Shown here: positions 1 through 64,000 of the stretch, piece after piece | Numbering within the stretch: the first letter of the stretch is position 1 | How the letters are laid out: each line of letters begins with the position of its first letter | DNA from: Campylobacteraceae bacterium | Lineage (GTDB): Bacteria > Campylobacterota > Campylobacteria > Campylobacterales > Sulfurovaceae | Length of the DNA stretch: 64,000 bases | Assembly (NCBI GenBank): GCA_027035765.1 | Contig: JALVUD010000044.1 | Span: 62,001 to 126,000 of the forward strand | Reading direction: 5' to 3' | Translations under genes and position numbers: made by a program | The notes under the pieces: generated by a model | What the model was told of the DNA's origin: nothing | The model's database searches: none | The model's input: the letters and a program-made list of their open reading frames with translations, nothing else

Positions 1-629
1 TAGCCGTGTTCCTCCATCACCCGCTCGGCCAGCCGGTATCCGGGCCACTCCATCGCAAAAGGGCGATCCCGCGCCTCCATCAGCTCCGCCGCCAGCCCCA
101 TCGCGTCGATGAAACCGGAGCAGACCACGATCCGATCCGCATGGCAGCGGGTCCCGCGGATCCGGTTGAGATAGGAGGCGATCTGCTCACGAAACCCCGC
201 CTCCCCCTGCCCGTCGGGATAGGCGCCGAAGTCCAGATCCTCCTGCAGCACCCGCGCGCTGAGACGCCGCCAGGTTTTGACGGGGAAAATTTCGGGGCTC
301 AGACGCGCCGGATAGAAGTCGTAGCGTACCCGCTCTGCCCCGATAAGACTTTTTTGGGCGTCGGGCTCTTTGTCGGGGATGTGGTCGACCGCCAGGAGAT
401 CCTCGGCGACGAAATAGCCCGACCGTGGGCGGCTCTCGATGTACCCTTCGGCATAAAGTTGGGAATAGGCGGCCTCCACCGTAGTGCGGCTGATGCGGTT
501 TTCGGCTGCCAGCGCCCGGATGGAAGGGAGCCTGGCCCCCGGTTTCGCCTCGTGAAGGATCCACTCTTTCAAAGTGAGGTAGAGGCGTTCGGTGAGGGTC
601 CCGCTCCCCTCCGGCAGTTTCAATATCAC
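1..629 (-). CDS. MocR/PdxR-type GntR-family regulator with aminotransferase-like domain (3' end beyond window)
   Basis: Partial: at least 209 residues read from a GTG at 629 to the window edge. I chose GTG because a GAGGGGG ribosome-binding site lies 6 bases upstream and the ATG at 651 runs into a stop after eight codons. Residues about 8-75 form a winged helix-turn-helix of GntR type (LPSIRALAAENRISRTTVE), followed by the start of a fold-type I aminotransferase-like domain (YDFYPARLSPEIFP, then DFGAYPDGQGEAGFREQI). Known family members bind PLP in the C-terminal domain and control vitamin B6 or amine genes. The gene is divergent from a pyridoxamine-oxidase-like gene at 721, so that gene is the likely target (inference). 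The catalytic-lysine region lies outside the window, so PLP binding cannot be judged. Confidence 0.85.
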   Translation of the reverse strand, partial: MILKLPEGSGTLTERLYLTLKEWILHEAKPGARLPSIRALAAENRISRTTVEAAYSQLYAEGYIESRPRSGYFVAEDLLAVDHIPDKEPDAQKSLIGAERVRYDFYPARLSPEIFPVKTWRRLSARVLQEDLDFGAYPDGQGEAGFREQIASYLNRIRGTRCHADRIVVCSGFIDAMGLAAELMEARDRPFAMEWPGYRLAERVMEEHG

Positions 630-720
630 AACTGTCCCCCTCTTTTTTTCATTATTTGGCCCTTTTACTAAGGTCAGATCGGCGCTATCATAGCGTATCC
701 ACTTGAGAGGAAGCAGGATC

Positions 721-1323
721 ATGAATGCGGAAACGATACAGAGAATTCTGGAGACGTCCCCCTACGCCAGTCTGGCATTGAGAGAAAAAGAGGGGGTGTC
801 GGTCGTCCCCGTCAGTTTCGCCGGAGACAGGGAAGCGATCTATTTTCACGGCAAAAAGGGCGGCAGAAAAATGGAGGCGATCCGTCAAAGCTCACATGTC
901 TTTGTCAGTATCGTCGAACTGGGGAGTCTGATCCCCTCCTACTTCAGCTCCGAGGAGGGGCTGGCCTGTCCGGCGACGCAGTTTTTTGCCTCTCTGGAGA
1001 TCGAGGGATCTGCCCGGGAGCTCCACTCCTCAAATGAGAAGGCCCGGGCGCTGGAAAAACTGATGCGAAAATACCAACCGGAAGGCAATTACCTCCCTCT
1101 GGACAATGAACCCCGCTATGCCAAAGCCCTGGAGGCCACGGCGGTGGTGGAAATCGCCGTCGAGCAGATCCATACCAAAGTCAAATACGGGCAGAAGCTC
1201 CCTGCCGAACGTTGGGAGAGGATCCATCGTTTTCTCGCGGAGAGGGGGACAGCTCTGGATCTGGAGACTCTACGACGGATGGAACACTATCGCAAAAAGG
1301 AGAAGAGCAATGGAAATTCGTAA
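721..1323 (+). CDS. Pyridoxamine 5'-phosphate oxidase-like (FMN-binding split-barrel) protein
   Basis: 200 residues. ATG 721 is preceded by GAGAGGAAG; an in-frame TTG at 703 is less likely. The N-terminal stretch (SPYASLALREKEGVSVVPVS, then IYFHGKKGGRKMEAI) matches the split-barrel flavin-binding fold of the 5-nitroimidazole reductase/PNPOx-like group, where residues around the K-x-x-K segment contact FMN phosphate. Such proteins are flavoenzymes or flavin chaperones of mostly unknown substrate. The last codons overlap the next gene (GNAT, 1310) by 14 bases, so the two are co-transcribed. The divergent MocR-like regulator suggests a link to B6 or amine metabolism (inference). Family placement is good; the reaction is unknown. 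Confidence 0.8.
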   Translation: MNAETIQRILETSPYASLALREKEGVSVVPVSFAGDREAIYFHGKKGGRKMEAIRQSSHVFVSIVELGSLIPSYFSSEEGLACPATQFFASLEIEGSARELHSSNEKARALEKLMRKYQPEGNYLPLDNEPRYAKALEATAVVEIAVEQIHTKVKYGQKLPAERWERIHRFLAERGTALDLETLRRMEHYRKKEKSNGNS

Positions 1324-1921
1324 CGCTACACCGGAAGATATCGACGCGATTTTGCGTCTGCACCGCTGCTATCAGGTCGATACGATCGCCGACGAGGATC
1401 GCTCCGACGGCTTCGTCACCACCGACTTCACCCCCGAGCTGCTGCGGGAGCTCATCGAGAGCGATGAGGGCTTTTTCATCGCCGCCCGTGAAGATGGAGA
1501 GATCGCCGGCTACGTGATGGCCGCTTCGTGGGGGTTCTGCTCCCGCTGGCCCATTTTCGCCCGGATGATCGAAGATCTGCCGACGCTGAGCTACCGGGGA
1601 ATCCCACTCTCGACGGAAAACTCCTATCAGTACGGCCCCGTCTGCATCGACAAACCCTCCCGAGGGAGCGGACTGCTGGAAGAGATTTTCGAATTCGCCC
1701 GGGAAGCGATGCAGCCCAGCTATCCGGTGCTGGTGACCTTCGTCAACAAACAAAACCCCCGCTCCTACGCGGCCCACAGCCGAAAACTGGGGCTCGATAC
1801 GATCACGGAGTTCGCTTTCAACGGCAACGAATACTACGAAATGGCCTGTTTGACCGGGGAGGATCTGGAAAGACGGCTGGAGAACCAAACTTTGGCAACG
1901 CGAATTCATTCGCGTCTATAG
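1310..1921 (+). CDS. GNAT-family N-acetyltransferase
   Basis: 203 residues. ATG 1310 sits inside the end of the preceding flavin-protein gene, with AAAAGGAGAAG as ribosome-binding site. The N-terminus (MEIRNATPEDIDAILRLH) and the FFIAAREDGEIAGYVM strand are typical of the GNAT fold; YGPVCIDKPSRGSGLLEEI corresponds to the acetyl-CoA-binding beta4-alpha3 element, with R/G-x-G modified to SRGSG. A C-terminal strand (NGNEYYEMAC) follows. Substrate unknown. Translational coupling to the upstream gene implies a shared function. The last residues (RIHSRL) run into a repeat-rich gap that begins with a small hairpin at 1954. Confidence 0.85.
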   Translation: MEIRNATPEDIDAILRLHRCYQVDTIADEDRSDGFVTTDFTPELLRELIESDEGFFIAAREDGEIAGYVMAASWGFCSRWPIFARMIEDLPTLSYRGIPLSTENSYQYGPVCIDKPSRGSGLLEEIFEFAREAMQPSYPVLVTFVNKQNPRSYAAHSRKLGLDTITEFAFNGNEYYEMACLTGEDLERRLENQTLATRIHSRL

Positions 1922-1953
1922 AGGAGGGAAGCCTTTTTGTGTCAACCCCTTTT

Positions 1954-1971
1954 CCGGGAATAAATTCCCGG
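1954..1971. repeat. Mini-hairpin CCGGGAAT-AA-ATTCCCGG
   Basis: Perfect 8-bp inverted repeat with a 2-base loop, 33 bases after the GNAT gene. It is the same type as the hairpins at 4993-5010 and 33516-33533 (GCGGGA..TCCC type). No T-tract follows, so it is better read as an interspersed palindromic element than a terminator. Confidence 0.6.
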
Positions 1972-2009
1972 TTCCGTAAAACGACATTGCGAAGCTACCC
2001 CAACCAAAG

Positions 2010-2044
2010 TTCCTAACTCCTCATTCCTAACTCCTAACTCTTCT
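2010..2044. repeat. Degenerate heptanucleotide tandem repeat at the dusB 3' end
   Basis: Five phased heptads on the + strand (TTCCTAA, CTCCTCA, then two more of this type and CTCTTCT). On the dusB strand they read GAGTTAG-like units; the dusB stop TAG (2036-2034) is part of the array. Same class as arrays at 4899, 5057, 8593, 8637, 30982, 32515, 32591, 33731 and 40590. Confidence 0.8.
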
Positions 2045-2987
2045 TTAGAGGCTTCTGGGAAAAAAACTCCTCCACCTTCCGGCGCATCAGTGCCGGATCG
2101 GTGATGGTGTTGACATCGTTGCGAAAGGCAGCGGCACCGGGATAGCCCACCTTGGAGTAGGTATGCAGGTGCTTGCGGAAGAGAAAGATACCGTAGTCGC
2201 CGTAATGCTCGATCATCCGATCGAAATGCTCCAGCACCACCTCCCGGATCAGTTCGGGAGGCGGGGTGTCGATCCCCTCTTTGATCTGGGCGAAGATCCA
2301 GGGTTTGCCCACGGCGGCCCGGCCGATCATCACCCCGTCACATCCGGTATACTCCAACACCCAGCGGGCCTTTTCGGGGGAGTCGATGTCACCGTTGGCG
2401 ATGACCGGGACGGAGACCGCCTCTTTGACCTCACGGATAGCATCGTAATCGACGGGAGCCTTGTAGCGCCCGGCCCGGGTGCGGCCGTGTACGGCGATGA
2501 AGTCGGCCCCGGCCTCCTCCATCACCTTGGCCAGCTCCACGTGGTTTTTCTCTTTGACCCCTAGTCGCATTTTGACGGAGGTGTAGGATTTGTCGGAGTA
2601 TTTTTTGATGGTCTCGATGGCCCGTCCCAGGCCTTCGGGATCTCCCAGCAGTGCGCTTCCCTGGAGATTGTTGACGATCTTGGGGGCGGGGCAGCCGCAG
2701 TTGAGATCGATCCCGTCGATCCCCTCCCGCGCGTTGAGCACCTCCAGCGTCCGCTTGATGATCTCCGGATCACTGCCGGCGATCTGCACGCTGTAGGGAC
2801 TCTCCAGCGGGGACTTCTCCAGCATCTTCTGGGTCTTTTTGCTCCCGTGGGCCAGGGCGTTGGAGCTGATCATCTCACTGACGGTCAGATCGACACCGAA
2901 CTTTTTGACAACGGAGCGAAAAGGGAGATCGGTAAAGCCCGCCAGTGGAGCGAGCACATAGAGTGGTCGGGAAAAATCAGGCCTCAT
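2034..2987 (-). CDS. dusB: tRNA-dihydrouridine synthase (DusB type)
   Basis: 317 residues from ATG 2987, which overlaps the stop of the upstream gene by 11 bases (ATGAGGCCTGA). FMN-dependent enzyme reducing uridine to dihydrouridine in tRNA D-loops. Visible hallmarks: LAPLAGFTDLPFR near the N-terminus, IDLNCGCPAPKIV with the catalytic Cys, the FMN-phosphate loop VHGRTRAGRY, and IANGDIDSPE then GCDGVMIGRAAVGKPW. Full length for the family. It ends the minus-strand group rlmH-dksA-membrane protein-dusB. The last two residues and the stop codon lie in a heptad repeat array, so the C-terminus may have drifted. Confidence 0.93.
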   Translation of the reverse strand: MRPDFSRPLYVLAPLAGFTDLPFRSVVKKFGVDLTVSEMISSNALAHGSKKTQKMLEKSPLESPYSVQIAGSDPEIIKRTLEVLNAREGIDGIDLNCGCPAPKIVNNLQGSALLGDPEGLGRAIETIKKYSDKSYTSVKMRLGVKEKNHVELAKVMEEAGADFIAVHGRTRAGRYKAPVDYDAIREVKEAVSVPVIANGDIDSPEKARWVLEYTGCDGVMIGRAAVGKPWIFAQIKEGIDTPPPELIREVVLEHFDRMIEHYGDYGIFLFRKHLHTYSKVGYPGAAAFRNDVNTITDPALMRRKVEEFFSQKPLKKS

Positions 2988-4017
2988 TGCAGGCGATATG
3001 AGCATCGATCAGGTCATCGATGCGGAAGTGGTGTTTCTCCCGTTTGAGGATCAAGAGGGCCCGGAAGGGCTTGAAATCATTCTCGCCATGTTCTTCCAGG
3101 AATTTCTCCGCATCGTCGATCATCTCATACTCGAACAAGAGATAGAGATAGGCGCTTTGGGCCGCCTCTTTCTCTTTGGCCAATTCTTTGAAGAGTGCCA
3201 GGTTCTGATCGGGATTGAAGTGACGTAATGCTGATTGAAGCAGACGAATATAATCGGGGCACTCCAGAGGGAAATGGACGGTAAAGATCTTGGCCATTTC
3301 AGGAGAGAATCCCAGATCTTCCTTTTTGCTATCGATACGTTCGAGGAGCCGGTAGAGATGTTTTTTATCCATCATGGGGAGGAAACGTTTGAGCTTGTAG
3401 AGATCTTCCCGTTCCACCATCGCCTCCAGCGCCCGCTCGACTACGGTAGGATCATAAGACTCTCTGGCCTGCAGGACATCTTCGGCAAAACGTTTTTCAT
3501 GAGCGATACGGTTGATCTGATTTTGAACCACCAGCGGATTCTCTTTGGAGAGAAAACGCTCCACCTTTTTGGCCCGCAGATCCACATACTCACCGTTCTC
3601 AATCTTCTTGACCCACTCGATGGTCTGCATCAGCTTGTCGGAGAGTCCGTGGATGTTACCCACTACCTGGATCCGGGAGACGTTGAGCAGAGGCGCTCCC
3701 TCTTTCATCTTGGGGATGGAATAGTGATGCTCTTTAGGCTCCTGGAGCAGTGCCCAGTAGAGGGCGTCTTTGAGCTCTTCGGCATCCCGGACCCATTTGC
3801 GGCGCTGGAAATAGCCCCGGGTACCGTGATAGGTCATATGCAGAAGGGTCAGGAGAAAGAGGAGAAGAAGCGGGAGGGCTATCCAGACGGCAACCGGCAG
3901 ATTGATCGTCACCCCCATAATCGTGAGGCTATGATACCCCGGATAGAAGAAATAGGTCACTCCTGTGGCGATGGCGATAAAGACAAGGCCCGAAAAGAAA
4001 TAGGTCCCCAGACGCAT
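2977..4017 (-). CDS. Conserved membrane-anchored protein of Campylobacterota, function unknown
   Basis: 346 residues. Two N-terminal membrane segments (about residues 7-26 and 42-62; GLVFIAIATGVTYFF and VAVWIALPLLLLFLLTLL) are followed by a charged, helical cytoplasmic region of about 270 residues that looks like degenerate helical repeats (VVERALEAMVEREDLYKLKRF, QSAYLYLLFEYEMIDDAEKF). I recognise no catalytic motif. The slot between a dksA-like gene and dusB is, from memory, occupied by a similar membrane protein in Campylobacter. The stop overlaps the dusB start. A scaffold or assembly role is only a guess. Confidence 0.8.
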   Translation of the reverse strand: MRLGTYFFSGLVFIAIATGVTYFFYPGYHSLTIMGVTINLPVAVWIALPLLLLFLLTLLHMTYHGTRGYFQRRKWVRDAEELKDALYWALLQEPKEHHYSIPKMKEGAPLLNVSRIQVVGNIHGLSDKLMQTIEWVKKIENGEYVDLRAKKVERFLSKENPLVVQNQINRIAHEKRFAEDVLQARESYDPTVVERALEAMVEREDLYKLKRFLPMMDKKHLYRLLERIDSKKEDLGFSPEMAKIFTVHFPLECPDYIRLLQSALRHFNPDQNLALFKELAKEKEAAQSAYLYLLFEYEMIDDAEKFLEEHGENDFKPFRALLILKREKHHFRIDDLIDAHIACNEA

Positions 4018-4051
4018 GATTCACTCCTCCTCTGTTCTTTTTACGGTACCT

Positions 4052-4405
4052 TCAGTGCTCCCGCTCTACGATTTCACGACAGACGATGCAGTAACGTGCA
4101 AAGTTTTTAACCTTCAGCCGTTCAATACCGATGGGTTCTTCGCACATTTCACAGATACCGTAGGTTCCGGCTTTTATTTTACCCAAAGCGATTTCGATCT
4201 CGTTGAGTTCGGCCCGCTGTTGCCGGATGATCCGATCGTCGATATCGGTCTCGATAGCCAGGGCGGCGAAGTCACCTTCGTCCTTGGGCTCCTGGTTCTG
4301 CATCATTACAATTTTATTCTCTGCCTCTTCAAGGTTCTTGAGAATCTGAGCCTTGCGCTCAGTCAATTCCTTCTCGAACTCCTGCAGCTCTTTCTGTGTC
4401 AGCAT
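4052..4405 (-). CDS. DksA/TraR-family zinc-finger regulator
   Basis: 117 residues. A long coiled-coil hairpin (residues about 1-80, ELTERKAQILKNLEEAENKI) is followed by a four-cysteine zinc finger, CEMC (about 88-91) and CIVC (about 109-112). DksA proteins insert the coiled coil into the RNA polymerase secondary channel and, with ppGpp, tune rRNA and amino-acid promoters. The coiled-coil tip has a D-x-x-A-like segment (DEGDFAALAIETDID), as expected for an active DksA. It is shorter than E. coli DksA (151), as usual for Campylobacterota. It follows rlmH by 16 bases in the same transcription unit. Confidence 0.9.
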   Translation of the reverse strand: MLTQKELQEFEKELTERKAQILKNLEEAENKIVMMQNQEPKDEGDFAALAIETDIDDRIIRQQRAELNEIEIALGKIKAGTYGICEMCEEPIGIERLKVKNFARYCIVCREIVEREH

Positions 4406-4421
4406 GGCGACTCCTGCCAGT

Positions 4422-4883
4422 TTATTTGTGGTACGGATGGTTATGAAGGATCGAAAGACCCCGAAAGATCTGTTCCATCAAAACCACTTTGACCAGCTTG
4501 TGTGAAAGCGTAATTCTACCAAAGGAAACGGATTTGTTACTTGTGTCGACAAAAGGGCGTTCGAAGCCGTAGGCACCGCCGATGTAGAAGTTGACCACCG
4601 CCCGATCCTTAAGCAGATCTGCAAAATCGAAACTACTGATCGATTTCCCCTCCGGATCCAGGACCACATCGTAACCGCTCCCCCGATAACGTTCCAGGGC
4701 CTGGGTGTAGGATCGTTGCGCCGCCTCCGGGTTCTGCTCCTGGGCCCGGGCGATCTCTTTGGTAAAGATCTCATGTACTTCCACCTGTGCCCAGGGACGG
4801 CAAAGTTTTCGATAGTGCTCCACCAGGGGCTCGTAGAGCTCTTTTTTGCCTTTTTTGTCGATGATGTAGAGGTTGATTTTCAT
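4422..4883 (-). CDS. rlmH: 23S rRNA (pseudouridine1915-N3)-methyltransferase RlmH
   Basis: 153 residues, usual length. SPOUT-class enzyme that methylates pseudouridine 1915 in helix 69 of 23S rRNA in assembled ribosomes. Features: LDPEGKSISSFDFA (family LD-x-x-G-x-x-x-S-S motif), the AdoMet-binding knot FYIGGAYGFERPF (family F-x-I-G-G-x-x-G), and the C-terminal LSHKLVKVVLMEQIFRGLSILHNHPYHK (family H-x-x-x-R-x-x-x-x-EQ-x-YRA variant) ending in the expected PYHK. First gene of the rlmH-dksA-membrane protein-dusB unit; its upstream gap is filled by repeats. Confidence 0.95.
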   Translation of the reverse strand: MKINLYIIDKKGKKELYEPLVEHYRKLCRPWAQVEVHEIFTKEIARAQEQNPEAAQRSYTQALERYRGSGYDVVLDPEGKSISSFDFADLLKDRAVVNFYIGGAYGFERPFVDTSNKSVSFGRITLSHKLVKVVLMEQIFRGLSILHNHPYHK

Positions 4884-4898
4884 TGTTTTTCCAATTTC

Positions 4899-4975
4899 GT
4901 GCTACGTGTTATGTGCCAAGTGCTAAGTATTGAGTCGCAAGGTGACCAGTCATTGGTCACTGGTTATTGGGGCAG
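4899..4975. repeat. Eleven-unit degenerate heptanucleotide array
   Basis: Continuous 7-base phasing for 77 bases upstream of rlmH: units such as GTGCTAC and GTGTTAT, then GTATTGA, then AGTCATT, GGTCACT and GGTTATT. Units drift in sequence while the 7-base period holds, so the array evolves by unit duplication with mutation. It runs directly into the AGGGCTTTCGTCCT hairpin at 4974. Confidence 0.75.
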
Positions 4976-5044
4976 GGCTTTCGTCCTGCACTGCGGGAAT
5001 GAATTCCCGCCTCCATTCCAATCGATAGCATTGCGTAGCAACGC
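4974..5044. repeat. Cluster of three mini-hairpins
   Basis: AGGGCTTTCGTCCT at 4974-4987, GCGGGAATGAATTCCCGC at 4993-5010, and GCATTGC-GTA-GCAACGC at 5028-5044. The first two recur together at 33498-33533, the third at 30956-30972. The gap 4884-5077 is thus entirely mosaic repeat sequence with no gene. Confidence 0.7.
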
Positions 5045-5056
5045 AAACCGAAACTG

Positions 5057-5091
5057 CCAACTACTCACTCCTCACTCCTAATTCCTCACTC
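5057..5091. repeat. Heptanucleotide array at the helicase 3' end
   Basis: Units CTCACTC (three times), CTAATTC and CCAACTA on the + strand, that is GAGTGAG on the coding strand. The helicase stop TAG (5080-5078) and its last three codons lie inside the array. Confidence 0.8.
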
Positions 5092-6391
5092 GTTTTTGCG
5101 ATTCAACAGAATCGTAAAAACGCACCACTCTTTCATCCACTCGGATCGCCTGCTCCAGATAGCGTTCCAGATCTCCCCGGTTGAAGTCGATCTTGAGCCC
5201 TTTGGGGTCGGTGGCCCGGGAGATCGCCACGTAGAACTGGCTGGGGACGAAGAGGGTGTCGACATTGCAGACCAGCCGGTCGATGCTCATCCCCTGGGAC
5301 TTGTGGATCGTCACCGCATAGGCGGGTTTGAGAGGAAACTGTTTCAGGATCGCCAGAGGACGCATCTCCACCCTGCCCTCGCCGTCCAGTGTCGGCTCCC
5401 CCAGAACAAACTCGTGAGGCTCCACCCGGACGAACTCGTTTGCCTTCTCCACGATCAGAAACTCCTCTTCCACCCCCCGGAGGATCCCCCGTTCTCCATT
5501 GACATAACGCCCCCATTTGTTGACGGTGAAGAGTACCGGTGCCCCCACCTTGAGCCGCAGCTGCTCCTGGACCGGCAGCATCTTTTTCCAGCTCTCCAGG
5601 CGCTTTTCGTGCAGGGCCTTCTCCTTCTCCAGCTCGGCAAAAAAGAGATACTCCTCCCCCTCCAGCCGATCCAGAGACTCCCGATTCATCCGCTCCACCT
5701 CCTGGTTGCGCCCAAAGAGCCAGGTGGGATCGAGGCCGTAGACCTCTTCGTTGTTGCAGAGCTTCAACAGATAGTCCGTCACCTCTCGGTCCCGGATCCC
5801 CTGTCGGATCTTTGAGAGGATCCGGGTAAACTCCGTATCCCGGGTCCGGTGCATCTGCTTCAGCTCCACCGTATGCGGAGCGAAGCTTTCCCAGGCCCCA
5901 CTCTCGAAGGCGTAGACCGCTTCACCGAAAAGAGAATCGGAAGGTCGATCGCTGCGGACCACCGGCGGAAGCTGATAGAAATCCCCCACGAACATCACCC
6001 GCCCGCTATAGCCCAGGCTCTCCAGACGGTAGCGGATCATCTCCAGGGTCTCGACGCCGATCATGCTCACCTCATCGATGACGATGAGCTCCGTCGCCTT
6101 CAACAGCCGTTTCAGATCTGCCAGGCGTTTCTTGTTGCGCCGGTCATGTTCCCGCAGCACTTCGAAACTGTTGCAGATCCCCAGGACAAAAAAGCTGTGC
6201 AGAGTCACGCCCCCGATGTTGACGGCACTCACTCCGGTCGAACCCAGGGCCACGACCCCACGCTCCTGCTCCCGGTAGGCTTCGATGATTCGGTTGGTCA
6301 TCCAGCTCTTGCCGGTCCCCGCCGCTCCGGTGAGAAAGAGATGGCCCTGCTCCAACATCTGCAAAAGATCATCAACGGTGGGATCGCTCAC
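5078..6391 (-). CDS. Pif1/RecD-like superfamily 1B DNA helicase
   Basis: 437 residues from GTG 6391, chosen for AAGGAG six bases upstream; an ATG further upstream lacks such a site and would extend through the promoter region. Motifs: Walker A GAAGTGKSW (residues about 23-31), LGSTGVSAVNIGG, Walker B IVIDEVSMI, motif III FVGDFYQLPPV, and the C-terminal VTIHKSQGMS and FYVAISRA motifs of SF1B helicases. Pif1-like enzymes move 5' to 3' and resolve G-quadruplexes or R-loops; bacterial members are often accessory. Single gene; the C-terminal RVRN is encoded by heptad repeat. Most Campylobacterota carry a homologue at variable loci (recollection). Confidence 0.88.
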   Translation of the reverse strand: MSDPTVDDLLQMLEQGHLFLTGAAGTGKSWMTNRIIEAYREQERGVVALGSTGVSAVNIGGVTLHSFFVLGICNSFEVLREHDRRNKKRLADLKRLLKATELIVIDEVSMIGVETLEMIRYRLESLGYSGRVMFVGDFYQLPPVVRSDRPSDSLFGEAVYAFESGAWESFAPHTVELKQMHRTRDTEFTRILSKIRQGIRDREVTDYLLKLCNNEEVYGLDPTWLFGRNQEVERMNRESLDRLEGEEYLFFAELEKEKALHEKRLESWKKMLPVQEQLRLKVGAPVLFTVNKWGRYVNGERGILRGVEEEFLIVEKANEFVRVEPHEFVLGEPTLDGEGRVEMRPLAILKQFPLKPAYAVTIHKSQGMSIDRLVCNVDTLFVPSQFYVAISRATDPKGLKIDFNRGDLERYLEQAIRVDERVVRFYDSVESQKRVRN

Positions 6392-6418
6392 AGAGGGCTC
6401 CTTGGGGAAATTTTGGGG

Positions 6419-6424
6419 AGTATA
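6419..6424 (-). promoter_or_regulatory. Probable -10 element of the helicase gene
   Basis: On the minus strand TATGCTATACT lies about 28 bases upstream of the GTG start; no convincing -35 box, which is usual for sigma70 promoters in this phylum. Confidence 0.4.
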
Positions 6425-6537
6425 GCATAGAGGCCAGGGAATGAGGAATTTTATCTGGTTGATAAAATCCGTCAAGCTGAGAGTTTTCGACTCGAAATCT
6501 GATCACCGCACAAACGACATGGCAGAAGCCCACACTC

Positions 6538-7347
6538 TCAGTGGGGTGTGATCGTGCAGTTGTTCTCCGTGCAGACCACATCCGCATCCAGGATAAAAGC
6601 CCGCTTCTGAATCGATTCGGGTAGAGAAAACCAGGCATCGCTTGAGATGCTGCCGTGTTTGCAGGTGAAGAGGATCGGGCCTTTGGGTGGGAGTTTGGAG
6701 AGATCCAGGGTCATGGCCTCTTCGTCGAAGGGGAGATTTTCCGCCCGCGGCAGGTGCCCTTTGGCGAATTGGGAGGCTTTGCGCACATCGATCAGATGCA
6801 GGCCGTTGGGGAAGGTCCCTTTGAGGAGCAGCGGAGCGATCCAGCGGGCGTCGATCCGGCTCTCGTCCTCCGGGTCCAGATAGAGCGCGGTCCCCTCCAC
6901 CGCGACCGGATCGGCTTTGGGGCGGTAGTTGTCGCCGCAGTCACAGGGTTTCGGGGCTCCCATGACGGGGAGATTGTGGCGTTTCCATTCGGGGTAGCCC
7001 CCTGCATAGACCTTCACTTCGTGATATCCCGCCTTGACCAGGCGATCGGCCAGCTTGGGGGCCAGACCGCATTGGGGGCCGTCGCAGAAGAGCACCATCG
7101 GAGCCGCTTTGTCGGCGGGGAGCCATTTGAGCATCCGTTTGAAACGCCGGATCGGGACATTCACGGCACGCATGATCGTCCCCTCACGGTAACGCGGGAA
7201 ACTCCGTGCATCGATAAACAGGGCAGAATAGGCATCGTAGCGCGCCTTGGCCTCTTTGAGGTCGATGCGCTTCCAGGCGGAAGCTGCAAGTCCGTAAGGC
7301 AGCAGCAGAGCGATCAGTATGAAGATCCGCCATCGCGTTCCAAACAT
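6538..7347 (-). CDS. Exported double-domain rhodanese-like sulfurtransferase
   Basis: 269 residues from ATG 7347 (GGAGGA just upstream). An N-terminal signal/anchor (IFILIALLLPYGLAASA) directs it to the periplasm. Two rhodanese modules: the first (about 30-125) with DARSFPRYREGTI and Cys-containing loop CDGPQCGLA; the second (about 165-255) with IDVRKASQFAKGHLP and active-loop TCKHGSISS. Both keep candidate persulfide cysteines. An insert between them is Cys-rich (CDCGDNY), and the tail has CTENNC. Such proteins carry sulfane sulfur in sulfur-oxidising Campylobacterota (inference). It lies 34 bases after batD and may be the last gene of the Bat operon. Confidence 0.85.
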   Translation of the reverse strand: MFGTRWRIFILIALLLPYGLAASAWKRIDLKEAKARYDAYSALFIDARSFPRYREGTIMRAVNVPIRRFKRMLKWLPADKAAPMVLFCDGPQCGLAPKLADRLVKAGYHEVKVYAGGYPEWKRHNLPVMGAPKPCDCGDNYRPKADPVAVEGTALYLDPEDESRIDARWIAPLLLKGTFPNGLHLIDVRKASQFAKGHLPRAENLPFDEEAMTLDLSKLPPKGPILFTCKHGSISSDAWFSLPESIQKRAFILDADVVCTENNCTITPH

Positions 7348-7380
7348 AATTCCTCCGACAAGCAATATCGGTATATCCTA

Positions 7381-8640
7381 TCATTTGGAAAGCGAATCGT
7401 TCTTGACCTTCCTCATTACTTCGGCGATCTTTTTCCGATCGGGAGCTTCTCCACCCCGGCCGTAGAGCCGTGCTTCCAGCTGCCTAAGATAGGGGCGAAG
7501 CTCGGGACGGTCGCTGTAGGGAAGCAGCATCTTGTAGAGAGTTGCATCATCGGGAGCTTTGAGGATCGCCCGGCTCAGTTCACTCTGCCGCTTACGGCGA
7601 CTCAGAAATTTCGCCAGGAGCCAAACGAAGAATCCTCCCAATGCAAATCCCGCCGCGAAGATCGCCAGACGCAGCCGATTCTCCCGCTCCCAAGCGGGGT
7701 TTTTGACTTCGATAGCCAGCGGAGGGGTCTGAAGGACCTCCGGCAGCTCCGTCTGGAGGTTGAAATAGCGAAAACGAATGGAGGGAACGGTGTAGTCTTC
7801 ATCCGCCAGAACCGTAAAGCGCTGGACGAACTCTGTGCGATACTTTCCCTCCCCCAACCAGCGGGTCATCACCTGCGGTTTGGAAGGGTAGACGATCGCA
7901 CCGGGGATCTTCAGATCGAAGGGAGGGATATAGCGGGTATTGCCGATGCCGGCGATATGCAGTTCCAGATGAACGGGACGGTTGGCCAGGGTTCGATTCA
8001 CATCGCTGACGAGTCGCATCCGGTAGTCTCCCACCACTTTGAGCGCCCCCGGCACCTCCCGCACCGTGATCTTCTCCGGATTCGTCCGATAGGTATGGGT
8101 GATGTAACGGTAGTTTTTTTTGTTCTGATAGGCCAATTCGATCTTTTGGGGAGGTATGGTGAGCGTTCCAGGCTTTGTCGGTGTCAGCAAGTAACGGAAG
8201 TTCTGCACCACCTCACCGTGCTTTTTCTTCGGGGCACTGACGTTGAGCTCTTCCACCTCGAAAGCCTCGAGCCCGGCAGGTTTGAAGTGAACGCTGTCCA
8301 CCTTCATCGTCTGCGGATAGCTGAGGGTGAAGCGGGCCAAAACCGGCTCACCCAGCCAGGCCTTGTTTTGTGAAAGTTTCAACGAGAACCTGGCTCCCTC
8401 ATCGGCATAGGATAAGGTGGTGACAAGGAGAAGAAGTGCCAGGAGTATTCCTATTGAGTGTTCTGAAAAACAACCGTCATTTCGGGTTTGACCCGAAATC
8501 CAGGGCTTTGAATTCCCATCAAACCGTGGATCCTGAATCGAGTTCAGGAAGACGAAACTATCATATTCTTCAGTAGGATGAATCAGAACAGAGTTACTAG
8601 TTACTCGTTCCTCGTTACTAGTTAAAAAAACGCTGCTCAC
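7381..8640 (-). CDS. batD: BatD-like protein (aerotolerance operon), N-terminal region repeat-derived
   Basis: Up to 419 residues. From about residue 63 it has a signal sequence (IGILLALLLLVTTLSYA), then oxygen-tolerance/BatD beta-sandwich repeats (SQNKAWLGEPVLARFTLSY, NRTLANRPVHLELHIAG), a transmembrane helix (LAIFAAGFALGGFFVWLLAKF) and a cytoplasmic tail. BatD works with BatA/B/C in a periplasm-facing complex linked to stress tolerance. Oddity: no ATG, GTG or TTG exists in frame between the signal sequence and a GTG at 8640. That GTG and its GAGGAG site come from a heptad repeat, and the 62 residues between are encoded by heptad plus REP-like sequence. Either the protein carries this extension, or CTG/ATA near 8450 initiates, or the start has been lost. 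Confidence 0.8.
   Translation of the reverse strand: MSSVFLTSNEERVTSNSVLIHPTEEYDSFVFLNSIQDPRFDGNSKPWISGQTRNDGCFSEHSIGILLALLLLVTTLSYADEGARFSLKLSQNKAWLGEPVLARFTLSYPQTMKVDSVHFKPAGLEAFEVEELNVSAPKKKHGEVVQNFRYLLTPTKPGTLTIPPQKIELAYQNKKNYRYITHTYRTNPEKITVREVPGALKVVGDYRMRLVSDVNRTLANRPVHLELHIAGIGNTRYIPPFDLKIPGAIVYPSKPQVMTRWLGEGKYRTEFVQRFTVLADEDYTVPSIRFRYFNLQTELPEVLQTPPLAIEVKNPAWERENRLRLAIFAAGFALGGFFVWLLAKFLSRRKRQSELSRAILKAPDDATLYKMLLPYSDRPELRPYLRQLEARLYGRGGEAPDRKKIAEVMRKVKNDSLSK
8476..8558. repeat. REP-like double palindrome inside the batD 5' region
   Basis: GTCATTTCGGGTTTGACCCG at 8476 onward with its CCAGGG tail, followed by GTGGATCCTGAATCGAGTTC then AGGAAGACGAAAC to 8558. Inverted arms TTTCGGGT/ACCCGAAA and CCTGAA/TTCAGG. 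The same element type (CCTGA..TCAGGATCCACGG, GTGACGAAAC) is at 58172-58278. Confidence 0.7.
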
Positions 8641-8657
8641 TCCTCACTCCTCACTTT
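8593..8657. repeat. Two heptanucleotide arrays at the batC/batD junction
   Basis: 8593-8627: GTTACTA, GTTACTC, GTTCCTC, GTTACTA, GTTAAAA. 8637-8657: TCACTCC, TCACTCC, TCACTTT. On the coding (minus) strand the second array reads GTGAGGA/GTGAGCA and supplies the batC stop (8646-8644) as well as the SD-like GAGGAG and GTG that open the batD frame. Confidence 0.8.
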
Positions 8658-9438
8658 TCTTTGGCTCTGTCATCGGCACCAACAGGCTCTTGAGAGTTTT
8701 TTCCTGCAACTGCCGTCGATAGCGCATCTCTTCCAGACCGAAAGGATGCTCTTTTCCTTTCACGACAGTACGGTTCTCTTCCCGATTCCGGCGGCTTGCT
8801 TCTTTGCCGAGACCTCGTTTGCCGGTGGGGCGGGCCTGGTTGTTGCGCTTGAGCAGGGTTTCGCCGTAGCGGGCCTCTTTGAGGGTATCGTTGCCTTCGA
8901 AGTCGCTTAGGAACTCGATGCTCCCTTCGTAAAAGCCCCGCCGCACTCCCAGAGGCAGACGTTCCAGCTTGCAAACCTTTTTCTGCGCTTTTTGCCTGAG
9001 CTTCAAAAGCGACGCCTCCAGTTCCATCTGCCGAACTCTGGCTTCGGCCTTTTTCAGATTGTATCGCAGGTCGAAATCTTCGGGAGCGAATTTGAGCGCG
9101 GCCCGGTAGAAGCGCAGAGCCTTCTGCCAATTCCCCTTGATGGCGTAGCAGTTTCCCATATTGTAGAGTTTCCGTCCCTGCAGTGAAGGAGCCTCCACTG
9201 TCCTATAGAGTGCCAAAGCCTCGTCGAAACGCCCCAGACGATAGTAGAGATTGGCCATATTGTAGCGCTCAGCGTCACTCTTTCGCGGCAGCTTGCGATA
9301 GGTTTCCAACGCCTGAAGATAGTGGCCTTCCTGCTGCAGAACCTGGGCTTGATGAAGTCGGTACTCATCGAGCACTCCTGCCTGGAGCGAAAGCCCCCCA
9401 AGCAGAAAGAAACTCAAAATCGAAGCAATGTTTTTCAC
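8644..9438 (-). CDS. batC: BatC-like exported TPR protein
   Basis: 264 residues from GTG 9438, which overlaps the batAB stop as GTGA. A signal sequence (IASILSFFLLGGLSLQAG) is followed by about three tetratricopeptide units (residues 30-140: ALETYRKLPRKSDAERYNMA, YNMGNCYAIKGNWQKALRFY) and a basic, low-complexity C-terminal half. BatC proteins are periplasmic TPR partners of the von Willebrand BatA/BatB proteins. The C-terminus (KKSEE) and stop lie in heptad repeat. Position within the Bat operon supports the call more than sequence alone. Confidence 0.8.
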   Translation of the reverse strand: MKNIASILSFFLLGGLSLQAGVLDEYRLHQAQVLQQEGHYLQALETYRKLPRKSDAERYNMANLYYRLGRFDEALALYRTVEAPSLQGRKLYNMGNCYAIKGNWQKALRFYRAALKFAPEDFDLRYNLKKAEARVRQMELEASLLKLRQKAQKKVCKLERLPLGVRRGFYEGSIEFLSDFEGNDTLKEARYGETLLKRNNQARPTGKRGLGKEASRRNREENRTVVKGKEHPFGLEEMRYRRQLQEKTLKSLLVPMTEPKKSEE

Positions 9439-11219
9439 TCTTTTTCTCCCCACTTCCATGGCACGCGCAAAGTGACGTCAGTCCTTCGCGTTTTCTTTTT
9501 CTTTGCTTCGTTTCCTTTTTCTTTGTCGCGAAACAAAGAAAAAGAAATGAAGAGGGGGCGCCAGGGAAAAACAAAGATCATCAACGCCAACAGCAAGGGA
9601 ATCCAATAGAGATTCTCTTCCCCGCTGACGGCAAGCTTCGTCGCCTTCCTCTCCCCTAGAGCCTCCTCCACCTCCCTGGCGATCTCCTTCAAATCACCGT
9701 CGTCGTTTCGGGCGACGAAAAAACGGCCGCCGCTCTGGCGGACCGCTTCGGCGAAACGGGGATCGAGACGAGTCACCACCACATCCCCGCGTTTGTCTCG
9801 GAGCAGCCCCTTTCCGTCGGGAATCGTCGCTCCCTTCTCTGTCGCCGTGCCGTAGCCGAAAAGCGTCAGATTCGCCTCCGAAGCCCGCCGTGCCAGAGCA
9901 TAAGGATCCTCGATCCCCTCCCCATCACTGAAGATCAGCAACACCCGGCTTCGGTTCCCCTCTCCCAGTTGGGAGGCTGCCTTCACCAGGGCGTTCCAGT
10001 CGTTCCCTTTCCGCTCGATGCTTTCCAGATCGATACCGTCAAAAAGCCGCCTGAGGGCTTCATAATCCCCGGTAGGGGGAGCCAACAGCCAGGCGCGGCG
10101 GGTAAAGAGCAACACCCCAACCCTGGTTCGATGTAGCTCCGCCAAAAGCCCCTTGGCTTTGTGGAGGGCGAAACGGAAACGGTCGGGATAGAGGTCCTTC
10201 GCCTTCATGGAGCGGGAGGCATCCAGGGCGATGAGCAGATCGCCGCCGGATCGAGGTACTTGCCGCAAGCCCCTCTCGATGCCGGGACCGTAAAGGGCCA
10301 ACAGACTCAGAAGCAGTGCCCCGCCTACAGGAAATACGCCCCGTCGTTGCCGGATTTTCAGCCAAAGCAGCAGCCCCAGCAATCCCACAGCCAGCGCGAG
10401 AGGAATTCGGTAGTAAGAACGCCGTTCGGTGCTGCGAAGGGTCTCGATAGAACTCTTCTCCAGTCGGTCGATACGGGCATAGATCGAGGTCAGCTCTTTG
10501 GGATCGGAAGCGTCGAAGAAGGCACCGCCGGTCTCCGTCGCAATGCGCTTCAGGACCCGGCGGCGGAAATCATCCCCCACGCCGATCGTATAGACCCGGA
10601 CCCCTGCCTCTTTCACCCGGCGGATCGCCGTCTGGAGGGGAACGGAACCCACGGTGTCGATCCCGTCGGTCAGCAGAATCATCACCCGGTTGTTTTTCGG
10701 CTCCTTTTCGAAAAGATCCGCCCCGGCAAAAAGCGCTTCATAGAGCGCCGTATCCCGTCCGCCGGCCACGCCGGGATGCAGATGCTTCAGAATCGTCTGC
10801 AGGCCGCTTTTGTCGTAGCTCATGGGCGCGGCAAGGCGGGCCCGGTCGCCGAAAACCTCCAGGGCCATCCGATCGTAGGGCCGATGGAGGATGAAATCCG
10901 AAAGCACCCGTTTGGCCGTCTCGAATCGGTCCCCCTCCCGCATGCTGTAGCTGGCATCGAGCAGGAGCGCTACGGAATAGCCTTTGGCATTATGCAGCGT
11001 TCGTACCTTCTCGGTCACCGGATTAGCCAGGGCTGTCACCATCAAAATCACGATACCCCAGCGGATCCATCGCTCCCGGCTCCCCAGGCCTCCGGCGGCC
11101 CGGCGCAGAAACTGAACATTGGAGAGCCGCAGCGTCGGAAGGGCCGGAAAGCAGCGCCGCTCGCACCACCAGTAAAGCGGCAAAAGCGCAAAGACCCAGA
11201 GATGGGCGAAATGTATCAT
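9435..11219 (-). CDS. Fused BatA-BatB von Willebrand factor A membrane protein
   Basis: 594 residues, about twice a normal BatA. First half: N-terminal membrane helices, a VWA domain with MIDAS motif DASYSM (about residue 88) and TDGIDTVG, then a membrane segment. Second half: helix (FPVGGALLLSLLALYGPGIE), a second VWA domain with DASRSM and FSDGEGIED, and a C-terminal helix (YWIPLLLALMIFVFPW). BatA and BatB are normally separate genes in that order; here they form one reading frame. The last 35 or so residues (from about KEKGNEAKKKKTRRTD) are encoded by the hairpin element at 9471-9554. Overlaps the DUF58 gene by 4 bases and batC by 4. Likely an inner-membrane metal-dependent scaffold acting with the MoxR ATPase. 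Confidence 0.88.
   Translation of the reverse strand: MIHFAHLWVFALLPLYWWCERRCFPALPTLRLSNVQFLRRAAGGLGSRERWIRWGIVILMVTALANPVTEKVRTLHNAKGYSVALLLDASYSMREGDRFETAKRVLSDFILHRPYDRMALEVFGDRARLAAPMSYDKSGLQTILKHLHPGVAGGRDTALYEALFAGADLFEKEPKNNRVMILLTDGIDTVGSVPLQTAIRRVKEAGVRVYTIGVGDDFRRRVLKRIATETGGAFFDASDPKELTSIYARIDRLEKSSIETLRSTERRSYYRIPLALAVGLLGLLLWLKIRQRRGVFPVGGALLLSLLALYGPGIERGLRQVPRSGGDLLIALDASRSMKAKDLYPDRFRFALHKAKGLLAELHRTRVGVLLFTRRAWLLAPPTGDYEALRRLFDGIDLESIERKGNDWNALVKAASQLGEGNRSRVLLIFSDGEGIEDPYALARRASEANLTLFGYGTATEKGATIPDGKGLLRDKRGDVVVTRLDPRFAEAVRQSGGRFFVARNDDGDLKEIAREVEEALGERKATKLAVSGEENLYWIPLLLALMIFVFPWRPLFISFSLFRDKEKGNEAKKKKTRRTDVTLRVPWKWGEKE
9471..9554. repeat. T-rich/A-rich hairpin element, copy 1 (within batAB 3' end)
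   Basis: Begins AGTGACGTCAGTCCTTCGCG, continues TTTTCTTTTTCTTTG..., and ends GCGAAACAAAGAAAAAGAAA then TGAAG. The arms TTTCTTTTTCTTTG and CAAAGAAAAAGAAA pair perfectly over 14 bases. Copies 2 and 3 are at 24172-24532 (split by a MITE-like insert) and 33596-33660. Copy 1 is read as the C-terminus of BatAB. Confidence 0.85.
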
Positions 11220-12049
11220 CCCTCTCTCCTGCTGAAATCGATGAGCTTTTTGACGGCATCCTCGTGGGTGTAGATCTTTTCCCAGGCAATACGGTGCCGC
11301 CGGAAGTTCTCCGCCAACTCCGCATCGTGTCGACGCACCAGCTCCCGGTAGCGGCGGCTCGTTCCCCGGTCGATCACCCAGGGCTCACGTCGGCCGCTTC
11401 GGGCATCCTCCACCGAAAACTCGCCGACAGGCAGCGCCTCATCCAGCGGATCCCGCAGCACCAGACACCTCAGCTCATGGCGGGAGGCCAAGGCGGCCAG
11501 CTCCGGCCGATCCATAAAATCTCCGACAAAAAAAATCAGCGATCGGCGCTTGAGCCGGCTCTGAAGCGTCTCCGTCAGGGCTGTGTAGTCCACCTGCCTC
11601 CCCAACGGATCGAGCCCTATCGCGGTTTCAAAATTGCGATCCACCTCGAGGCGGCGCAACGCAGGAGGATGCCAGGCCAGCAAGGTCTCGTCGAAAAAGA
11701 GCGCTCCGACCGGGTTCTCACCCTTGAGGGCGGCGAAGCTGAGGGCCGTGATGATCTCCACCGCCTGATCCTTCTTGCTGCGGGGAGAGCCCACCGCCAG
11801 GCCGCCGCTGTTGAGATAGACCGCCACCACCTGAATCTGACGGCTTTCGTTGAAGAGGTTCACCATCGGCTGGCGGCTTCGGGCCATGCTCTTCCAATTC
11901 AGATGGCGGATGTCGTCGTCCAGGGTATAGGGGCGCAGTTCCCGAAAATCGAGTCCTTCGCCGGCAAAAGGGCTGGGCTGCTGCCCCCGACGCCACAGCA
12001 ACAGCTGTCGCCGGGTTCGCAGCAGAATCTCCTGCAGTCGCTTTTTCAT
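11216..12049 (-). CDS. DUF58-domain protein of the Bat operon
   Basis: 277 residues. Contains the DUF58 signature near the N-terminus (FAGEGLDFRELRPYTLDDDI, then RHLNWKSMARS; residues about 28-58) and a degenerate von Willebrand-like region after it. DUF58 proteins almost always accompany MoxR ATPases and VWA proteins. The start touches the moxR stop (1-base overlap) and the end overlaps batAB by 4 bases, indicating tight translational coupling. Exact biochemical role is unknown in the family. Confidence 0.9.
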   Translation of the reverse strand: MKKRLQEILLRTRRQLLLWRRGQQPSPFAGEGLDFRELRPYTLDDDIRHLNWKSMARSRQPMVNLFNESRQIQVVAVYLNSGGLAVGSPRSKKDQAVEIITALSFAALKGENPVGALFFDETLLAWHPPALRRLEVDRNFETAIGLDPLGRQVDYTALTETLQSRLKRRSLIFFVGDFMDRPELAALASRHELRCLVLRDPLDEALPVGEFSVEDARSGRREPWVIDRGTSRRYRELVRRHDAELAENFRRHRIAWEKIYTHEDAVKKLIDFSRREG

Positions 12050-12996
12050 CAGGGAGCGGGAATCGTCTCCAGGATTTTCCGAATCACTTTGTCGGCATCC
12101 AGATCCGCCGCCACGGCATGATAGTTCAGCAAAATCCTGTGCCGAAGGACCGGATAGGCCATGGCCGCCACATCGGCAGGAGTGACAAAGTCGCGCCCCT
12201 GAAGCCAGGCATGGGCTCGGGAAGCCTTGTAGAGATCGATGCTGCCCCGAGGACCCGCACCATAGTCGATGAAATCTTTCAGATCCTCCAGGCAGTAAGT
12301 CCCGGGATCCCTGGTCGCCGTGACGATGGAGAGGATATAGTGTTTGATCTCTTCGTCCAGGTGGATCGCCTTGAGTTGCTCCTTCTGTCGGGCGAAACTC
12401 TCCCCGTCCAGAACCTGCCGCACCGCCTCGTAAGCCCCGTCGGCGGCCCGCTCCATGATCGTCAGTTCCTCTTCGAAGTCGTTATACCCCACCCGAACCT
12501 TCATCATGAAGCGGTCCAGCGAGGCTTCGGGCAGCTCGTAGGTCCCCTCCTGCTCCACAGGGTTGGCCGTGGCCAGGACCATGAAAGGCTCGGGCAGCGG
12601 AAAGCTCTCCTCTCCGATGGTCACCTGCCGCTCCGCCATCGCCTCCAGGAGTGCCGACTGGACCTTGGGCCCTGCCCGGTTGATCTCGTCGGCCAGAAGC
12701 AGGTGGGTGAAAACGGGGCCGTGCTTGATCCGGAACTCGTTGGCTTTCAGGTCCAGGATCTCGTTGCCGATGATGTCACCGGGGAGCAGATCCGGCGTAA
12801 ACTGCACCCGCTTGAAATCGAAGCCCAGACTCCGGGCCAGAGTGTTGACCGCCGTCGTCTTGGCCACGCCCGGCACCCCTTCGACCAACACATGGCCCCC
12901 GCTGAAAAGCGCGATAATCATACTGTCGATCAGCTCTTCGTGGCCGACGACGACTTTCTTGACCTCTTCTTTGACGCTACAGATCATTTCATTCAC
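12049..12996 (-). CDS. MoxR-family AAA+ ATPase
   Basis: 315 residues, usual length. Walker A GVPGVAKTTAVN (about residues 40-51), Walker B LLLADEINRAGPK, sensor region VLATANPVEQEGTYELPEA, and arginine finger region ASLDRFMMKVRV. MoxR ATPases act as chaperones that load or remodel complexes containing VWA proteins; here the partners are the fused BatAB and DUF58 proteins directly downstream. First gene of the Bat operon (moxR-DUF58-batAB-batC-batD). An AT-rich gap of 39 bases separates it from the next gene upstream. Confidence 0.93.
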   Translation of the reverse strand: MNEMICSVKEEVKKVVVGHEELIDSMIIALFSGGHVLVEGVPGVAKTTAVNTLARSLGFDFKRVQFTPDLLPGDIIGNEILDLKANEFRIKHGPVFTHLLLADEINRAGPKVQSALLEAMAERQVTIGEESFPLPEPFMVLATANPVEQEGTYELPEASLDRFMMKVRVGYNDFEEELTIMERAADGAYEAVRQVLDGESFARQKEQLKAIHLDEEIKHYILSIVTATRDPGTYCLEDLKDFIDYGAGPRGSIDLYKASRAHAWLQGRDFVTPADVAAMAYPVLRHRILLNYHAVAADLDADKVIRKILETIPAP

Positions 12997-13035
12997 CCAA
13001 TTTTCATAGTTAATTTAAGATTATAACGAAACCTT

Positions 13036-13794
13036 TTAACCAAATCCGATCCGCTCCTGCCCGATCCGATAGAGAGCAAAATCATATCGGACCGGATCGG
13101 CAGGATCGAAACGGCGAAGGGTATCGGTCAGCTCCAGGGCCGCCCGCATATCGTAGCTTTTGCGTTTCAGCAGCCCCAGACGCAAAGAGACGGCGTGGGT
13201 ATGGGTATCGAGGGGAATGATCAGATGTGCCGGATCGATTCCTGCCCAGAGCCCCAGATCCAGGGCATCCCGACGCACCATCCAGCGGAAATACATCATA
13301 TAGCGTTTGAAGGGGGCACAGCGATCGGGATCTTCGGGAACCCGCCCCACGAGAAAATCGTATCCCCGGCTCTCCCGAGGATAGGCTTCCCGGATCTTCC
13401 GGATCAAAGCCCAGAGTCCGTCACGGATCTCTCGGCGTTCTTCGTAGGCTTCCCGCACGATCTCCCCCGGGCTTTGCTCTTTGCCCAATCTCCGCAGAGC
13501 GATGAAGAGTGTCGCGATATCTTCGGAAGTCTGGAAACGATATTTGAATCTCTGAAGCTCCTCCGAGATACGCTCCTCGGGAGCTTCCAGCAAAGAAAAG
13601 TCGAGGCGATCCAGAAAGGCGACGATCTGCTTGGCGCTGCCGTAGCCGAAAAGCGCACAGATCAACGCGATCCGTTCGTCACGATGGCGGGAGGCTACCA
13701 GCAGAGGATCGGGACGTTCGTAGCTCAGCTCAGTGGTGTCGTTGCGCCGGGCGGCCTCCCGGTCCAGAAGGATTTTGAGTGCTTTTTTCTCCAT
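13036..13794 (-). CDS. TIGR02757-family (DUF2400) protein
   Basis: 252 residues from ATG 13794. Shows the family signatures RIALICALFGYGSAKQI near the N-terminus, CAPFKRYMMYFRWMVR (about residues 159-172) and the invariant-looking PLDTHTHAVSLRLGL. The family is distantly related to helix-hairpin-helix DNA glycosylases but has no proven reaction. I did not extend to the upstream in-frame ATG because that region is read in the opposite direction as the coiled-coil gene at 13886. Single-gene unit ending near the moxR promoter. Confidence 0.85.
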   Translation of the reverse strand: MEKKALKILLDREAARRNDTTELSYERPDPLLVASRHRDERIALICALFGYGSAKQIVAFLDRLDFSLLEAPEERISEELQRFKYRFQTSEDIATLFIALRRLGKEQSPGEIVREAYEERREIRDGLWALIRKIREAYPRESRGYDFLVGRVPEDPDRCAPFKRYMMYFRWMVRRDALDLGLWAGIDPAHLIIPLDTHTHAVSLRLGLLKRKSYDMRAALELTDTLRRFDPADPVRYDFALYRIGQERIGFG

Positions 13795-13885
13795 AAAGGG
13801 GATTATACTCGGATTGCTACCCACGTCGCACACGAAAGGCTCGGAATGATGATATCGTTTCAAAAACCATGAAAAAGGAGTCAAA

Positions 13886-14380
13886 ATGACCGAAAGCCTG
13901 AAAGAGACAGAAGTCTCCGTCAACAGCTTTATCAAAGCGCTGGACAAGACGGGGGAAAAAATCGAAAAGATTGAAGAGCAGCTCAAAAAGAGACGTGGTG
14001 AGCTGGAGGAACTGGAGAGCTGCGTTCTGGATCTCTCGAGCAAAATGAGAGAGACCGAGCGGCAGATCCACGAAAAACTCGCCAAGATCAAGCGTACCAA
14101 CAAAAAGCTCCTCAAAGCCGAAACCGAGCGCCAGATCGAAACCCTCGACCGGGATCTGCGCCAACTCAACAAAGCGGTGGCGAAACTGGACAAAAAGTAC
14201 GCTCAGCTCAAAGAGGAGTATGACAAGCTGATCCGCAAGGAGGAGAAGCTCCTGGACAAGGAGATGAAACTGGAAGAGGAGAAAGCCAGGCTCTATCACG
14301 AGCGGGAACTCCTGATGCAGCGAGCCGAACAGATCATGGGACGTCTCGGCAACCGGATCAACCGTATCCGGGCGCTCTGA
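13886..14380 (+). CDS. Coiled-coil protein of unknown function
   Basis: 164 residues from ATG 13886 with AAAGGAG upstream. Almost the whole length (about 20-155) is predicted heptad coiled coil rich in Lys and Glu (EKIEKIEEQLKKRRGELEEL, DKKYAQLKEEYDKLIRKEEK). One cysteine, no signal peptide, no membrane segment. I do not recognise a family. It is followed after 37 bases by an archaemetzincin gene on the same strand, so the two probably form one unit; a role as adaptor or substrate is conjecture. Confidence 0.75.
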   Translation: MTESLKETEVSVNSFIKALDKTGEKIEKIEEQLKKRRGELEELESCVLDLSSKMRETERQIHEKLAKIKRTNKKLLKAETERQIETLDRDLRQLNKAVAKLDKKYAQLKEEYDKLIRKEEKLLDKEMKLEEEKARLYHERELLMQRAEQIMGRLGNRINRIRAL

Positions 14381-14417
14381 GAATCCGAATAGCTATAGAG
14401 ATCGAAGAGGCTTCCCG

Positions 14418-14957
14418 ATGTGCCGAATAAAGATTGTTCCCTATTTTCCTCAATCTCCCGAGTGGATGGAAATACTCAGGGAGCATCTGGCGGAGATTTT
14501 CGCCCTCCCGGTAGAAATCGGAGAGCCCAGAGAACTGCCGAGAGGGAGTGAAAACGCTCAAAGAGGCCAAGTTCTTGCGTCAGCGGTGCTGGTGGATCTT
14601 TGCCGTGTGGAGCACACACCCGGGGATATCCTCCTGGGAATTACCGACAGGGATCTCTACGAAGAGGGTCTCAACTTCGTCTTCGGCCTGGCCACCCCGG
14701 TCCATCGCTGTGCCCTGGTGGCCACCCCGAGGCTCCATAACGCTTTCTACGGCCTGCCCGAGGAACGGGAACTTTTTCTCCGGCGGCTTCTGACTGAAGC
14801 GGTCCACGAGATCGGCCACACCCTGGGGCTGGAACACTGCCCCGACCCCCACTGTGTGATGCACTTCTCCAACACCCTCGCCGACACCGACCGCAAGGGC
14901 TACCGCTTCTGCCCCCGATGCCGCGCCAGGGTCGAGGAGGCTCTGGCCTCTTGTTAA
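14418..14957 (+). CDS. amzA: Archaemetzincin-like zinc metalloprotease (peptidase family M54)
   Basis: 179 residues from ATG 14418 (GAAGAGG upstream). The metzincin motif HEIGHTLGLEHC is at residues 130-141 (His130, Glu131, His134, His140), followed by C-x4-C, the met-turn CVMHF and a CPRC pair at 165-168. This is the archaemetzincin pattern (HExxHxxGxxxC-x4-C-x-M ... CxxC) with a second structural zinc site. Length agrees with archaeal members. M54 proteins are mainly archaeal with scattered bacterial holders, so lateral acquisition is plausible. Cytosolic (no signal sequence). Substrates in this family are unclear. Confidence 0.9.
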   Translation: MCRIKIVPYFPQSPEWMEILREHLAEIFALPVEIGEPRELPRGSENAQRGQVLASAVLVDLCRVEHTPGDILLGITDRDLYEEGLNFVFGLATPVHRCALVATPRLHNAFYGLPEERELFLRRLLTEAVHEIGHTLGLEHCPDPHCVMHFSNTLADTDRKGYRFCPRCRARVEEALASC

Positions 14958-15010
14958 CAACATATAGGGAGAGGCTGATTTTTTACCTGTACCTTAAGTA
15001 GTCCCCTTTT

Positions 15011-15277
15011 TTATGGACGGTTTTCAACCCGTATGATTTTCAGCCTCCATCCCGATTTCGTTGGCTCAAGTTTGTAATAGAGCAATCGGTTCCCCCCCGA
15101 GGCACAACAATTGGAATCGTCTGCTTTAAAGACAGGAAAACGGCGTACCAATCTGTTCCCCACAATGAAAAACTCATCTTTCCCTCGATAGCCTCGAAGC
15201 AATCGAGAATTTTCATCCAATTCCCGATACTGGATAGGAACCAAATCACCTCCGGAAGTTACGGCATAGGCTCCCAC
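15011..15277 (-). CDS. Short protein of unknown function, start uncertain
   Basis: 88 residues if GTG 15277 is used. The frame is open a further nine codons (KIYVCLISV), which with the next residues resembles a truncated hydrophobic export signal, but no ATG, GTG or TTG and no ribosome-binding site occur there before an in-frame TGA. The mature part (SGGDLVPIQYRELDENSRL, then NCCASGGNRLLYYKL) has two adjacent cysteines and looks like a small secreted domain. It may be a 5'-truncated remnant. No family recognised. Confidence 0.45.
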   Translation of the reverse strand: MGAYAVTSGGDLVPIQYRELDENSRLLRGYRGKDEFFIVGNRLVRRFPVFKADDSNCCASGGNRLLYYKLEPTKSGWRLKIIRVENRP

Positions 15278-15353
15278 ACTTATGAGGCATACATAAATTT
15301 TTCAGATCAACCCGGATTTCGGAAAAATGAGAGAGGAGGGATGAGAACAAATC

Positions 15354-16043
15354 CTAGAGCAGATCATCCAGCTTCTCCTGGAGCTTCTCCATATTTTTCA
15401 GAGCGATCTTGCGCCGTCCGGCCTCGATGAGCCCTTCGCTCTTGAGCTGTTTGATGTGCCGGTCGACCACGTGGCGGACGGTGCCGATGAGTTTGGCGAT
15501 CTCGGCATGGGAGAGGTTCTCCAGCATATTCTGTCCGGTGTGCCGACTCTTCTCCATATTCTGGACGATGAGTTTGATGAGGCGTTCTTTGGTATCCAGG
15601 AGTGTCAGGTCGGCCGCCAACTCCTCCATGTGACGCAGCTGACCCGCCACGTATTTCAGAACGATCTCCCCAAAGATGGGATAGTCGTACATCCACTCCC
15701 GCACCTTGCCGATGGGCACCTTCAGCGCTTCGCCCGCCTCCAGGATCTCACTCATCACCTCGTGGGGTTTACCGTCGAGCAGCGTCACCGTGTCGAACAT
15801 ATCTCCCCGTCCCATGAGATAGAGGGTCTGCTCTTTTCCGTTGTGGAAATTCATGTCAAAGATCTTTACCTTCCCGCTAAGGAAAATGAAAAAGTGTTCC
15901 AGGGTCTCATCCACATCGAAGAGGACATCGTGCTTATCGAAAGCGACGACCTTTCCTACCGCTTCAATCTCCCGGCGCAGCTGTTCGCTGATGGTATTGA
16001 AACTCTCCAGTTGAAATCGCACCGGGTCTCCTTTGTTTTTCAT
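15354..16043 (-). CDS. Crp/Fnr-family transcription regulator
   Basis: 229 residues. Cyclic-nucleotide-type beta-roll in residues about 20-130 (KHDVLFDVDETLEHFFIFLS, LYLMGRGDMFDTVTLL), a dimerisation helix, and a winged helix-turn-helix at about 170-215 (LSHAEIAKLIGTVRHVVDRH). There is no cysteine anywhere, so it cannot bind an Fe-S cluster like Fnr, and the cAMP-contact residues of Crp are not evident. Campylobacterota have many such regulators for nitrosative, redox or electron-acceptor control. It follows the arsC-like gene by 28 bases and could share its transcript. Ligand and targets unknown. Confidence 0.9.
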   Translation of the reverse strand: MKNKGDPVRFQLESFNTISEQLRREIEAVGKVVAFDKHDVLFDVDETLEHFFIFLSGKVKIFDMNFHNGKEQTLYLMGRGDMFDTVTLLDGKPHEVMSEILEAGEALKVPIGKVREWMYDYPIFGEIVLKYVAGQLRHMEELAADLTLLDTKERLIKLIVQNMEKSRHTGQNMLENLSHAEIAKLIGTVRHVVDRHIKQLKSEGLIEAGRRKIALKNMEKLQEKLDDLL

Positions 16044-16071
16044 TTCAAGCCCATATTATGACAGAAGAGGA

Positions 16072-16422
16072 TTACAGAATCTCGTCAATTTTGTTTTCGG
16101 GGCGGGCAACGACGGCCTTTTCTCCCCGGATTACAATGGGGCGTTCGATGAGTTTGGGATGCTCGGCCATCGCTTCGATGAGTTTCGCTTCATCGGTCAC
16201 CTCTTTGAGCCCCAGCTCCCGGTAGATCGCCTCTTTGGTCCGCATCAGCTCCCTCGGGCTCATGCCCAGCTTTTTCAGCACTCTCTTGAGCTCCTCCACC
16301 GTGGGGGGCTCGTCCAGATAGCGGCGAATCTCGTATTCCACCCCTTTTTCATCCAGATATTTGATTCCGTTGCGGGACTTGCTGCAGCGGGGATTGTGCC
16401 AGACAACTATTTGCTCACTCAT
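16072..16422 (-). CDS. ArsC/Spx-family thioredoxin-fold protein (arsenate reductase-like)
   Basis: 116 residues. Cys13 in NPRCSKSRNG is the catalytic cysteine and ERPIVIRG carries the conserved arginine of glutaredoxin-dependent ArsC enzymes. No ars regulator or efflux gene is nearby, so it may be a YfgD-type reductase rather than a true arsenic-resistance protein. It sits in a minus-strand group: TPR protein, small CxxC protein, this gene, Crp-like regulator. Confidence 0.88.
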   Translation of the reverse strand: MSEQIVVWHNPRCSKSRNGIKYLDEKGVEYEIRRYLDEPPTVEELKRVLKKLGMSPRELMRTKEAIYRELGLKEVTDEAKLIEAMAEHPKLIERPIVIRGEKAVVARPENKIDEIL

Positions 16423-16446
16423 CGATACTCCTTCAAAATTTCGGGA

Positions 16447-16671
16447 TCAGAAAAGGCCTGCGCTCTCAGGCTCTTCGATCCGCTCACACGCTTCGTTCAG
16501 TCTCTTATCGAGCGCTTCGGCACAGCTTTCACAGAGATAACGGTACTCCTGCATATCATAATAGAGGGTCTCTTTCTCCGCAAATTCCCGATAACACTCA
16601 GCGCAATAGCGGCTGACATTCTGCAGGATCCTTGGGGTCGCCTCCTGTCGGACGAAACATTGGCTGTTCAT
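16447..16671 (-). CDS. Small zinc-ribbon-like protein
   Basis: 74 residues. Two CxxC pairs, CAEC (residues 23-26) and CESC (47-50), spaced 20 residues apart as in a small zinc ribbon, plus a helical acidic tail. ATG overlaps the stop of the TPR gene (ATGA), so translation is coupled. No known family recognised. Confidence 0.72.
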   Translation of the reverse strand: MNSQCFVRQEATPRILQNVSRYCAECYREFAEKETLYYDMQEYRYLCESCAEALDKRLNEACERIEEPESAGLF

Positions 16672-17303
16672 CGGCTCAACTCCTCGATCATTTTTTTTGC
16701 CGGTTCCAACTCCGGATCCAGTTCCAACGCTTTCCGGTACTCCGCCAGGGCCTCCTCCCGGCGTCCCAGTTCGTAGAGAGTGTTGGCGTAGTTATAGTGA
16801 TGAGGCGCATAGGCCGGGTCGAGACGTATCGCCTCCCGGTGATGTTCTAGGGCTTTTTCCTCTTCTCCCAGCTTATGCAGAGCATTGGCCAGGGAACCGT
16901 GGGCCAGATCATCTGTCGGATCCTGAGCCAGCAGGGTCTCGTAAATTTCTCTGGCATCGCTATAGTCGTTCATGTTCATATAGACGACCCCCAGCCGTCG
17001 GAGGACCTCCGGATTCTTTTCATCCAGGATCAATGCGCTCTGCAGGGCCTTTTTCGCCTCAAGGTTGTCCCCTTTTTCCAGAGACTCGTCGGCGATTTCC
17101 AGAAGCTCCTCCAAACGGTCTTTGGAAGGGGTCTCTCTGGCGAAAGTTTTGTCGGGCCGGTTGACCCCCCCGAGGCGCTCATCAGGAACCTTCGCCTCGT
17201 AATCCACTCCGCGGCGGGGGTAGTCTCCGGAGAAGAGCTGCCGGAAAAAAAGGTAGAAAATCACGCCGGCGGCAATGAGAAGTATCAGTTGAAAAAGGGT
17301 CAC
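16668..17303 (-). CDS. Membrane-anchored TPR protein
   Basis: 211 residues. One N-terminal membrane helix (FQLILLIAAGVIFYLFFRQLF, in part) leaves the rest on one face. After a linker, residues about 70-205 contain four tetratricopeptide units (NPEVLRRLGVVYMNMNDYSD, DPTDDLAHGSLANALHKLGE, DPAYAPHHYNYANTLYELGR). Resembles small CcmI/NrfG-like or PilW-like TPR scaffolds but no cytochrome or pilus genes are adjacent. Overlaps the next gene by 4 bases. Confidence 0.82.
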   Translation of the reverse strand: MTLFQLILLIAAGVIFYLFFRQLFSGDYPRRGVDYEAKVPDERLGGVNRPDKTFARETPSKDRLEELLEIADESLEKGDNLEAKKALQSALILDEKNPEVLRRLGVVYMNMNDYSDAREIYETLLAQDPTDDLAHGSLANALHKLGEEEKALEHHREAIRLDPAYAPHHYNYANTLYELGRREEALAEYRKALELDPELEPAKKMIEELSR

Positions 17304-17384
17304 GATTCAGCCTTCCGATCAATTTCGCGTATGGTATGATAACTGCACTTAATCTACCATATTTTGTAAATGAGGAGTCGTTCC

Positions 17385-17795
17385 ATGCCGAAAATCGAAG
17401 CGAAAAGGGAGGAGCTGAAAAAGCGCCTGAGTCCCCTGGAGTATCATGTCTGCTGCGAGCAGGGAACCGAGCCTCCCTTCGCCAATGCCTACTGGGACAA
17501 CAAACGCCCCGGCGTCTATCGCTGCAAATGCTGTCGGGCTCCTCTCTTCTCCGGTGAGGACAAATTCGACTCGGGAACCGGATGGCCCAGCTTCACCCGG
17601 TCGATCACGCCCAAGGCAGTCACCGCCCACCGGGACGACTCCCACGGGATGATCCGCACCGAGGTGCGCTGTGCCGAATGCGGCTGCCATCTGGGGCATC
17701 TCTTTCCGGATGGACCGGCACCGACCGGGGAACGGTACTGTATCAACAGTGCCTCGCTTGATTTTGAGCCCTCCGAGCCCGAAAAGGCGTTATAA
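17385..17795 (+). CDS. msrB: Peptide-methionine (R)-S-oxide reductase
   Basis: 136 residues from ATG 17385 (GAGGAG seven bases upstream). Repairs methionine-R-sulfoxide in proteins. Zinc cysteines are C47/C50 and C96/C99; catalytic Cys119 lies in [11 protein letters not shown]; substrate loop [10 protein letters not shown] is intact. A second CC pair (CKCC) and CC at 23-24 give extra cysteines. No signal peptide, so cytosolic. Divergent from the TPR gene, 31 bases before yqeY. Confidence 0.95.
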
Positions 17796-17826
17796 TCCCG
17801 ATAACACAAGAAAGAAAGGAAGCAAG

Positions 17827-18270
17827 ATGACACTCAAAGAACGAATCAAAAACGATCTCAAGGAGGCGATGCGGGCCAAGGATACCGCTCTGCGGGATAC
17901 CCTGCGTAATCTCAGCGCCGCTATCAAACAGATCGAAGTGGACGAACGCCGCGAACTGAGTGACGCCGACGTAGAAGGCGTGTTGATGAAATATCTCAAA
18001 CAGCGTGAAGACGCCATCGCCCAGTTCAAAGAGGCAGGACGCGACGATCTAGTGGCCAAAGACCAGGCGGAGGTCGAAGTGGTCAAAAAGTATCTCCCCG
18101 AACCCATGGAAGATCATGAACTGGAAGCGACCCTTAAAGCGATCATCGAGGAGGTCGGAGCCCAAAGCATGAAGGAGATGGGCAAGGTCATGGGCAGAGC
18201 CAAAGCGGTCATCGGCAGCCGGGCCGACGGAGGCCGGATCAGCCAGATGGTCAAAAAACTGCTGGGATAA
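17827..18270 (+). CDS. YqeY-family (GatB/YqeY domain) protein
   Basis: 147 residues, standard length. Helical protein with the family pattern LKEAMRAKDTALRDTLRNLS, DAIAQFKEAGRDDL and the C-terminal GKVMGRAKAVIGSRADGGRI. The domain is shared with the tail of GatB, which contacts tRNA during amidation; the free-standing protein has no established reaction. Lies 31 bases after msrB. Confidence 0.92.
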   Translation: MTLKERIKNDLKEAMRAKDTALRDTLRNLSAAIKQIEVDERRELSDADVEGVLMKYLKQREDAIAQFKEAGRDDLVAKDQAEVEVVKKYLPEPMEDHELEATLKAIIEEVGAQSMKEMGKVMGRAKAVIGSRADGGRISQMVKKLLG

Positions 18271-18368
18271 TGCGTTTTTCAACCCTGCGTCACTGCTTTT
18301 AAGTTTCGCGAAAGAGAGACGTTGATACTATAAAGACCACCAAAAAATCATCATCGCAAGGAGAAAAG

Positions 18369-19493
18369 ATGAAAAGAACACTGAGTATTGTCGCCGCAGC
18401 GGCACTGATGAGCGGTATCGCCATGGCCAAGGACGTCGTCGTCGGCGTCGTCCTCCCCCTGACCGGACCCATCGCGGCCTTCGGTCAAACCAGCAAGGGC
18501 GGTCTGGATATCGCCTATGAGCAGAACCACAAGCTCAAAAACGGCGACAACGTCAAACTGGTCGTTCTCGATGACCGGGGCGACAAGGTCGAAGCGGCCA
18601 CTGCCGTCAAACGTCTGCTGGACAAAAACCATGCGACGGTCATCCTCGGCGAGGTCGCTTCCGGCAACTCAATGGCCATGGCACCCATCGCCGAAAAAGC
18701 CAAGACTCCCATGATCACCCATGCCTCCACCAACCCGAGAGTCACCAAGGGCAAAAAGTATGTCACCCGTGCCTGTTTCATCGACCCCTTCCAGGGAGCT
18801 GTCATGGCCAAATACGCTCTGGATAACGGCATGAAAAACGCCGTCGTCGTCACCGACGCCAAGCAGGACTACTCCGTGGGTCTGTCCAAAGCCTTCAAAA
18901 AGGCCTTCACCGCCGGCGGCGGCAAGATCCTCAAGACCGTCCTGATCAACTCCGGAGACAAGGACTTCAACGCCCAGGTCTCCACCATCAAAGCGGCTCA
19001 TCCTGACATCATCGCTTTCACCGGCTACTATCCCGAAGCGGCTCTGATGGTCAAGCAGGCCCGTGCCATGGGTGTCAACACTCCCTTCATCGGCGCCGAC
19101 GGCGTCGGATTCCCCGAGCTGGTCAAGATCGGCGGCAAAGCAGCCGAGGGCTTCATGTATACCGACCACTTCAACGAAGCGGCGGCCACCTCTCCCGAAG
19201 CCAAAGCCTATGTCGAAGCCTTCCACAAGAAATACAACAAACCTGCCGACTCCATGGGGGCTCTGGCGGCTGATGCCTATGGCATGATCCTCAATGCCAT
19301 GAACCAGTGCATCGACGAGGGCAAAGCTCCCACCGACAAAGAGTGCGTCAACGACAAACTCCGCCATACCAAAGGGTACAAAGGTGTCACCGGTGTCATC
19401 ACCATCAACGAAAACGGTGACGCTGTCAAATCCGCCGTCATCAACGAGGTCAAAAACGGCAAATTCGCCTACAAAACGACCGTCAATCCCTAA
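18369..19493 (+). CDS. livK: Branched-chain amino-acid ABC transporter, periplasmic binding protein
   Basis: 374 residues with signal peptide (MKRTLSIVAAAALMSGIAMA). Type I periplasmic binding fold: VVVGVVLPLTGPIAAFGQTS, the AVVVTDAKQDYSVGLSKAF hinge region, and IIAFTGYYPEAALMVKQARA. Binds leucine/isoleucine/valine or related amino acids or amides (urea and short-chain amides are alternatives in this family). First gene of livKHMGF, with a strong AAGGAG site. It is separated from livH by 234 bases of hairpin-rich sequence, which probably allows higher expression of the binding protein than of the membrane parts. Unusually little codon drift suggests high expression. Confidence 0.93.
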   Translation: MKRTLSIVAAAALMSGIAMAKDVVVGVVLPLTGPIAAFGQTSKGGLDIAYEQNHKLKNGDNVKLVVLDDRGDKVEAATAVKRLLDKNHATVILGEVASGNSMAMAPIAEKAKTPMITHASTNPRVTKGKKYVTRACFIDPFQGAVMAKYALDNGMKNAVVVTDAKQDYSVGLSKAFKKAFTAGGGKILKTVLINSGDKDFNAQVSTIKAAHPDIIAFTGYYPEAALMVKQARAMGVNTPFIGADGVGFPELVKIGGKAAEGFMYTDHFNEAAATSPEAKAYVEAFHKKYNKPADSMGALAADAYGMILNAMNQCIDEGKAPTDKECVNDKLRHTKGYKGVTGVITINENGDAVKSAVINEVKNGKFAYKTTVNP

Positions 19494-19515
19494 TCGTCAC
19501 ATTCATCGGGACAGA

Positions 19516-19641
19516 GTCCGGAAGCCTTTCGCTTCCGGGACCGTCCGTTCTGTCAAAGCTCTGCCGGCAGAGTTTTGGCGGGGCCATAAAACAGATTTTC
19601 GCAAGCTCGGCGCGTGACAGGTGACCGGAGCTTCTCCGGTC
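19516..19641 (+). promoter_or_regulatory. Three stem-loops between livK and livH
   Basis: GTCCGGAAGC-CTTTC-GCTTCCGGGAC (19516-19541, one bulge), CTCTGCCGGCAGAG followed by TTTT (about 19559-19576), and GACCGGAG-CTT-CTCCGGTC (19623-19641). Together they could trim or attenuate the transcript so that livK mRNA is more abundant than livHMGF. No gene fits in this 234-base gap. Confidence 0.55.
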
Positions 19642-19727
19642 TGATCAATATTCGATCCCGACGGTAAAAGATGGCGCCACGCCTTCTTTTTATATGCCGG
19701 GTATCCAGGTTTCAAAAGAGGGTCTTG

Positions 19728-20621
19728 ATGGATTTTGCCACCTTTTTGCAACAGTTGGTCAACGGGGCGAGCCTGGGAAGTATGTATGCCCTGATCGCCA
19801 TCGGTTATACCATGGTCTACGGCGTTCTTCGCCTGATCAACTTCGCCCACGGCGATATCATGATGGTGGGAGCCTTTCTCACCTATATGGCGACGGCGGC
19901 GGGGCTGCCCTTCTCTCTGGCGGTCCTTATCGGTATCCTCGGCTCGGTGATCGTCGGGGTTCTCACCGACAAGATCGCCTACAAGCCGCTGCGTAACGCT
20001 CCCAAGATCTCCCTGCTCATCACGGCGATCGGTATCAGCTTCTTTCTGGAGAATCTTTTCAACGTCATCTTCGGCGGCGTCCCCAAAGCCTTCAGCGCTC
20101 CCGACTACCTCACCAAGGTCCTGCACCTGGGAGAGATCTATCTGCCGGTGACGGTCATCATCATTCCCGTCGTGACCGTGCTGATCCTGGGCGGTGTGCT
20201 CTGGGTCCTCTACCGGACCAAATACGGCATGGCCATCCGGGCCCTGGCCTTCGACATTCCCACGGTCAAACTGATGGGAGTCGATGCGGATCGGATTATC
20301 TCCATCGTCTTCGCCCTGGGTTCCGCTCTGGCAGCGGTCGGGGGGGTCTTCTACGCCGTCAGCTACCCCTCCATCGATCCCCTCATGGGCGTCATCGTGG
20401 GGCTCAAAGCCTTTGCCGCGGCGGTTCTGGGCGGGATCGGTTCGGTGACCGGAGCGGTGATCGGCGGGTTCATCCTGGGCTTTACCGAGATCTTCGTCGT
20501 AGCCCTCTTTCCCGAACTGGGCGGCTACAAAGATGCTTTCGCTTTCTTCTTCCTCATTCTGGTTCTGCTCTTTAGGCCCACCGGAATCATGGGTGAAGAT
20601 CTCGAACGAAGCCGATTCTAG
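19728..20621 (+). CDS. livH: Branched-chain amino-acid ABC transporter permease LivH
   Basis: 297 residues from ATG 19728, preceded by AGAGGG. About eight membrane helices; begins LQQLVNGASLGSMYALIAIG as LivH proteins do, with the conserved RLINFAHGDIMMVGAFL and the EAA-like cytoplasmic loop GLKAFAAAVLGGIGSVTGAV. Forms the inner-membrane channel with LivM. Ten bases before livM. Confidence 0.94.
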   Translation: MDFATFLQQLVNGASLGSMYALIAIGYTMVYGVLRLINFAHGDIMMVGAFLTYMATAAGLPFSLAVLIGILGSVIVGVLTDKIAYKPLRNAPKISLLITAIGISFFLENLFNVIFGGVPKAFSAPDYLTKVLHLGEIYLPVTVIIIPVVTVLILGGVLWVLYRTKYGMAIRALAFDIPTVKLMGVDADRIISIVFALGSALAAVGGVFYAVSYPSIDPLMGVIVGLKAFAAAVLGGIGSVTGAVIGGFILGFTEIFVVALFPELGGYKDAFAFFFLILVLLFRPTGIMGEDLERSRF

Positions 20622-20630
20622 GAGAAGAGT

Positions 20631-21662
20631 ATGAAAAATGCCATCATCAAACTGCTGCTGATTCTCCTGACTCTCGGAGTAATTGCCTGGGCCAATCAGA
20701 CCCTCGACTCCTATACCCTGAGTATCCTCAACAACATCGGGATCTTCGCCATCCTGGCGCTCAGTTACAACCTGATCAACGGGGTCACCGGACAGTTCTC
20801 CCTCGAACCCAACGGCTTCGTAGCCATCGGGGCCTATATGACCGCTCTTTTCCTGATCCCCGCAGCCGACAAGATCGACATGTTCGCTCTCGTCGATCCC
20901 GCCCCCGTCGTGCTGCAGATGAAGGCGAACTTCCTCCCGGCCGTCCTCGCCGGAGGAATCGCGGCGACTTTGGTGGCCCTGCTCCTGAGCTTTCCGGTCT
21001 TCCGGGTCCGGGGAGACTATCTGGCTATCGTCACCCTGGGCTTCGGATTTATTATCCGGATCTTCGCTCTCAACGAACCCGCCTACACCAACGGTGCCAT
21101 GGGACTCAACGACATTCCCGGAATCGCCAACTTCATGTGGATCGGCTCCTTCGCCCTCGTCACCCTCATTGTGATGCTCCATATCGTCTACTCCAAATTC
21201 GGACGGGCGATGAAAGCGGTCAGGGATGATGAGGATGCCGCCACCGCCATGGGGATCAATACCTTCCGGATCAAAACCACCGCTTTCATGACCAGCGCCT
21301 TTTTCGAAGGGATCGGCGGCGGACTGCTCGCTTCGTTCCTGACAACCATCACGCCGGATCAGTTCAGCTTCCTGCTGACCTTCCAGCTTCTGATCATCAT
21401 TGTCCTGGGAGGCCTGGGCAGTATGACCGGCTCCCTGGTGGCAACGATTCTGGTCATGGGAAGCATGGAGTGGCTGCGCTTCCTGGATGACGATATGGTG
21501 ATCTTCGGCATGCATACGGGTGCCCATCCCGGAATGCGGATGGTGGTCTTCGCCATTTTGCTGATCGTCATGATGCTCTTCGCCCGTCGGGGACTCTTCG
21601 GTGATCGGGAGCTACCCGAGATCTTTCGGAAAAAATTCGGGAAAAGGATGAGGCATGAGTGA
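20631..21662 (+). CDS. livM: Branched-chain amino-acid ABC transporter permease LivM
   Basis: 343 residues, about nine membrane helices. Family marks: ALSYNLINGVTGQFSLEPNG, VRGDYLAIVTLGFGFIIRI and LLTFQLLIIIVLGGLGSMTG near the ATPase-coupling loop. Partner of LivH. The stop overlaps the livG start by 8 bases (ATGAGTGA). Confidence 0.94.
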   Translation: MKNAIIKLLLILLTLGVIAWANQTLDSYTLSILNNIGIFAILALSYNLINGVTGQFSLEPNGFVAIGAYMTALFLIPAADKIDMFALVDPAPVVLQMKANFLPAVLAGGIAATLVALLLSFPVFRVRGDYLAIVTLGFGFIIRIFALNEPAYTNGAMGLNDIPGIANFMWIGSFALVTLIVMLHIVYSKFGRAMKAVRDDEDAATAMGINTFRIKTTAFMTSAFFEGIGGGLLASFLTTITPDQFSFLLTFQLLIIIVLGGLGSMTGSLVATILVMGSMEWLRFLDDDMVIFGMHTGAHPGMRMVVFAILLIVMMLFARRGLFGDRELPEIFRKKFGKRMRHE

Positions 21663-22431
21663 AGCGCTGCTGGAGGTCCGCAACGTCACGATGAAATTCG
21701 GGGGCGTCACCGCCATCGACGACCTCTCTTTCAAAGTCCCCGGCGGGAGTACCTACGGTCTCATCGGTCCCAACGGAGCGGGAAAGACCACCATCTTCAA
21801 TATCATCACCGGCAACTACTTTCCCACCGAAGGGAGCATCCTCTTCGACGGGGAGGACATCACCGGGACCAAACCCGACAAAGTCGTCGCCAAAGGGATC
21901 GCCCGGACCTTTCAGAACATCCGCCTCTTCAAAAGCATGAGTGTTCTGCAGAATGTCCTGATCGGCTTTCATGACCAGATCCCCTACACCTATTTTGAAG
22001 CGATTCTCCGCCTGCCCCGTTACCACGCCCACGAAAAGCGTGTCCGCGTGGAGGCGATGGGGATTCTGGAGGAGTTCGGCATCGCACGCTATGCCGAGGA
22101 GGATGCCACCTCGCTCAGCTACGGCAACCAGCGAAAAGTCGAGATCGCCCGGGCCCTGGCTACCAAGCCCAAACTTCTGCTGCTGGATGAGCCGGCAGCG
22201 GGCATGAACCCCAAAGAGACCGAAGAGCTCTCCGAGATCATCCACAAGATCAAAAAGGACTACGATCTAACGATTCTGCTCATCGAACATGACATGAAAT
22301 TTGTCAACGCCATGTGCGATCAGGTGACGGTCCTGGATTACGGAGAGAAGATTTTTGAAGGCAAACCCGCCGATGCCATCGTCGATCCCAAGGTCGTTGC
22401 AGCCTACTTAGGAGATTTCACCCATGCTTGA
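21655..22431 (+). CDS. livG: Branched-chain amino-acid ABC transporter ATP-binding protein LivG
   Basis: 258 residues. Walker A GPNGAGKTT, signature LSYGNQRKVEIARAL, Walker B LLLLDEPAAGMNPKE, switch His in LIEHDMKFV. The long insert and AAGMN(P)KET are typical of LivG rather than LivF. Start within livM and stop overlapping livF by 8 bases. Confidence 0.95.
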   Translation: MSEALLEVRNVTMKFGGVTAIDDLSFKVPGGSTYGLIGPNGAGKTTIFNIITGNYFPTEGSILFDGEDITGTKPDKVVAKGIARTFQNIRLFKSMSVLQNVLIGFHDQIPYTYFEAILRLPRYHAHEKRVRVEAMGILEEFGIARYAEEDATSLSYGNQRKVEIARALATKPKLLLLDEPAAGMNPKETEELSEIIHKIKKDYDLTILLIEHDMKFVNAMCDQVTVLDYGEKIFEGKPADAIVDPKVVAAYLGDFTHA

Positions 22432-23116
22432 CGTCAAGAACCTACAGGTCTACTACGGAGTCATCGCCGCGGTCCGGAGGATCGACATGCATATCGATCC
22501 CAACACCATCGTCACGCTGATCGGCTCCAACGGCGCCGGCAAGACCTCCACCCTCAACGCCATCGTCAATGCGGTCAAGAAAAAAGGTCAGGTCGTTTTC
22601 GACGGGAGAGACATCAGCCGCCATCCTACCCACCGGATCGTCAAGGAGGGGCTCTCACTGGTCCCCGAAGGACGGCGGGTCTTCATCAATCTTACGGTGG
22701 ATGAGAACCTGAGGATGGGGGCTTTCAACAACGACGAAAATTTCGAGCGTCTGCGGGGGGAGATGTATGAACTCTTCCCCCGTCTGGCGGGGAAAAAGCA
22801 GCAGCTCGCCGGGACCCTCTCCGGCGGCGAACAGCAGATGCTGGCCATCGCCCGGGCCCTCATGAGCGAACCGAAGATGCTGATGCTCGATGAACCGAGT
22901 CTCGGACTGGCTCCCAAGATCGTCGGCGAAGTTTTCGAGATCATCACCGAACTCAAAAAACGCATCACGATCCTGCTGATCGAGCAGAACGCCTTCGCCG
23001 CACTCAAAATCGCCGACTACGGCTACGTGCTGGAGAACGGTTCCATCTCTCTTGAGGACAAAGCCTCCGCCCTGCTGGGCAACGACGACGTCCGCAAAAA
23101 GTATCTCGGCGGCTGA
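22424..23116 (+). CDS. livF: Branched-chain amino-acid ABC transporter ATP-binding protein LivF
   Basis: 230 residues. Walker A GSNGAGKTST, signature LSGGEQQMLAIARALM, Walker B MLMLDEPSLGLAP, LLIEQNAFAAL. LivF partner of LivG. Ends three bases before the next gene, which may be co-transcribed. Confidence 0.95.
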   Translation: MLDVKNLQVYYGVIAAVRRIDMHIDPNTIVTLIGSNGAGKTSTLNAIVNAVKKKGQVVFDGRDISRHPTHRIVKEGLSLVPEGRRVFINLTVDENLRMGAFNNDENFERLRGEMYELFPRLAGKKQQLAGTLSGGEQQMLAIARALMSEPKMLMLDEPSLGLAPKIVGEVFEIITELKKRITILLIEQNAFAALKIADYGYVLENGSISLEDKASALLGNDDVRKKYLGG

Positions 23117-23119
23117 GCC

Positions 23120-24016
23120 GTGCCCTCCGCCAGGCTCACCGGCCACCTCTTCACCTTCATCACCATCGCGATCTGGAGTGTCGCTTTTGTCGGCAACAAG
23201 GTCCTGCTGGCCCACCTGACCCCCATCGAGATCATGCTCTACCGTTTCCTCCTCGCCTGGGGCCTACTGCTTGCGCTCTATCCCCAATGGCGGACCGTGC
23301 GCTCCTGGCGGGACGAGGCCTATTTCTTTCTCCTGGGCTTTCTGGGGATTTTTCTCTACTTCCTTCTGGAAAATTTCGCGCTGCGCTTCACCCAGGCCGG
23401 CAACGTAGGCCTCTATATGGGGGCGATCCCGGTCCTGACGGCTCTGCTGGCCCATTTTTTCATCCGGGGTGAGCATTTCAGCACCGCGCTGCTGCTGGGC
23501 TTTCTCATCGCCCTGGCGGGAATGGGATTGATTCTCTTTTCCGAACTCCATTTTACCCTGAGACTTCGGGGAGACCTCCTGGCCCTCGCCGGAGCCGCCA
23601 CCTTCGCCCTATACTCCGTCGCGCTGAAAAAGGCTCCGCAGGATTACCACTTTCTCCTCATCGCCCGCAAGAGCTTTTTCTACGGCATATTACTGATGCT
23701 TCTCTATCTCGTTTTGGCCCACGAGCCGCTCCATCTGCCGGCACTGAAGCTGCCGGTCGTCTGGCTCAACCTCCTCTTTCTGGGGCTCTTCTCCTCCGGC
23801 CTGGCCTTCATCCTCTGGCAGCAGGGGATCGACCGCATCGGCCCGGTGGCGGCAGGCAACTACATCTATCTGGTTCCGCTGCTGACGGCTCTGACCGGCG
23901 TCATCGTCCTGGATGAGAAGATCACCCCCGCCATGCTGACCGGCGGCGCCCTCATCCTCCTGGGACTCTTCGTCGCCCAGCGACGCCCCATTCCGGACAA
24001 TCAGGACGTGAGATAA
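23120..24016 (+). CDS. EamA/DMT-superfamily transporter
   Basis: 298 residues, GTG start three bases after livF. Ten predicted membrane helices in two EamA repeats (SVAFVGNKVLLAHLTPIEIM, then VVWLNLLFLGLFSSGLAFIL and NYIYLVPLLTALTGVIVLDE). DMT proteins export amino acids or other metabolites. Direct attachment to the liv operon hints at amino-acid export or balance of branched-chain amino-acid pools (inference). The operon ends here; a repeat-filled gap follows. Confidence 0.9.
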   Translation: MPSARLTGHLFTFITIAIWSVAFVGNKVLLAHLTPIEIMLYRFLLAWGLLLALYPQWRTVRSWRDEAYFFLLGFLGIFLYFLLENFALRFTQAGNVGLYMGAIPVLTALLAHFFIRGEHFSTALLLGFLIALAGMGLILFSELHFTLRLRGDLLALAGAATFALYSVALKKAPQDYHFLLIARKSFFYGILLMLLYLVLAHEPLHLPALKLPVVWLNLLFLGLFSSGLAFILWQQGIDRIGPVAAGNYIYLVPLLTALTGVIVLDEKITPAMLTGGALILLGLFVAQRRPIPDNQDVR

Positions 24017-24045
24017 CGTTCTGAAAATCTCGTTTGGTATGAACC

Positions 24046-24063
24046 GTGGGATAGCAATCCCAC
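24046..24063. repeat. Mini-hairpin GTGGGATAGCAATCCCAC
   Basis: Near-perfect palindrome followed by GCTAC. The same sequence with one base change (GTGGGATAGTAATCCCAC, also followed by GCTAC) is at 33691-33708. Confidence 0.75.
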
Positions 24064-24171
24064 GCTACTACTCTCTCCCACCAACATCAAAAGTGATTTA
24101 CGACAAAACCCACGAATTGAAAGATTTATAGATGTCTCTCAAGAAAACTCAATTCTGTTTGGCACATTTGA

Positions 24172-24532
24172 AGTGACGTCAGTCCTTCGCGTTTTCTTTT
24201 TTCTTTGCTTCGTTTCTCTTTATCACCTCACCAGGCAACTACCTCAATTTTTGAGAGAGCGAGACGGGGTGAGATGTGTGCAAAAAAAATCCGAAGGACT
24301 CCCCGTAGGGAATTCGAGGATTTTTTTGTGCGCAGATCGCCGTGTATCGCTCTCCCCCGGAGGGGTGCGGCACTTTTGCCCATATGCTGTGTTGGACTTT
24401 CTTGAATTAGCCTCCGGCTAGTCCTGCGAAAATCCGCCTTGCCTATGAACAAAATTGCCGCATCAAAAGTTTGAGGTAGTTACCTGGTGCGGTGATATCT
24501 ATGTCGCGAAACAAAGAAAAAAGAAATGAAGA
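24172..24532. repeat. T-rich/A-rich hairpin element, copy 2, split by an insertion
   Basis: Left part 24172-24220 (AGTGACGTCAGTCCTTCGCG, TTTTCTTTTTTCTTTG, CTTCGTTTC) and right part from about 24502 (GTCGCGAAACAAAG, AAAAAAGAAATGAAG) match the uninterrupted copy at 9471-9554. The two halves are parted by the MITE-like element 24223-24495. Confidence 0.85.
24223..24495. mobile_element. MITE-like non-autonomous element
   Basis: 273 bp. Terminal inverted repeats of 25 bases at 24223-24247 (begins TCACCTCACCAGG, ends CTACCTCAA) and 24471-24495, matching at all but two positions, each flanked outside by TA (24221-24222 and 24496-24497). TA duplication and short size suggest mobilisation by an IS630/Tc1-like transposase (family knowledge). 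The interior has a second inverted pair, GCAAAAAAAATCC (24280s) and GGATTTTTTTGTGC (24318-24331). No coding capacity. Its insertion into an older hairpin element dates it as the younger of the two. Confidence 0.82.
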
Positions 24533-24544
24533 AGAAACCATCTA

Positions 24545-25279
24545 TTATCGCTTCAGATACCGATCGAGAAAAGCCTTGATATACCCGCCGGCCGACGGCA
24601 GCGTATAGGAGCCGTGCCCCTGCCCCGGAACAACGATCAACGTAGGCAACTGGGCTTTGGAAGCATAGAGCTCGGCACTCTTTCGGGCGAAATCCCGCTG
24701 GGAACTGACGATCAGCCAGGGAGAGTTGCTCTCCTCCACCGACTCCATCACCTCTTTTTTATTGAAATTTTTCGGCGAAGCCGGAGAGAGGGTCACCACC
24801 GCCTTGGGCTCATAGTCGAGCATCAAAGGGATCACCGCTCCGCCTCCCAGGGAAGAGCCGAAAAAGACCGGCTCTTCGATCTCGATATCTTTGCGGGTCT
24901 CCATCCGATCCATCCAGGCCCGCAGATCGTCGGGAATCCGGGCAAAGCCGATCCGTTTCGCATCCGCGGAAAAGTGCCCCGGTTTGACGCGGACCTTTTT
25001 TCCGTGACGTCGATCGGAAGCCCCGTGCCCCCGCAGATCGACCGCCAAGGTGGCATAGCCCCGTCGGCGCATCTGTGCTGCCAGCGCTTTCCACATCGAA
25101 TGGTCGGAACCGTACTCGTGGGCCATCAGTGCCAGAGGATAGGGAGCTTTGCCCTGAGACGGCAGATCGAGCCATCCTTTGAGGAGAAAGCCGTCTTTGC
25201 TTTGAAGGGTGAGAATTTCAGATGCCGAAAGGCTCCAAAGAGAGATTCCCAGAAATATCAGGGCGATTCTCTTCCACAT
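24545..25279 (-). CDS. Exported alpha/beta-hydrolase
   Basis: 244 residues from ATG 25279 (AAAGGAG upstream). Signal peptide (IALIFLGISLWSLSAS), then an alpha/beta-hydrolase with LALMAHEYGSDHSMWKALA oxyanion region, nucleophile elbow FFGSSLGGGAV (Ser in GSSLGG), and C-terminal His in PGQGHGSYTLPSA. Dienelactone-hydrolase/S9-like group; secreted esterase or peptidase, substrate unknown. It lies next to two other exported enzymes (RNase T2, metallo-beta-lactamase fold). Confidence 0.88.
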   Translation of the reverse strand: MWKRIALIFLGISLWSLSASEILTLQSKDGFLLKGWLDLPSQGKAPYPLALMAHEYGSDHSMWKALAAQMRRRGYATLAVDLRGHGASDRRHGKKVRVKPGHFSADAKRIGFARIPDDLRAWMDRMETRKDIEIEEPVFFGSSLGGGAVIPLMLDYEPKAVVTLSPASPKNFNKKEVMESVEESNSPWLIVSSQRDFARKSAELYASKAQLPTLIVVPGQGHGSYTLPSAGGYIKAFLDRYLKR

Positions 25280-25390
25280 GGACTCTCCTTTTATAAGTTT
25301 TTTTAATTGTAACACAGTTGACGGATTCCCACTATCACCGATAGTGCTATAATTCCCAATCTGTCACAAACCATACAAAAGAGTCAATCG

Positions 25391-26323
25391 ATGAAAAAAC
25401 ACCTACTGTTTCTTGGAATCCTTTTGGCCTTCGCCACAACACTCCAGGCCCGTTACAGTGCCCAAGCCGTGGAGAGCTGCCAAGCCTACAACGATCTTCG
25501 CCACAGCAGAAACAGCCATCATTTGACGCTGAAGCCCGGGAGTAGCTATACGGTTTTGCAGCACCACAAAGGACAGTATCTCGTCAAATTGGAGCACCCT
25601 TTCGCTACCCAGCGCTGGGTCGATGAGCGCTGTCTTCAGTCCCGAAAATCACGGCATGCTCCAAAGGAGATGCCCGCACCCAAGCCCCTGCCGAAGGTCC
25701 AAAGCGATCTGAACGCTCTGCTGGTCCTGAGCTGGCAAAACAGCTTCTGCCGGACCCACTCCAACCGCAAAGAGTGCCGACCCCTCTTCAACCGTGCGGC
25801 CAACAGGCTGGTCCTTCATGGCCTCTGGCCCCAGCCCAGAAATCGGGTCTACTGTAACGTCCCCTCCCGGCTCAGAAACGCCGATCGCGACCACCGCTGG
25901 CGCTCCCTGCCGCCGCTAAAATTCTCCTCCGATCTGCAGCAGGCGATGCAGCGCTACTTCCCCGGCGCTCTCTCGGGGCTCGACCGGCACGAGTGGATCA
26001 AACACGGCAGCTGCTATGATCCCGACCCTGGCCGTTATTTCGGCGATGCCCTCAGCCTCACTGCCCAGGTGGATCGGTCTTCGGTGGGCGAATATCTTCG
26101 CAGCCATATCGGCCGTCTGGTCACACTCGCGCAGTTGCGACGAGTGTTTGAAAAGGATTTCGGACGAGGCAGCGGCAACAAACTGGCCCTACGCTGCCAC
26201 CGGGGGAAAATCAGTGAAATCTCCATCAGTCTGCACGGGAAAGGCGATAAACTCTCTTCCCTTCTGCAAGGGGCCAGAACCCTGCACAGCCGCTGCACAC
26301 AGGGGATCGTGGAGGCGCCGTAA
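25391..26323 (+). CDS. Secreted ribonuclease T2 with an N-terminal extra domain
   Basis: 310 residues. Signal peptide residues 1-20. Residues about 25-82 look like a small SH3-type domain (LKPGSSYTVLQHHKGQYLVK), then a linker and an RNase T2 domain from about 108. Both catalytic segments are intact: LHGLWPQ (His143) and HEWIKHGSC (His200, Glu201, Lys204, His205). Secreted T2 enzymes cut RNA nonspecifically through 2',3'-cyclic phosphates and may serve nutrient (phosphate, nucleoside) scavenging. The upstream SH3-like part could tether it to the cell wall or surface (inference). Divergent from the hydrolase gene. Confidence 0.93.
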   Translation: MKKHLLFLGILLAFATTLQARYSAQAVESCQAYNDLRHSRNSHHLTLKPGSSYTVLQHHKGQYLVKLEHPFATQRWVDERCLQSRKSRHAPKEMPAPKPLPKVQSDLNALLVLSWQNSFCRTHSNRKECRPLFNRAANRLVLHGLWPQPRNRVYCNVPSRLRNADRDHRWRSLPPLKFSSDLQQAMQRYFPGALSGLDRHEWIKHGSCYDPDPGRYFGDALSLTAQVDRSSVGEYLRSHIGRLVTLAQLRRVFEKDFGRGSGNKLALRCHRGKISEISISLHGKGDKLSSLLQGARTLHSRCTQGIVEAP

Positions 26324-26372
26324 ACTCCTCCGACTCTTCCAAAAAATCTTGCCTCTGTGATAAGCGTCGTCG

Positions 26373-27338
26373 CTACTCCATATCCTTCTCTTCAATCTCC
26401 CGGTAGACCTTGCCCAGGTGTTTACCCATCTGATGATCGAAAGCGTCCCATTGGGCAAGATCCCCCATCTCCCGGATCGCCTCTTTTTTATAGGCATAAT
26501 ACTCCTCGTCGTTGTCGTAGGCTTTCTGCGCCCATTTCTTCAACAGCCTCAGATAGTGGAGATAGGAGCCGACCGTCTCCTCTTTCCCGCCGGAAGGACC
26601 GTGCCCGGGAACGTAGAGCCTGTAGTTCCCGTTTTTCATGATCCCTTCCAACAGCTCAATGTTGCCGAGGATACTCGAGCTGGCATCGAAGCCACCCAGA
26701 CGGTTTTTCATTACATTATCTCCCAGGAAGAGGGTCTTGCTCTCCTCGTGCTCGATCAGGATGTCGGTGTCGGTATGGGCCTTTTGGGGGTGATAGATGA
26801 CGAAATGTTGACCGTCAATGGCGATCTGCTGTCCGTCACGCAACTCAAAAGCGGGAAAGGTAAAGGGTTTCGTCCCCTCCAGGTTGTGGCTGAGCCGCTC
26901 CAGGATACCGTACCACTTCTCCGCCTCTCCGGCCTTCGCCTCCCGAATCATATTGGGATGGGCATAGATCTTTACCTTGGGGTACTTCTCGGCGACAGCG
27001 CCGTTGGCGAACCAGTGATCCCCATGTTTGTGGGTATTGAAGACGGCCAGAATCGGTTTGTGACTCACCTTTTCGATCTCTTCGAGCACCTTTTTGCCCA
27101 CCCGGTAGTTCCCGCCGGGATCGATGACGATCAGGCCGTGCTCTCCCTCGATAAAAGCGGGGTTGTTCATGAATCCCTTGTTCTCAACATTGGGTTCCAT
27201 GGCCGGGCCGTGCATAATCCAGACATTGGAATCCCCCATTCTCTCGAACCGGAAATCACCGTATTTTCCCAGATGCCAGGCAGAGAGCGTACTCAGAAAG
27301 CCCAGCAGAATTCCCAGAGAAAGAATTATCTTTTTCAT
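26373..27338 (-). CDS. Exported metallo-beta-lactamase-fold hydrolase
   Basis: 321 residues with signal peptide (IILSLGILLGFLSTLSA). Zinc motif NTHKHGDHWFANGAV (H-x-H-x-D-H), a further HTDTDILIEHE and GHGPSGGKE. Closest in pattern to quinoprotein-relay/SoxH-like periplasmic metallohydrolases, which in some sulfur oxidisers neighbour sox genes; none are visible here. Substrate unknown. Its leader AAGGACAGAT matches that of the next gene upstream (28262), suggesting similar translational control. Confidence 0.88.
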   Translation of the reverse strand: MKKIILSLGILLGFLSTLSAWHLGKYGDFRFERMGDSNVWIMHGPAMEPNVENKGFMNNPAFIEGEHGLIVIDPGGNYRVGKKVLEEIEKVSHKPILAVFNTHKHGDHWFANGAVAEKYPKVKIYAHPNMIREAKAGEAEKWYGILERLSHNLEGTKPFTFPAFELRDGQQIAIDGQHFVIYHPQKAHTDTDILIEHEESKTLFLGDNVMKNRLGGFDASSSILGNIELLEGIMKNGNYRLYVPGHGPSGGKEETVGSYLHYLRLLKKWAQKAYDNDEEYYAYKKEAIREMGDLAQWDAFDHQMGKHLGKVYREIEEKDME

Positions 27339-27370
27339 TATCTGTCCTTATTATTTAAAATTATATTTAT

Positions 27371-27376
27371 ATTATA
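27371..27376 (-). promoter_or_regulatory. Probable -10 box of the metallohydrolase gene
   Basis: TATAAT on the minus strand in an AT-rich stretch 33 bases before the ATG; just upstream is ATACAA-AA-TTGTAT (27375-27388), a possible operator. Confidence 0.45.
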
Positions 27377-27467
27377 CAAAATTGTATCGGTTGGAGATGA
27401 ATGGAAGAAGAAGAGTGTCCGGGACCACGCCCCGGAAAGAGAGAAATCAGACCCGAAGGGCCGAAGT

Positions 27468-28262
27468 CTATTTGACAGAGTGTTTGAGGGCTTTTTCGAT
27501 AGCGCCGGGAGTATTGGAGATCTTCATGAACTGTCCCATACTGAGACGGGGATAGGAGATCGCCAGATAATATTTGGGTGCCAGCATCAGCGCTTCACCC
27601 TTTTCGATCAGTACGGTATAGGGAAGCACCAGAGCCTTGTCCTCACCGATCTTGCTCACAAAACTCTCGACGCTTTTGGGCATCCTCACTCCGACAAGCT
27701 TGCTGCCGTTGGGAAGGCTCAGCGTGAAGACCCGGCTGGCCACGGAGAGCTTGTTTCCTTTTTTCAGAACTGTCATATCCTCATAATAGGGCATCCCGAA
27801 CATAAAATGATATTTGGCCAGTTTGCCGCTGCTCAGAGCATCCTGGGTCGGCTGAAGTTTGCCCAGGGATTTGATAAGCGCCCGCTTGACCGGTCCTTCG
27901 CTGCCCGGTTTGTAATCCTTTTGCAAAAAGGCCCGGAGCCAATACTCCGGATTGGTCGCCAAAACCGTCTTGGTTTTGCTGTTGACCAGGACACGCTGCA
28001 CTGCGGCAAATCCACGCTTGGGTTTTGCCGCGAGATGCTTGAGGGTACCGCTGGTATAGAGAATGACGTTCAGATAACCTTTGCCGGCCGGATGGTAGAC
28101 GGCGAGAAGATGCAGACCCGATTTCTGCAGGGATTTTTTGACTGTTGCCGTATCGTGATAGGGCGCCGAGAAGTAGGCGGGAACGTTTTTGGCCTCGAGA
28201 GCCGCTGCCGTCAGCAGACTCAGTGCCAGAAGGGCGAAGTATTGTCGCAGGATTCGTGACAT
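27468..28262 (-). CDS. Exported protein of unknown function
   Basis: 264 residues with signal peptide (YFALLALSLLTAAALEA). The N-terminal part (AYFSAPYHDTATVKKSLQKS, then LLAVYHPAGKGYLNVILYTS) resembles DUF302-like/ferredoxin-like folds only loosely; the middle contains KYHFMFGMPYYEDMTVLKKG. Lysine-rich, no cysteines, no metal motif. Preceded by a very AT-rich promoter region (28263-28375) with TATAAT at 28351-28346. Not recognised; possibly periplasmic, co-regulated with the adjacent metallohydrolase. Confidence 0.75.
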   Translation of the reverse strand: MSRILRQYFALLALSLLTAAALEAKNVPAYFSAPYHDTATVKKSLQKSGLHLLAVYHPAGKGYLNVILYTSGTLKHLAAKPKRGFAAVQRVLVNSKTKTVLATNPEYWLRAFLQKDYKPGSEGPVKRALIKSLGKLQPTQDALSSGKLAKYHFMFGMPYYEDMTVLKKGNKLSVASRVFTLSLPNGSKLVGVRMPKSVESFVSKIGEDKALVLPYTVLIEKGEALMLAPKYYLAISYPRLSMGQFMKISNTPGAIEKALKHSVK

Positions 28263-28375
28263 ATCTGTCCTTTGAAAAAGAGATTATCCGAAAAGGATTG
28301 CGACAATGATATCAGATAATAAATTACTTCTAATTTAATTTATTTATTATATTGTACTTGTTATATCAATTTTTA

Positions 28376-29173
28376 TTATACTTTACCCTCTTTCAACTCC
28401 CGTAACGCCCCGGTGATATCCTCCTGACGCATGAAGTGCTCTCCCACCAGGAACGCGTCGGCGCCGATTTTGGAGAGCTCCACGACGGTTTCGTGATCGT
28501 TGATTCCGCTTTCGGCAACGATGATCTTGGAGTTGGGGATCAGAGGGATGAGTTTTTCGCTCAGGCTCATATCCATCTCGAAGGTCTCCAGGTTGCGATG
28601 GTTGATCCCGATGATGTCGGCCCCGGCGAAGATCGCCTTGACCAGATCGGCCTTGTCGTGGATCTCCACCAGCGCCTCCATCCCCAGATGGCGGGTATAC
28701 TCCAGGAGCTCCTTGAGCTCCTTGCGGCTGAGGGCCTTGGCGATGAGCAGAACGAAGTCGGCCCCGTAGGCCACTGCCTCCACCAGCTGATACTGATCGA
28801 TGATGAAATCCTTGCGCAGCAGCGGGATCCCTACGTAACGGCGGATCATCCCCAGATATTCGATGTTGCCTTTGAACCAGTGGGGTTCGGTCAGGACCGA
28901 AAGAGCGCTGGCGCCGCCTTTCTCATAGGCCTGGGCAATCACCAGCGGGTCAAAATCCTCCCGGATGATCCCTTTGGAGGGGCTCGCCTTTTTCACTTCG
29001 GCGATGATGCGATAGGGATCCTCGGGTGTGGAACGCAAAAAGGGGTGGACATCCCTGGGAACAAAAGGATTGAAAGAGAGAGAACGCCCCAGCCACTCCA
29101 GGGGATACTCCTTCTTTTTCCGCTCCAGATCCTCGCGGGTCTTACGTATGATCTCATCCAAAATATCGGCCAT
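28376..29173 (-). CDS. trpC: Indole-3-glycerol-phosphate synthase
   Basis: 265 residues, monofunctional TrpC. TIM barrel; catalytic lysines in [10 protein letters not shown] and LLRKDFIID, plus [24 protein letters not shown] and [11 protein letters not shown] at the phosphate-binding loop. Converts carboxyphenylamino-deoxyribulose phosphate to indole-glycerol phosphate in tryptophan synthesis. No other trp gene is near, as is common in Campylobacterota. Confidence 0.96.
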
Positions 29174-29222
29174 TGCGGCGGTGCTCCTTCATGTTATGAT
29201 TTTGTGGTCTCCGGGGAAGGTA

Positions 29223-30497
29223 TCAAAAGGCTTTGTCCTTCTCCATACATTTACGGATACTCTCCCAGTGCATCTTGATCTCCGGCTCCCGGATCCCTTC
29301 ATCAGCAATCACCTTCTCCATCACCCGGTAGGCCTGATCGCAATGCCCCAGCTTGTAGAGACCCCAGGCCAGCGAGTCGAGATAGTAGCTGTTGTCGGGC
29401 TGCTGCCTGAGGGCCCGGCGCACCAGGGAAATTCCCCGTTCGATATCCAGATCATGGTCGATGAGGGTATAGCCGTAATAATTGAGATAGAGGCTGTCGT
29501 CCAACCCTTTTTTCAAAGCCTCGTCGAAGAGACGGCGGAAGGTTTTCAGGACCTGGGGTGTGATCTTCTTTTTGGCCCGGGCCGCTTCGTAGCGCAGGAT
29601 CGCCTCTTCCGCCAGCCATTTGGGCTTGCCGGTCTCTTCATAGCGTCGATGGGCCAGAGCGATCGCCTTGTCGTAATGTTTTGTCTCTTTGTAGAGACGA
29701 TAGAGGAGCTCCTCGTTTCCCCGTGAGTGCTTCTCCAGCAGCGCGATCAAGCCATCCAGATCGTGGGTATAGAGGGAGAGTTTGACAATCTTCTGCAGGA
29801 AATACTGCTGGGGGTCCTTTTCGTAAAGCTTTTTATAAAGTTCCAGAACCTTGTCGAGGCGATTCTCCTTGGCATAGAGTTCGATCAGTTTGAAATAGAC
29901 CGCCACCGAAGCGTCGGGTCGCAGGCGCAGATGGGTCTCCAGAAGGCGAATCGCCTCCTGCCGGTCCTTCAGCTGCTTCTCCAACAGGGAAACCTCCTGC
30001 AGCAGCGTGCGCTCGTCGGGAGAGTTGGCATAGGCCTTTCTGAGCAGTCCCAGCGCCTCTTTGTATTTCCCCAGATCGTTTTTGAGCGTCGCCGCCAGTT
30101 TCAGATCGACGGGACGGTCACTCTGGGCGAGCCATTTGTCTGCTAGAGGTTCGGCCAGATCCAGACGTCTCGATTTGGCATAGAGCGCCACCAGCATCCG
30201 TACCGGACGGGTATCGCGGCTTTGGGCTTCGTGTCGGCTGATCCACGCTTTGAGAAGCGGAATCACCTTCGCGGGATCTCCACCGGGCAGCATCGCCTCT
30301 TTGGCCGCCTGGACCAGATATTCACTCCGGCCGGTCAGGCGATAGAGCTTCACAAAAAGCGCTTCGGCCTGATCGAAGCGGTGATTTTCGTCCTGGAAAA
30401 TCGCCTCGACGATCAGACGATCTTCCTGGGCAGGACCTTTAGCCGAACCGGCCCAGAGGAGTCCGCCGCCCAACAGTGACAACAAAATCGGTTTCAC
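29223..30497 (-). CDS. Exported multi-TPR protein
   Basis: 424 residues from GTG 30497, which overlaps the upstream stop (GTGA); GTG 30512 is an alternative. Signal peptide VKPILLSLLGGGLLWAGSAK. The rest is helical repeats, at least eight TPR-like units (AEALFVKLYRLTGRSEYLVQ, AVYFKLIELYAKENRLDKVL, DKAIALAHRRYEETGKPKWL, DNSYYLDSLAWGLYKLGHCD). Similar to large periplasmic TPR scaffolds; no catalytic domain. Coupled to the YkgJ-like gene. Confidence 0.85.
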   Translation of the reverse strand: MKPILLSLLGGGLLWAGSAKGPAQEDRLIVEAIFQDENHRFDQAEALFVKLYRLTGRSEYLVQAAKEAMLPGGDPAKVIPLLKAWISRHEAQSRDTRPVRMLVALYAKSRRLDLAEPLADKWLAQSDRPVDLKLAATLKNDLGKYKEALGLLRKAYANSPDERTLLQEVSLLEKQLKDRQEAIRLLETHLRLRPDASVAVYFKLIELYAKENRLDKVLELYKKLYEKDPQQYFLQKIVKLSLYTHDLDGLIALLEKHSRGNEELLYRLYKETKHYDKAIALAHRRYEETGKPKWLAEEAILRYEAARAKKKITPQVLKTFRRLFDEALKKGLDDSLYLNYYGYTLIDHDLDIERGISLVRRALRQQPDNSYYLDSLAWGLYKLGHCDQAYRVMEKVIADEGIREPEIKMHWESIRKCMEKDKAF

Positions 30498-30928
30498 AAA
30501 ATTCCCGGACACTCTCGTCTCACTTCCTCTTCATCGTTTTTGAAACTCTCCCAAAAGGGAAAGGTACGGCACTGTCTGGGACGCACGGGATAGACGCTGC
30601 AGCGCTTCTTCGTCTCGTCGAAGAAGATGCAGGCGTAATCCCCTTCTCCCAGCTGCTTCTCGACCAGCGAGTAGCGGTGGCCCACCTTACGCAGGTAGAT
30701 TTTAGCGAAATCTTCCAAACCGAGACCCAGATACTCCGCCATCGCCTCGATCTCGGGATATTTCATCCAGATATACCCGCTCTCCCCCCGGCAGCACGCC
30801 CCTTCGCAAGCGGCACAGGCATTGGGATCAAAGGCATAGCCGTACCCCGCTTCCCGCATGATCGGAAGAGTATCCTCTGCTTCCTTATTTTCACTCACAG
30901 CTTCATTTTCCACTTCATTCTCTCTCAT
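30494..30928 (-). CDS. YkgJ-family cysteine-cluster protein
   Basis: 144 residues from ATG 30928. Eight cysteines including CAACEGACCRG and CSVYPVRPRQCRTFPFW, the UPF0153 pattern that probably binds zinc or an Fe-S cluster. Acts in the cytosol; function unproven. A first ATG at 30964 would start inside a terminator-like repeat and is less likely. Confidence 0.87.
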   Translation of the reverse strand: MRENEVENEAVSENKEAEDTLPIMREAGYGYAFDPNACAACEGACCRGESGYIWMKYPEIEAMAEYLGLGLEDFAKIYLRKVGHRYSLVEKQLGEGDYACIFFDETKKRCSVYPVRPRQCRTFPFWESFKNDEEEVRRECPGIL

Positions 30929-30949
30929 AAGTTGGCCCTTTTTACTTTG

Positions 30950-30972
30950 AAAAAAGCGTTGCACAGCAACGC
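30950..30972 (-). terminator. Intrinsic terminator after the methyltransferase gene
   Basis: On the minus strand GCGTTGC-TGT-GCAACGC is followed at once by TTTTTT. The same stem type at 5028-5044 lacks the T-run, so the repeat element may have been co-opted here. Confidence 0.65.
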
Positions 30973-30981
30973 ATACCAGAA

Positions 30982-31002
30982 TTCCTCACTCCTCACTCTC
31001 CC
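30982..31002. repeat. Heptanucleotide array at the methyltransferase 3' end
   Basis: TTCCTCA, CTCCTCA, CTCTCCC on the + strand. The methyltransferase stop TGA (30988-30986) and its last residues (ESEE) are in the array. Confidence 0.75.
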
Positions 31003-31696
31003 ATCGTTCCGCTTTGACCGAGTGAGTCCCGGCCCGGACAAAGGCCTCCGCCGCCTCCGGCGTGTACTCCCCCTCCGCATCGAAGGTGATCAGCGGCGGC
31101 AGGACCCGACACATCGAACGCGATCCCGCCCGGGCCTGAACCATGACGATCTTGGCCTCCCGGTCGATTTTGGGATGGACAAAACGGAGCGTCTCCGGCG
31201 TCAGTTTGTGAGCCCGGAGTGCCGCCAGCAGCCGGTCGCTCTGCTTGGCATCGTAGCAGAGGATGACATGGCCCCTCGGTTTGAGCAGGTGCCTAACCCG
31301 GTCGATGAAAGGCTCCATGGGCAGATGCTGGGCATAACGGGCGATATTGAGGCTCTCTTCCCGGCTCTGGGTCACCCGGGGATCGTAAAAGGGGGGATTG
31401 GAGACGATGAAGTCGAAGCGCTCCCCGATCTCCGCCTCCAGGAAATCTCCCGCGTATCCCCGAAATCCGATGCCGTTGATGGCGAAATTGTGCCGCGCAT
31501 AAGCCAGCATCCGGGGCTGCTTCTCCACCCCGTGCACCTCCACCGGGAAATCGCGCCCGAGCAGCAGTGAGATGATCCCCACGCCGCACCCCACATCCAG
31601 CAGCTTCCCCCGGGGCCGGAAACGCCGGATGAAGTCCACGAGGAAGATCGAATCGCTGTTGTAACGGTAGCCGTTTGGGGGCTGATAGAGAAACAT
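30986..31696 (-). CDS. TrmN6/YfiC-type class I methyltransferase
   Basis: 236 residues. Begins YQPPNGYRYNSDSIFLVDFI, the substrate-site signature of tRNA1(Val) adenine-37 N6-methyltransferases; AdoMet motif I LLDVGCGVGIISLLL; catalytic NPPFYDP (motif IV) for amino-group methylation. Likely modifies tRNA A37, though Campylobacterota members have not all been tested. Confidence 0.87.
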   Translation of the reverse strand: MFLYQPPNGYRYNSDSIFLVDFIRRFRPRGKLLDVGCGVGIISLLLGRDFPVEVHGVEKQPRMLAYARHNFAINGIGFRGYAGDFLEAEIGERFDFIVSNPPFYDPRVTQSREESLNIARYAQHLPMEPFIDRVRHLLKPRGHVILCYDAKQSDRLLAALRAHKLTPETLRFVHPKIDREAKIVMVQARAGSRSMCRVLPPLITFDAEGEYTPEAAEAFVRAGTHSVKAERWESEE

Positions 31697-31750
31697 TGCA
31701 CTCCCGGATTTTTGTCAAATTTTACCCTATTTTTTTGCTACAATCGGGCC

Positions 31751-32542
31751 ATGAAGCAACACAACGACGACCGCCTCCACCCCGAGTCCACCGATTTCTG
31801 TATGCTGGACTACGACTGTGCCTATCTCCCCGGCAAAAAGACCCGGATGTACTACCGCTATATCCGGGAGGCCTCCCCCGAATTCGTCTCGGCAGTGATC
31901 ACGCGGGGGTGGCGGCGTTTCGGCAACTACTTCTTCCATCCCATCTGCCAGGGCTGTGACGCCTGCAAGAGCCTGCGGATCGACGTGGAGAGTTTCCGCC
32001 CTTCCCGCTCCCAGAAAAGGGCCATCAAACGCAACCGCGAGACTCGGATCCTGGTCCAGCCTCCCAGTCTCACCCCGGGCCATATCGAGCTCTACAACCG
32101 CTACCACGCCTGGAAAGCCCAAAAAGACGGCTGGAAACACCGGGATATCAGTGAACGTGAGTATTATGAAAACTTCGTCGAAGGCGCCCACGAGTTCGGC
32201 TACGAAGTCCTCTATATCCGGGACGATCGGCTGGTGGGAGTGGACCTCATCGACGTGGTCGAGGACGGCATCAGCGCCATCTATTTCTTTCACGATCCCG
32301 ACTACGCCCATCTCTCCCTGGGCACCTACAGCCTCCTCTATCAGATCGGCCTGGCCCGCCGCCTGGGGAAACGGTGGATCTACCTGGGCTACTGGGTCGA
32401 CGGCTGCAAAGCCTTCGCCTACAAGACGAGATTCCAACCCGAAGAGCTCCTCGACGGCTTCCCCGGGGTCGAAAAGAAAGCGGAGTGGAAACCGTTTGCG
32501 AAAGCGGAGCTTTCGAATGGAAAATTGAAGATGGATGATTGA
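31751..32542 (+). CDS. bpt: Aspartate/glutamate leucyltransferase (Bpt, N-degron pathway)
   Basis: 263 residues from ATG 31751. Ate1-related: N-terminal STDFCMLDYDCAYLPGKKTR, Cys-rich CQGCDACKSLR, and C-terminal GNAT-like core AIYFFHDPDYAHLSLGTYSL and WIYLGYWVDGCKAFAYK. Transfers leucine from Leu-tRNA to proteins starting with Asp or Glu, marking them for ClpS/ClpAP. The C-terminal AELSNGKLKMDD comes from heptad repeat (32515-32549), so the natural end was probably near 250. Confidence 0.92.
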   Translation: MKQHNDDRLHPESTDFCMLDYDCAYLPGKKTRMYYRYIREASPEFVSAVITRGWRRFGNYFFHPICQGCDACKSLRIDVESFRPSRSQKRAIKRNRETRILVQPPSLTPGHIELYNRYHAWKAQKDGWKHRDISEREYYENFVEGAHEFGYEVLYIRDDRLVGVDLIDVVEDGISAIYFFHDPDYAHLSLGTYSLLYQIGLARRLGKRWIYLGYWVDGCKAFAYKTRFQPEELLDGFPGVEKKAEWKPFAKAELSNGKLKMDD

Positions 32543-32549
32543 GAATCGT
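32515..32549. repeat. Heptanucleotide array at the bpt 3' end
   Basis: GAATGGA, AAATTGA, AGATGGA, TGATTGA, GAATCGT on the coding strand; the bpt stop TGA (32540-32542) lies in the fourth unit. Confidence 0.75.
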
Positions 32550-32590
32550 CAGAATTTGGACCTCTTCCTCTTTGATGGCACTTACTATAA

Positions 32591-32625
32591 ATCTTCCATC
32601 TTCCATCCTCCATCTTCCATCACAC
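32591..32625. repeat. Heptanucleotide array at the ttcA 3' end
   Basis: ATCTTCC three times, ATCCTCC and ATCACAC on the + strand, i.e. GGAAGAT on the ttcA strand. The ttcA stop TGA (32622-32620) lies at its edge. Confidence 0.78.
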
Positions 32626-33438
32626 CCCGTCTTCCCGCTTACACCGACTCGGATCCAAAAAGGTATCGTCGTGAATGTGCTTGAATGAGGCTTTGATCCG
32701 TTTAAAAAGATCCTCGTGTTCCCCTTCCATCTGCCGCAGCCACTCCTTGGTAGCGGCCCGGGCATAAGGCGCTTTGACGGCAATGCGCATGGCGGGGCAG
32801 GCTTCGTCCCCGATGGTAGCGAAGCCGTTCTCTTCGGCGAAGGCACGTAGCTGGGCCTCTCTGGCTTCGATCAGGGGACGGATGACGTGGAAATTTCGTT
32901 CGGCTTTGTAGATTGGAGCCAGGGAGCGCATGACACCGTTGTAGAACATGTTCATGAAAAAGCTCTCCACCGCATCATCGAAATGGTGTCCCAGAGCGAT
33001 CTTGTTATAGCCGTGCTCCTCGGCATAAGTGGCCAGGGCACCCCGTCGCATCCGGGAGAAGTAGCTGCAAAAGGAGCTTCCCTCCCGGATCGTCTCCTGA
33101 GAGATTTCGTAGATCCGGGTCTCGTAGACGACGTGAGGAATGCCGTAGGCTTCACAGTGGGCATGCAGGGCCGAGTAATCCTCACCTTCCATTCCGTAGC
33201 TGACGGTACAGGTGAGAAACTCGAAGTCGAAGGGAGCATGCCGCTGCATATTGCGCAGCAGATGGACCAGACTCAGAGAGTCCTTGCCCCCACTGAGCCC
33301 CACCAGCACCCGGTCCCCTCCTTTTATCAGGCGATACTCGGCGTTGGTTTTGCCGAAGACCCGCAGGAGCCTCTTTGAGATCTTCGCCCGTTTGATGCCC
33401 TTGTCTTTCTCTGTTTGTTCAGAATTCTTTGTAGTCAT
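32620..33438 (-). CDS. ttcA: TtcA-family tRNA thiolase, atypical cysteine pattern
   Basis: 272 residues from ATG 33438 (a TTG nine bases earlier also opens the frame). PP-loop LVGLSGGKDSLSLVHLLRNM, then SSFCSYFSRMRRGALA and ALGHHFDDAVESFF typical of TtcA, which thiolates cytidine 32 in tRNA with a [4Fe-4S] cluster. E. coli TtcA has a CxxC pair before the RMRRG segment; here it is C-S-Y-F, leaving one cysteine, and only one (GDEACPAM) later. Either the cluster uses other ligands or this subfamily differs. Gene order fabD-mtn-ttcA matches Campylobacter (from memory). Confidence 0.9.
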   Translation of the reverse strand: MTTKNSEQTEKDKGIKRAKISKRLLRVFGKTNAEYRLIKGGDRVLVGLSGGKDSLSLVHLLRNMQRHAPFDFEFLTCTVSYGMEGEDYSALHAHCEAYGIPHVVYETRIYEISQETIREGSSFCSYFSRMRRGALATYAEEHGYNKIALGHHFDDAVESFFMNMFYNGVMRSLAPIYKAERNFHVIRPLIEAREAQLRAFAEENGFATIGDEACPAMRIAVKAPYARAATKEWLRQMEGEHEDLFKRIKASFKHIHDDTFLDPSRCKREDGV

Positions 33439-33747
33439 ACTGTTCAAAAATTTTCATCTCCATCTTTTCGTGTCTCATTGAAAAAGTCATTAGAGACAGG
33501 GCTTTAGCCCTGCATGCGGGATTGAAGTCCCACCTCCAACCGATCGAATAGACAGCCTACTCGTCCGCAAAACCTCTTCGCATTGGCACCCCCTAAGTGA
33601 CGCCAGTCCCTCGCGTTTTCTTTTTCTTTGCCCCGAAACAAAGAAAAAGAAATGAAGGGGAGAGTCCTCAAAAACTTCCGTCTCTTGTTCGTGGGATAGT
33701 AATCCCACGCTACGAAACTTGGTTCCTCGGTTACTAGTTACTAGTTG
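33439..33747. other. 309-base gap made of repeats
   Basis: No gene. Contents in order: CAGGGCTTTAGCCCTG hairpin (33497-33512), GCGGGATTGAAGTCCCAC hairpin (33516-33533), T-rich/A-rich hairpin element copy 3 (33596-33660), GTGGGATAGTAATCCCAC hairpin (33691-33708) and a heptanucleotide array (33724-33765). Confidence 0.75.
33596..33660. repeat. T-rich/A-rich hairpin element, copy 3
   Basis: Starts AGTGACGCCAGTCCCTCGCG and has arms TTTCTTTTTCTTTG and CAAAGAAAAAGAAA around a short CCCCGAAA loop. It lacks the central CTTCGTTTC segment present in copies 1 and 2, so it is a deletion derivative or an older form. Confidence 0.82.
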
Positions 33748-33765
33748 CTAGTTACTAATTTTCCA
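33724..33765. repeat. Heptanucleotide array at the mtn 3' end
   Basis: TCCTCGG, TTACTAG, TTACTAG, TTGCTAG, TTACTAA, TTTTCCA. Reads TAG/TAA on both strands; the mtn stop TAG (33750-33748) and the residues KISN are inside. Confidence 0.8.
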
Positions 33766-34485
33766 ACCGTTATTGATCTTCTCCAGCATCGCGATGATGA
33801 AGCTGCTGCTGACCTTGGCGGAGTGCTTGAGAAATTCGTCGAAGTCAAAGGTCGCCTCCATATCCGCCGCGTCACTGATGGCCCGCAGGACGAAGAAAGG
33901 GACATTCATGGCATCGCAGACCACCGCGACAGCGGCCCCCTCCATCTCGATGGCGTCGGCGTCGAAGGTTTGGGCGATCCAGGCTTTCCGCTCGGGATCG
34001 GCGATGAACTGGTCCCCGGTGGCGATGACCCCGCCCTTGAGATCGATGCCCTTCTCCTCGGCCACCTCTTTGGCGATATGGAGCAGCCGGCGGTCAGGCT
34101 CGATATAGACTTTGCCCTCAGGGACATAACCGTGGGGATGACCGAAGGCGGTGATATCCAGATCGTGCTGGCAGAGCTGGGTCGCGGCGATGAGATCCCC
34201 GATCTTCAGCTCGGGATCCACGGCACCGGCCACCCCGGTAAAGAGCAGCATCTCGCAGCCGAAATGCTCCAGCATCGTCGCCGCCGTCAGTGCCGAAAAG
34301 ACCTTGCCGATTTTGGAATAGGCCAGGACGATCTCCAGATCTTTGTATTTTGCCAGATGATAGGTATTGCCGGCATAGACCTCATCGTCGTGTTTTTTGA
34401 AATACTCCAGCAGCGGCTCGTGCTCTCCGACGGAGAGAAAGGGATCCACCTCCTCGACCATTGCCCCCATGACTGCGATTCTCAT
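33748..34485 (-). CDS. mtnN: MTA/SAH/aminofutalosine nucleosidase
   Basis: 245 residues. Catalyses hydrolysis of 5'-methylthioadenosine and S-adenosylhomocysteine, and in Campylobacterota also 6-amino-6-deoxyfutalosine in menaquinone synthesis (family knowledge). Motifs: MGAMVEEVDPF with catalytic Glu, FTGVAGAVDPELKIGD, IATGDQFIADPE, and IEMEGAAVAVV with AISDAADM (catalytic Asp). ATG overlaps the fabD stop by 4 bases (ATGA). The C-terminus is repeat-derived. Confidence 0.93.
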   Translation of the reverse strand: MRIAVMGAMVEEVDPFLSVGEHEPLLEYFKKHDDEVYAGNTYHLAKYKDLEIVLAYSKIGKVFSALTAATMLEHFGCEMLLFTGVAGAVDPELKIGDLIAATQLCQHDLDITAFGHPHGYVPEGKVYIEPDRRLLHIAKEVAEEKGIDLKGGVIATGDQFIADPERKAWIAQTFDADAIEMEGAAVAVVCDAMNVPFFVLRAISDAADMEATFDFDEFLKHSAKVSSSFIIAMLEKINNGWKISN

Positions 34486-35423
34486 GCCAACTCCTCCACA
34501 CCGCGGATCGCCGCTTCGAGAGAGGCCATGTCAGAGATATTGAAATGGGGCTTCTTGGTGGCCCGGCGGTTGAGTCCCTTGAGCACGGCCCCGTGGCCGA
34601 ACTCGATGTAGCAGTCCACTTCATCATCGAATTTGGCGATGGACTGCTTGTAAAGCACCGGACTCACCAGCTGTTTGGGCAGAAGCTCCAGCGCCGTAGC
34701 TTTGTCGCTGTACTTCTCGGCGGTGACGTTGGAGATCACCGGGGCGGCAAATTCGTCCCGCAGGGTATTCTCCAGGGCTTGTGCCAGCAGCTCCACCGCC
34801 GACTCCAGCAGCGGGCAGTGGCTGGCCACGGACATATTCAGCAGCATCGCCCGGCGGGCTCCCGCCTCTTTGAGGATCGGCTCCAGGGTCCGAAGATCCT
34901 CTTTGATCCCGGCGACGACGATCTGTCCTTCGGCGTTGTAGTTGACGGGCCAGACTTTGCGGCCTTGAGCGCGCTGCTCTTCACAGAGCTTTTCGACGGT
35001 AGCGTCGTCGAGCCCCAGGCTCACCAGCATTCCCACGTCTTGGTCGGCACAGGCATCAGCCATCAACCTGCCCCGCAGGTTCACCAGCTCCACCGCATCC
35101 ACCAGATCCAACGCTCCCACACTCTCCAGAGCGGAAAACTCCCCCAGGGAGTGCCCCAGGGCAAAAACCGGCTTGATGGGCAGCTCGTTCTCAAAGAGCT
35201 TGTGAGCTACCGCACTCACCAGCAGAATCGCCGGCTGGGTATATTCGGTCTGCTCCAGACGCTCGTTCTCGGTAAAGAGGAGCTCGGCGAAATCGATCCC
35301 CGTCCGTTTGGAAGCGGCGTCGAAAATCTCCCGCACCGTTTCGCTGTTGTCGAAGAAATCTTTTCCCATCCCTACGGCCTGGGACCCCTGCCCCGGAAAG
35401 AGAAAGGCGCATTTGACTGACAT
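34482..35423 (-). CDS. fabD: Malonyl-CoA:ACP transacylase
   Basis: 313 residues from ATG 35423 (AAAGGA upstream). Loads malonate on acyl carrier protein for fatty-acid synthesis. GQGSQ at residues 11-15, nucleophile GHSLG (Ser92), Arg in NLRGRLMADA, His202 in SVASHCPLL. A longer in-frame opening upstream is the palindromic element at 35438-35626 and is rejected. Coupled to mtnN. Confidence 0.95.
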   Translation of the reverse strand: MSVKCAFLFPGQGSQAVGMGKDFFDNSETVREIFDAASKRTGIDFAELLFTENERLEQTEYTQPAILLVSAVAHKLFENELPIKPVFALGHSLGEFSALESVGALDLVDAVELVNLRGRLMADACADQDVGMLVSLGLDDATVEKLCEEQRAQGRKVWPVNYNAEGQIVVAGIKEDLRTLEPILKEAGARRAMLLNMSVASHCPLLESAVELLAQALENTLRDEFAAPVISNVTAEKYSDKATALELLPKQLVSPVLYKQSIAKFDDEVDCYIEFGHGAVLKGLNRRATKKPHFNISDMASLEAAIRGVEELA

Positions 35424-35437
35424 GGACAATCCTTTGG

Positions 35438-35626
35438 TAGAAGTTACATAATCCCAAACCATGCAGTAGAAAGTGCGCCAGATGTGCCAATGCTCGGTTT
35501 GCTGGGGTGTTCGACCGAAACGCAGGCGCACCCGGAGGTTGCGTCGAGGCTTTGGACGAATCGCCCATGTCACCGATGATTGGTGCAGATGGCGTGCTGA
35601 CTAATGCATGATTTGGGATAATTCTA
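35438..35626. mobile_element. Long imperfect palindrome upstream of fabD, MITE-like
   Basis: About 189 bp with outer arms pairing over roughly 45 positions: left TAGAA..AATCCCAAACCATGCA..TAG at 35438-35490, right reverse-complementary ..CTAATGCATGATTTGGGAT..TTCTA at 35582-35626. It begins one base after the fabD ribosome-binding site, so it lies in the fabD promoter/leader. No gene inside and no target duplication that I can assign. Could also be a structured RNA. Confidence 0.6.
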
Positions 35627-35647
35627 TCGTAGATGGGGTAAAAGCCC

Positions 35648-36412
35648 CTAGGCTTGCAGCAGTCCGGGAAGCTCGGCCACCGAGTCGATCACCGCATCGG
35701 GGAAGATGGCTCCTTCCAGATCCTGGGGACGGAATTTGCCCGTGCGTACCAGGACCGCCCGAATCCCGGCCCGCTGGGCACCGGCGATGTCGCTCTCGAT
35801 ATCATCCCCCACCATGATCGCCTCCTCGGGTTTGACTCCCATGGAGTGGAGTGCCTGATGAAAAAACTCGGGGCTGGGTTTGCCCACCACTGTCGCCTCC
35901 ACCCCCGCGGCATACTCCAGCGCCCGAACGAAGCCCCCCGCATCCATAGAGAGTTCTCCGTCGGCATCCTTGAAGTAGCGGTTCTCCGCCGCCGCGATGA
36001 GCCTTGCGCCGTGGATCAGGGTCCGAAAGGCCCGGTTGAGCCGGGGATAGTTGAAGTTCTCCCCCGCATCCCCCACTACCACGAAGGGCGACGAGGTGTC
36101 GATGCAGTGCAGCTCCCCGAAATACTTCTCCGCCTCTTCGGTGAGGATCGTCACCGCCCGTCCGCCGGCCTCCTCCACGATCTGCCGCGCCGCCCCCAAG
36201 GCACTAAAGAGTTGTTCCGTACGAATCGAAAAGCCCATCCGGGTCAGCTTCTGCCGAATCGTCTCGGGGGGTCGTCGGGTGGAGTTGGTCACGAAGCGCA
36301 TCTTGTAGCGCCCCTGCAGCGCCTCGATCGCCTCCACTGCACCGGGGACAGGGCTCTCCCCCACATAGAGCACCCCACCGATATCCAGGAGAATCCCTTT
36401 GACGTTTTTCAT
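35648..36412 (-). CDS. LHPP/HDHD2-like HAD-IIA phosphatase
   Basis: 254 residues from ATG 36412 (AGGAGG upstream). HAD motif I is LLDIGGVLYVGESPVPGA: nucleophile Asp present but the usual second Asp of DxD is Gly, as in the DISGVLY type of the LHPP/HDHD2 subgroup. Motif II FVTNSTRRPPE, Lys in VVGKPSPEFFHQAL, motif III MVGDDIESDIAGAQRAG. LHPP-like enzymes act on phosphohistidine, phospholysine or pyrophosphate. Follows the membrane gate protein gene by 26 bases; probably one unit. Confidence 0.88.
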   Translation of the reverse strand: MKNVKGILLDIGGVLYVGESPVPGAVEAIEALQGRYKMRFVTNSTRRPPETIRQKLTRMGFSIRTEQLFSALGAARQIVEEAGGRAVTILTEEAEKYFGELHCIDTSSPFVVVGDAGENFNYPRLNRAFRTLIHGARLIAAAENRYFKDADGELSMDAGGFVRALEYAAGVEATVVGKPSPEFFHQALHSMGVKPEEAIMVGDDIESDIAGAQRAGIRAVLVRTGKFRPQDLEGAIFPDAVIDSVAELPGLLQA

Positions 36413-36438
36413 TATCCACCTCCTGATATAAGAATATC

Positions 36439-37338
36439 TCATTTCATTATATCATCCGTTCCGATACCCCTGCGGGCATTCACCCACTGCAAAAGCCCCA
36501 CAGCCCCAACTGCCAGGAGTAACGCCGCGACCGTGCGAACCACCACGACCACCCGCCAGTCAGCACCGAAAAGAACGAAGAGCATTGTATCCTCGATAAT
36601 GGCATGACAAATCATTAGAAAAGTCCCGATAAAGAGCAAATCCTTACGCCCCAGTGCCCCCTGCTCCCGCTCCCGAATCAAGATCCCAGCGCCGTAAGTA
36701 ATTCCCAGAATCACTCCAACTGTCAGGGTAAATCCACGGCCAAGATGGCGTGTCTCCCGCAAAAAGGGAAGCGCTTTGATTCCGTCCATCAGTAAAATCA
36801 GCAGACTCACAAGAAGAGCAATCTTTAACGCCAAAGAGAGAGCATGGGAGAGCGAAGCACCGAGCATCTCCCTCCAACTCACATAGTGAGGAAGCTCCGG
36901 TATAGCAGTCTTGCCTACTGCCGTTCCCCCGGCAAGCCCTGAATGAGCCACGATCGCCGCTATCCCCAGTCCCGCCCCCAGTCGCAAGATGTACGAGTAG
37001 CGCATCGAAATCCCCAGTCGCTTCATCACCGCATTTTCCACCGGGAGGGAGTGACAGATCCCCAGAAAGATCGCCAAGACGGTCCACTGCTCCGGGCTCA
37101 TACTCAAAGGAGCGGCAAAAGCCACCGCCGCGTAGAGGTTGAGCCAGACACCCGCCAGGATCGAGAGGGCTGCTTCGGGGGGCAATCCCAGAATCGCAGT
37201 GAAAGGTTCGAAGAAAAAAGCTGCCTTCGCCAACCATCCGCTATACTGCAATACATCGGCTAGGATGGAGATGGGGATCACAAGCTTGATGACGATCCAT
37301 ACACTGGAGAGGGCACTTCGCAGACTTTGACGCAGCAT
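36439..37338 (-). CDS. Nucleoside-recognition (Gate) domain membrane protein
   Basis: 299 residues from ATG 37338 (AGGAGG upstream). Eight or so membrane helices in two Gate-type halves (SSVWIVIKLVIPISILADVL and ALSLALKIALLVSLLILLMD), with ICHSLPVENAVMKRLG and MICHAIIEDTMLFVLFG repeats. Gate-domain proteins are transporters or spore-maturation-like membrane proteins; substrate unknown. Paired with the HAD phosphatase and divergent from an AraC regulator. Confidence 0.85.
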   Translation of the reverse strand: MLRQSLRSALSSVWIVIKLVIPISILADVLQYSGWLAKAAFFFEPFTAILGLPPEAALSILAGVWLNLYAAVAFAAPLSMSPEQWTVLAIFLGICHSLPVENAVMKRLGISMRYSYILRLGAGLGIAAIVAHSGLAGGTAVGKTAIPELPHYVSWREMLGASLSHALSLALKIALLVSLLILLMDGIKALPFLRETRHLGRGFTLTVGVILGITYGAGILIREREQGALGRKDLLFIGTFLMICHAIIEDTMLFVLFGADWRVVVVVRTVAALLLAVGAVGLLQWVNARRGIGTDDIMK

Positions 37339-37413
37339 GGTACAATCCTCCTGAGAGCCAACCCTTGTCATGGGGCCGAATTTTAATTCAAAGTATAGGA
37401 GGATTACCTCGTC

Positions 37414-38232
37414 GTGTCTTGTAAAAAACCGACCATTTGCAGACTGTCAGACAAGGACGGCAAGATCTACGGCGAGCTCAAGTACAACCGGGAGGATTTC
37501 CGCCGCTTTGGCTTCCACTCCCACCCCACCTTCAGCCTCTCGGCCATCGATGCGGGAGCGATCGAAGTCTCTTTTCACAACGAAGCTTCCCGGGTTCTCC
37601 GTCCCGGGAGCGTGGCATTCTACCCACCCGATAGGGTCCATCACACCGTACTTTCGGGATCCTTGCACCCCGGATATTACAACCTCCATCTCGATCCTAC
37701 ATATTGCTTGCAACGATGGAGAGTGTATGAACCGGATTTGACAGATTTCCGAGCGTTTTGGCAGATGCCTGTTTTGGAAGATCGGGACTTTTACGAGCAT
37801 ATGCTCCTACTATGCCGCCTTATCCTCGAAAGCGAAGCTCAAAAGAAAATCCAATCGCTCGTAGGAGCACTTTTGGACGACCTTTTCGACCGCGTCCCTA
37901 TCATAAAGCAAGATAGCGAATCGGCGGATCCTCTCACCGACTCCGTCGCCCGTTTCCTCGATGAACGACTCGACGATCCCCCGGGGCTCGAGGAGCTCTC
38001 CCGGCACTTCGGTTACCACCCTGACGCCCTCAACCGACGATTTAAACGCCGCTTCGGCCTGAGTCTGCGAGCCTACCTCATCGACCGCCGCCTCCACCGG
38101 GCCAAAGCCTTGCTGCTCGAAGGCAGGCACTCCATCGCCCAGGTCGCCGCCGAAACGGGTTTTTACGATCAGAGCCATTTCGTCAAAGCCTTCAAAAAAG
38201 CCTATTCTCTGCCGCCGAAGGAATATCGGTAA
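37414..38232 (+). CDS. AraC-family transcription regulator
   Basis: 272 residues, GTG start with GGAGG 11 bases upstream. N-terminal cupin sensor (HPTFSLSAIDAGAIEVSFHN, GSVAFYPPDRVHHTV) and C-terminal double helix-turn-helix (LEELSRHFGYHPDALNRRFK, IAQVAAETGFYDQSHFVKAF). Divergent from the gate protein/HAD unit, which it most likely controls (inference). Effector unknown. Confidence 0.92.
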   Translation: MSCKKPTICRLSDKDGKIYGELKYNREDFRRFGFHSHPTFSLSAIDAGAIEVSFHNEASRVLRPGSVAFYPPDRVHHTVLSGSLHPGYYNLHLDPTYCLQRWRVYEPDLTDFRAFWQMPVLEDRDFYEHMLLLCRLILESEAQKKIQSLVGALLDDLFDRVPIIKQDSESADPLTDSVARFLDERLDDPPGLEELSRHFGYHPDALNRRFKRRFGLSLRAYLIDRRLHRAKALLLEGRHSIAQVAAETGFYDQSHFVKAFKKAYSLPPKEYR

Positions 38233-38238
38233 GTTTTC

Positions 38239-38688
38239 CTACGCCAAACGTTTCACCATCTGACGCATCATCCTCTGCTCTCCCGCAACCCACTCCCGCA
38301 CCATCCCAGTCTCGACGAAGCCCACGCTTCGATAGAGCCGGTAGGCCACATCGTGATCCCGGCGAACCAGGAGCATCAACTCGTCGATACCCAAGCACAG
38401 GGCTTCGCGCAAAGCCAAGAGTGTGATCCGTTTTCCCAACCCCTGGCCCAACTCTTCCGGATGGACCAGAATTCGATACTCCCACCTCCTATCGTTCCGC
38501 TCGATGAGAAAAAAGACCCCGACGATCCGAGACTCCGCCTCGACGCTATAGATCCGATCCTTTGGAAAGGCATCCAGCCATCCCCCGGCTTCCAGAGCGT
38601 AATTGAAGGAGGCATAGGCACCTTCGTATCGCCAGGTCCGGATCTGCTCCCGCTCCTTTGCACCGGCTCTTTTATACCTCAGACGCAT
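38239..38688 (-). CDS. GNAT-family acetyltransferase
   Basis: 149 residues from ATG 38688; ATG 38703 is possible. Typical elements RIVGVFFLIE, EYRILVHPEELGQGLGKRIT (acetyl-CoA loop GQGLGK) and AYRLYRSVGFVETGMV. Overlaps the isochorismatase-like gene by 17 bases, so the two are translated from one message. Substrate unknown. Confidence 0.87.
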   Translation of the reverse strand: MRLRYKRAGAKEREQIRTWRYEGAYASFNYALEAGGWLDAFPKDRIYSVEAESRIVGVFFLIERNDRRWEYRILVHPEELGQGLGKRITLLALREALCLGIDELMLLVRRDHDVAYRLYRSVGFVETGMVREWVAGEQRMMRQMVKRLA

Positions 38689-39223
38689 CGAGTGATCCCG
38701 CATCACACACCGTGGCGAACTTCCCATCCAGCGCCGCCATAAAGGCCGCATGCACCTCCCCGGCCGGGAGGCGCTTTCCGCCAGACTCCAGATCTTTCGT
38801 CGCGCAGGCGTCATGGGCCAGGGTGATGGCGTAGCCCAGATCGTACCCCGCCCGCACCGTGGTGTCGATGCACATGTGGCTCATGGCCCCGCAGACGGCT
38901 AAACGCCGTGCCCCCAAAGCTTCCAGACGTTTCTGCAGCGGCGTATCTCGGAAGCTGTTGGGATGGTGTTTGACGATCACTTCTCCCGCCTCCAGGGACA
39001 GATCGGGATGCAATTCACTCCCTTTACTTCCCTCGGCGAAAAAGGGTGCCCCCTGGGGGGCGATATGTCGGATGAAAAAGATCGGCTTGCCGGCATCGGC
39101 GGCCAGGCGAATCAGCCCCAACGCCTTGCGGTGGGCCGCTTCGATCCCTTTCAATTCCATCTCCCCTCCGGGGTAGTAGTCGTTTTGCAGATCGATGACG
39201 ATCAGTGCGTCGTGTTGTTGCAT
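38672..39223 (-). CDS. Isochorismatase-like cysteine hydrolase
   Basis: 183 residues. Catalytic triad Asp11 (VIDLQNDY), Lys85 (VIVKHHPNSF) and Cys118 (GAMSHMCIDTTVRAGYDLGY, part), with the cis-peptide loop before it. Family includes nicotinamidases and N-carbamoyl-type hydrolases. Divergent from an HxlR regulator at 39323, a common pairing for redox-responsive control of such hydrolases. Confidence 0.9.
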   Translation of the reverse strand: MQQHDALIVIDLQNDYYPGGEMELKGIEAAHRKALGLIRLAADAGKPIFFIRHIAPQGAPFFAEGSKGSELHPDLSLEAGEVIVKHHPNSFRDTPLQKRLEALGARRLAVCGAMSHMCIDTTVRAGYDLGYAITLAHDACATKDLESGGKRLPAGEVHAAFMAALDGKFATVCDAGSLDASEV

Positions 39224-39263
39224 CGGTAACTCCTTTGTTTGTTATGCGAACGGATCGTAACAA

Positions 39264-39313
39264 TTTGGTATACTTCTGTCAAGAACTAACAAAAATGAAA
39301 TATACATACCAAA
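39264..39313. promoter_or_regulatory. Candidate HxlR operator between the divergent genes
   Basis: Inverted repeat TTTGGTAT (39264-39271) and ATACCAAA (39306-39313), with GTATAC and ATATACATAC between. It covers the promoter space of both genes and is the natural site for the adjacent HxlR regulator. Confidence 0.5.
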
Positions 39314-39322
39314 AGGATACTA

Positions 39323-39646
39323 TTGAAGAGCCGATGCAATTATGAATGCCCCTTCGAGTACGCGCTGGAGATCGTCAGCGGCAAATGGAAAGGGCTGGTG
39401 ATCTTCTATCTGGGGCGGGAGGGGACGCTTCGCTTTTCCCAGCTGCGCCGTCTCCTCCCCGGCGTGACCCAGAAGATGCTCACTCAGACCCTGCGTTTCC
39501 TCGAAGCCGAAGGGATCCTCCACCGGGAAGTCTATCCCGTCGTCCCGCCCAAGGTGGAATACTCCCTCACCGACAAAGGCAAAGAACTTCTGCCGATTTT
39601 AGATAGCTTACAGGAGTGGGGACGACGCAATTTGCCCAAAGAGTGA
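39323..39646 (+). CDS. HxlR-family transcription regulator
   Basis: 107 residues from TTG 39323 (AAAAGGA upstream). Winged helix: CPFEYALEIVSGKWKGLVIF, LRFSQLRRLLPGVTQKMLTQ, VYPVVPPKVEYSLTDKGKEL. Two cysteines near the N-terminus (Cys5, Cys9) could sense thiol-reactive or redox signals as in HypR/QorR-type members. Likely controls the divergent hydrolase/GNAT pair and itself. Confidence 0.9.
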   Translation: MKSRCNYECPFEYALEIVSGKWKGLVIFYLGREGTLRFSQLRRLLPGVTQKMLTQTLRFLEAEGILHREVYPVVPPKVEYSLTDKGKELLPILDSLQEWGRRNLPKE

Positions 39647-39668
39647 AAAGCCCGACCAGTGTATCGGC

Positions 39669-40454
39669 TCACCCGGAAGAATCGACGATTGCGGGATCGT
39701 TCCGATACGACTCCCAAAACTGTCGGGCAGTCCGTCCGCTCCGCGCAGCCCGTTCTCTGGCGAAATCAAGAGCCGCCTTACGCAGTGTCTCTTTGTCGAC
39801 GTTCTCCTCTCTGAAGTAGTGTTCGACGATTTGCAGATATGCCCTTTCGTCCGGGGAGTAAAAGGAGAGCCAGAGGCCGAAGCGATCCGCCAGGGCGATC
39901 TTCTCCTCTACCGCATCGGAGTAGTGGATCTCCCCAACCTCCCCTATTCGTGTCCCCGCATTCTCCCACTGATATTCTGGGACCAGATGGCGGCGATTGG
40001 AGGTGGCGTAGACCCGCAGATTCTCCGGCGGCGCTTCGATGGAGCCTTCCATGGCGCTTTTGAGATAGCTGTAGGTATTCTCCTCCTCGGCGAAAGTCAG
40101 ATCATCCAGAAAGAGAATGAAACGCCACGGCTCCCCCCGGATCTCGTCGAGAAACTCCGGCAGGTGGCGCAGATCCTCCTTGTAAAACTCCACAATCCGC
40201 AGCCCCTGGGAGGCGTAGGCATTAAGCAGCGCCTTGACCAGGGAGGATTTGCCTGTGCCCCTGCTCCCCCACAGCAGTACATTCTGCGCCCCTTTGCCTG
40301 CCAAAAAGGCTTCGGTGTTCTCCACCAGTCGCCGCTTCTGCTCCTCGATGCCCACCAGATCATCCAGAAGGATCGGATCGAGGGCGTCGATCCCTTTGAG
40401 CCGCTCGGTAGAGGCTCGAAACACTGCTGCGTTATAACGGTTCCAATCGATCAT
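39669..40454 (-). CDS. DUF815-family AAA ATPase
   Basis: 261 residues from ATG 40454 (GGAGGGG upstream). Walker A LLWGSRGTGKSSLVK (about residues 64-78), Walker B FILFLDDLTF, sensor VYATSNRRHLVPE, and ADRFGLWLSFYSPDE, all family hallmarks. Cytosolic AAA ATPase of unknown function. Convergent with hxlR. Confidence 0.9.
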   Translation of the reverse strand: MIDWNRYNAAVFRASTERLKGIDALDPILLDDLVGIEEQKRRLVENTEAFLAGKGAQNVLLWGSRGTGKSSLVKALLNAYASQGLRIVEFYKEDLRHLPEFLDEIRGEPWRFILFLDDLTFAEEENTYSYLKSAMEGSIEAPPENLRVYATSNRRHLVPEYQWENAGTRIGEVGEIHYSDAVEEKIALADRFGLWLSFYSPDERAYLQIVEHYFREENVDKETLRKAALDFARERAARSGRTARQFWESYRNDPAIVDSSG

Positions 40455-40589
40455 TTTCCCCTCCATCTCTTCTACCTGAACTTCGTAGTGTTTCAGTCTA
40501 ACGAAAACGGCTGAAATATCTGCGAATCAGGCTAAAACAGAGTAGATTGATGGAACAATGATATCGGTAAAAGAGGGTTATTGAATAAA

Positions 40590-40617
40590 GATGAAAGAGT
40601 GAAGTAAAAGGGTGAGG
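40590..40617. repeat. Heptanucleotide array between slyD and the DUF815 gene
   Basis: GATGAAA, GAGTGAA, GTAAAAG, GGTGAGG. The only array whose purine-rich strand is not that of the gene ending next to it. Confidence 0.6.
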
Positions 40618-40645
40618 AGGCGGATCTTACCGCTTCTCCAGGGGC

Positions 40646-41149
40646 TTAGTGGCCGCAGCCGCAGCTGCCGTCGGCACAGCCGCCGCCGACCTGACCGGTC
40701 GCCGCTTCCTCTTCGGTAGCAGGGCGGGCCTGGGTGACGGTGACGTCGAAGACCAGGTCTTTGCCGGCGAGAGGGTGGTTGAAGTCGATGGTGACCTCTT
40801 TGTCGTTGAAGTCCACAACGGTGACCTGGACCGTCTGACCCCCTTCGCCCTGGCCGTAGAGACTCATGCCCTTCTGCAGGTCGATCCCTTCGAACTGCTC
40901 CCGGGGCAGAGTCTGCTGCGCTTCGGGGTTGACCTCGCCGTAGGCGTCAGCCGCTTTGACGGTGATGGTCTTGCTCTCGCCTTCGTTCATACCCACCAGC
41001 TCTTTTTCCAGACCGGGAATGATCTGGCCCTTTCCGGTGACGAATTCCAGAGGCTGTGCCCCTTTGTTGCTGTCGATGACGGTATCGGTACCGGCCTCTT
41101 TGACTTCGTACTCAATGCCGACAACGCTGTTTTCGTTTTCAATTGCCAT
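40646..41149 (-). CDS. slyD: SlyD-type FKBP peptidyl-prolyl isomerase/metallochaperone
   Basis: 167 residues. Split FKBP domain (VVGIEYEVKEAGTDTVIDSN, GKGQIIPGLEKELVGM) with the insert-in-flap chaperone domain (EVNPEAQQTLPREQFEGIDL) and FNHPLAGKDLVFDVTV. The Cys/His tail GGGCADGSCGCGH binds nickel or zinc. Assists folding and nickel enzyme maturation. Belongs to the tolB-ybgF-slyD group. Confidence 0.95.
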   Translation of the reverse strand: MAIENENSVVGIEYEVKEAGTDTVIDSNKGAQPLEFVTGKGQIIPGLEKELVGMNEGESKTITVKAADAYGEVNPEAQQTLPREQFEGIDLQKGMSLYGQGEGGQTVQVTVVDFNDKEVTIDFNHPLAGKDLVFDVTVTQARPATEEEAATGQVGGGCADGSCGCGH

Positions 41150-41230
41150 AAATAGATTCCTTTGTTGAGATTTTTGCCATTGTAGCCAAGGAAAGTTAAT
41201 CGGAGCTGGGGACTCCTATTTACGATCGGT

Positions 41231-42016
41231 CTATTTGAGGTGTTTTTTCGCGATCTTTGCACTGACGGTACCGGGATAGCCGTCGACAATCGCCTGGAAG
41301 AAACTTCTCGCCTGGGCTTTGTCCCCGCTCTTCTCCAGGGAGATCCCGGTATGCAGCAGCAGCCGGTCCATATAGGCGGCATTTTCATTGAGCTCCGCAC
41401 TCTTCTGGTAGTAGCGGATCGCGTCGTCATACTTGCCGGTACGGTAAGCGATCTCTCCCAGATAGAAATTGGTGGCGGCAGGTTTGTACTTGCGGGCTTC
41501 CAGGATGTCGAAACGTTTCTTCGCTTCGGAATACTTCTTCTGATTGACCAAACGGACTCCCCGGCTGAAAAGTTTGGAAGAGGCAGCCTTTTTCAGCCGA
41601 TTGTCAAGTTTGGAGACGGTGGTGGTTCCGGTTGTCCGACTGCCGCTTTTGGAGGCTGCCGTGGCAGTACTTTTGGAAGGACCGGTCCGCTTTACCGCCG
41701 GAGCGGCAGGACGTTTCTCCAGTTTGGCGATCCTGGCCTCCAGGGATTCCAGCTGCCGGGAGAGCGCCGTATCCTGTCCGCCGGATTTCTGCTGGGAGAG
41801 GCGTCCGATCTGCTGACTGAGACTCTGGACAATGCTTTTGAGCCCCTCCACCTCTTCCTGGAGACGGTTGACCTGCTGGCGCAGAGAGAAGATCATCTTT
41901 TTGTTCTGGGCGGACTGGGAGCCGCCGCCGTAGCCCCCGCCGTAGACGGAGGGTTCGGCCCACAGCAGCGACAGGCCCAGGAGCGGTATCAGGATCAGAA
42001 ATCGGTTTCGGGTCAC
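41231..42016 (-). CDS. ybgF: Tol-Pal system protein YbgF/CpoB-like
   Basis: 261 residues. Signal peptide (FLILIPLLGLSLLWAEP), a coiled-coil trimerisation region (residues about 38-100), a basic linker, and C-terminal TPR units (SKLFSRGVRLVNQKKYSEAK, ATNFYLGEIAYRTGKYDDAI). CpoB links the Tol system to peptidoglycan synthesis during outer-membrane constriction. It starts 25 bases after tolB; the pal gene usually found between them is absent. Confidence 0.9.
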   Translation of the reverse strand: MTRNRFLILIPLLGLSLLWAEPSVYGGGYGGGSQSAQNKKMIFSLRQQVNRLQEEVEGLKSIVQSLSQQIGRLSQQKSGGQDTALSRQLESLEARIAKLEKRPAAPAVKRTGPSKSTATAASKSGSRTTGTTTVSKLDNRLKKAASSKLFSRGVRLVNQKKYSEAKKRFDILEARKYKPAATNFYLGEIAYRTGKYDDAIRYYQKSAELNENAAYMDRLLLHTGISLEKSGDKAQARSFFQAIVDGYPGTVSAKIAKKHLK

Positions 42017-42040
42017 GTCGGATCTCCTCGTATTGGGATC

Positions 42041-43291
42041 TTACCAGTCGATGGACTGGATCTTGTGCTCTCCCAGGGGGAAAAGCATACTCTGGTTGGT
42101 GGTCAGGCCGATATAGCCGATAGAATTGCCCTGCTCGCTGCGCTTGATATAGAGGACGGTGTTGCCGTCGTTGGAAAAGCGGGGAAACTGATTGATCCCC
42201 CCGCTGGTCAGGGGCCGGGTATAGCTGCCGTCGGTCGTTGTCAGATAAAGGTTGAAGGCTTTGCCGCCGAAGCTGTTGTCGTTCTCCCGGCTGGAGTAGA
42301 CCACTTTGCTGCCGAAAGCGTCACAGGAGTCGTTGTTGGTCCCGTGAAAGACCAGCTGGGTGATGGGACCACCGGCGAGGGGTTTTTTGAAGATGTTGGC
42401 ATAGCCCAGCCGGTTGGAGACGAAAACCAGGGTCCGTTCGTCATCGGCGTATTTCCCCCCCACATCAATCCCGCTGAAGGTGGTCAGTTGCCGCGTCTGG
42501 CCGGTGGCCACATTGTACTCATAGATATCGGGCTGTCCCTGAGGGGCCATGGTCAGAAGCAGGCGTTTACCGTCTTTGCTCACATCAGAGCAGACCAACA
42601 TCCCCTGGGAGTCGAGAATCCTGGTCCGCTGTCCGGTGGTGAGATCGAGCCGATAGAGCGTCGGCAGCTTGCCTGTATAGTCGGTGTAGTAGATGGTATG
42701 CTGCTGAGGATCTCCCCAAACCGGGAAGATATTGAGCCCTCCCCGGATGATCGGTTTGATGTAGTTGAAGGTGTAATCCGCCAGCACCACTTCGCTCTGG
42801 CGACGGCCCGTGTAGCGGGAGAAGAGCACATAGCGATTGATCCATGCTACCGAAGCAAAGCCCAGGCGAGCATTGAGATCGGTCACCGCCCGGTGGATAA
42901 GAAAGGGATAACGGCTACGGGAGGCGATGGTATATTTCCGTTGAAAAACCGGAGAAGAGTCACTCCCTTTGAGAACTTTCATCTGCAAGGTGACCCCTCC
43001 CTGCCCTTCAATGATCCGGTATTTGAGAACATACTCCATTCCCCGGAGTGCCGGATCGAAGATTCCTCCCTGGTAGTTCCCCTCCCGATAGGTGCCCTCG
43101 GGGAGGAAATGGCCGGTAATCCTGAGATCAGCCTGCAGAATCCTGTAGGTCTTCTGCCCCAGGGGGGACTGGGGGCCGCTTCCGTCCAGGATCGCCACTT
43201 TGGCCCGCTGATCCACATCCTTTTCGATCTTCAGAGTGGCATCCACGGCAAAGAGATAGACAGAGAGAATCATCAGTAGGAGATAGCGCAT
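42041..43291 (-). CDS. tolB: Tol-Pal system periplasmic beta-propeller TolB
   Basis: 416 residues from ATG 43291 (GAAAGG upstream). Signal peptide (YLLLMILSVYLFAVDA), an N-terminal domain, and a six-bladed propeller with repeated DG/D-x-x-L blades (SKDGKRLLLTMAPQGQPDIY, DERTLVFVSNRLGYANIF). TolB couples TolA/Q/R to Pal at the outer membrane. Gene order tolB-ybgF-slyD holds but without pal. Confidence 0.95.
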   Translation of the reverse strand: MRYLLLMILSVYLFAVDATLKIEKDVDQRAKVAILDGSGPQSPLGQKTYRILQADLRITGHFLPEGTYREGNYQGGIFDPALRGMEYVLKYRIIEGQGGVTLQMKVLKGSDSSPVFQRKYTIASRSRYPFLIHRAVTDLNARLGFASVAWINRYVLFSRYTGRRQSEVVLADYTFNYIKPIIRGGLNIFPVWGDPQQHTIYYTDYTGKLPTLYRLDLTTGQRTRILDSQGMLVCSDVSKDGKRLLLTMAPQGQPDIYEYNVATGQTRQLTTFSGIDVGGKYADDERTLVFVSNRLGYANIFKKPLAGGPITQLVFHGTNNDSCDAFGSKVVYSSRENDNSFGGKAFNLYLTTTDGSYTRPLTSGGINQFPRFSNDGNTVLYIKRSEQGNSIGYIGLTTNQSMLFPLGEHKIQSIDW

Positions 43292-43366
43292 AGAGACCTT
43301 TCGTTGAAATCCACGTTTTTGTTCTGATTGTATCAGGGATGGACTGAAATGCATATTAAATAGTAT

Positions 43367-43423
43367 GACTGTGGAGAAATCGTGGATTGTTCTCAGGATA
43401 GCGCTTCACAGTCTCTTCACGAT
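43367..43423 (+). promoter_or_regulatory. Interleaved inverted repeats with pseudoknot topology
   Basis: GACTGTG (43367-43373) pairs with CACAGTC (43407-43413), and ATCGTG (43379-43384) pairs with CACGAT (43418-43423). The order A-B-A'-B' would allow an H-type pseudoknot in the leader of the gene at 43468; equally it may be a double operator. Confidence 0.35.
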
Positions 43424-43467
43424 TAGATTTTATGATGGGAATTGAAAATCAGACAAAGGAGTCAAAA

Positions 43468-44193
43468 ATGAAAAATCGACTGTCACTCATCATCCTGACG
43501 ATCCTCGGTACCTGGAGCCTCCAGGCGGCAAACCTGGGCGGCACCTGGGTCAATGAAACATCTTCTCCCCGCGGTATCAGGCAGTTGACGATCTCGCCAC
43601 AGAGTCATACGATCCGGGTGCTCCGACGCTGCCGCCGGGGGCTCTGTGACTGGGGCAGCGTCAACTACACTTCCACTTCACGCGGCCTCCTGGCGAGCTG
43701 GTCCCGTCCGCGTGCCTACCGAGTGATCCTGGCCGAAAGAGTGGGAGCCCGTCGGCTGAGGGTCATCGTAAAACGCCTCCCGTATTTCAGAGGCGGCGTA
43801 CGTACCCGGATCCTCTATTTCAGAAAAGCGGGAAATCCCTATCCTCGACAGCGCCGGTTTCAGGCGTTTACGGGTCGATGGGTCCCCCTGGGGTACTTCC
43901 ATCGGCGGAGCCTGAGGCGTCTGCGAATCTCGATGGAGGGAGGCATGCCCAGAGTTCGGGCCGAAGGACGCTGCCATCACGGCCTCTGTGAATGGGGAAG
44001 TTCCCGCGTCGAATACCGACACGGGAGAATGGTTGTCTACTGGTATCAAAGGGGTATCGAGCGGATGGCCACCTTCCGGGGTTTCGGCCGGGATCGCCAC
44101 GGTCATTACCGTCGCCTGAAAGCGGAGATCCTGACCCGTCTGCCGCGCGGCAGGGAGTTTCGGGAAGTACTCTACTTGACTCGGGAGCGATGA
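43468..44193 (+). CDS. Secreted protein with two tandem CxxGLCxWG-type domains
   Basis: 241 residues from ATG 43468 (AAAGGAG upstream). Signal peptide residues 1-20. Two homologous units: GTWVN...CRRGLCDWGSVNY (residues about 25-120) and GRWVP...CHHGLCEWGSSRV (about 130-238), each ending in a strand like RTRILYFRKA or FREVLYLTRE. The C-x3-LC-x-WG motif with one disulfide per unit recurs. Very arginine-rich (high pI), suggesting binding to a polyanion such as nucleic acid or LPS (inference). Family not recognised. Confidence 0.78.
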   Translation: MKNRLSLIILTILGTWSLQAANLGGTWVNETSSPRGIRQLTISPQSHTIRVLRRCRRGLCDWGSVNYTSTSRGLLASWSRPRAYRVILAERVGARRLRVIVKRLPYFRGGVRTRILYFRKAGNPYPRQRRFQAFTGRWVPLGYFHRRSLRRLRISMEGGMPRVRAEGRCHHGLCEWGSSRVEYRHGRMVVYWYQRGIERMATFRGFGRDRHGHYRRLKAEILTRLPRGREFREVLYLTRER

Positions 44194-44266
44194 TCCTGTC
44201 TGATAAAAGTTTTGGAGATACAGAGAATGGAGAGATCCCTCCCCATCCGGAGAGGATATCTTCATA

Positions 44267-45727
<1,461 letters not shown>

Positions 45728-47077
45728 TTAATGGCTGTAGTTGACCGCACGCTCCAGGCTGGCGGCACCGTCAAAGAGGGTCTTTTCGTCAAAGGCTTTG
45801 GCCAGAAGCTGCAGCCCCACGGGCATACCGCTCTCGGCATCTTTCAGAATGGGTAGGCTGAGACCCGGCAGGCCGATCAGGTTGGCAGCGATAGTGTACA
45901 TATCGCTTTTGTACATCTCCAGCGGGTCGGCCAGCGCTCCGAGCTTCGGGGCGACAGAGGGAGCCACGGGCGAGAGGATCAGATCCGCTTCGGCAAAGAC
46001 CTTGTTGAACTCGTCACGGATCAGGTGGCGCACCTTCTGGGCCTTGAGGTAGTAGGCATCGTAGTAACCGGAGCTCAGGACGAAGTTCCCCAGCAGAATC
46101 CGACGCTTGACCTCCTCGCCGAAGCCTTCGCTGCGGGTCCGGAAGTAGAGATCCTCCAGGTTCTTCGGATCGTCGCAGCGCCGGCCGTAGCGCACACCGT
46201 CGTAGCGGGCCAGGTTGGTCGCCGCTTCGGCAGTGGCGACGATGTAGTAGGTGGCGATATCGTACTTGGTATTGGAGAGCTCTTTGTGGACGATGGTGTG
46301 CCCCTCGGCCTCCAACGCTTTGACCGCCTCTTCGTGGGCTTTCTGCACCGCGGGAGAGGCTTCGGAGATATAGTTGTCGATGACGGCGACGGTCAGCTTG
46401 CGATCAGGGTCGATCTGCCCGTAAATGGGCTCTTTCTCGAACTCGGCACTGGTGGAGTCTTTGGGATCGTGGCCCTTGATGGCATCGTAGAGGATTGCCG
46501 CGTCTTCGACGTTTTGGGTGATGGGGCCGATCTGATCCAGGCTGGAAGCGTAGGCCGCCAGGCCATAACGGCTCACCCGTCCGTAGGTGGGTTTGAAACC
46601 CACGACTCCGCAGTAGGCGGCGGGCTGACGGATCGAACCGCCGGTATCACTCCCCAGAGCCGCGATCGCCTCGCCGGCAGCCACCGCCGCGGCGGAACCG
46701 CCCGAGGAGCCGCCGGGGACCCGGCTTTTGTCGTGAGGGTTGAGGGTGGGACCGTAACAGCTGCTCTCGGTGGTGGATCCCATGGCAAACTCATCCATAT
46801 TGGCCCGACCGAAAGGAGCCATCCCCGCCGCCAGCAGGTTCTCGATCACCGTGGCATTGTAGGGGGCGATGTAGCCCTGCAGGATCTTCGAAGCGCCGGT
46901 GACGCTCCAGCCTTTGACCTGGATATTGTCCTTGACGAGGATGGGTATCCCCTCCCCCGCCTCGTCAAAAGCGATAGTGGCGTTCAGACCGTTGCGCTCG
47001 GCCCGCTGCCTGAGTTCCTGTCTGATCTCCGCCAACTCCTGGGGTGATTTGGAAAGTGCTTCTTTGAGGGTTATCAC
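45728..47077 (-). CDS. gatA: Aspartyl/glutamyl-tRNA(Asn/Gln) amidotransferase subunit A
   Basis: 449 residues. Amidase-signature enzyme that frees ammonia from glutamine for tRNA-dependent Asn/Gln synthesis. Ser-Ser-Lys triad: [44 protein letters not shown]. Upstream of guaB as in other Campylobacterota. gatB and gatC are not in the window. Confidence 0.96.
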
Positions 47078-47208
47078 GTGGCTGTCCTGATCGGATGATG
47101 TAGTCGTGGATTATATCCAAAAAGAGGTTTGGCGAGGTTTGGGATTTCGAATAACGATGCAAGAGAGGCAAAGCCAAGAGGCAAGAGGATGGCAGAGAAA
47201 AGACCGCC

Positions 47209-47946
47209 TCACGGCATACCGGCAGGCAGATAGGGAATGGGCGGCATGACTTTGGCGGAGCGGCGGGCCCGTTCATCGATCCGGGGGACCGGACCGCCGT
47301 GTCCGTAAGCAACCAGATGCGGTGTTCCCGAAGGATCTCCTACCAAACCGAAAGGAACCTCGACACTGACAATAATGCTGCCGCCGGTCGTATGATCGAT
47401 AATCTTCGCTCCGTTGACGATTTGCCCCCCATCGAGGCGATACCCGGTCACGGGAAGCACTTCGGTTTCATGGGAGCAATCGAGTGTTTCGTCGATCGAA
47501 GCCGGTGTCAGAATGACACTCAGCGGCTGCATCCGTGCCTATGCCAACTGCAAGATCGGCCCGTCGATCCGCATCAAGCCCCCGCCCGGTCCGCCCCGGA
47601 CATAGAGCAGGCGGGGGTCGAGGGTGCGCATCGTCACGGGGCCGATAGGGGTCTGGAACTGTTTGTCGACGATTGTGTACCAGACCTGCGCCACCGGCAT
47701 TTTCGACCCGGCAAATTCGATCCCGTACAATGCTCCGTCGGGCGTCTTGTCTTTTCCCAGATACAAGGCAACAGTCCCGTCGTTGTAGCGTGCCCAGGCC
47801 CCTACGGGGAGTCGTTCGAAACTTTGGGTGACGATCCGGTTTTGCAGATCGAGCAGCTTTTTGGCCTCCTTTTTGCACCGTGCCTGCGACCAGCCCGCCG
47901 AGAGTGAAGCGATCAAGACAAAGGTCAACAGTACGATACGTTTCAT
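47209..47946 (-). pseudogene. Exported protein interrupted by an in-frame amber codon
   Basis: Codons from ATG 47946 run 135 residues (signal peptide MKRIVLLTFVLIASLSAGWS, then a mature domain ending MRIDGPILQLA), stop at TAG 47541-47539, and continue in the same frame for a further 109 residues (SVILTPASIDETLDCSHETE, VSVEVPFGLVGDPSG) to 47209. The downstream ATG 47532 has no ribosome-binding site, so this is best read as one 245-residue gene with a single nonsense codon, a base error, or a programmed readthrough site. Third gene after the OmpA-like and 338-residue genes. Family unknown. Confidence 0.7.
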
Positions 47947-47958
47947 TTTTTTCTCCTT

Positions 47959-48975
47959 TTATTTCACGAATTCGATATGAGGGCAGCGGTTGCTATCAAA
48001 ATCCAGTCTCGCACTCATGGAGAGGGCATGCCAGCCGGGCTTGGCGATCTCTTGAACCCGTCGCGGCGAGGGGGGGCTGATCGTGATGGCGGATTCGCAA
48101 CCGCGGGGTACATAAAAGACCTCCTTGTACACTGCTGCCAATCGCCCGATCGTCTTGAGATCAGCTTTCGTCAAACCCAACAGATAGCCCTCTTTTTGCA
48201 ACATACGAAGCAGTTCCACCATTTTTTTACCGATCTTTTTGGGAGGCGGAAGCATGCGGTGATTTTCATAATAGACCTCGAATTCACTGCGTCCCTCTCC
48301 GAAATCTTCGGGAAAGCGGGCGCCAGGGAGCACCTTGTTCAAGAGGGTGTTGATGCGATGGAGTGCCTCTTTCGCCTCGTCGACCGTACGAAACCCGCCG
48401 GGAGATCCTATCTCCGCATCCAAAGTGATAAAATAAGGCGCATCCCACCGCAACGTCCATCCGGGAGCGTCGGGATTTTTACACCACTCCAATGCATCTT
48501 TCGATCCGTTTCTCATTTTTTGCGATGTATTGCCCCGCTCCTTCCCGCTCTTTCCCTCCTCGTCGTCGCAACACTCCTCGTCCTGGCAGATCACCTTGGC
48601 TACGAACTCCCGATCGAGTTTGATATACAACTTCTCATCGGCAGGGTTTTTTCCCTCTTTGAGGCACTGGTGAAACCGATCCCAGCTCTTCACACATGAT
48701 TTTTCCTTGAACCAGGGGCGCAGATCGACGGCGGTGCCGATTTTGTCGACGACTTGTTTGAGTGGGAAACGGAACGTAACCCTTTTCCCCGCCGCTTCGA
48801 TGCTTTCTGCCCCAAACTCTTTGGCGGCTTTTTCGAGCCGTGCCGAAGGAACCGCTTTTAGAACGACACCTTTTTTATTCAGTATCACCAATGCCATGGG
48901 AGTGAGCGGCATGCAGGCAAAAAGGGCACTGCCGACCGCCGCCGTCAACAAAAAAGCGATAGAGATCCGTTTCAT
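47959..48975 (-). CDS. Exported protein of unknown function in the OmpA-like operon
   Basis: 338 residues from ATG 48975, overlapping the previous stop (ATGA). Signal peptide MKRISIAFLLTAAVGSALFA with a Cys that could be lipidated (LFACMPL). The mature part has clustered cysteines (CQDEECCDDEE), a charged low-complexity linker, and a helical C-terminal half (LRMLQKEGYLLGLTKADLKT). I recognise no family. Twelve bases before the amber-broken gene; all three genes encode exported proteins. Confidence 0.75.
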   Translation of the reverse strand: MKRISIAFLLTAAVGSALFACMPLTPMALVILNKKGVVLKAVPSARLEKAAKEFGAESIEAAGKRVTFRFPLKQVVDKIGTAVDLRPWFKEKSCVKSWDRFHQCLKEGKNPADEKLYIKLDREFVAKVICQDEECCDDEEGKSGKERGNTSQKMRNGSKDALEWCKNPDAPGWTLRWDAPYFITLDAEIGSPGGFRTVDEAKEALHRINTLLNKVLPGARFPEDFGEGRSEFEVYYENHRMLPPPKKIGKKMVELLRMLQKEGYLLGLTKADLKTIGRLAAVYKEVFYVPRGCESAITISPPSPRRVQEIAKPGWHALSMSARLDFDSNRCPHIEFVK

Positions 48976-50042
48976 TTGATGAGCCGGATCTCCACGCGGC
49001 GGTTTTTGGCCCGGCCCTCCTCGGTGGCGTTGTCGGCGATGGGATCGGCTTTGCCCCGACCGACGATTTTGAAGCGTTCCGCCGGCACCTTGCCGCAATC
49101 CATCAGATAGTCGGCCACCGACTGGGCCCTTTGCAGGGAGAGTTTGAAGTTATACGCGTCGGTGCCGATATTGTCGGTGTATCCGGTGACGACGATCTTT
49201 TGGGCCGGATGGGTGCGGATGTAGCGGGCCACCGCGTCCAGGGCCTTCCGCGCTTCGGGTTTGAGGGTGAATTTGTTGAAATCGAAAAGGACTTTCTCCG
49301 GTACCGTCAGCTTGGACCCTTCAGCGGTCTTCTCCACCCGTATGCCCAGTTGCTCAGGGGTCGGCTTGGCCTCCTGCGTGGTGTATTTGGCGATCTTGAT
49401 GTCAGAGAGCAAGGTATCGTATGGTTTAGGGGAAAGTGAGAATCGACGACGTCCCCAGGCAAATCCGATAATCGGTTTATCGATTTTGAAAGGGATGGAA
49501 GCGATTCTTTCACCGTTTCTATAGACACGAAGCTGATGGCGCCTTGCCTGAATAGCGATATGAAAAGGTTTGTTATGACAGGCTTTGCTGTCACGTAATC
49601 CTCCGACCCCGCTCAAAGAAATATGGCATCCCATCGGTTCAAAGTACATTTCCAATGTTTTCCATGCTTTTACACGGGGTTTGATCGGATCTTCCAGATA
49701 GAGATCGAAGAAAAACTTGACATCTCTGTATTTGTAAGGAATCACAGTAAAATCTATCGAAAAATCATCGGTACCTACCTCTTCTTTCCGGATGAGACGG
49801 AATCCGTTTGTGTTGCTTGGAGCTACCCAGATATGGTCATTATATTTGACGCACTCCACCACCCCCTCGATCTTGTCGAAGCCTTCCGGGATCTCCCCTA
49901 CCGGACAGTTGCGGAAATCGGCCGTCCAGAGGACTTTGTCCCCCGGCTGATAGCCCCGGGAGACACCGGTTACCAGACCGCCCGCAGATAGAGAAAACAA
50001 AAATGCCAGAATCAAAACGAAGAGCCGTTTGACCTCACTCAT
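48972..50042 (-). CDS. OmpA-family protein with N-terminal lectin-like domain
   Basis: 356 residues. Signal peptide (LFVLILAFLFSLSAGG), no lipobox. Residues about 35-225 resemble a concanavalin/LamG-type beta-sandwich (VLWTADFRNCPVGEIPEGFD, FHIAIQARRHQLRVYRNGER); residues about 240-355 are a peptidoglycan-binding OmpA domain (VLFDFNKFTLKPEARKALDA, VVTGYTDNIGTDAYNFKLSL, AKNRRVEIRLIK). Probably anchors to the cell wall and presents a sugar- or surface-binding domain. First gene of an accessory operon between ileS and gatA. Confidence 0.85.
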   Translation of the reverse strand: MSEVKRLFVLILAFLFSLSAGGLVTGVSRGYQPGDKVLWTADFRNCPVGEIPEGFDKIEGVVECVKYNDHIWVAPSNTNGFRLIRKEEVGTDDFSIDFTVIPYKYRDVKFFFDLYLEDPIKPRVKAWKTLEMYFEPMGCHISLSGVGGLRDSKACHNKPFHIAIQARRHQLRVYRNGERIASIPFKIDKPIIGFAWGRRRFSLSPKPYDTLLSDIKIAKYTTQEAKPTPEQLGIRVEKTAEGSKLTVPEKVLFDFNKFTLKPEARKALDAVARYIRTHPAQKIVVTGYTDNIGTDAYNFKLSLQRAQSVADYLMDCGKVPAERFKIVGRGKADPIADNATEEGRAKNRRVEIRLIK

Positions 50043-50220
50043 TATCTTTTCCTCCTTTTCTTTGGCTATTCTTTAGTTATATATCTATTATAACAAATGA
50101 AGTTTTCTTCTCGAGAACAGCGGCTATATTCTCCTAATACCCTTAAAAGGAGTGGGAGAATGATTTTGGGGTATGATTAGCTTTATGAAACCGATCAGAG
50201 GATCGATGAAGGATAAGAAG

Positions 50221-50643
50221 ATGAACAAAACAACGATCAGGATTACAGCCCTTTCGCTCATCGCCGGTGCGGGGTTGCTCTGGGCCCGCCCCATCAGCGC
50301 CCCTCTGGCAGTCTTCGAATCGACCAAACTGCCTCATCGTACGCTCAAAGAGGGTCCCAGTATCTTCGGTACGCTCCCCTTCTTCAACGAAGCCAACGCC
50401 ACCCCCGAAGAGAAAGCACAGTACAAAAAGATGGTCCAGGAGCTTAAACAGCGGGAGAAAGAGAATGAGAAATATCGCCACAGCAAGGCGATGCAGGTCT
50501 TCGAATCGACCAAGATCCATCGCGATCCCAAGGCCGGCCCCAGTCCGGTACGCAAAATGTTCTCAGAAGTCTTCTCTGCCGTCGGTCTGGGATCGGAGAG
50601 TTCCGATACATCAGAGAAGAAAAAGCCTGAAGAGAAAAAGTAA
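50221..50643 (+). CDS. Small secreted protein with VFESTK repeats
   Basis: 140 residues from ATG 50221. Signal peptide (ITALSLIAGAGLLWARP). Two copies of A-x-x-VFESTK (residues about 31-38 and 90-96), each followed by a basic patch and a G-P-S motif (KEGPSIFG, KAGPSPVRKMF), joined by a Lys/Glu helical linker. Ends with Lys/Glu-rich KKKPEEKK. No homologue recognised. The leader contains ATTCTCC..GGGAGAAT (50129-50163). Divergent from the OmpA-like operon. Confidence 0.7.
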   Translation: MNKTTIRITALSLIAGAGLLWARPISAPLAVFESTKLPHRTLKEGPSIFGTLPFFNEANATPEEKAQYKKMVQELKQREKENEKYRHSKAMQVFESTKIHRDPKAGPSPVRKMFSEVFSAVGLGSESSDTSEKKKPEEKK

Positions 50644-50698
50644 GGAGTGCCGAGCTCCTTTTGTGACTATCTGCCCGTCATAAACATCCTGGAGGGGG

Positions 50699-50821
50699 CT
50701 ATTCTCCCTCTCTTTTCCGATAATAAGCCACAACCGCCAGCCCCGCCCCCACGCAAAGCGCGATGAAGACGATGGAGCCGATGATGACTCCGGGGGTGAC
50801 GGGCTGAGAGAGATCAGGCAT
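50699..50821 (-). CDS. 40-residue single-span membrane protein coupled to ileS
   Basis: [11 protein letters not shown] followed by one membrane helix ([20 protein letters not shown]) and a basic tail. ATG 50821 overlaps the ileS stop (ATGCCTGA), so it is translationally coupled. From memory, Campylobacter has a small hypothetical gene at the same place between ileS and gatA. Membrane anchoring of some factor is plausible; function unknown. Confidence 0.75.
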
Positions 50822-53570
50822 TCAGAACCTCGGCGCAGCGCTCGCACAACGCGCCCTCTTCCTCGGCGGTGTAGCGCCAGCAGCGGGGGCATTTGTGGGC
50901 GGTGGCGCGGTGGATGGTGAAGCGCAGGTCGTCCACGCTGAAGCTGCCCAGCTCTTCGCCTTCGCTTTCACTCTTCAGAGCGCTGACGACGAACCAATCC
51001 TCCAGATCCTTGGGATCCTTCATGGGGAGCATCTCCACCGGGCCGGCGATCTCCAGCTCCAGGGTCGATTTGATGAGCTTCTCTTTTTTGAGCCGGTCCA
51101 CCTCTTCGGAGAAGGCTTCACGGGCGGCACCCAACAGCGCATCGTCGAAGGGCATCGCCACCTCGGGCAGGGGCTCGTAGAGCATCTCGAAGACATCGCC
51201 CCACTCTCCTTTGACCACGGCAGGCGCATAGTCGAGCACCTCGTCGGCGGTATAGGTGAGCGTGGGAGCCACCAGGGCCAGCATGTTGCGGGCGATCATC
51301 GCCATGGCCGTCTGGGCACCCCGGCGGGTGGGAGCGTCGGGAGCGTCGCAGTAAAGGCGATCCTTGCAAATATCCATGTAGATGCCGCTGAGCTCATTGG
51401 TGAGGAAGTGGTTGAGCCGGGCGAAACCGCGGGCGAACTCATAGTCGTCGAAAGAGGCTTTCACTGAAGCGAAGACCTCTCCCGCCTCGGCCAGGATCCA
51501 GCGGTCCAGCTCGCCCAGCTCCTCCAGAGGCCGCAGGGCCTCCAGATCGTTGACGTTGGCCAGGAGGAAGCGGAAGGTGTTGCGGATCTTGCGGTACTGC
51601 TCCGCCGTCTGCTTGAGGATGCCGTCGCTGATCTTCAGATCGCTCTGATAGTCGCTCAGCGCCACCCAGAGGCGCAGGATCTCCGAACCGAACTGCTGGG
51701 TGACCTTCTGGGGAGCGACCACGTTGCCGCGGGATTTGGACATCTTCTCCCCCTTCTCGTCGACGGTGAAACCGTGGGTGAGGATGGAGCGGTAGGGGGG
51801 ATGGAAGTTGATGGCGGAGCTGAGCAGCAGGGAGCTCTGGAACCATCCCCGGTGCTGGTCACTTCCCTCCAGATACATATCAGCGGGGAACTCTCCGGCG
51901 TCGTAGTTGCGGGATTTGAGAACCGCGTTCCATGTCGAGCCGCTGTCGAACCAGACGTCGAGGATATCATTGACCTTCTCCAGCTCTTCGGGCTTGTAAC
52001 CGCTGCCGGGGTAGAGAAGTTCGGCGATGGGACGGTCGTACCAGGCGTCACACCCCTCGTGCTCGAAGATGGCGGCGACGAAGTTGAGGACCTTCTCGTC
52101 CAGGATCACCTCTTTGGTCTTTTTGACCCGGAAAAAGGCGATGGGCACCCCCCAGGTGCGCTGCCGGGAGATACACCAGTCGGGACGCCCCTCCACCATG
52201 GAGCGCAGGCGGTTGCGGCCCCAGTCGGGGTAGAAGGTGGTCTCGTTGATCCCCTTCAGCGCCAGGCCCCGCAGCGTCTCTTCGGCCGCCTCGGGTTTTT
52301 CGTCCACGGCGATGAACCACTGCTTGGTCGCCCGGTAGATCACCGGTTTTTTGGTCCGCCAGCAGTGGGGATAGGAGTGGGTGAAGCGGCTGACTTTGAG
52401 GAGGGAATCCCCCAGGAGTTTCAGAATCTCTTCGTTGGCCTCGAAGACATGCATCCCCACGAAGCGCTCCGGCTCGGGCAGGAGCTGATGGCCGATGACG
52501 CTCTCGTCGTAGCGCCCTTTGTCGTCGACGGGCATCAGGACTTCCAGACCGTATCGGAGCGCGGCAAAGTAGTCCTCTTCTCCGTGGCCGGGGGCGGTAT
52601 GCACCGCCCCGGTTCCGCCGTCGAGCTCGACGTGCTCTCCCAGGATGATATGGGAGCTGCGGCCGTTGAGGGGATTGATGGCCAGTTTGTTCTCCAGCTC
52701 CTTGGCGGCGAATTTACGTACCGCATGGCCCGAAACCACCCCCTCCTCGATCAGGGCGTCGTAGCGGCTCTCGGCCACGATATAGCCGTCGTCGGTGAGG
52801 ACATAGGTCTCGTCGGGGTTAAGGGCGATACCGGTGTTGGCCGGCAGGGTCCAGGGGGTGGTGGTCCAGATGACGATCGCCGCTTTGCCGTGAAGATCCA
52901 GCTCCTCCTTGGCCTTGTCGGAGAGTTCGAAGGCGACATAGATGGAGTAGTCCTCTTTGTCCTGATACTCCACTTCGGCATCCGCCAGAGCACTCTCGGC
53001 GGCCCAGGACCAGTAGACCGGTTTGTTCCGCTCTACCAGCAATCCCTTTTTGGCCACCTCGCAGAGGGTCCGGTAGATATTGGCTTCGAATTTGAAGTCC
53101 ATGGTCACATAGGGGTTCTCCCAGTCGCCGATGACCCCCAGGGACTGAAAGCCCTCTTTCTGGATGGCGATGTACTTACTCGCATGCTCCCGGCAGAGCG
53201 CCCGGAACTCGCTGACGGGCATGGCGTCTTTTTTCGCCTTGCCGATGCGCTCCTCGACCTTCTGCTCGATGGGCAGGCCGTGGCAGTCCCAGCCCGGCGT
53301 GTAGCGGACCGCTTTGCCCTGAAAGTAGTGGTGTTTGACGATGATGTCTTTGAGGATCTTGTTGAGAGCATGACCGATGTGGATCTCACCGTTGGCGTAG
53401 GGAGGGCCGTCATGGAGGGTGAACATCTCACAGCCCCGGCGCTGGGCCTTCATCCGCTCGTAGGCCCCCTGGCTGAACCATTTCCGGTAGCGCTCAGGCT
53501 CATTCTTGGGCAGATTCCCCCGCATCGGGAAATCGGTCTTGGGCAGTAGCAGCGTCTCTTTGTAATCCAT
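50814..53570 (-). CDS. ileS: Isoleucyl-tRNA synthetase
   Basis: 918 residues. Class I synthetase with HIGH motif ([11 protein letters not shown]), CP1 editing domain ([20 protein letters not shown]), KMSKS loop ([11 protein letters not shown]) and C-terminal zinc finger CPRCW..CERC. Bacterial type 1 enzyme. Preceded by a divergent promoter shared with cinA. Confidence 0.97.
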
Positions 53571-53606
53571 CTGAATCCGTCCTTCGCGATAGTGGAAATT
53601 GGGGGG

Positions 53607-53642
53607 ATTATATCTTAAAGAGGGTTATGGATTCGTTATAAT
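53607..53642. promoter_or_regulatory. Divergent promoters of ileS and cinA
   Basis: TATAAT on the minus strand at 53612-53607 (for ileS) and on the plus strand at 53637-53642 (for cinA). No consensus -35 boxes, as usual in this phylum. Confidence 0.55.
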
Positions 53643-53677
53643 CATCTTATAGCCCTCATTACTCGAAGGAGTTGGCG

Positions 53678-54787
53678 ATGACTCAATCACTGGAACTGAT
53701 CTGCCTGGGTGTCGAAAGCTATGCACATCCCGTTCTCACTCCCTATCTGCTGCGGGAGATCGGGAAACTGGGCCGACGGATCGCTTCGATACAGCGGCTC
53801 CATACCCTCGATCCGGAGATTCCGATCCGGCTTCGGCAACTGCTGGAAGAGGGTTCCGGCCCCTGTCTGATAGCCGCGGACCGGGACCATTTCCCCCTGG
53901 TCGGACGAATTCTCGCTACCCTCAAAGGCGAAGCGATGATCCTTTCGGAGACGGGAACGCTCATTCCTGCTGATGCGAGAGAGGCTCGCCGGGACAGCTA
54001 TCTTTTTCGCTTCGGAGAGCGGCTGATCAATGTTATCCGTGTCGAACCCGGTCGCAAGCTTCCCGAACTCCTCCTGGACCCGGAATCCCGGAAAACCTGG
54101 CAGATCTTTCCGGAAACGCCCGAGGAGCTCGAAGCGCTCCGGCGTCTGGAGCTGGAGATAGCCGATTCGCTGGATCTGACGGAGATCCTCCCCGGCTGGA
54201 TACGAGTCACAAGCTACCGCAGTACCTCCCCCACATCACTCACGTCGGAGAGACTGCGTCAGGTGACACCACGGATCATTCCCGGCGACTCCCTCGTCGA
54301 ATTCCTCATCGGTTACCTGGCGGCCGTCGGGAAACATATTACCTTCGCCGAAAGCTGCACCGGAGGGCTCCTGGCCGCCACCTTTACCTCCCAGCCGGGT
54401 GCCTCAGACATCTTGGAGGGATCCTACGTCACTTATGCCAACCGGATCAAGTCGGGCTGGCTCGGCGTGCGGGAGGAGACACTGCGAGAATATGGAGCGG
54501 TCAGCCGGGAGTGCGTCCTGGAGATGGCCGCCGGGGCCCAACGCAATCTCCCCGCCGATATCGCCATCGCTGTCAGCGGCATCGCCGGTCCCACCGGGGC
54601 AGTGCCGGGCAAGCCTGTCGGCACCGTCTATCTCTGCCTGCGCAACGGCGATTCGGTACGAACGGAGCGTCTGCAGCTCCACGGAGACCGCAATGCCGTC
54701 CAGAAACAGACCGTCCTCTACGCCCTCAAATTCCTGGTCGAAAGTGAAAAAGAGAAAATTTTCAAATTTTTCTCGGAAAACTCTTGA
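53678..54787 (+). CDS. CinA-like protein with PncC amidase domain
   Basis: 369 residues from ATG 53678 (GAAGGAG upstream). The C-terminal domain (from about 210) has FAESCTGGLLAATFTSQPGA and VAVSGIAGPTGAVPGKPVGT of nicotinamide-nucleotide amidases. The N-terminal half should be a molybdopterin-binding-like ADP-ribose pyrophosphatase, but its usual G-D/E signature is altered (LICLGVESYAHPVL), so it may have lost that activity. Stop codon overlaps the -35 box of the tRNA promoter. Confidence 0.87.
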   Translation: MTQSLELICLGVESYAHPVLTPYLLREIGKLGRRIASIQRLHTLDPEIPIRLRQLLEEGSGPCLIAADRDHFPLVGRILATLKGEAMILSETGTLIPADAREARRDSYLFRFGERLINVIRVEPGRKLPELLLDPESRKTWQIFPETPEELEALRRLELEIADSLDLTEILPGWIRVTSYRSTSPTSLTSERLRQVTPRIIPGDSLVEFLIGYLAAVGKHITFAESCTGGLLAATFTSQPGASDILEGSYVTYANRIKSGWLGVREETLREYGAVSRECVLEMAAGAQRNLPADIAIAVSGIAGPTGAVPGKPVGTVYLCLRNGDSVRTERLQLHGDRNAVQKQTVLYALKFLVESEKEKIFKFFSENS

Positions 54788-54812
54788 CAGGGCTTTTTTT
54801 CTGGGCTATAAT
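54784..54812 (+). promoter_or_regulatory. Consensus sigma70 promoter of the tRNA cluster
   Basis: TTGACA (54784-54789), 17-base spacer, TATAAT (54807-54812): a perfect consensus, 37 bases before the first tRNA. The -35 box overlaps the cinA stop. Confidence 0.8.
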
Positions 54813-54848
54813 TCTGCCCACTTAAAGCCACAGAGGCTTTTTGTTGCC

Positions 54849-54924
54849 GACCCGTTAGCTCAGTTGGTAGAGCAACTCCCTTTTAAGGAGTGGGCCCTTG
54901 GTTCGAATCCAAGACGGGTCACCA
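54849..54924 (+). tRNA. tRNA-Lys (TTT anticodon)
   Basis: Acceptor GACCCGT/ACGGGTC, anticodon loop CTTTTAA between ACTCC and GGAGT, T-loop GGTTCGAATCC, encoded CCA. First of four tRNAs from one promoter. Confidence 0.95.
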
Positions 54925-54963
54925 CCAGATAGGTAATTTTTTTGATGACTGTTTGGACTAGAT

Positions 54964-55039
54964 GACCCTTTCATCTAGTGGCCAAGGATGCTGTGTTTTC
55001 CGCACAGACACAGAGGTTCAAATCCTCTAAGGGTCGCCA
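54964..55039 (+). tRNA. tRNA-Glu (TTC anticodon)
   Basis: Acceptor GACCCTT/AAGGGTC, anticodon stem CTGTG/CACAG with loop TTTTCCG, T-loop GGTTCAAATCC, encoded CCA. Confidence 0.92.
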
Positions 55040-55059
55040 AATTCGATAAGTTGCCTGTC

Positions 55060-55135
55060 GGTCGCTTAGCTCAGTTGGTAGAGCGCCACCCTTACAAGGT
55101 GGATGCCAGTGGTTCGAGCCCACTAGCGACCACCA
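55060..55135 (+). tRNA. tRNA-Val (TAC anticodon)
   Basis: Acceptor GGTCGCT/AGCGACC, anticodon stem CCACC/GGTGG with loop CTTACAA, T-loop GGTTCGAGCCC, encoded CCA. Confidence 0.95.
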
Positions 55136-55145
55136 CGGAAATCAT

Positions 55146-55222
55146 GCGGCGGTAGTTCAGTCGGTTAGAATACCTGCCTGTCACGCAGGGGGTCGCGAGT
55201 TCGAGTCTCGTCCGCCGCGCCA
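55146..55222 (+). tRNA. tRNA-Asp (GTC anticodon)
   Basis: Acceptor GCGGCGG/CCGCCGC, anticodon stem CCTGC/GCAGG with loop CTGTCAC, T-loop AGTTCGAGTCT, encoded CCA. Confidence 0.95.
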
Positions 55223-55247
55223 CGATTCATTTTTCTCCTTTTGATTG

Positions 55248-55319
55248 ATTTATTTTATAGTGATTCCTCCTCCTTTATGTCGAACTATAAAATAGTTTAG
55301 GGGCCTCTACCTAGGCCCC
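55248..55319 (+). terminator. Two stem-loops after the tRNA cluster
   Basis: TATTTTATAGT (about 55250-55260) pairs with ACTATAAAATA (about 55285-55295); GGGGCCT (55300-55306) pairs with AGGCCCC (55313-55319). No clear T-tract, but they end the tRNA transcription unit. Confidence 0.4.
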
Positions 55320-55389
55320 GCTTTCCCTCCAATTCGCTATAATCCCTTTCATCATTCATAATTAAACCCTCTGAAAAACATGCAAGAGA

Positions 55390-55474
55390 GGTTTTACTCG
55401 ATGGCGACAAAGGAGCGCTCAACCCGTGAAACGGGCGCTTGCGTTCGCGACTGCCAGAGCTATCGAGTAAAACC
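55390..55474 (+). ncRNA. Nested stem-loop in the znuA leader (candidate cis-regulatory RNA)
   Basis: Outer stem of 13 perfect pairs, GGTTTTACTCGAT (55390-55402) with ATCGAGTAAAACC (55462-55474), enclosing GGC/GCC, an inner hairpin AGCGC..CCCGT-GAA-ACGGGCGCT and a small GCGTTCGC turn. It ends 45 bases before the znuA ATG. May be a metal-responsive leader, a processed small RNA, or a mobile palindrome. Confidence 0.45.
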
Positions 55475-55519
55475 GACATTTTCTCAGAGAAGTCAATATA
55501 TCTATTGCAAGGATACGCT

Positions 55520-56404
55520 ATGAAACTGCGTTTCGTTTTTTTCTCACTCCTATTGATACTCTTGCAAGCCCAGGCGAAACTCAATATCATTGTCAGCATT
55601 CCCCCCGAAAAATATTTTGTAGAACAGATCGCAAAAGATCATGCCCAAGTCACCGTCATGGTCCCACCAGGCAGTTCCCCCCATACCTATGAGCCCAAAG
55701 CCTCCCAGATGCGTGCCGTCGGCGATGCTGATCTCTATTTTGCGATCGGAGTAGAGTTCGAGCGGGCCTGGCTGCCGCGCTTTCGTTCCCAAAATCCGAA
55801 CCTGACTATCGTAGATCTCTCCCGGGCCGTCCAAAAAATCCCCATGACGGGAGGGCACGAGAAACACGGAGAGCAACATACATCCGGGGATGAACATGGT
55901 CATGAAGAGCATGGACTCGATCCCCATATCTGGCTCTCGGTACGCAATGTGCGGAAGATGGCTCCCTTGATCGAAAAGACCCTGGAGTCCAAAGATCCCG
56001 CCCACGCGGCGGAGTACCGGAAAAATCTGGCCGATTTCGACAAGAGCCTCCAGACGCTAGATCAGCAGATTCAAAAGATACTCTCTCCCCTTCCCAAAGG
56101 AAGTGCTTTTATGGTAATGCACCCCTCCTGGGGCTATTTCGCCCGGGACTACGGCCTGCGGCAGATGCCGGTGGAGATCGAGGGCAAAGCCCCTAAACCG
56201 CGACAGCTTATGCAGCTCATTGACGCAGCTAAAAAGGCGAAAATCCGGGCGATCTTCGTCCAGCCGGAGTTTTCCGACAAAAGTGCCCGGCTGCTGGCGG
56301 AAGAGCTGAGAGTTCCCGTGCTGAAAATCTCTCCCCTGGCGGAGAACTGGAGCGACACCCTGCTCCGTCTCAGCCGTGCACTGGCAGGAGAGCAACGTCC
56401 GTGA
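55520..56404 (+). CDS. znuA: Zinc ABC transporter periplasmic binding protein
   Basis: 294 residues from ATG 55520. Signal peptide (FVFFSLLLILLQAQA). Cluster A-I metal-binding lipocalin-like fold with metal histidines in PGSSPHTYEPK, LDPHIWLS and VMHPSWGYF, and a His-rich loop (GGHEKHGEQH, GHEEHG) typical of zinc rather than manganese binders. Overlaps znuC by 4 bases. Confidence 0.93.
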   Translation: MKLRFVFFSLLLILLQAQAKLNIIVSIPPEKYFVEQIAKDHAQVTVMVPPGSSPHTYEPKASQMRAVGDADLYFAIGVEFERAWLPRFRSQNPNLTIVDLSRAVQKIPMTGGHEKHGEQHTSGDEHGHEEHGLDPHIWLSVRNVRKMAPLIEKTLESKDPAHAAEYRKNLADFDKSLQTLDQQIQKILSPLPKGSAFMVMHPSWGYFARDYGLRQMPVEIEGKAPKPRQLMQLIDAAKKAKIRAIFVQPEFSDKSARLLAEELRVPVLKISPLAENWSDTLLRLSRALAGEQRP

Positions 56405-57204
56405 ATGTTCTGCGTGTCGAAAACCTCCGCTTTGCCTACGATCGGGAGCCGGTCCTGCAGGGCGTCAATCTCGAGGTCGATGAGCACGAATTTGTCGCAG
56501 TCATCGGCCCCAACGGCGGCGGTAAATCGACGCTGCTGAAGCTCATTATGGGTGAGCTTCTCCCCGACGAAGGCACGATCACCGTCCTGGGGAAATCCCC
56601 CCGACAGGCGCGCGAAGAGATCGGTTACGTTCCGCAAAATACCAATGTCAATCTCGATTTTCCCATCCGCGTCCTGGACGTGGTGATGATGGGCAACCCC
56701 AAACAGCACCTGGAAGCCGCCAACTGGTGGGAACGTCTCTTTCCCGTGCGTTACAACAGCCTCGAGAAACGCTGCGCCTACACCACCCTGCAAAAAGTAG
56801 GGATGGAGGCTTATCTGGATCGACGCATCGGTGAGCTCTCGGGAGGACAGCGGCAGCGGGTGATGATCGCCCGGGCCCTCTGTGCCCACCCCAGGCTCCT
56901 GATCCTGGACGAACCCACCTCCAGCATCGACGTTGAGGGCCAGAAACAGATCTACGCCCTGCTCAAGGAGCTGAGCCGGGATCTGACGGTCCTGGTGGTC
57001 AGCCACGATCTCTCGGTCATCACCGAATATGCCGACAAAGCGGTCTATGTCAACCGCAGCAGCTACACCCACGACCTGCGCCGCTCCCCCATTCACCTAC
57101 AGCAACCCGAAGGAGAACATTTCTGCGAAATCGAACTGATGCAGATGCTGGCAGAGAAGACCTGCGACTGTGAACATCACGCCGGCAAGAAGGAGGAGTC
57201 ATAA
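56401..57204 (+). CDS. znuC: Zinc ABC transporter ATP-binding protein
   Basis: 267 residues, GTG start in the znuA stop (GTGA). Walker A GPNGGGKSTLLK, signature LSGGQRQRVMIARAL, Walker B LLILDEPTSSID. A C-terminal extension has C/H residues (FCEIELMQMLAEKTCDCEHH) that could sense metal. Confidence 0.94.
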   Translation: MNVLRVENLRFAYDREPVLQGVNLEVDEHEFVAVIGPNGGGKSTLLKLIMGELLPDEGTITVLGKSPRQAREEIGYVPQNTNVNLDFPIRVLDVVMMGNPKQHLEAANWWERLFPVRYNSLEKRCAYTTLQKVGMEAYLDRRIGELSGGQRQRVMIARALCAHPRLLILDEPTSSIDVEGQKQIYALLKELSRDLTVLVVSHDLSVITEYADKAVYVNRSSYTHDLRRSPIHLQQPEGEHFCEIELMQMLAEKTCDCEHHAGKKEES

Positions 57205-58019
57205 TGGAGATCCTGCACTACACCTTTATGCAGAACGCCCTCATCGCCGGAATCCTGGTAAGTCTGGCCGCCGGGATCATCGGTTCGCTGATCGTGGTCA
57301 ACCGTCTGGTCTTTCTCACCGGCGGGGTGGCCCACAGCTCCTACGGCGGCATCGGAATGGCGATCTACTTCGGACTTCCCATCTTTCTGGGAGCTTCCCT
57401 CTTTACCGTAGCGACCGCCCTGCTGCTAGCCTGGCTCACCTTCAAAAAACGCCACCTGAGTGATACCTACATCGGTCTGATCTGGGCCGTAGGCATGGCG
57501 ATCGGGGTGATCTTCGTCGATCTGACACCGGGGTACAATACCGATCTGATGAGCTATCTCTTCGGCTCGATCCTGGCGGTACAGCACAGTGATCTCTGGT
57601 TTATGGGGGCGTTGCTGGCGATGGTGCTTTTTGCGGTTCACCACTGGTACCGGGAGTTTCTGGCCATCAGCTACGACAGCGACTACGCCGCTTTGCGGGG
57701 AATCCCCACCGGGCGCTTTTATACCCTGCTGCTGATCCTCTCGGCCCTGACCGTGGTCATCGCCATCAAGGTCGTGGGGCTTATCCTCGTGCTCGCCCTG
57801 ATGACCATCCCGACCCATATCGCCTCCCACCGCAGCAGCACTCTCTACGGGATGATGATGCTCTCGGCCCTCCTGGCGGCACTCTTCACTCTCATCGGTC
57901 TCTGGCTCAGCTACCGCTACGACCTTACCTCCGGTGCCTGCATCATCTTGGCCGCCGCTACGGGGCTGATTATGGAGAGCCTCTGGCGATGGCTCCGCAG
58001 CCGACAGATCCGCAACTGA
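57204..58019 (+). CDS. znuB: Zinc ABC transporter permease
   Basis: 271 residues, ATG overlapping the znuC stop by one base. ABC-3 family with about seven helices (FMQNALIAGILVSLAAGIIG, GGVAHSSYGGIGMAIYFGLP, VVGLILVLALMTIPTHIA). Completes the importer. Last gene of the operon. Confidence 0.94.
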   Translation: MEILHYTFMQNALIAGILVSLAAGIIGSLIVVNRLVFLTGGVAHSSYGGIGMAIYFGLPIFLGASLFTVATALLLAWLTFKKRHLSDTYIGLIWAVGMAIGVIFVDLTPGYNTDLMSYLFGSILAVQHSDLWFMGALLAMVLFAVHHWYREFLAISYDSDYAALRGIPTGRFYTLLLILSALTVVIAIKVVGLILVLALMTIPTHIASHRSSTLYGMMMLSALLAALFTLIGLWLSYRYDLTSGACIILAAATGLIMESLWRWLRSRQIRN

Positions 58020-58328
58020 GACAGATCAAGACCGGGAAGACCGGAATGTGCTACACTTTCCACCGAAACATCATCCGTAAAACCGATCGAGCCCTGTCAA
58101 AGCCTGAAAGTCGGTGCTGCATCATTCTGAACGTGATGAGGATCCAGAGATTGAGTAGTGTATGAAACCCTAGACCCCGGATCAGGTCCGGGGTGACGAA
58201 ACCCCAGTCATCCTGAGCTTGACTCAGGATCCACGGTATCAAAGGTCTTCAAACCCCTGGATTCCAAATCAGGTCCGGTACGATATAAAGCATTAATTGA
58301 AAACAAGTCCAAATTTGAAGGAGTCTTT
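58020..58328. other. 309-base gap carrying REP-like repeats
   Basis: No gene. After a unique stretch to about 58120, it holds CATTCTGAACGTGATGAGGA and the REP-like cluster 58172-58278; the last 40 bases form the AT-rich promoter and AAGGAG site of the gene at 58329. Confidence 0.7.
58172..58278. repeat. REP-like palindrome cluster
   Basis: CCCCGGATCAGGTCCGGGG (58175-58193) with GTGACGAAAC, then GTCATCCTGAGCTTGACTCA with GGATCCACGG to 58236, then CCTGGATTCCAAATCAGGTC. Same type as 8476-8558; widespread bacterial REP elements of this kind depend on a RAYT transposase, absent from this window. Confidence 0.75.
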
Positions 58329-58688
58329 ATGTCCCAAACATCCGATCCCGTTCCCGGCGGCAGTCTGCTGACCATCAGCGCCGAGATCGTCTCACTCGAA
58401 CCCGAGGGGTTTATCATCAAAGTCCACAACGACGAAACAAACGAGACCTTTGAAGCTCAAAGCGTCCGGGAGTACGCCGAATATCTGGTCCAGAGCGTCA
58501 ACCGCTCCGCCCGGGACAATTTCGTCGCCCAGTGGCTCCCCTCCCCCAACGCCCGCCGCTACGATATCGACCTCATCGGCATGCAACTGGGGATGATGCA
58601 GGAGTGGATGGAGAAGGAACTGGCGGAGGTGGAGGATGACGGCGGCCTCGCCGAAGCGATGCAGGCCCAGAAGGAAGAGAAGGCCTAA
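58329..58688 (+). CDS. Small conserved-looking cytosolic protein, function unknown
   Basis: 119 residues, ATG 58329 with GAAGGAG upstream. N-terminal beta-rich part (LLTISAEIVSLEPEGFIIKV), then an amphipathic helical part (FEAQSVREYAEYLVQSVNRS) and an acidic helical tail (ELAEVEDDGGLAEAMQAQKE). No signal or membrane segment. Tail-to-tail with the M20 gene, overlapping by 4 bases. No family recognised. Confidence 0.7.
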   Translation: MSQTSDPVPGGSLLTISAEIVSLEPEGFIIKVHNDETNETFEAQSVREYAEYLVQSVNRSARDNFVAQWLPSPNARRYDIDLIGMQLGMMQEWMEKELAEVEDDGGLAEAMQAQKEEKA

Positions 58689-59863
58689 GCCCCAAGCTCC
58701 TCCCGAACCAGGCCCGTCCAGTAACAGACGCCGATTTCGATCAGGTCATCGTTGAAATCGTAACGGGAAGAGTGCAGCGGCACCGTATCCGCCTCGGGAT
58801 CGACCTTGCTGCCGAGCCAGACATAAGCCCCCGGAACCCGTTGGAGATAAAAACTGAAATCCTCCGAACCCATACTGGAAGGGAAAGTGCTTTTGATCTT
58901 TGCTTCACCTACACAGGCGACGGCAGCACGGTAGGACGCTTCGATATGGGTATTGACCGTCGGAGGATAGCGGTATTGATACTCCACCGCCGCTTCCGCT
59001 CCGAATCCCTGCGCCATAGCGGCAGAGAGCTCACGGATCCTGCGCTCCACTGTCTCCTGAACCTCCCGGCTGAAAGCGCGGACCGATCCTCCGATTTTGC
59101 AGGTTTCGGGAATGACGTTGAAGGCTACCCCGCCCTCGATGGTCGCTACGGTGATGACATGGGCGTGGGCCGGATCGATGGAGGTCGCGGAGATCTCCTT
59201 GATTCCCTGAACCAGATGGGAAGCCACCAGGATCGGATTGACGGCGTGGTGAGGCTGGGAACTGTGACCGGAACGTCCCTGCACAATCACTTCCCAGGTA
59301 TCGACCGACGTCATCACCGGCCCCTCTTTAATGAGAAAGGTTCCGAAAGGTTCGCTTGGGCGGGTATGGAGCCCGTAGATCCGCTCCATGGGAAAGCGAT
59401 CGAAGAGCCCGTCGTCGATCATCGCTTTGGCTCCCGCTCCCCCCTCTTCCGCCGGCTGAAAAACCAGCACTACTCTACCGTCGAAGGCCACCGAATCTTT
59501 CAAAACTTTCGCCGCCGCCAGCAACATGGTCACATGACCGTCGTGGCCGCAGGCGTGCATCACCCCTTCGTTGCGTGAAGCGTAGGGAAGCCCCGTCTCT
59601 TCGGGGATGGGCAGAGCATCCATATCCGCCCGGAGGCCGATACTCCGTCCGGCACTTCCTTTGTCGATCCAGGCGACGATCCCGGTCCCGCCGATTCCTT
59701 TTTCATAGGGAATCCCGTACCGCTCCAGCTCCCGACAGATCCGCGCCGCTGTCCGGTGCTCCTGATACCCCAGCTCCGGCATGCTGTGGAGTTCGTGCCG
59801 CAAGGCTTTGTAGTAGTCCAGATCCAGATCGATCTTTTGGGTCATCTTCACCTCATTTTTCAT
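58685..59863 (-). CDS. M20-family amidohydrolase (hippurate/N-acyl-amino-acid hydrolase type)
   Basis: 392 residues from ATG 59863. Metal-site motifs HACGHDGHVTM, FQPAEEGGAGAKAMI, the dimerisation insert after 180, and SMGSEDFSFYLQRVPGAY. Removes acyl groups from amino acids or related amides in the cytosol. Starts 31 bases after the PBP gene end; may be co-transcribed. Confidence 0.92.
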   Translation of the reverse strand: MKNEVKMTQKIDLDLDYYKALRHELHSMPELGYQEHRTAARICRELERYGIPYEKGIGGTGIVAWIDKGSAGRSIGLRADMDALPIPEETGLPYASRNEGVMHACGHDGHVTMLLAAAKVLKDSVAFDGRVVLVFQPAEEGGAGAKAMIDDGLFDRFPMERIYGLHTRPSEPFGTFLIKEGPVMTSVDTWEVIVQGRSGHSSQPHHAVNPILVASHLVQGIKEISATSIDPAHAHVITVATIEGGVAFNVIPETCKIGGSVRAFSREVQETVERRIRELSAAMAQGFGAEAAVEYQYRYPPTVNTHIEASYRAAVACVGEAKIKSTFPSSMGSEDFSFYLQRVPGAYVWLGSKVDPEADTVPLHSSRYDFNDDLIEIGVCYWTGLVREELGA

Positions 59864-59893
59864 TGATTCTCTCCGCCCAAGTTATGGTGATCA

Positions 59894-62083
59894 TCAAAAG
59901 AGGGTTCCACTGTCACCGCCCACCTCCGCAGGAGGTTTTTGGGGTGGGTGGAGAGGATCGGTGATCTCCTGCCCGCTCTCCCCTTCGATGGTTCCCGTAG
60001 CCCCGGAATCTCCATCCAGAGGAATCATCTCTACCCCGCCGGCTTCCGACGAGTTTCCTGTGGAATCAAGATTGGGACGGGTGGTGGCATTGTTCGAATT
60101 GCTCTGGCTCTTTTGACCGACAGGATGGGCCGGCTGAGGAATGAATCCTTCGTCAAGGAAATCGCCGCTCTGGGGTTTGGGCAGAGGAGAGATACGGGTA
60201 TAGAACTCTTTATGCCCATCGACTTCTCCTACGAAAACACCGTCCGGTACCCGAAAGGTCCTCGGCATATTGGGATCGAGTTTCAGCAGCTTTCGGTAGA
60301 AATAGGCAAAAGCCGGCGCCGCCACGGAGCCGCCGGTGGCATGGCGCCCGATGGGGCGGTTATTGTCCCTCCCGTACCAGGTGATAGTGGTCACCGAGGG
60401 AGAGTAACCGCAAAACCAGGCATCGACCCCGTCGTTGGTGGTCCCGGTCTTGCCCGCCAGTTCGATCCCCTTGACCGCCGCCTTTCGTCCGGTTCCCCGT
60501 TTGATGACATCCTCCAGGATGCTGGTCATCAGATAGGCCTGCTCCGGGCGGGTAAAGTCGGCAATCTCCTTGGGCTTGGTTTCGTAAATCACCGCTCCCT
60601 CCTTGGAGACGATCTTGCTCACCAGGCGCGGTTCGATGATATGGCCGTAATTGGAGAAGACTGTGTAGATCTGGGCCATTTTCTGGGGGCTGATCGCCAG
60701 GTTCCCCAGGGCGATGGAGAGATCGTGGGGAATATTTTTTACATCCAGTAGCGCCAGACGTTTGCGGATGGTCTCCACCCCGATATCATAGACCAGATTG
60801 ATCGTCGCCAGGTTTCGGGAGTGAACCAGGGCTTCGCGCAGGGTGATGAAGCCTTTGAAATTGCGTTCATAGTTTTTTGGAGCCCAGATTTTGCGCTTTC
60901 CGTTTTTGTAGTACTGAAAAGTCCTCGCCAGATCGGTGAGCTTGCTGGCGGGGTTGTACCCCATATCCAGGGCGGTCTGATAAATAAAGGGTTTAAAGGC
61001 CGATCCGGGCTGGCGCCGTGACATGGTCACCCGGTTGAAGGCGCTTTTTTTGTAATCGACCCCCCCCACCATGGCCAGGATATCCCCGGTGCGGTTCTCT
61101 ACAGCGATCAGTGCACCGTTGAGTTTGGTATTTTTGGGATTCTCTTTGTAACGTTTGACCAGGCGGTCGAAACCGTATTTGACCGCCTCCCGTGCCGCCT
61201 TCTGCATCTGAAGATTGATGGTCGTGTAGATCTTGTAGCCGCCGGTACGCAGATCCCCCAGCTTTCCTTTGAATCGACGGAGCACCTCATCGACGACATA
61301 AGGCGCCACATTCTGGGTCAGGGAGGTGCGGTAGATCTTGGGAACCTCTTTGATCGCCTTTCGGTACTCCCTTTCGGTGATCCACCCCAGGCTCTTCATC
61401 CGGTAGAGAATGGCATTGGCCCGGTTGAGGGCCCGTTTATAGTGTCGGCGGGGGTTGTAGTAGCTCGGTGCATTGGGCAGCCCCACCAAAATGGCGATCT
61501 CTTTGAGGGTCAGATCTTTTAGGGGTTTGTGGAAATAGCCCTGGGCGGCGGTCTTGACTCCGTAGTAGTTGTTGCCGTAGGCGATCTCGTTGAGATAGCG
61601 CTCGATGATCTGCTCTTTGCTCAGGACATTCTCGATCTTGATGGCCAGGATCGCCTCTTTGATCTTCCGGGCCAGTTTCTTCTGACTGGAGAGAAGTTTG
61701 TTCTTGACCAGCTGCTGGGTCAGCGTGGAACCGCCTTCTACAAAATGGCCCGCCTTGATATCGGCGATAAAAGCACGGATAATCGCATCGGGGTTGATGC
61801 CGTGGTGTTCGAAGAAGCGGGTATCCTCCGTGGCGATCAGCGCCTCCACCAGCTGGGGCGGGAGTTCGTCAAACGTGGCGTAGAGGCGGTGGCGTTTCTT
61901 GAAGACATAGGCCAGGTGCCGCCCATGCCGGTCCAGAATCTCACTGGAGAGCTGGGGGCGATAGTCGATGATCTGCTTGGCATCGAGCTTCACCTCCTGA
62001 TAGGCGTAGACAAAAGCCCCCACCAACGCCACAAAAAAGAGAATGGCCAGAAGGATGGAGCCTTTGACAAAGCGATTGATCAT
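59894..62083 (-). CDS. pbpA: Class A penicillin-binding protein (PBP1a type)
   Basis: 729 residues. One N-terminal membrane anchor (LLAILFFVALVGAFVYA), GT51 glycosyltransferase with EDTRFFEHHG (residues 86-95) and EGGSTLTQQLVKN, transpeptidase with SAFK (361-364), SRN (422-424) and KTGT (545-548), then a disordered Pro/Gly/Ser-rich tail of about 90 residues. Polymerises and cross-links peptidoglycan. Overlaps the upstream ABC ATPase gene by 4 bases. Confidence 0.96.
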   Translation of the reverse strand: MINRFVKGSILLAILFFVALVGAFVYAYQEVKLDAKQIIDYRPQLSSEILDRHGRHLAYVFKKRHRLYATFDELPPQLVEALIATEDTRFFEHHGINPDAIIRAFIADIKAGHFVEGGSTLTQQLVKNKLLSSQKKLARKIKEAILAIKIENVLSKEQIIERYLNEIAYGNNYYGVKTAAQGYFHKPLKDLTLKEIAILVGLPNAPSYYNPRRHYKRALNRANAILYRMKSLGWITEREYRKAIKEVPKIYRTSLTQNVAPYVVDEVLRRFKGKLGDLRTGGYKIYTTINLQMQKAAREAVKYGFDRLVKRYKENPKNTKLNGALIAVENRTGDILAMVGGVDYKKSAFNRVTMSRRQPGSAFKPFIYQTALDMGYNPASKLTDLARTFQYYKNGKRKIWAPKNYERNFKGFITLREALVHSRNLATINLVYDIGVETIRKRLALLDVKNIPHDLSIALGNLAISPQKMAQIYTVFSNYGHIIEPRLVSKIVSKEGAVIYETKPKEIADFTRPEQAYLMTSILEDVIKRGTGRKAAVKGIELAGKTGTTNDGVDAWFCGYSPSVTTITWYGRDNNRPIGRHATGGSVAAPAFAYFYRKLLKLDPNMPRTFRVPDGVFVGEVDGHKEFYTRISPLPKPQSGDFLDEGFIPQPAHPVGQKSQSNSNNATTRPNLDSTGNSSEAGGVEMIPLDGDSGATGTIEGESGQEITDPLHPPQKPPAEVGGDSGTLF

Positions 62084-62772
62084 GTACGGAACTCCCTGTT
62101 GGCGAAACTCGCCTCCACCAGACGGCGGGTATAGTCGCTTTTCGGATGGCGCAGTACGGAAGCGCTGGGCCCGCTCTCGACGGCTTTTCCTTCCCGGATC
62201 ACCAGCATCTCACGACAAATCTTTGCCGCCAGGTTGATATCGTGGGTGACAAAGAGCATCCCAAAAGCGAAGCGTTCCTGTAATTCTACCAGAATGCGGG
62301 CCATCTCCTCCCGCAGTTTCGGGTCCAGAGCCGTGGTGGGTTCGTCCAGGAGAATCAGTTTCGGATCGCTGCTCAGAGCGATGGCGAAGATGATCCGCTG
62401 CAGCTGACCTCCGCTGAGCTGGGGCGGATAGCAGTCGAAGAGACTCCACTCCAGGCCCAGGAGGTCAAAAAGCTCCCGCGCCCGCTTTTGGGAAGCGAAC
62501 CACTGCTTACGTATTTTGGTCATAGGAGAGAGGGCCGTAAAGGGGTTCTGGGGGACGAAGGAGAGGGTCTCGCCCCGGATCAGATCGAAAGGAGCTTCGA
62601 TCTCCAGTTCCGAGCGCAGATTGCCCGGCAGCATCCCCAGCAGCGCTTTGAGAGTGAGGGATTTGCCGCTGCCGCTCTGCCCCACCAGGGCCAGAGAGTG
62701 CTCGATGGAGAAGCTCAGATCCACCAGTTGGCGATCGCCTTCGGTGATGCGCAGCCTTTGCACCCGGATCAC
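62080..62772 (-). CDS. ABC transporter ATP-binding protein (oligopeptide/nickel type)
   Basis: 230 residues. Walker A LVGQSGSGKSLTLK, Q-loop FVPQNPFTALSPM, signature LSGGQLQRIIFAIAL, Walker B LILLDEPTTALDP, ending with HPKSDYTRRLVEAS typical of DppD/OppD/NikD ATPases. Here it is a single domain without permease or binding-protein genes. In some Campylobacterota such an orphan ATPase sits by pbpA (recollection). Overlaps both neighbours by 4 bases. Confidence 0.88.
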   Translation of the reverse strand: MIRVQRLRITEGDRQLVDLSFSIEHSLALVGQSGSGKSLTLKALLGMLPGNLRSELEIEAPFDLIRGETLSFVPQNPFTALSPMTKIRKQWFASQKRARELFDLLGLEWSLFDCYPPQLSGGQLQRIIFAIALSSDPKLILLDEPTTALDPKLREEMARILVELQERFAFGMLFVTHDINLAAKICREMLVIREGKAVESGPSASVLRHPKSDYTRRLVEASFANREFRT

Positions 62773-63860
62773 AGGAGCCTCTCCAGTGCTTCGAACATCG
62801 TTTTGAGCTCCTTTTTGGAGGCTCCCAACCGCGGAATGATCCGCAGTATCGGCCGCTGCACCGTCGGCTGGCGAATGGCGCCGACCAGCCAGCCCCGCTC
62901 CTGCAATGCCTGCTGCAGACGCAGGGCTTCGGCGTTGGAATCGACTTCGATAGGAAGAATCTGGGAAACCATGTCGATCCCGGTCAGATCCCGGACGATG
63001 CGGCGGCGTTTTTCCAGACGGCGGCGCAGGCGGGAAGCGTGCTTGCGGATATATTCCAGATTCTCCAACGCCAGGGCGGTATCGATCACCGAGGGGGCGG
63101 TGGAGTAGATGATCGGCTTGCTCCGGTTTTCCAGATAGGAGAGGAGGGAGCGGGAGGCCAGGATGTAGGCGCCGTAGCTGCCGTAGGCCTTGCCCAAAGT
63201 CCCCATCTTGATATGCCAGGGCTGCGGAGCGATGCCGTAGGCTTCGAAGATCCCCAGCAGATGCTCCCCCAGCACGCCGGAGCTGTGGGCTTCATCGACA
63301 ATTATCAGCGCTCCCTCCTCCTCGACCACGTCAAAAATCTCCTTCGCTACCCGGTCGCCCCCCATGGAGTAGACCCCCTCCACGGCGACAATCCGACGCT
63401 CCGAATCATCAGAACGAAGGAGTCGGCGCAGTTCTTCGGCATCGTTATGGCGAAAGCGGGTCACCCGATCTTCCAGCAATCCCGTAGCCATCATTCCGCT
63501 GGCATGATACTCCTCGTCGATGAAGAGACGGTCCTTTTTGCGCACCAGTGCTTCGATGAGCCCCAGGTTGGCCAGGAAACCGCTGCCCACGACCATCCCC
63601 GCTTCGAAACCGTTGAGTTCCGCGATCCGATGCTCGAAGAGCTGGTGGATGGGGTGGTAGCCGTTGACCAGCATACTGGCCTTGGGACCGTGATCGGGAA
63701 ACTCTTTGAGCCGTTTGACTGCCCGCTTGAGCTGCTGGCGCTTGCCGGCCAATCCCAGATAGTCGTTGGAGGCGAAATCGACAAGCGTCGGATCATAGAG
63801 CTTTCGTCGACGGAAACGTCCCGCCTTTTCCAGTGCTCTGAGTTCCCGACTGTAGGGCAT
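62769..63860 (-). CDS. bioF: PLP-dependent aminotransferase of the BioF/Kbl family
   Basis: 363 residues from ATG 63860. Alpha-oxoamine-synthase fold: FASNDYLGLAGKRQ, PKASMLVNGYHPIHQLFEHR, IIVDEAHSSGVLGEHLLG and Schiff-base Lys in KMGTLGKAYGSYGA. Best fit is 8-amino-7-oxononanoate synthase (biotin); 2-amino-3-ketobutyrate ligase is the alternative. Six bases after the maf stop. No other bio gene in view. Confidence 0.87.
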   Translation of the reverse strand: MPYSRELRALEKAGRFRRRKLYDPTLVDFASNDYLGLAGKRQQLKRAVKRLKEFPDHGPKASMLVNGYHPIHQLFEHRIAELNGFEAGMVVGSGFLANLGLIEALVRKKDRLFIDEEYHASGMMATGLLEDRVTRFRHNDAEELRRLLRSDDSERRIVAVEGVYSMGGDRVAKEIFDVVEEEGALIIVDEAHSSGVLGEHLLGIFEAYGIAPQPWHIKMGTLGKAYGSYGAYILASRSLLSYLENRSKPIIYSTAPSVIDTALALENLEYIRKHASRLRRRLEKRRRIVRDLTGIDMVSQILPIEVDSNAEALRLQQALQERGWLVGAIRQPTVQRPILRIIPRLGASKKELKTMFEALERLL

Positions 63861-63865
63861 CGTCG

Positions 63866-64000
63866 CTACGCCTCCAACCAGGGGCGGAGAATCTCCACCT
63901 GCAGGCCCATGGCGGTACTCTCCAGGCCCCGGACCTCCCGAATGTAGGGTTTGCAGAAGCCTTCCACCATACAGGCGCCCGCCTTGCCCTGCCACTCACC
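63866..64000 (-). CDS. maf: Maf-family nucleotide pyrophosphatase (C-terminal end only)
   Basis: 44 residues visible, running off the window. WQGKAGACMVEGFCKPYI then EVRGLESTAMGLQVEILRPW matches the Maf C-terminus (GKAGAY-x-IQG ... GS/T-x-x-x-VGLP-x-x-L). Position before bioF and pbpA fits maf-pbpA linkage in Campylobacter (recollection). Confidence 0.75.
   Translation of the reverse strand, partial: GEWQGKAGACMVEGFCKPYIREVRGLESTAMGLQVEILRPWLEA

Follow-up and report, generated by a model that had tools for sequence, protein, structure and literature searches.

The window (the whole 64,000-nt stretch of Campylobacteraceae DNA analysed here) contains a 275-bp element that is MITE-like mobile DNA, but not an ordinary MITE. 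The element has moved, and its ends pair to form an outer stem, within which two copies of a hairpin module lie in inverted orientation. The pairing has been kept through many changes, and the sister families of the element duplicate 2, 3 or 4 bp of target. The explanation that we favour, and consider reasonably probable, is a non-autonomous transposable element (a 'cloverleaf MITE') in which one structured chassis is mobilised in trans by several transposases of different kinds.

Extent and ends of the element

A MITE-like element with terminal inverted repeats (TIRs) and TA flanks had been proposed at this place by the first-pass annotation, and it proved real, with a 32-nt inverted repeat (24221-24252 / 24466-24497) that is 88% complementary and homologous copies by the dozens. 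Its termini read ATCACC...GGTGAT, or at greater length ATCACCTCACCAGGCAACTACCTCAA...TTGAGGTAGTTACCTGGTGCGGTGAT, and, as in other MITEs, a short length (275 bp) is combined with TIRs of 25-32 bp, multiple copies and an interior in which no protein-coding sequence was seen. Chance is not a sufficient explanation of the element, since the MFE lies far below that of shuffled sequences (-142.9 vs. -80.7 +/- 4.9 kcal/mol folded as RNA, z -12.7; z -12.1 as DNA) and dozens of homologous copies exist. The limits first given, 24223-24495, were moved outwards by one base on each side (Table 1), as the end letters A...T are conserved. Among 81 near-full-length copies, these letters showed 6 departures out of 162, compared to 35 for the flanking T...A (Fisher p 1e-6), and thus behave as part of the element.

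Table 1. Positions of the element, its parts and the interrupted older hairpin within the window
Feature	Position	Strand	Remarks
Whole element, family A (ATYACCGCACC ends)	24222..24496	+	275 bp; 81 near-full-length relatives, empty sites
Element proper if TA is counted as target duplication	24223-24495		
Left terminal inverted repeat, 5' side of outer stem	24222..24246	+	
Arm 1, ~100-nt hairpin module	24252..24353	-	apex GAAGGACTCCC-n-GGGAATTCGA on + strand; 50.9 bits, E 5e-10
Mini-hairpin CCCC-GGA-GGGG between arms	24355..24365	+	
Arm 2, same hairpin module	24366..24466	+	apex GAATTAGCC-n-GGCTAGTCCTG; 94.6 bits, E 5e-21
Right terminal inverted repeat, 3' side of outer stem	24472..24496	+	
Left half of older hairpin, split by insertion	24172..24221	+	
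Right half of older hairpin	24497..24531	+	match to 9471-9552 copy over 24498-24531
Intact copy of older hairpin	9471..9552	+	82 bp

Insertion into an older hairpin

The 275-bp element interrupts one copy of an 82-bp T-rich/A-rich hairpin, both halves of which match the intact copy, as had been noticed at first reading. The relative age that was then read from the nesting also held, as genome G006 keeps the hairpin uninterrupted at the syntenic place (flanks 93% and 88% identical over 1.3 and 1.6 kb), while genome G004 carries the same nested insertion as the window (locus L041); the hairpin is therefore older, and the element was inserted before G000 and G004 split. The nested pair thereby puts two repeat families in temporal order at one locus. 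The TA flanks are present at the window element, but the empty relative of the nested site reads CTCTTT^TTCTTTG, that is T^T and not TA.

Within its own genome (2.03 Mb), the older hairpin appeared in 13 long and several partial copies, and another, diverged copy starting with GACGCCAGTCC lies at 33584-33660 of the window. It carries GACGTC and, like the CGTC-tagged REPs reported for Sulfurovum sp. NBC37-1 (PMC3733652), a related lineage, it is a dispersed palindrome; the likeness is one of description, and the hairpin here is an 82-bp T-rich/A-rich sequence. Two other repeats were seen in the window: a 57-nt inverted repeat pair with a GGATCCTGAATC-type core (8497-8553 / 58207-58263, 81%), which looks like another dispersed repeat, and a short GTTACTAGTTACT-type repeat in two places (8593-8623 / 33730-33760, 87% alike).

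Copies and empty sites

The first-pass annotation had suggested looking for further copies and, across strains, for empty sites, and both were found. Besides the window copy, the own genome contains another full one (C15:8362-8634, 93%) together with two fragments. Relatives of the element were detected in 58 of the 175 host-family genomes (18 of 60 in a smaller set), with about 30 matches in G008 alone; among named records, the window family was present, for example, in MAGs of Nitratifractor, Sulfurovum and Sulfurospirillum. In 12 genomes, the end sequence ATYACCGCACC was counted 7-29 times each, compared to 0-1 for the reversed control. Almost all of the 81 near-full-length copies extracted were 267-275 bp long. 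Moreover, joined flanks compared with 13 congeners gave exact empty sites at about ten loci. In G008, msrB is interrupted by the element and is whole in at least five other genomes, and when the flanks at a truD-like frame (L071) are joined, the reading continues in frame, by inspection. Plasmid and phage collections gave no match to the element, and four matches in viral contigs were set aside, all of them being without the surrounding element.

With regard to the target, T stood at the left flank of 66 of the 81 copies and A at the right flank of 61, with TA on both flanks in 46 copies and in all four near-identical copies of G138. Because the resulting string is identical for a duplicated TA and for blunt insertion at T^A, the duplicated bases of the window family are not countable from sequence, and a zero-bp insertion was not accepted as proven. 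At several insertions, the adjoining one to three bases seemed to deviate from the empty site more often than the remaining flank did, as if insertion were slightly error-prone.

A cloverleaf built of two inverted modules

The whole element folds into a closed cloverleaf, in which the TIRs form the outer stem and are followed by a long arm 1, an 11-nt hairpin and a long arm 2, so that the stem encloses two inverted copies of a ~100-nt hairpin module, with a CCC-n-GGG mini-hairpin between them. A covariance model was built from arm 2 only, using 26 sequences from many families, including the other copy of the own genome and excluding the window copy. This model also matched arm 1 on the opposite strand (Table 1), and the two arms are therefore inverted copies of one module, with the apex GGACTAGCC-n-GGCTAATTC. 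Matches to the model, often two per element, numbered 68 in G091, 34 in both G172 and G189, 33 in G008, 29 in G138 and 25 in G039, with none in G002, G003, G007, G009 and G010. A single-arm form was also observed (L010/L004, G000:C33:448-521 and surroundings), where an arm-1-like hairpin lies within TTATCAGC...GCTGATAA and adjoins a T-rich hairpin fragment.

In an alignment of 66 copies, with counts uncorrected for relatedness, 97% of the 6396 cells were paired, and compensatory changes were found at 66 of 97 pairs. Double-changed cells numbered 768, compared to 216 after shuffling and no more than 130 when the alignment was slid as a control. Closest copies were further compared in 26 disjoint sister pairs. 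The outer stem showed 44 double changes, about 8 being expected for independent sides; 37 of the 44 went from one Watson-Crick pair to another, and 14 of these were transversional and thus arose without a G.T step. Per-base divergence in the same sister pairs was higher in the outer stem (0.109) than in unpaired columns (0.081), and a TIR that drifts fastest yet keeps its pairing is unlike a plain transposase-binding TIR. The internal loops and apices were conserved.

These conserved loops and apices, together with a G.U bias on the plus strand of arm 1, are also what a structured RNA would show, with a regulatory or protective core under RNA-level selection that was spread by whichever transposons picked it up. 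In arm 1, G.T cells outnumbered A.C cells by 394 to 29 (149 to 28 without the mostly-G.T pairs), in counts that ignore kinship. However, counted in the same way, there was no such excess in the outer stem (41 vs. 36) or in arm 2 without its fixed pair (23 vs. 27), and at gathering cut-offs no Rfam family was found for the window or the sister families, with chance matches only. We thus regard selection on an RNA as quite unlikely to be the main explanation.

The same core between different ends

An arm-apex scan covered some 85,000 species genomes, and the families and taxa given here are those among the matches listed, which also contain chance matches. In Campylobacterota and Gammaproteobacteria, the same core and layout, about 268-273 bp long, appeared between ends of at least six other sequences. 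End types in Campylobacterota included AACCTGAGTTCGACG, AGTACCTGACC, GACTTCTTGC, GGGCAYCTCTA, ACCCCTCC, TAAGTCCTTAG and others, while CTAGTGTACTG and AGTACTCC were found in Gammaproteobacteria (Thiodiazotropha, S141_57; some 309-354 bp). The own genome itself holds a GGGCATCTCTA-type element (C38:15639-15906), and reduced forms exist, either single-armed (163 bp) or consisting of TIRs only (55-61 bp; L153, L154). In a Chromatiaceae MAG, FCS_M_Gamma_042, many contigs end at or near the apex motif (L237-L239, L241, L263, L266, L278, L279), and elements of 181-191 bp with AGGACTCGCG ends were seen. Large inverted repeats in L239 and L285 were considered as an autonomous element and rejected, no transposase being seen inside.

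The target duplications varied among families. A near-identical burst of the GGGCACCTCTA family in the complete genome G091 showed a perfect 4-bp duplication (TATA, TTAT, ATAA, TGTA and others) in 15 of the 17 copies fetched and one of 6 bp in one more, and for this family overall 18 of 27 pairs scanned had a 4-bp duplication. A 3-bp duplication was found in 7 of 12 cases for the AACCTGAG family, and TA in 6 of 7 for the AGTACCTGACC family and in 3 of 4 for the GACTTCTTGC family. Differing lengths of target duplication normally indicate different transposases. With TA, 3-bp and 4-bp duplications on one core, the core was therefore read as a chassis used by several of them.

Search for a helper transposase

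The TA flanks, including those of the G138 copies, fit an ordinary IS630/Tc1-type MITE, that is, an IS630 deletion derivative with its helper lost or elsewhere and an incidental fold, and an IS630/Tc1-like helper had indeed been predicted by the first-pass annotation. That prediction was not supported, as DDE_3 (IS630) exceeded its curated cut-off in none of 24 element-rich carrier genomes (one match was sub-threshold). The search that it had suggested for a full-length IS with the same ends gave none among the ATYACCGCACC sites of 12 genomes. Furthermore, the TIRs are the fastest-changing part, the core is common to families duplicating 3 or 4 bp and compensatory changes run all through the interior, so that a derivation of this kind, already weakened, is now quite improbable.

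Another candidate was a Y1/HUH enzyme of the RAYT/TIRYT kind, reading the hairpin modules of a folded single-stranded DNA that is itself the transposing form, as has been proposed for REPINs. The inverted module pair with its conserved asymmetric apex and the excess of G.T over A.C on the plus strand of arm 1 are in keeping with this, and Y1 transposase genes were present in 25 of 34 genomes. Y1 genes were not seen in several element-bearing genomes, such as G004, G005 and G006. None of the 30 Y1 loci examined had element ends or the apex pair beside it, and the 3- and 4-bp target duplications of the sister families are not expected of IS200/IS605-type insertion, which leaves such an enzyme an unlikely mover.

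The end-pattern, DDE_3 and Y1 searches, which were non-exhaustive, found no autonomous partner for any family. The complete genome G091 contained no pair of GGGCACCTCTA ends at IS distance, and its solo GGGCACCTCTA ends were rejected as a helper locus for having ordinary-looking neighbour genes. Likewise, facing ends at 132-6104 of G005:C94 turned out to be solo ends around chromosomal genes and not an IS.

An IS1595-like gene of G091 (L412:2599-3234, or C1:1310998-1311633; homologues L413-L442) encodes ~200 aa with a weak PF12762 match. At E 1e-5 or better, this mostly single-copy gene had matches in 61 of the 175 genomes, in part via a short C-terminal stretch only, and, being kept in many host-family genomes, it resembles a domesticated transposase. 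A 4-bp-family element lay within 70 bp downstream at 2 of 30 loci, and an IS1595-derived MITE, with this gene as its helper, was therefore considered for that family. The element in G091 is its own insertion, with the duplication ATAG, and 28 of the 30 homologues had no element, so that the gene was set aside as a doubtful helper. It was not found in G000 or G008, and is therefore not the helper of the window family there.

Relation to known elements

Bacterial MITEs include NEMIS, ERIC, Nezha, RUP and others, and the element resembles them in size (70-300 bp), absence of coding capacity, TIRs, dispersed copies and strong secondary structure (PMC3733652). In contrast to these, the interior apices and architecture are conserved here while the TIR sequences are not, two inverted ~100-nt modules lie within the TIR stem, and one core is accompanied by 2-, 3- and 4-bp target duplications. 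The IS630/Tc1-derived MITEs share the TA flanks with the window family, but none of the 24 carrier genomes searched had their transposase above the cut-off. REPINs or REP dimers, and TIR elements with RAYT/TIRYT (PMC3733652, PMC3116915), are alike in being an inverted pair of imperfect hairpins dispersed intergenically. The two inverted hairpin units of these systems are present in the element, as the match of the arm-2 model to arm 1 indicates, whereas none of the 30 Y1 loci examined was flanked by the repeat; the modules here also measure ~100 nt and lie inside a TIR stem, and the sister families duplicate their target. Long hairpins are also carried by Thiomargarita MITEs (PMC4853749).

The libraries and literature searched, the latter with partial coverage, contained no match to a structured mini-transposon family of this kind, and its novelty is provisional. 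Ordinary mini-transposons are not known to recur as the same folded core with quite different end sequences.

Proposed mechanism and significance

Under the favoured explanation of a chassis moved in trans, a cut-and-join (DDE-like) transposase would read the TIRs of each family chiefly at their outermost bases. It would insert the element at TA in the window family, at 3-bp sites in the AACCTGAG family and at AT-rich 4-bp sites in the GGGCACCTCTA family. The heritable chassis would be the core, which came to be framed by different TIR sets, either because the outer stem was exchanged or because the arm pair was inserted into a mini-element made of TIRs only, comparable to the 55-61-bp examples. 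The probable reason for the retention of the fold is that the element must collapse on itself when single-stranded or transcribed, and hairpin-templated correction between stem sides may contribute to the pairing. Alternatively to a recruited chassis, the families could be deep relatives whose transposase changed specificity. A bolder reading, which we hold to be somewhat unlikely, is that of a new class of mobile element, whose folded core is conserved and recognised and whose ends are interchangeable. Several unrelated transposases would then carry the one chassis across Campylobacterota and Gammaproteobacteria, and each move would restore the stem pairing through hairpin-templated copying.

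The near-identical copies in the complete chromosome of G091, with perfect 4-bp duplications, make both the role of the fold and the trans-acting transposase directly testable. The usual picture of a MITE is that of an element defined by its TIRs, the interior being leftover sequence. Here the reverse was observed, with the fold and length of the interior conserved and the TIR sequence changing fastest, across families with different duplications. If the proposed explanation is true, a structured chassis can be reused in the making of mini-transposons.

Follow-up and report, generated by a model that had tools for sequence, protein, structure and literature searches.

The TAG codon that interrupts the third gene of a three-gene envelope cassette probably reflects a recent nonsense mutation in an accessory locus, which we regard as the best explanation of the interruption. 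The window in which it lies is a stretch of 64,000 nucleotides (G000:C44:62001–126000) from a 2.03 Mb genome in 47 contigs, with a completeness of 99.89% and a contamination of 0.13%. According to this explanation, gene 3 would be the last gene of an operon encoding an OmpA-domain protein, a lipoprotein-like protein and a probably periplasmic protein with a LolA/RseB fold, and would have recently gained one nonsense codon in this genome. Ribosomes would halt after residue 135 of 245, leaving a chain with the signal peptide, one helix and roughly half the predicted sheet. With the half-barrel cut in two, misfolding and degradation of the product are expected. The cassette appears to be accessory in the genus and would tolerate such a loss. 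A genuine stop in the organism, an inactive product and a recent date for the mutation are all inferences. The relevant features of the window are as follows.

48972–50042, minus strand: gene 1, whose product has a C-terminal OmpA domain; the gene 1 stop and the gene 2 start overlap (ATGA)
47959–48975, minus strand: gene 2, lipoprotein-like, with a FAC lipobox recognized by eye; located beside gene 3 in 5 of the 5 genus genomes bearing gene 3
47209–47946, minus strand: gene 3, the whole frame, 245 codons with the internal stop counted, followed by the terminal stop (sequence, homologue alignment and structure model; signal peptide by eye)
47542–47946, minus strand: the part of gene 3 before the stop, 135 residues, with a signal-peptide-like start and, as predicted, a long helix, strands one to six and the greater part of the second helix (translation and model of an intact homologue; signal peptide by eye)
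47539–47541, minus strand: codon 136, the premature TAG; no stop occupies this position in the relatives found (sequence and alignment)
47212–47538, minus strand: the part of gene 3 after the stop, with the remaining predicted strands and the conserved VPFG motif (alignment and homologue model)

The interrupted frame and its homologues

Translation of the minus strand from 47946 to 47209 yields 135 residues, the TAG, 109 further residues and a terminal TGA. The first-pass annotation had described a single in-frame TAG at 47541–47539, the reading through of which gives one continuous 245-residue frame, and both points are borne out. The codon is present in the window sequence and in the whole-genome copy at G000:C44, which is the only match to gene 3 in the genome, and the continuity of the frame is confirmed by translation and by the homologue alignment. 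The post-stop residues align with the relatives along their full length, with whole-protein identities of 92, 77, 45 and 36%, and there are invariant residues before as well as after the stop. The alignment and these invariant residues indicate that the post-stop part is more than a chance open frame. Coding statistics alone are too weak to prove that it is coding. From composition, 109 codons would stay open by chance with a probability of approximately 0.016; the post-stop part has a low codon-usage score (0.076, versus a gene mean of 0.316 and a gene minimum of 0.062), and one of its antisense frames scores nearly as high (0.032). An antisense ORF on the plus strand (47299–47907) overlaps gene 3 and is taken as a shadow ORF. 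The start of gene 3 is preceded by AGGAG, located 6 bases upstream of the ATG. The first ATG past the TAG is found at 47532, 6 bases beyond the stop, and has no clear Shine–Dalgarno sequence by eye, in agreement with the earlier claim that the second part has no ribosome-binding site. The missing site alone does not exclude a second product, since ribosomes terminating at the TAG could restart at 47532.

All nine full-length homologous loci encode one uninterrupted protein of 236–248 residues, with one locus (L012) open to the contig end. They derive from four other genomes of the genus, from one genome of the order and from MAG contigs under the labels Acidobacteria and Aminicenantes, for which binning errors are possible. 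Within the genus, each of the four other copies forms one ORF, with lengths of 245, 242, 248 and 238 residues. A scan of genome_contigs gave seven loci, three of which repeat genus copies. The four further loci comprise a 236-residue ORF, open to the contig end, on one Acidobacteria-labelled contig and uninterrupted ORFs of 242–243 residues on three contigs labelled Candidatus Aminicenantes. In G220, a 237-residue gene 3 ORF lies downstream of an ORF resembling gene 2 by eye. Duplicates were merged in these counts (L010 with L002 of G006, L011 with L003 of G008, and L013 with L005 of G010), as were L006–L009, L085 and L086, which repeat earlier loci. The comparison of homologue lengths, proposed as a check in the first-pass annotation, thus supports a single frame: among the nine full-length homologues, none consists of two proteins broken at the same place. 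A naturally split two-protein gene was rejected, since the full-length homologues are all single chains.

The distribution of gene 3 is narrow. It occurs in 5 of the 13 genomes of the genus, the window's included, in 5 of the 175 genomes of the family, which are the same five, and in 8 of the 397 genomes of a phylum sample, six of which are new and belong without exception to a single further family of the order. The phylum sample also gave six partial matches with no stop inside the matched part; they were counted separately, as the profile spans only part of each, and one of them, L088, is a single ORF of 238 residues. The stop is present in one of the five genus copies and inside none of the other homologues found. 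Carriage by a virus was rejected, as one scan of viral_contigs with A4 gave no relative.

Decoding of TAG, selection and competing explanations

A search with RF00005 found 40 tRNA genes in the genome, all of which were read by ARAGORN. None of the 40 has a CTA anticodon, so the suppressor tRNA for which a search had been suggested does not appear among them. tRNA-Ile(GAT) and tRNA-Ala(TGC) are missing from the list, indicating that the assembly or the search is short of a few genes; these two were probably lost with an unassembled rRNA operon. The genome encodes release factor 1: the prfA model scores 534 bits against a cut-off of 423 and is covered nearly whole, while a second match to this model, at 304 bits and below the cut-off, is probably RF2. 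In a set of 47 window genes hand-picked from its ORF lists, the terminator is TGA in 27, TAA in 12 and TAG in 8. A code with TAG recoded was rejected in view of the presence of RF1, the use of TAG as a terminator and the lack of a CTA tRNA among those found.

Between the window copy and its nearest relative, L002, dN/dS is 0.099 for codons 1–135 and 0.194 for codons 137–245. The two copies differ at nine amino acids after the stop (two window-derived, two relative-derived and five unpolarized) and at ten before it (eight window-derived and two unpolarized), and these polarized counts are small numbers. The neutral expectation is approximately 25 changes on the window branch after the stop, as estimated from half of a dS of 0.22 and about 245 nonsynonymous sites. 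The post-stop part therefore still seems to be constrained, which implies a young stop, one that is not truly null, or a consensus error. This argument is not clean, because the window copy was already changing faster before the stop, a pattern that argues against a plain scenario in which release follows the stop. Belinky et al. 2021 (PMC7918605) report that bacterial genes with in-frame stops often retain dN/dS values below 1 and that such stops tend to last only a short evolutionary time, and functional readthrough would likewise leave constraint past the stop (PMC7918605).

The alternatives differ in how they account for these data. An error in the sequence or consensus, or an allele of a minority strain taken into the assembly while the gene is intact in most cells, is the main, though less likely, competitor. 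The same picture, with a stop in one assembly alone followed by sequence that looks constrained, would be expected from such a fault in an assembly of 47 contigs. However, the completeness and contamination values are those of a good assembly, though they are not proof for the base concerned, and the TAG differs at more than one base from the codon common to L002, L003 and L004, so that a single miscalled base is not the whole explanation. Programmed or tolerated readthrough, yielding some full-length protein, is considered improbable. It would be compatible with one continuous frame showing low dN/dS on both sides of the stop, and with the frequent dN/dS below 1 at bacterial in-frame stops reported by Belinky et al. 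(PMC7918605). Against it stand the 40 tRNA genes found, none with a CTA anticodon, the RF1 score of 534 bits versus a cut-off of 423, the sharing of the stop by 0 of the 9 full-length homologues, and the 8 of 47 window genes ended by TAG. Fainter still is the prospect that the stop serves as a regulated brake, with low-level UAG readthrough or reinitiation producing a little full-length or two-piece envelope protein. If that were true, the lineage would have made a periplasmic protein of the LolA/RseB fold one that is rarely produced.

Translation from the second start at 47532, by which the C-terminal part would be made as a separate chain, is very unlikely. This in-frame ATG is just beyond the stop and near enough for reinitiation in principle, but the same Met is present in the intact L002, L003 and L004 and so did not arise for this purpose. 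Moreover, of the two chains only the first would carry a signal peptide, both halves supply strands to one domain in the predicted structure, and none of the nine full-length homologues is split. The least likely of the alternatives is phase-variable or reversible switching through the stop codon. The envelope is a usual target of switching, gene 3 is an envelope gene, and the cassette is a mosaic in which the break of L003 falls close to the stop. Nevertheless, direct or inverted repeats of at least 12 bases are absent within 47100–48100, the only tandem match inside gene 3 (47694–47725, 2.2 copies with a low score) is about 150 bases from the stop, and no relative with gene 3 in an off state was found. 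Among the options that the first-pass annotation had left side by side, recent inactivation is best supported, by the nine uninterrupted homologues and the constraint visible past the stop, whereas readthrough is disfavoured by the lack of a suppressor tRNA among the 40 found, the presence of RF1 and a stop that is not shared, and phase-like variation gains no positive support from the sequence near the stop.

The three-gene cassette

Genes 1–3 appear to form one operon, in which gene 3 starts 12 bases past the stop of gene 2. The OmpA domain of gene 1 is matched by Pfam with an E-value of 6e-29. Gene 2 is found in 5 of the 13 genomes of the genus, the same five as gene 3, with the frameshifted gene 2 of G006 counted. 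A match to gene 1 adjoins genes 2 and 3 in all five genus genomes with gene 3, covering near the whole length in four and residues 38–356 in G008, where it lies at a contig end; the other eight genomes have at most an OmpA domain, located elsewhere. Because gene 3 occurs in only five of the 13 genomes and gene 2 in the same five, the cassette is dispensable, or accessory, within the genus. Downstream, gatA (recognized by eye) is present in G008 and G011, and none is found within the stretch seen in G010. On the three Aminicenantes-labelled contigs, an OmpA-type gene is situated directly upstream of gene 3 with no gene 2 between them (L014:4652–6666, L015:4566–6729 and L016:259–2284). The Pfam scan of L014 and L015 revealed OmpA and PA14 domains in this upstream gene, and that of L016 was judged by its likeness to L015.

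Several further observations concern the cassette and its surroundings. In the nearest relative (L002 of G006), gene 2 (L002:884–1875, on the same contig as L010) lacks one base that its homologues have and is consequently divided into two frames; the break in the cassette thus lies in gene 2 in this sister genome and in gene 3 in the window. This frameshift agrees with weak selection on the cassette, but a fault in the assembly of that MAG would be another possible cause. A comparison of window positions 47209–48975 with L002 and L003 in windows of 90 columns revealed a mosaic, with identities of about 80–99% from the last third of gene 2 to gene 3 codon ~120–135. Beyond this point, near the stop, L003 shows about 54–69% identity to the other two, while the window and L002 remain near 90%. 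This pattern suggests recombination between diverged alleles. The lipobox-like FAC of gene 2 lies within window positions 48975–48910; by eye, its Cys is also present in L004, L005 and L087, while L002 and L003 have FAW, and gene 2 lipidation may therefore be lost in these two. Two ORFs on the plus strand (43432–44193 and 50173–50643) have signal-peptide-like starts and no Pfam match above the cut-off.

Predicted fold and comparison with known systems

An intact homologue was modelled with AlphaFold2, using alignment A6, the seven rows of which are the proteins of L010–L016, without L004, G220 and the window copy. The model, with a pLDDT of 78.5 and a pTM of 0.75, comprises an N-terminal helix (residues 2–44, including the signal peptide), strands within residues 51–128, a helix (129–138), a low-confidence loop (140–154) and strands within residues 161–215. 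The stop falls near the end of the helix 129–138, so that the product would keep about half of the predicted sheet, and VPFG, the longest motif that is invariant after the stop, would be missing from it. The top VIA-align match is RseB (3m4w_A), with a Z-score of 9.2, which is only modestly higher than the best values of 7 to 8 typical in the absence of a clear match, and an rmsd of 3.5 over 153 aligned residues at 7% identity. It is followed by MucB, a chlamydial hypothetical protein and LolA-type chains with Z-scores of about 5 to 7, spanning approximately residues 29–236. The Foldseek E-values are weak, the best being 0.053 for an OSBP chain, with MucB (0.14) and RseB (0.16) at ranks 3 and 4. 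A scan of nine family members gave no match above the cut-off to Pfam or NCBIfam models, including those of LolA type, and solved chains gave no sequence match at E-values up to 1. On the strength of the model, the gene 3 family is likely, but not proven, to be a LolA/RseB-like half-barrel.

The stop itself looks ordinary, like another recent null allele or an assembly error rather than a new decoding trick. The by-product of this analysis is the family of intact gene 3 proteins, which are secreted, are predicted to form a LolA/RseB-like half-barrel and have no Pfam or NCBIfam match above the cut-off. The gene follows an OmpA-domain gene on the Aminicenantes-labelled contigs, and OmpA-domain and lipoprotein-like genes in the group of the window genome, here called the Nitratifractor group, and it is patchily distributed in the genus.

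Two known systems offer points of comparison. In contrast to the periplasmic half-barrels LolA, LolB and RseB (MucB), the gene 3 family has no sequence match to Pfam or NCBIfam families above the cut-off or to solved chains; nevertheless, the model of the intact homologue aligns over residues 29–236 to RseB and LolA chains, the match to RseB covering only the first part of that protein (chain residues 25–212). As for the recent nonsense pseudogenes and in-frame stops of bacterial genomes discussed by Belinky et al. 2021 (PMC7918605), their large-scale analysis centred on stops in orthologues of at least two species, whereas the stop in gene 3 occurs in one genome. In other respects the resemblance is close: gene 3 likewise has a single stop, an intact remainder, a post-stop dN/dS below 1 and an apparently short life.
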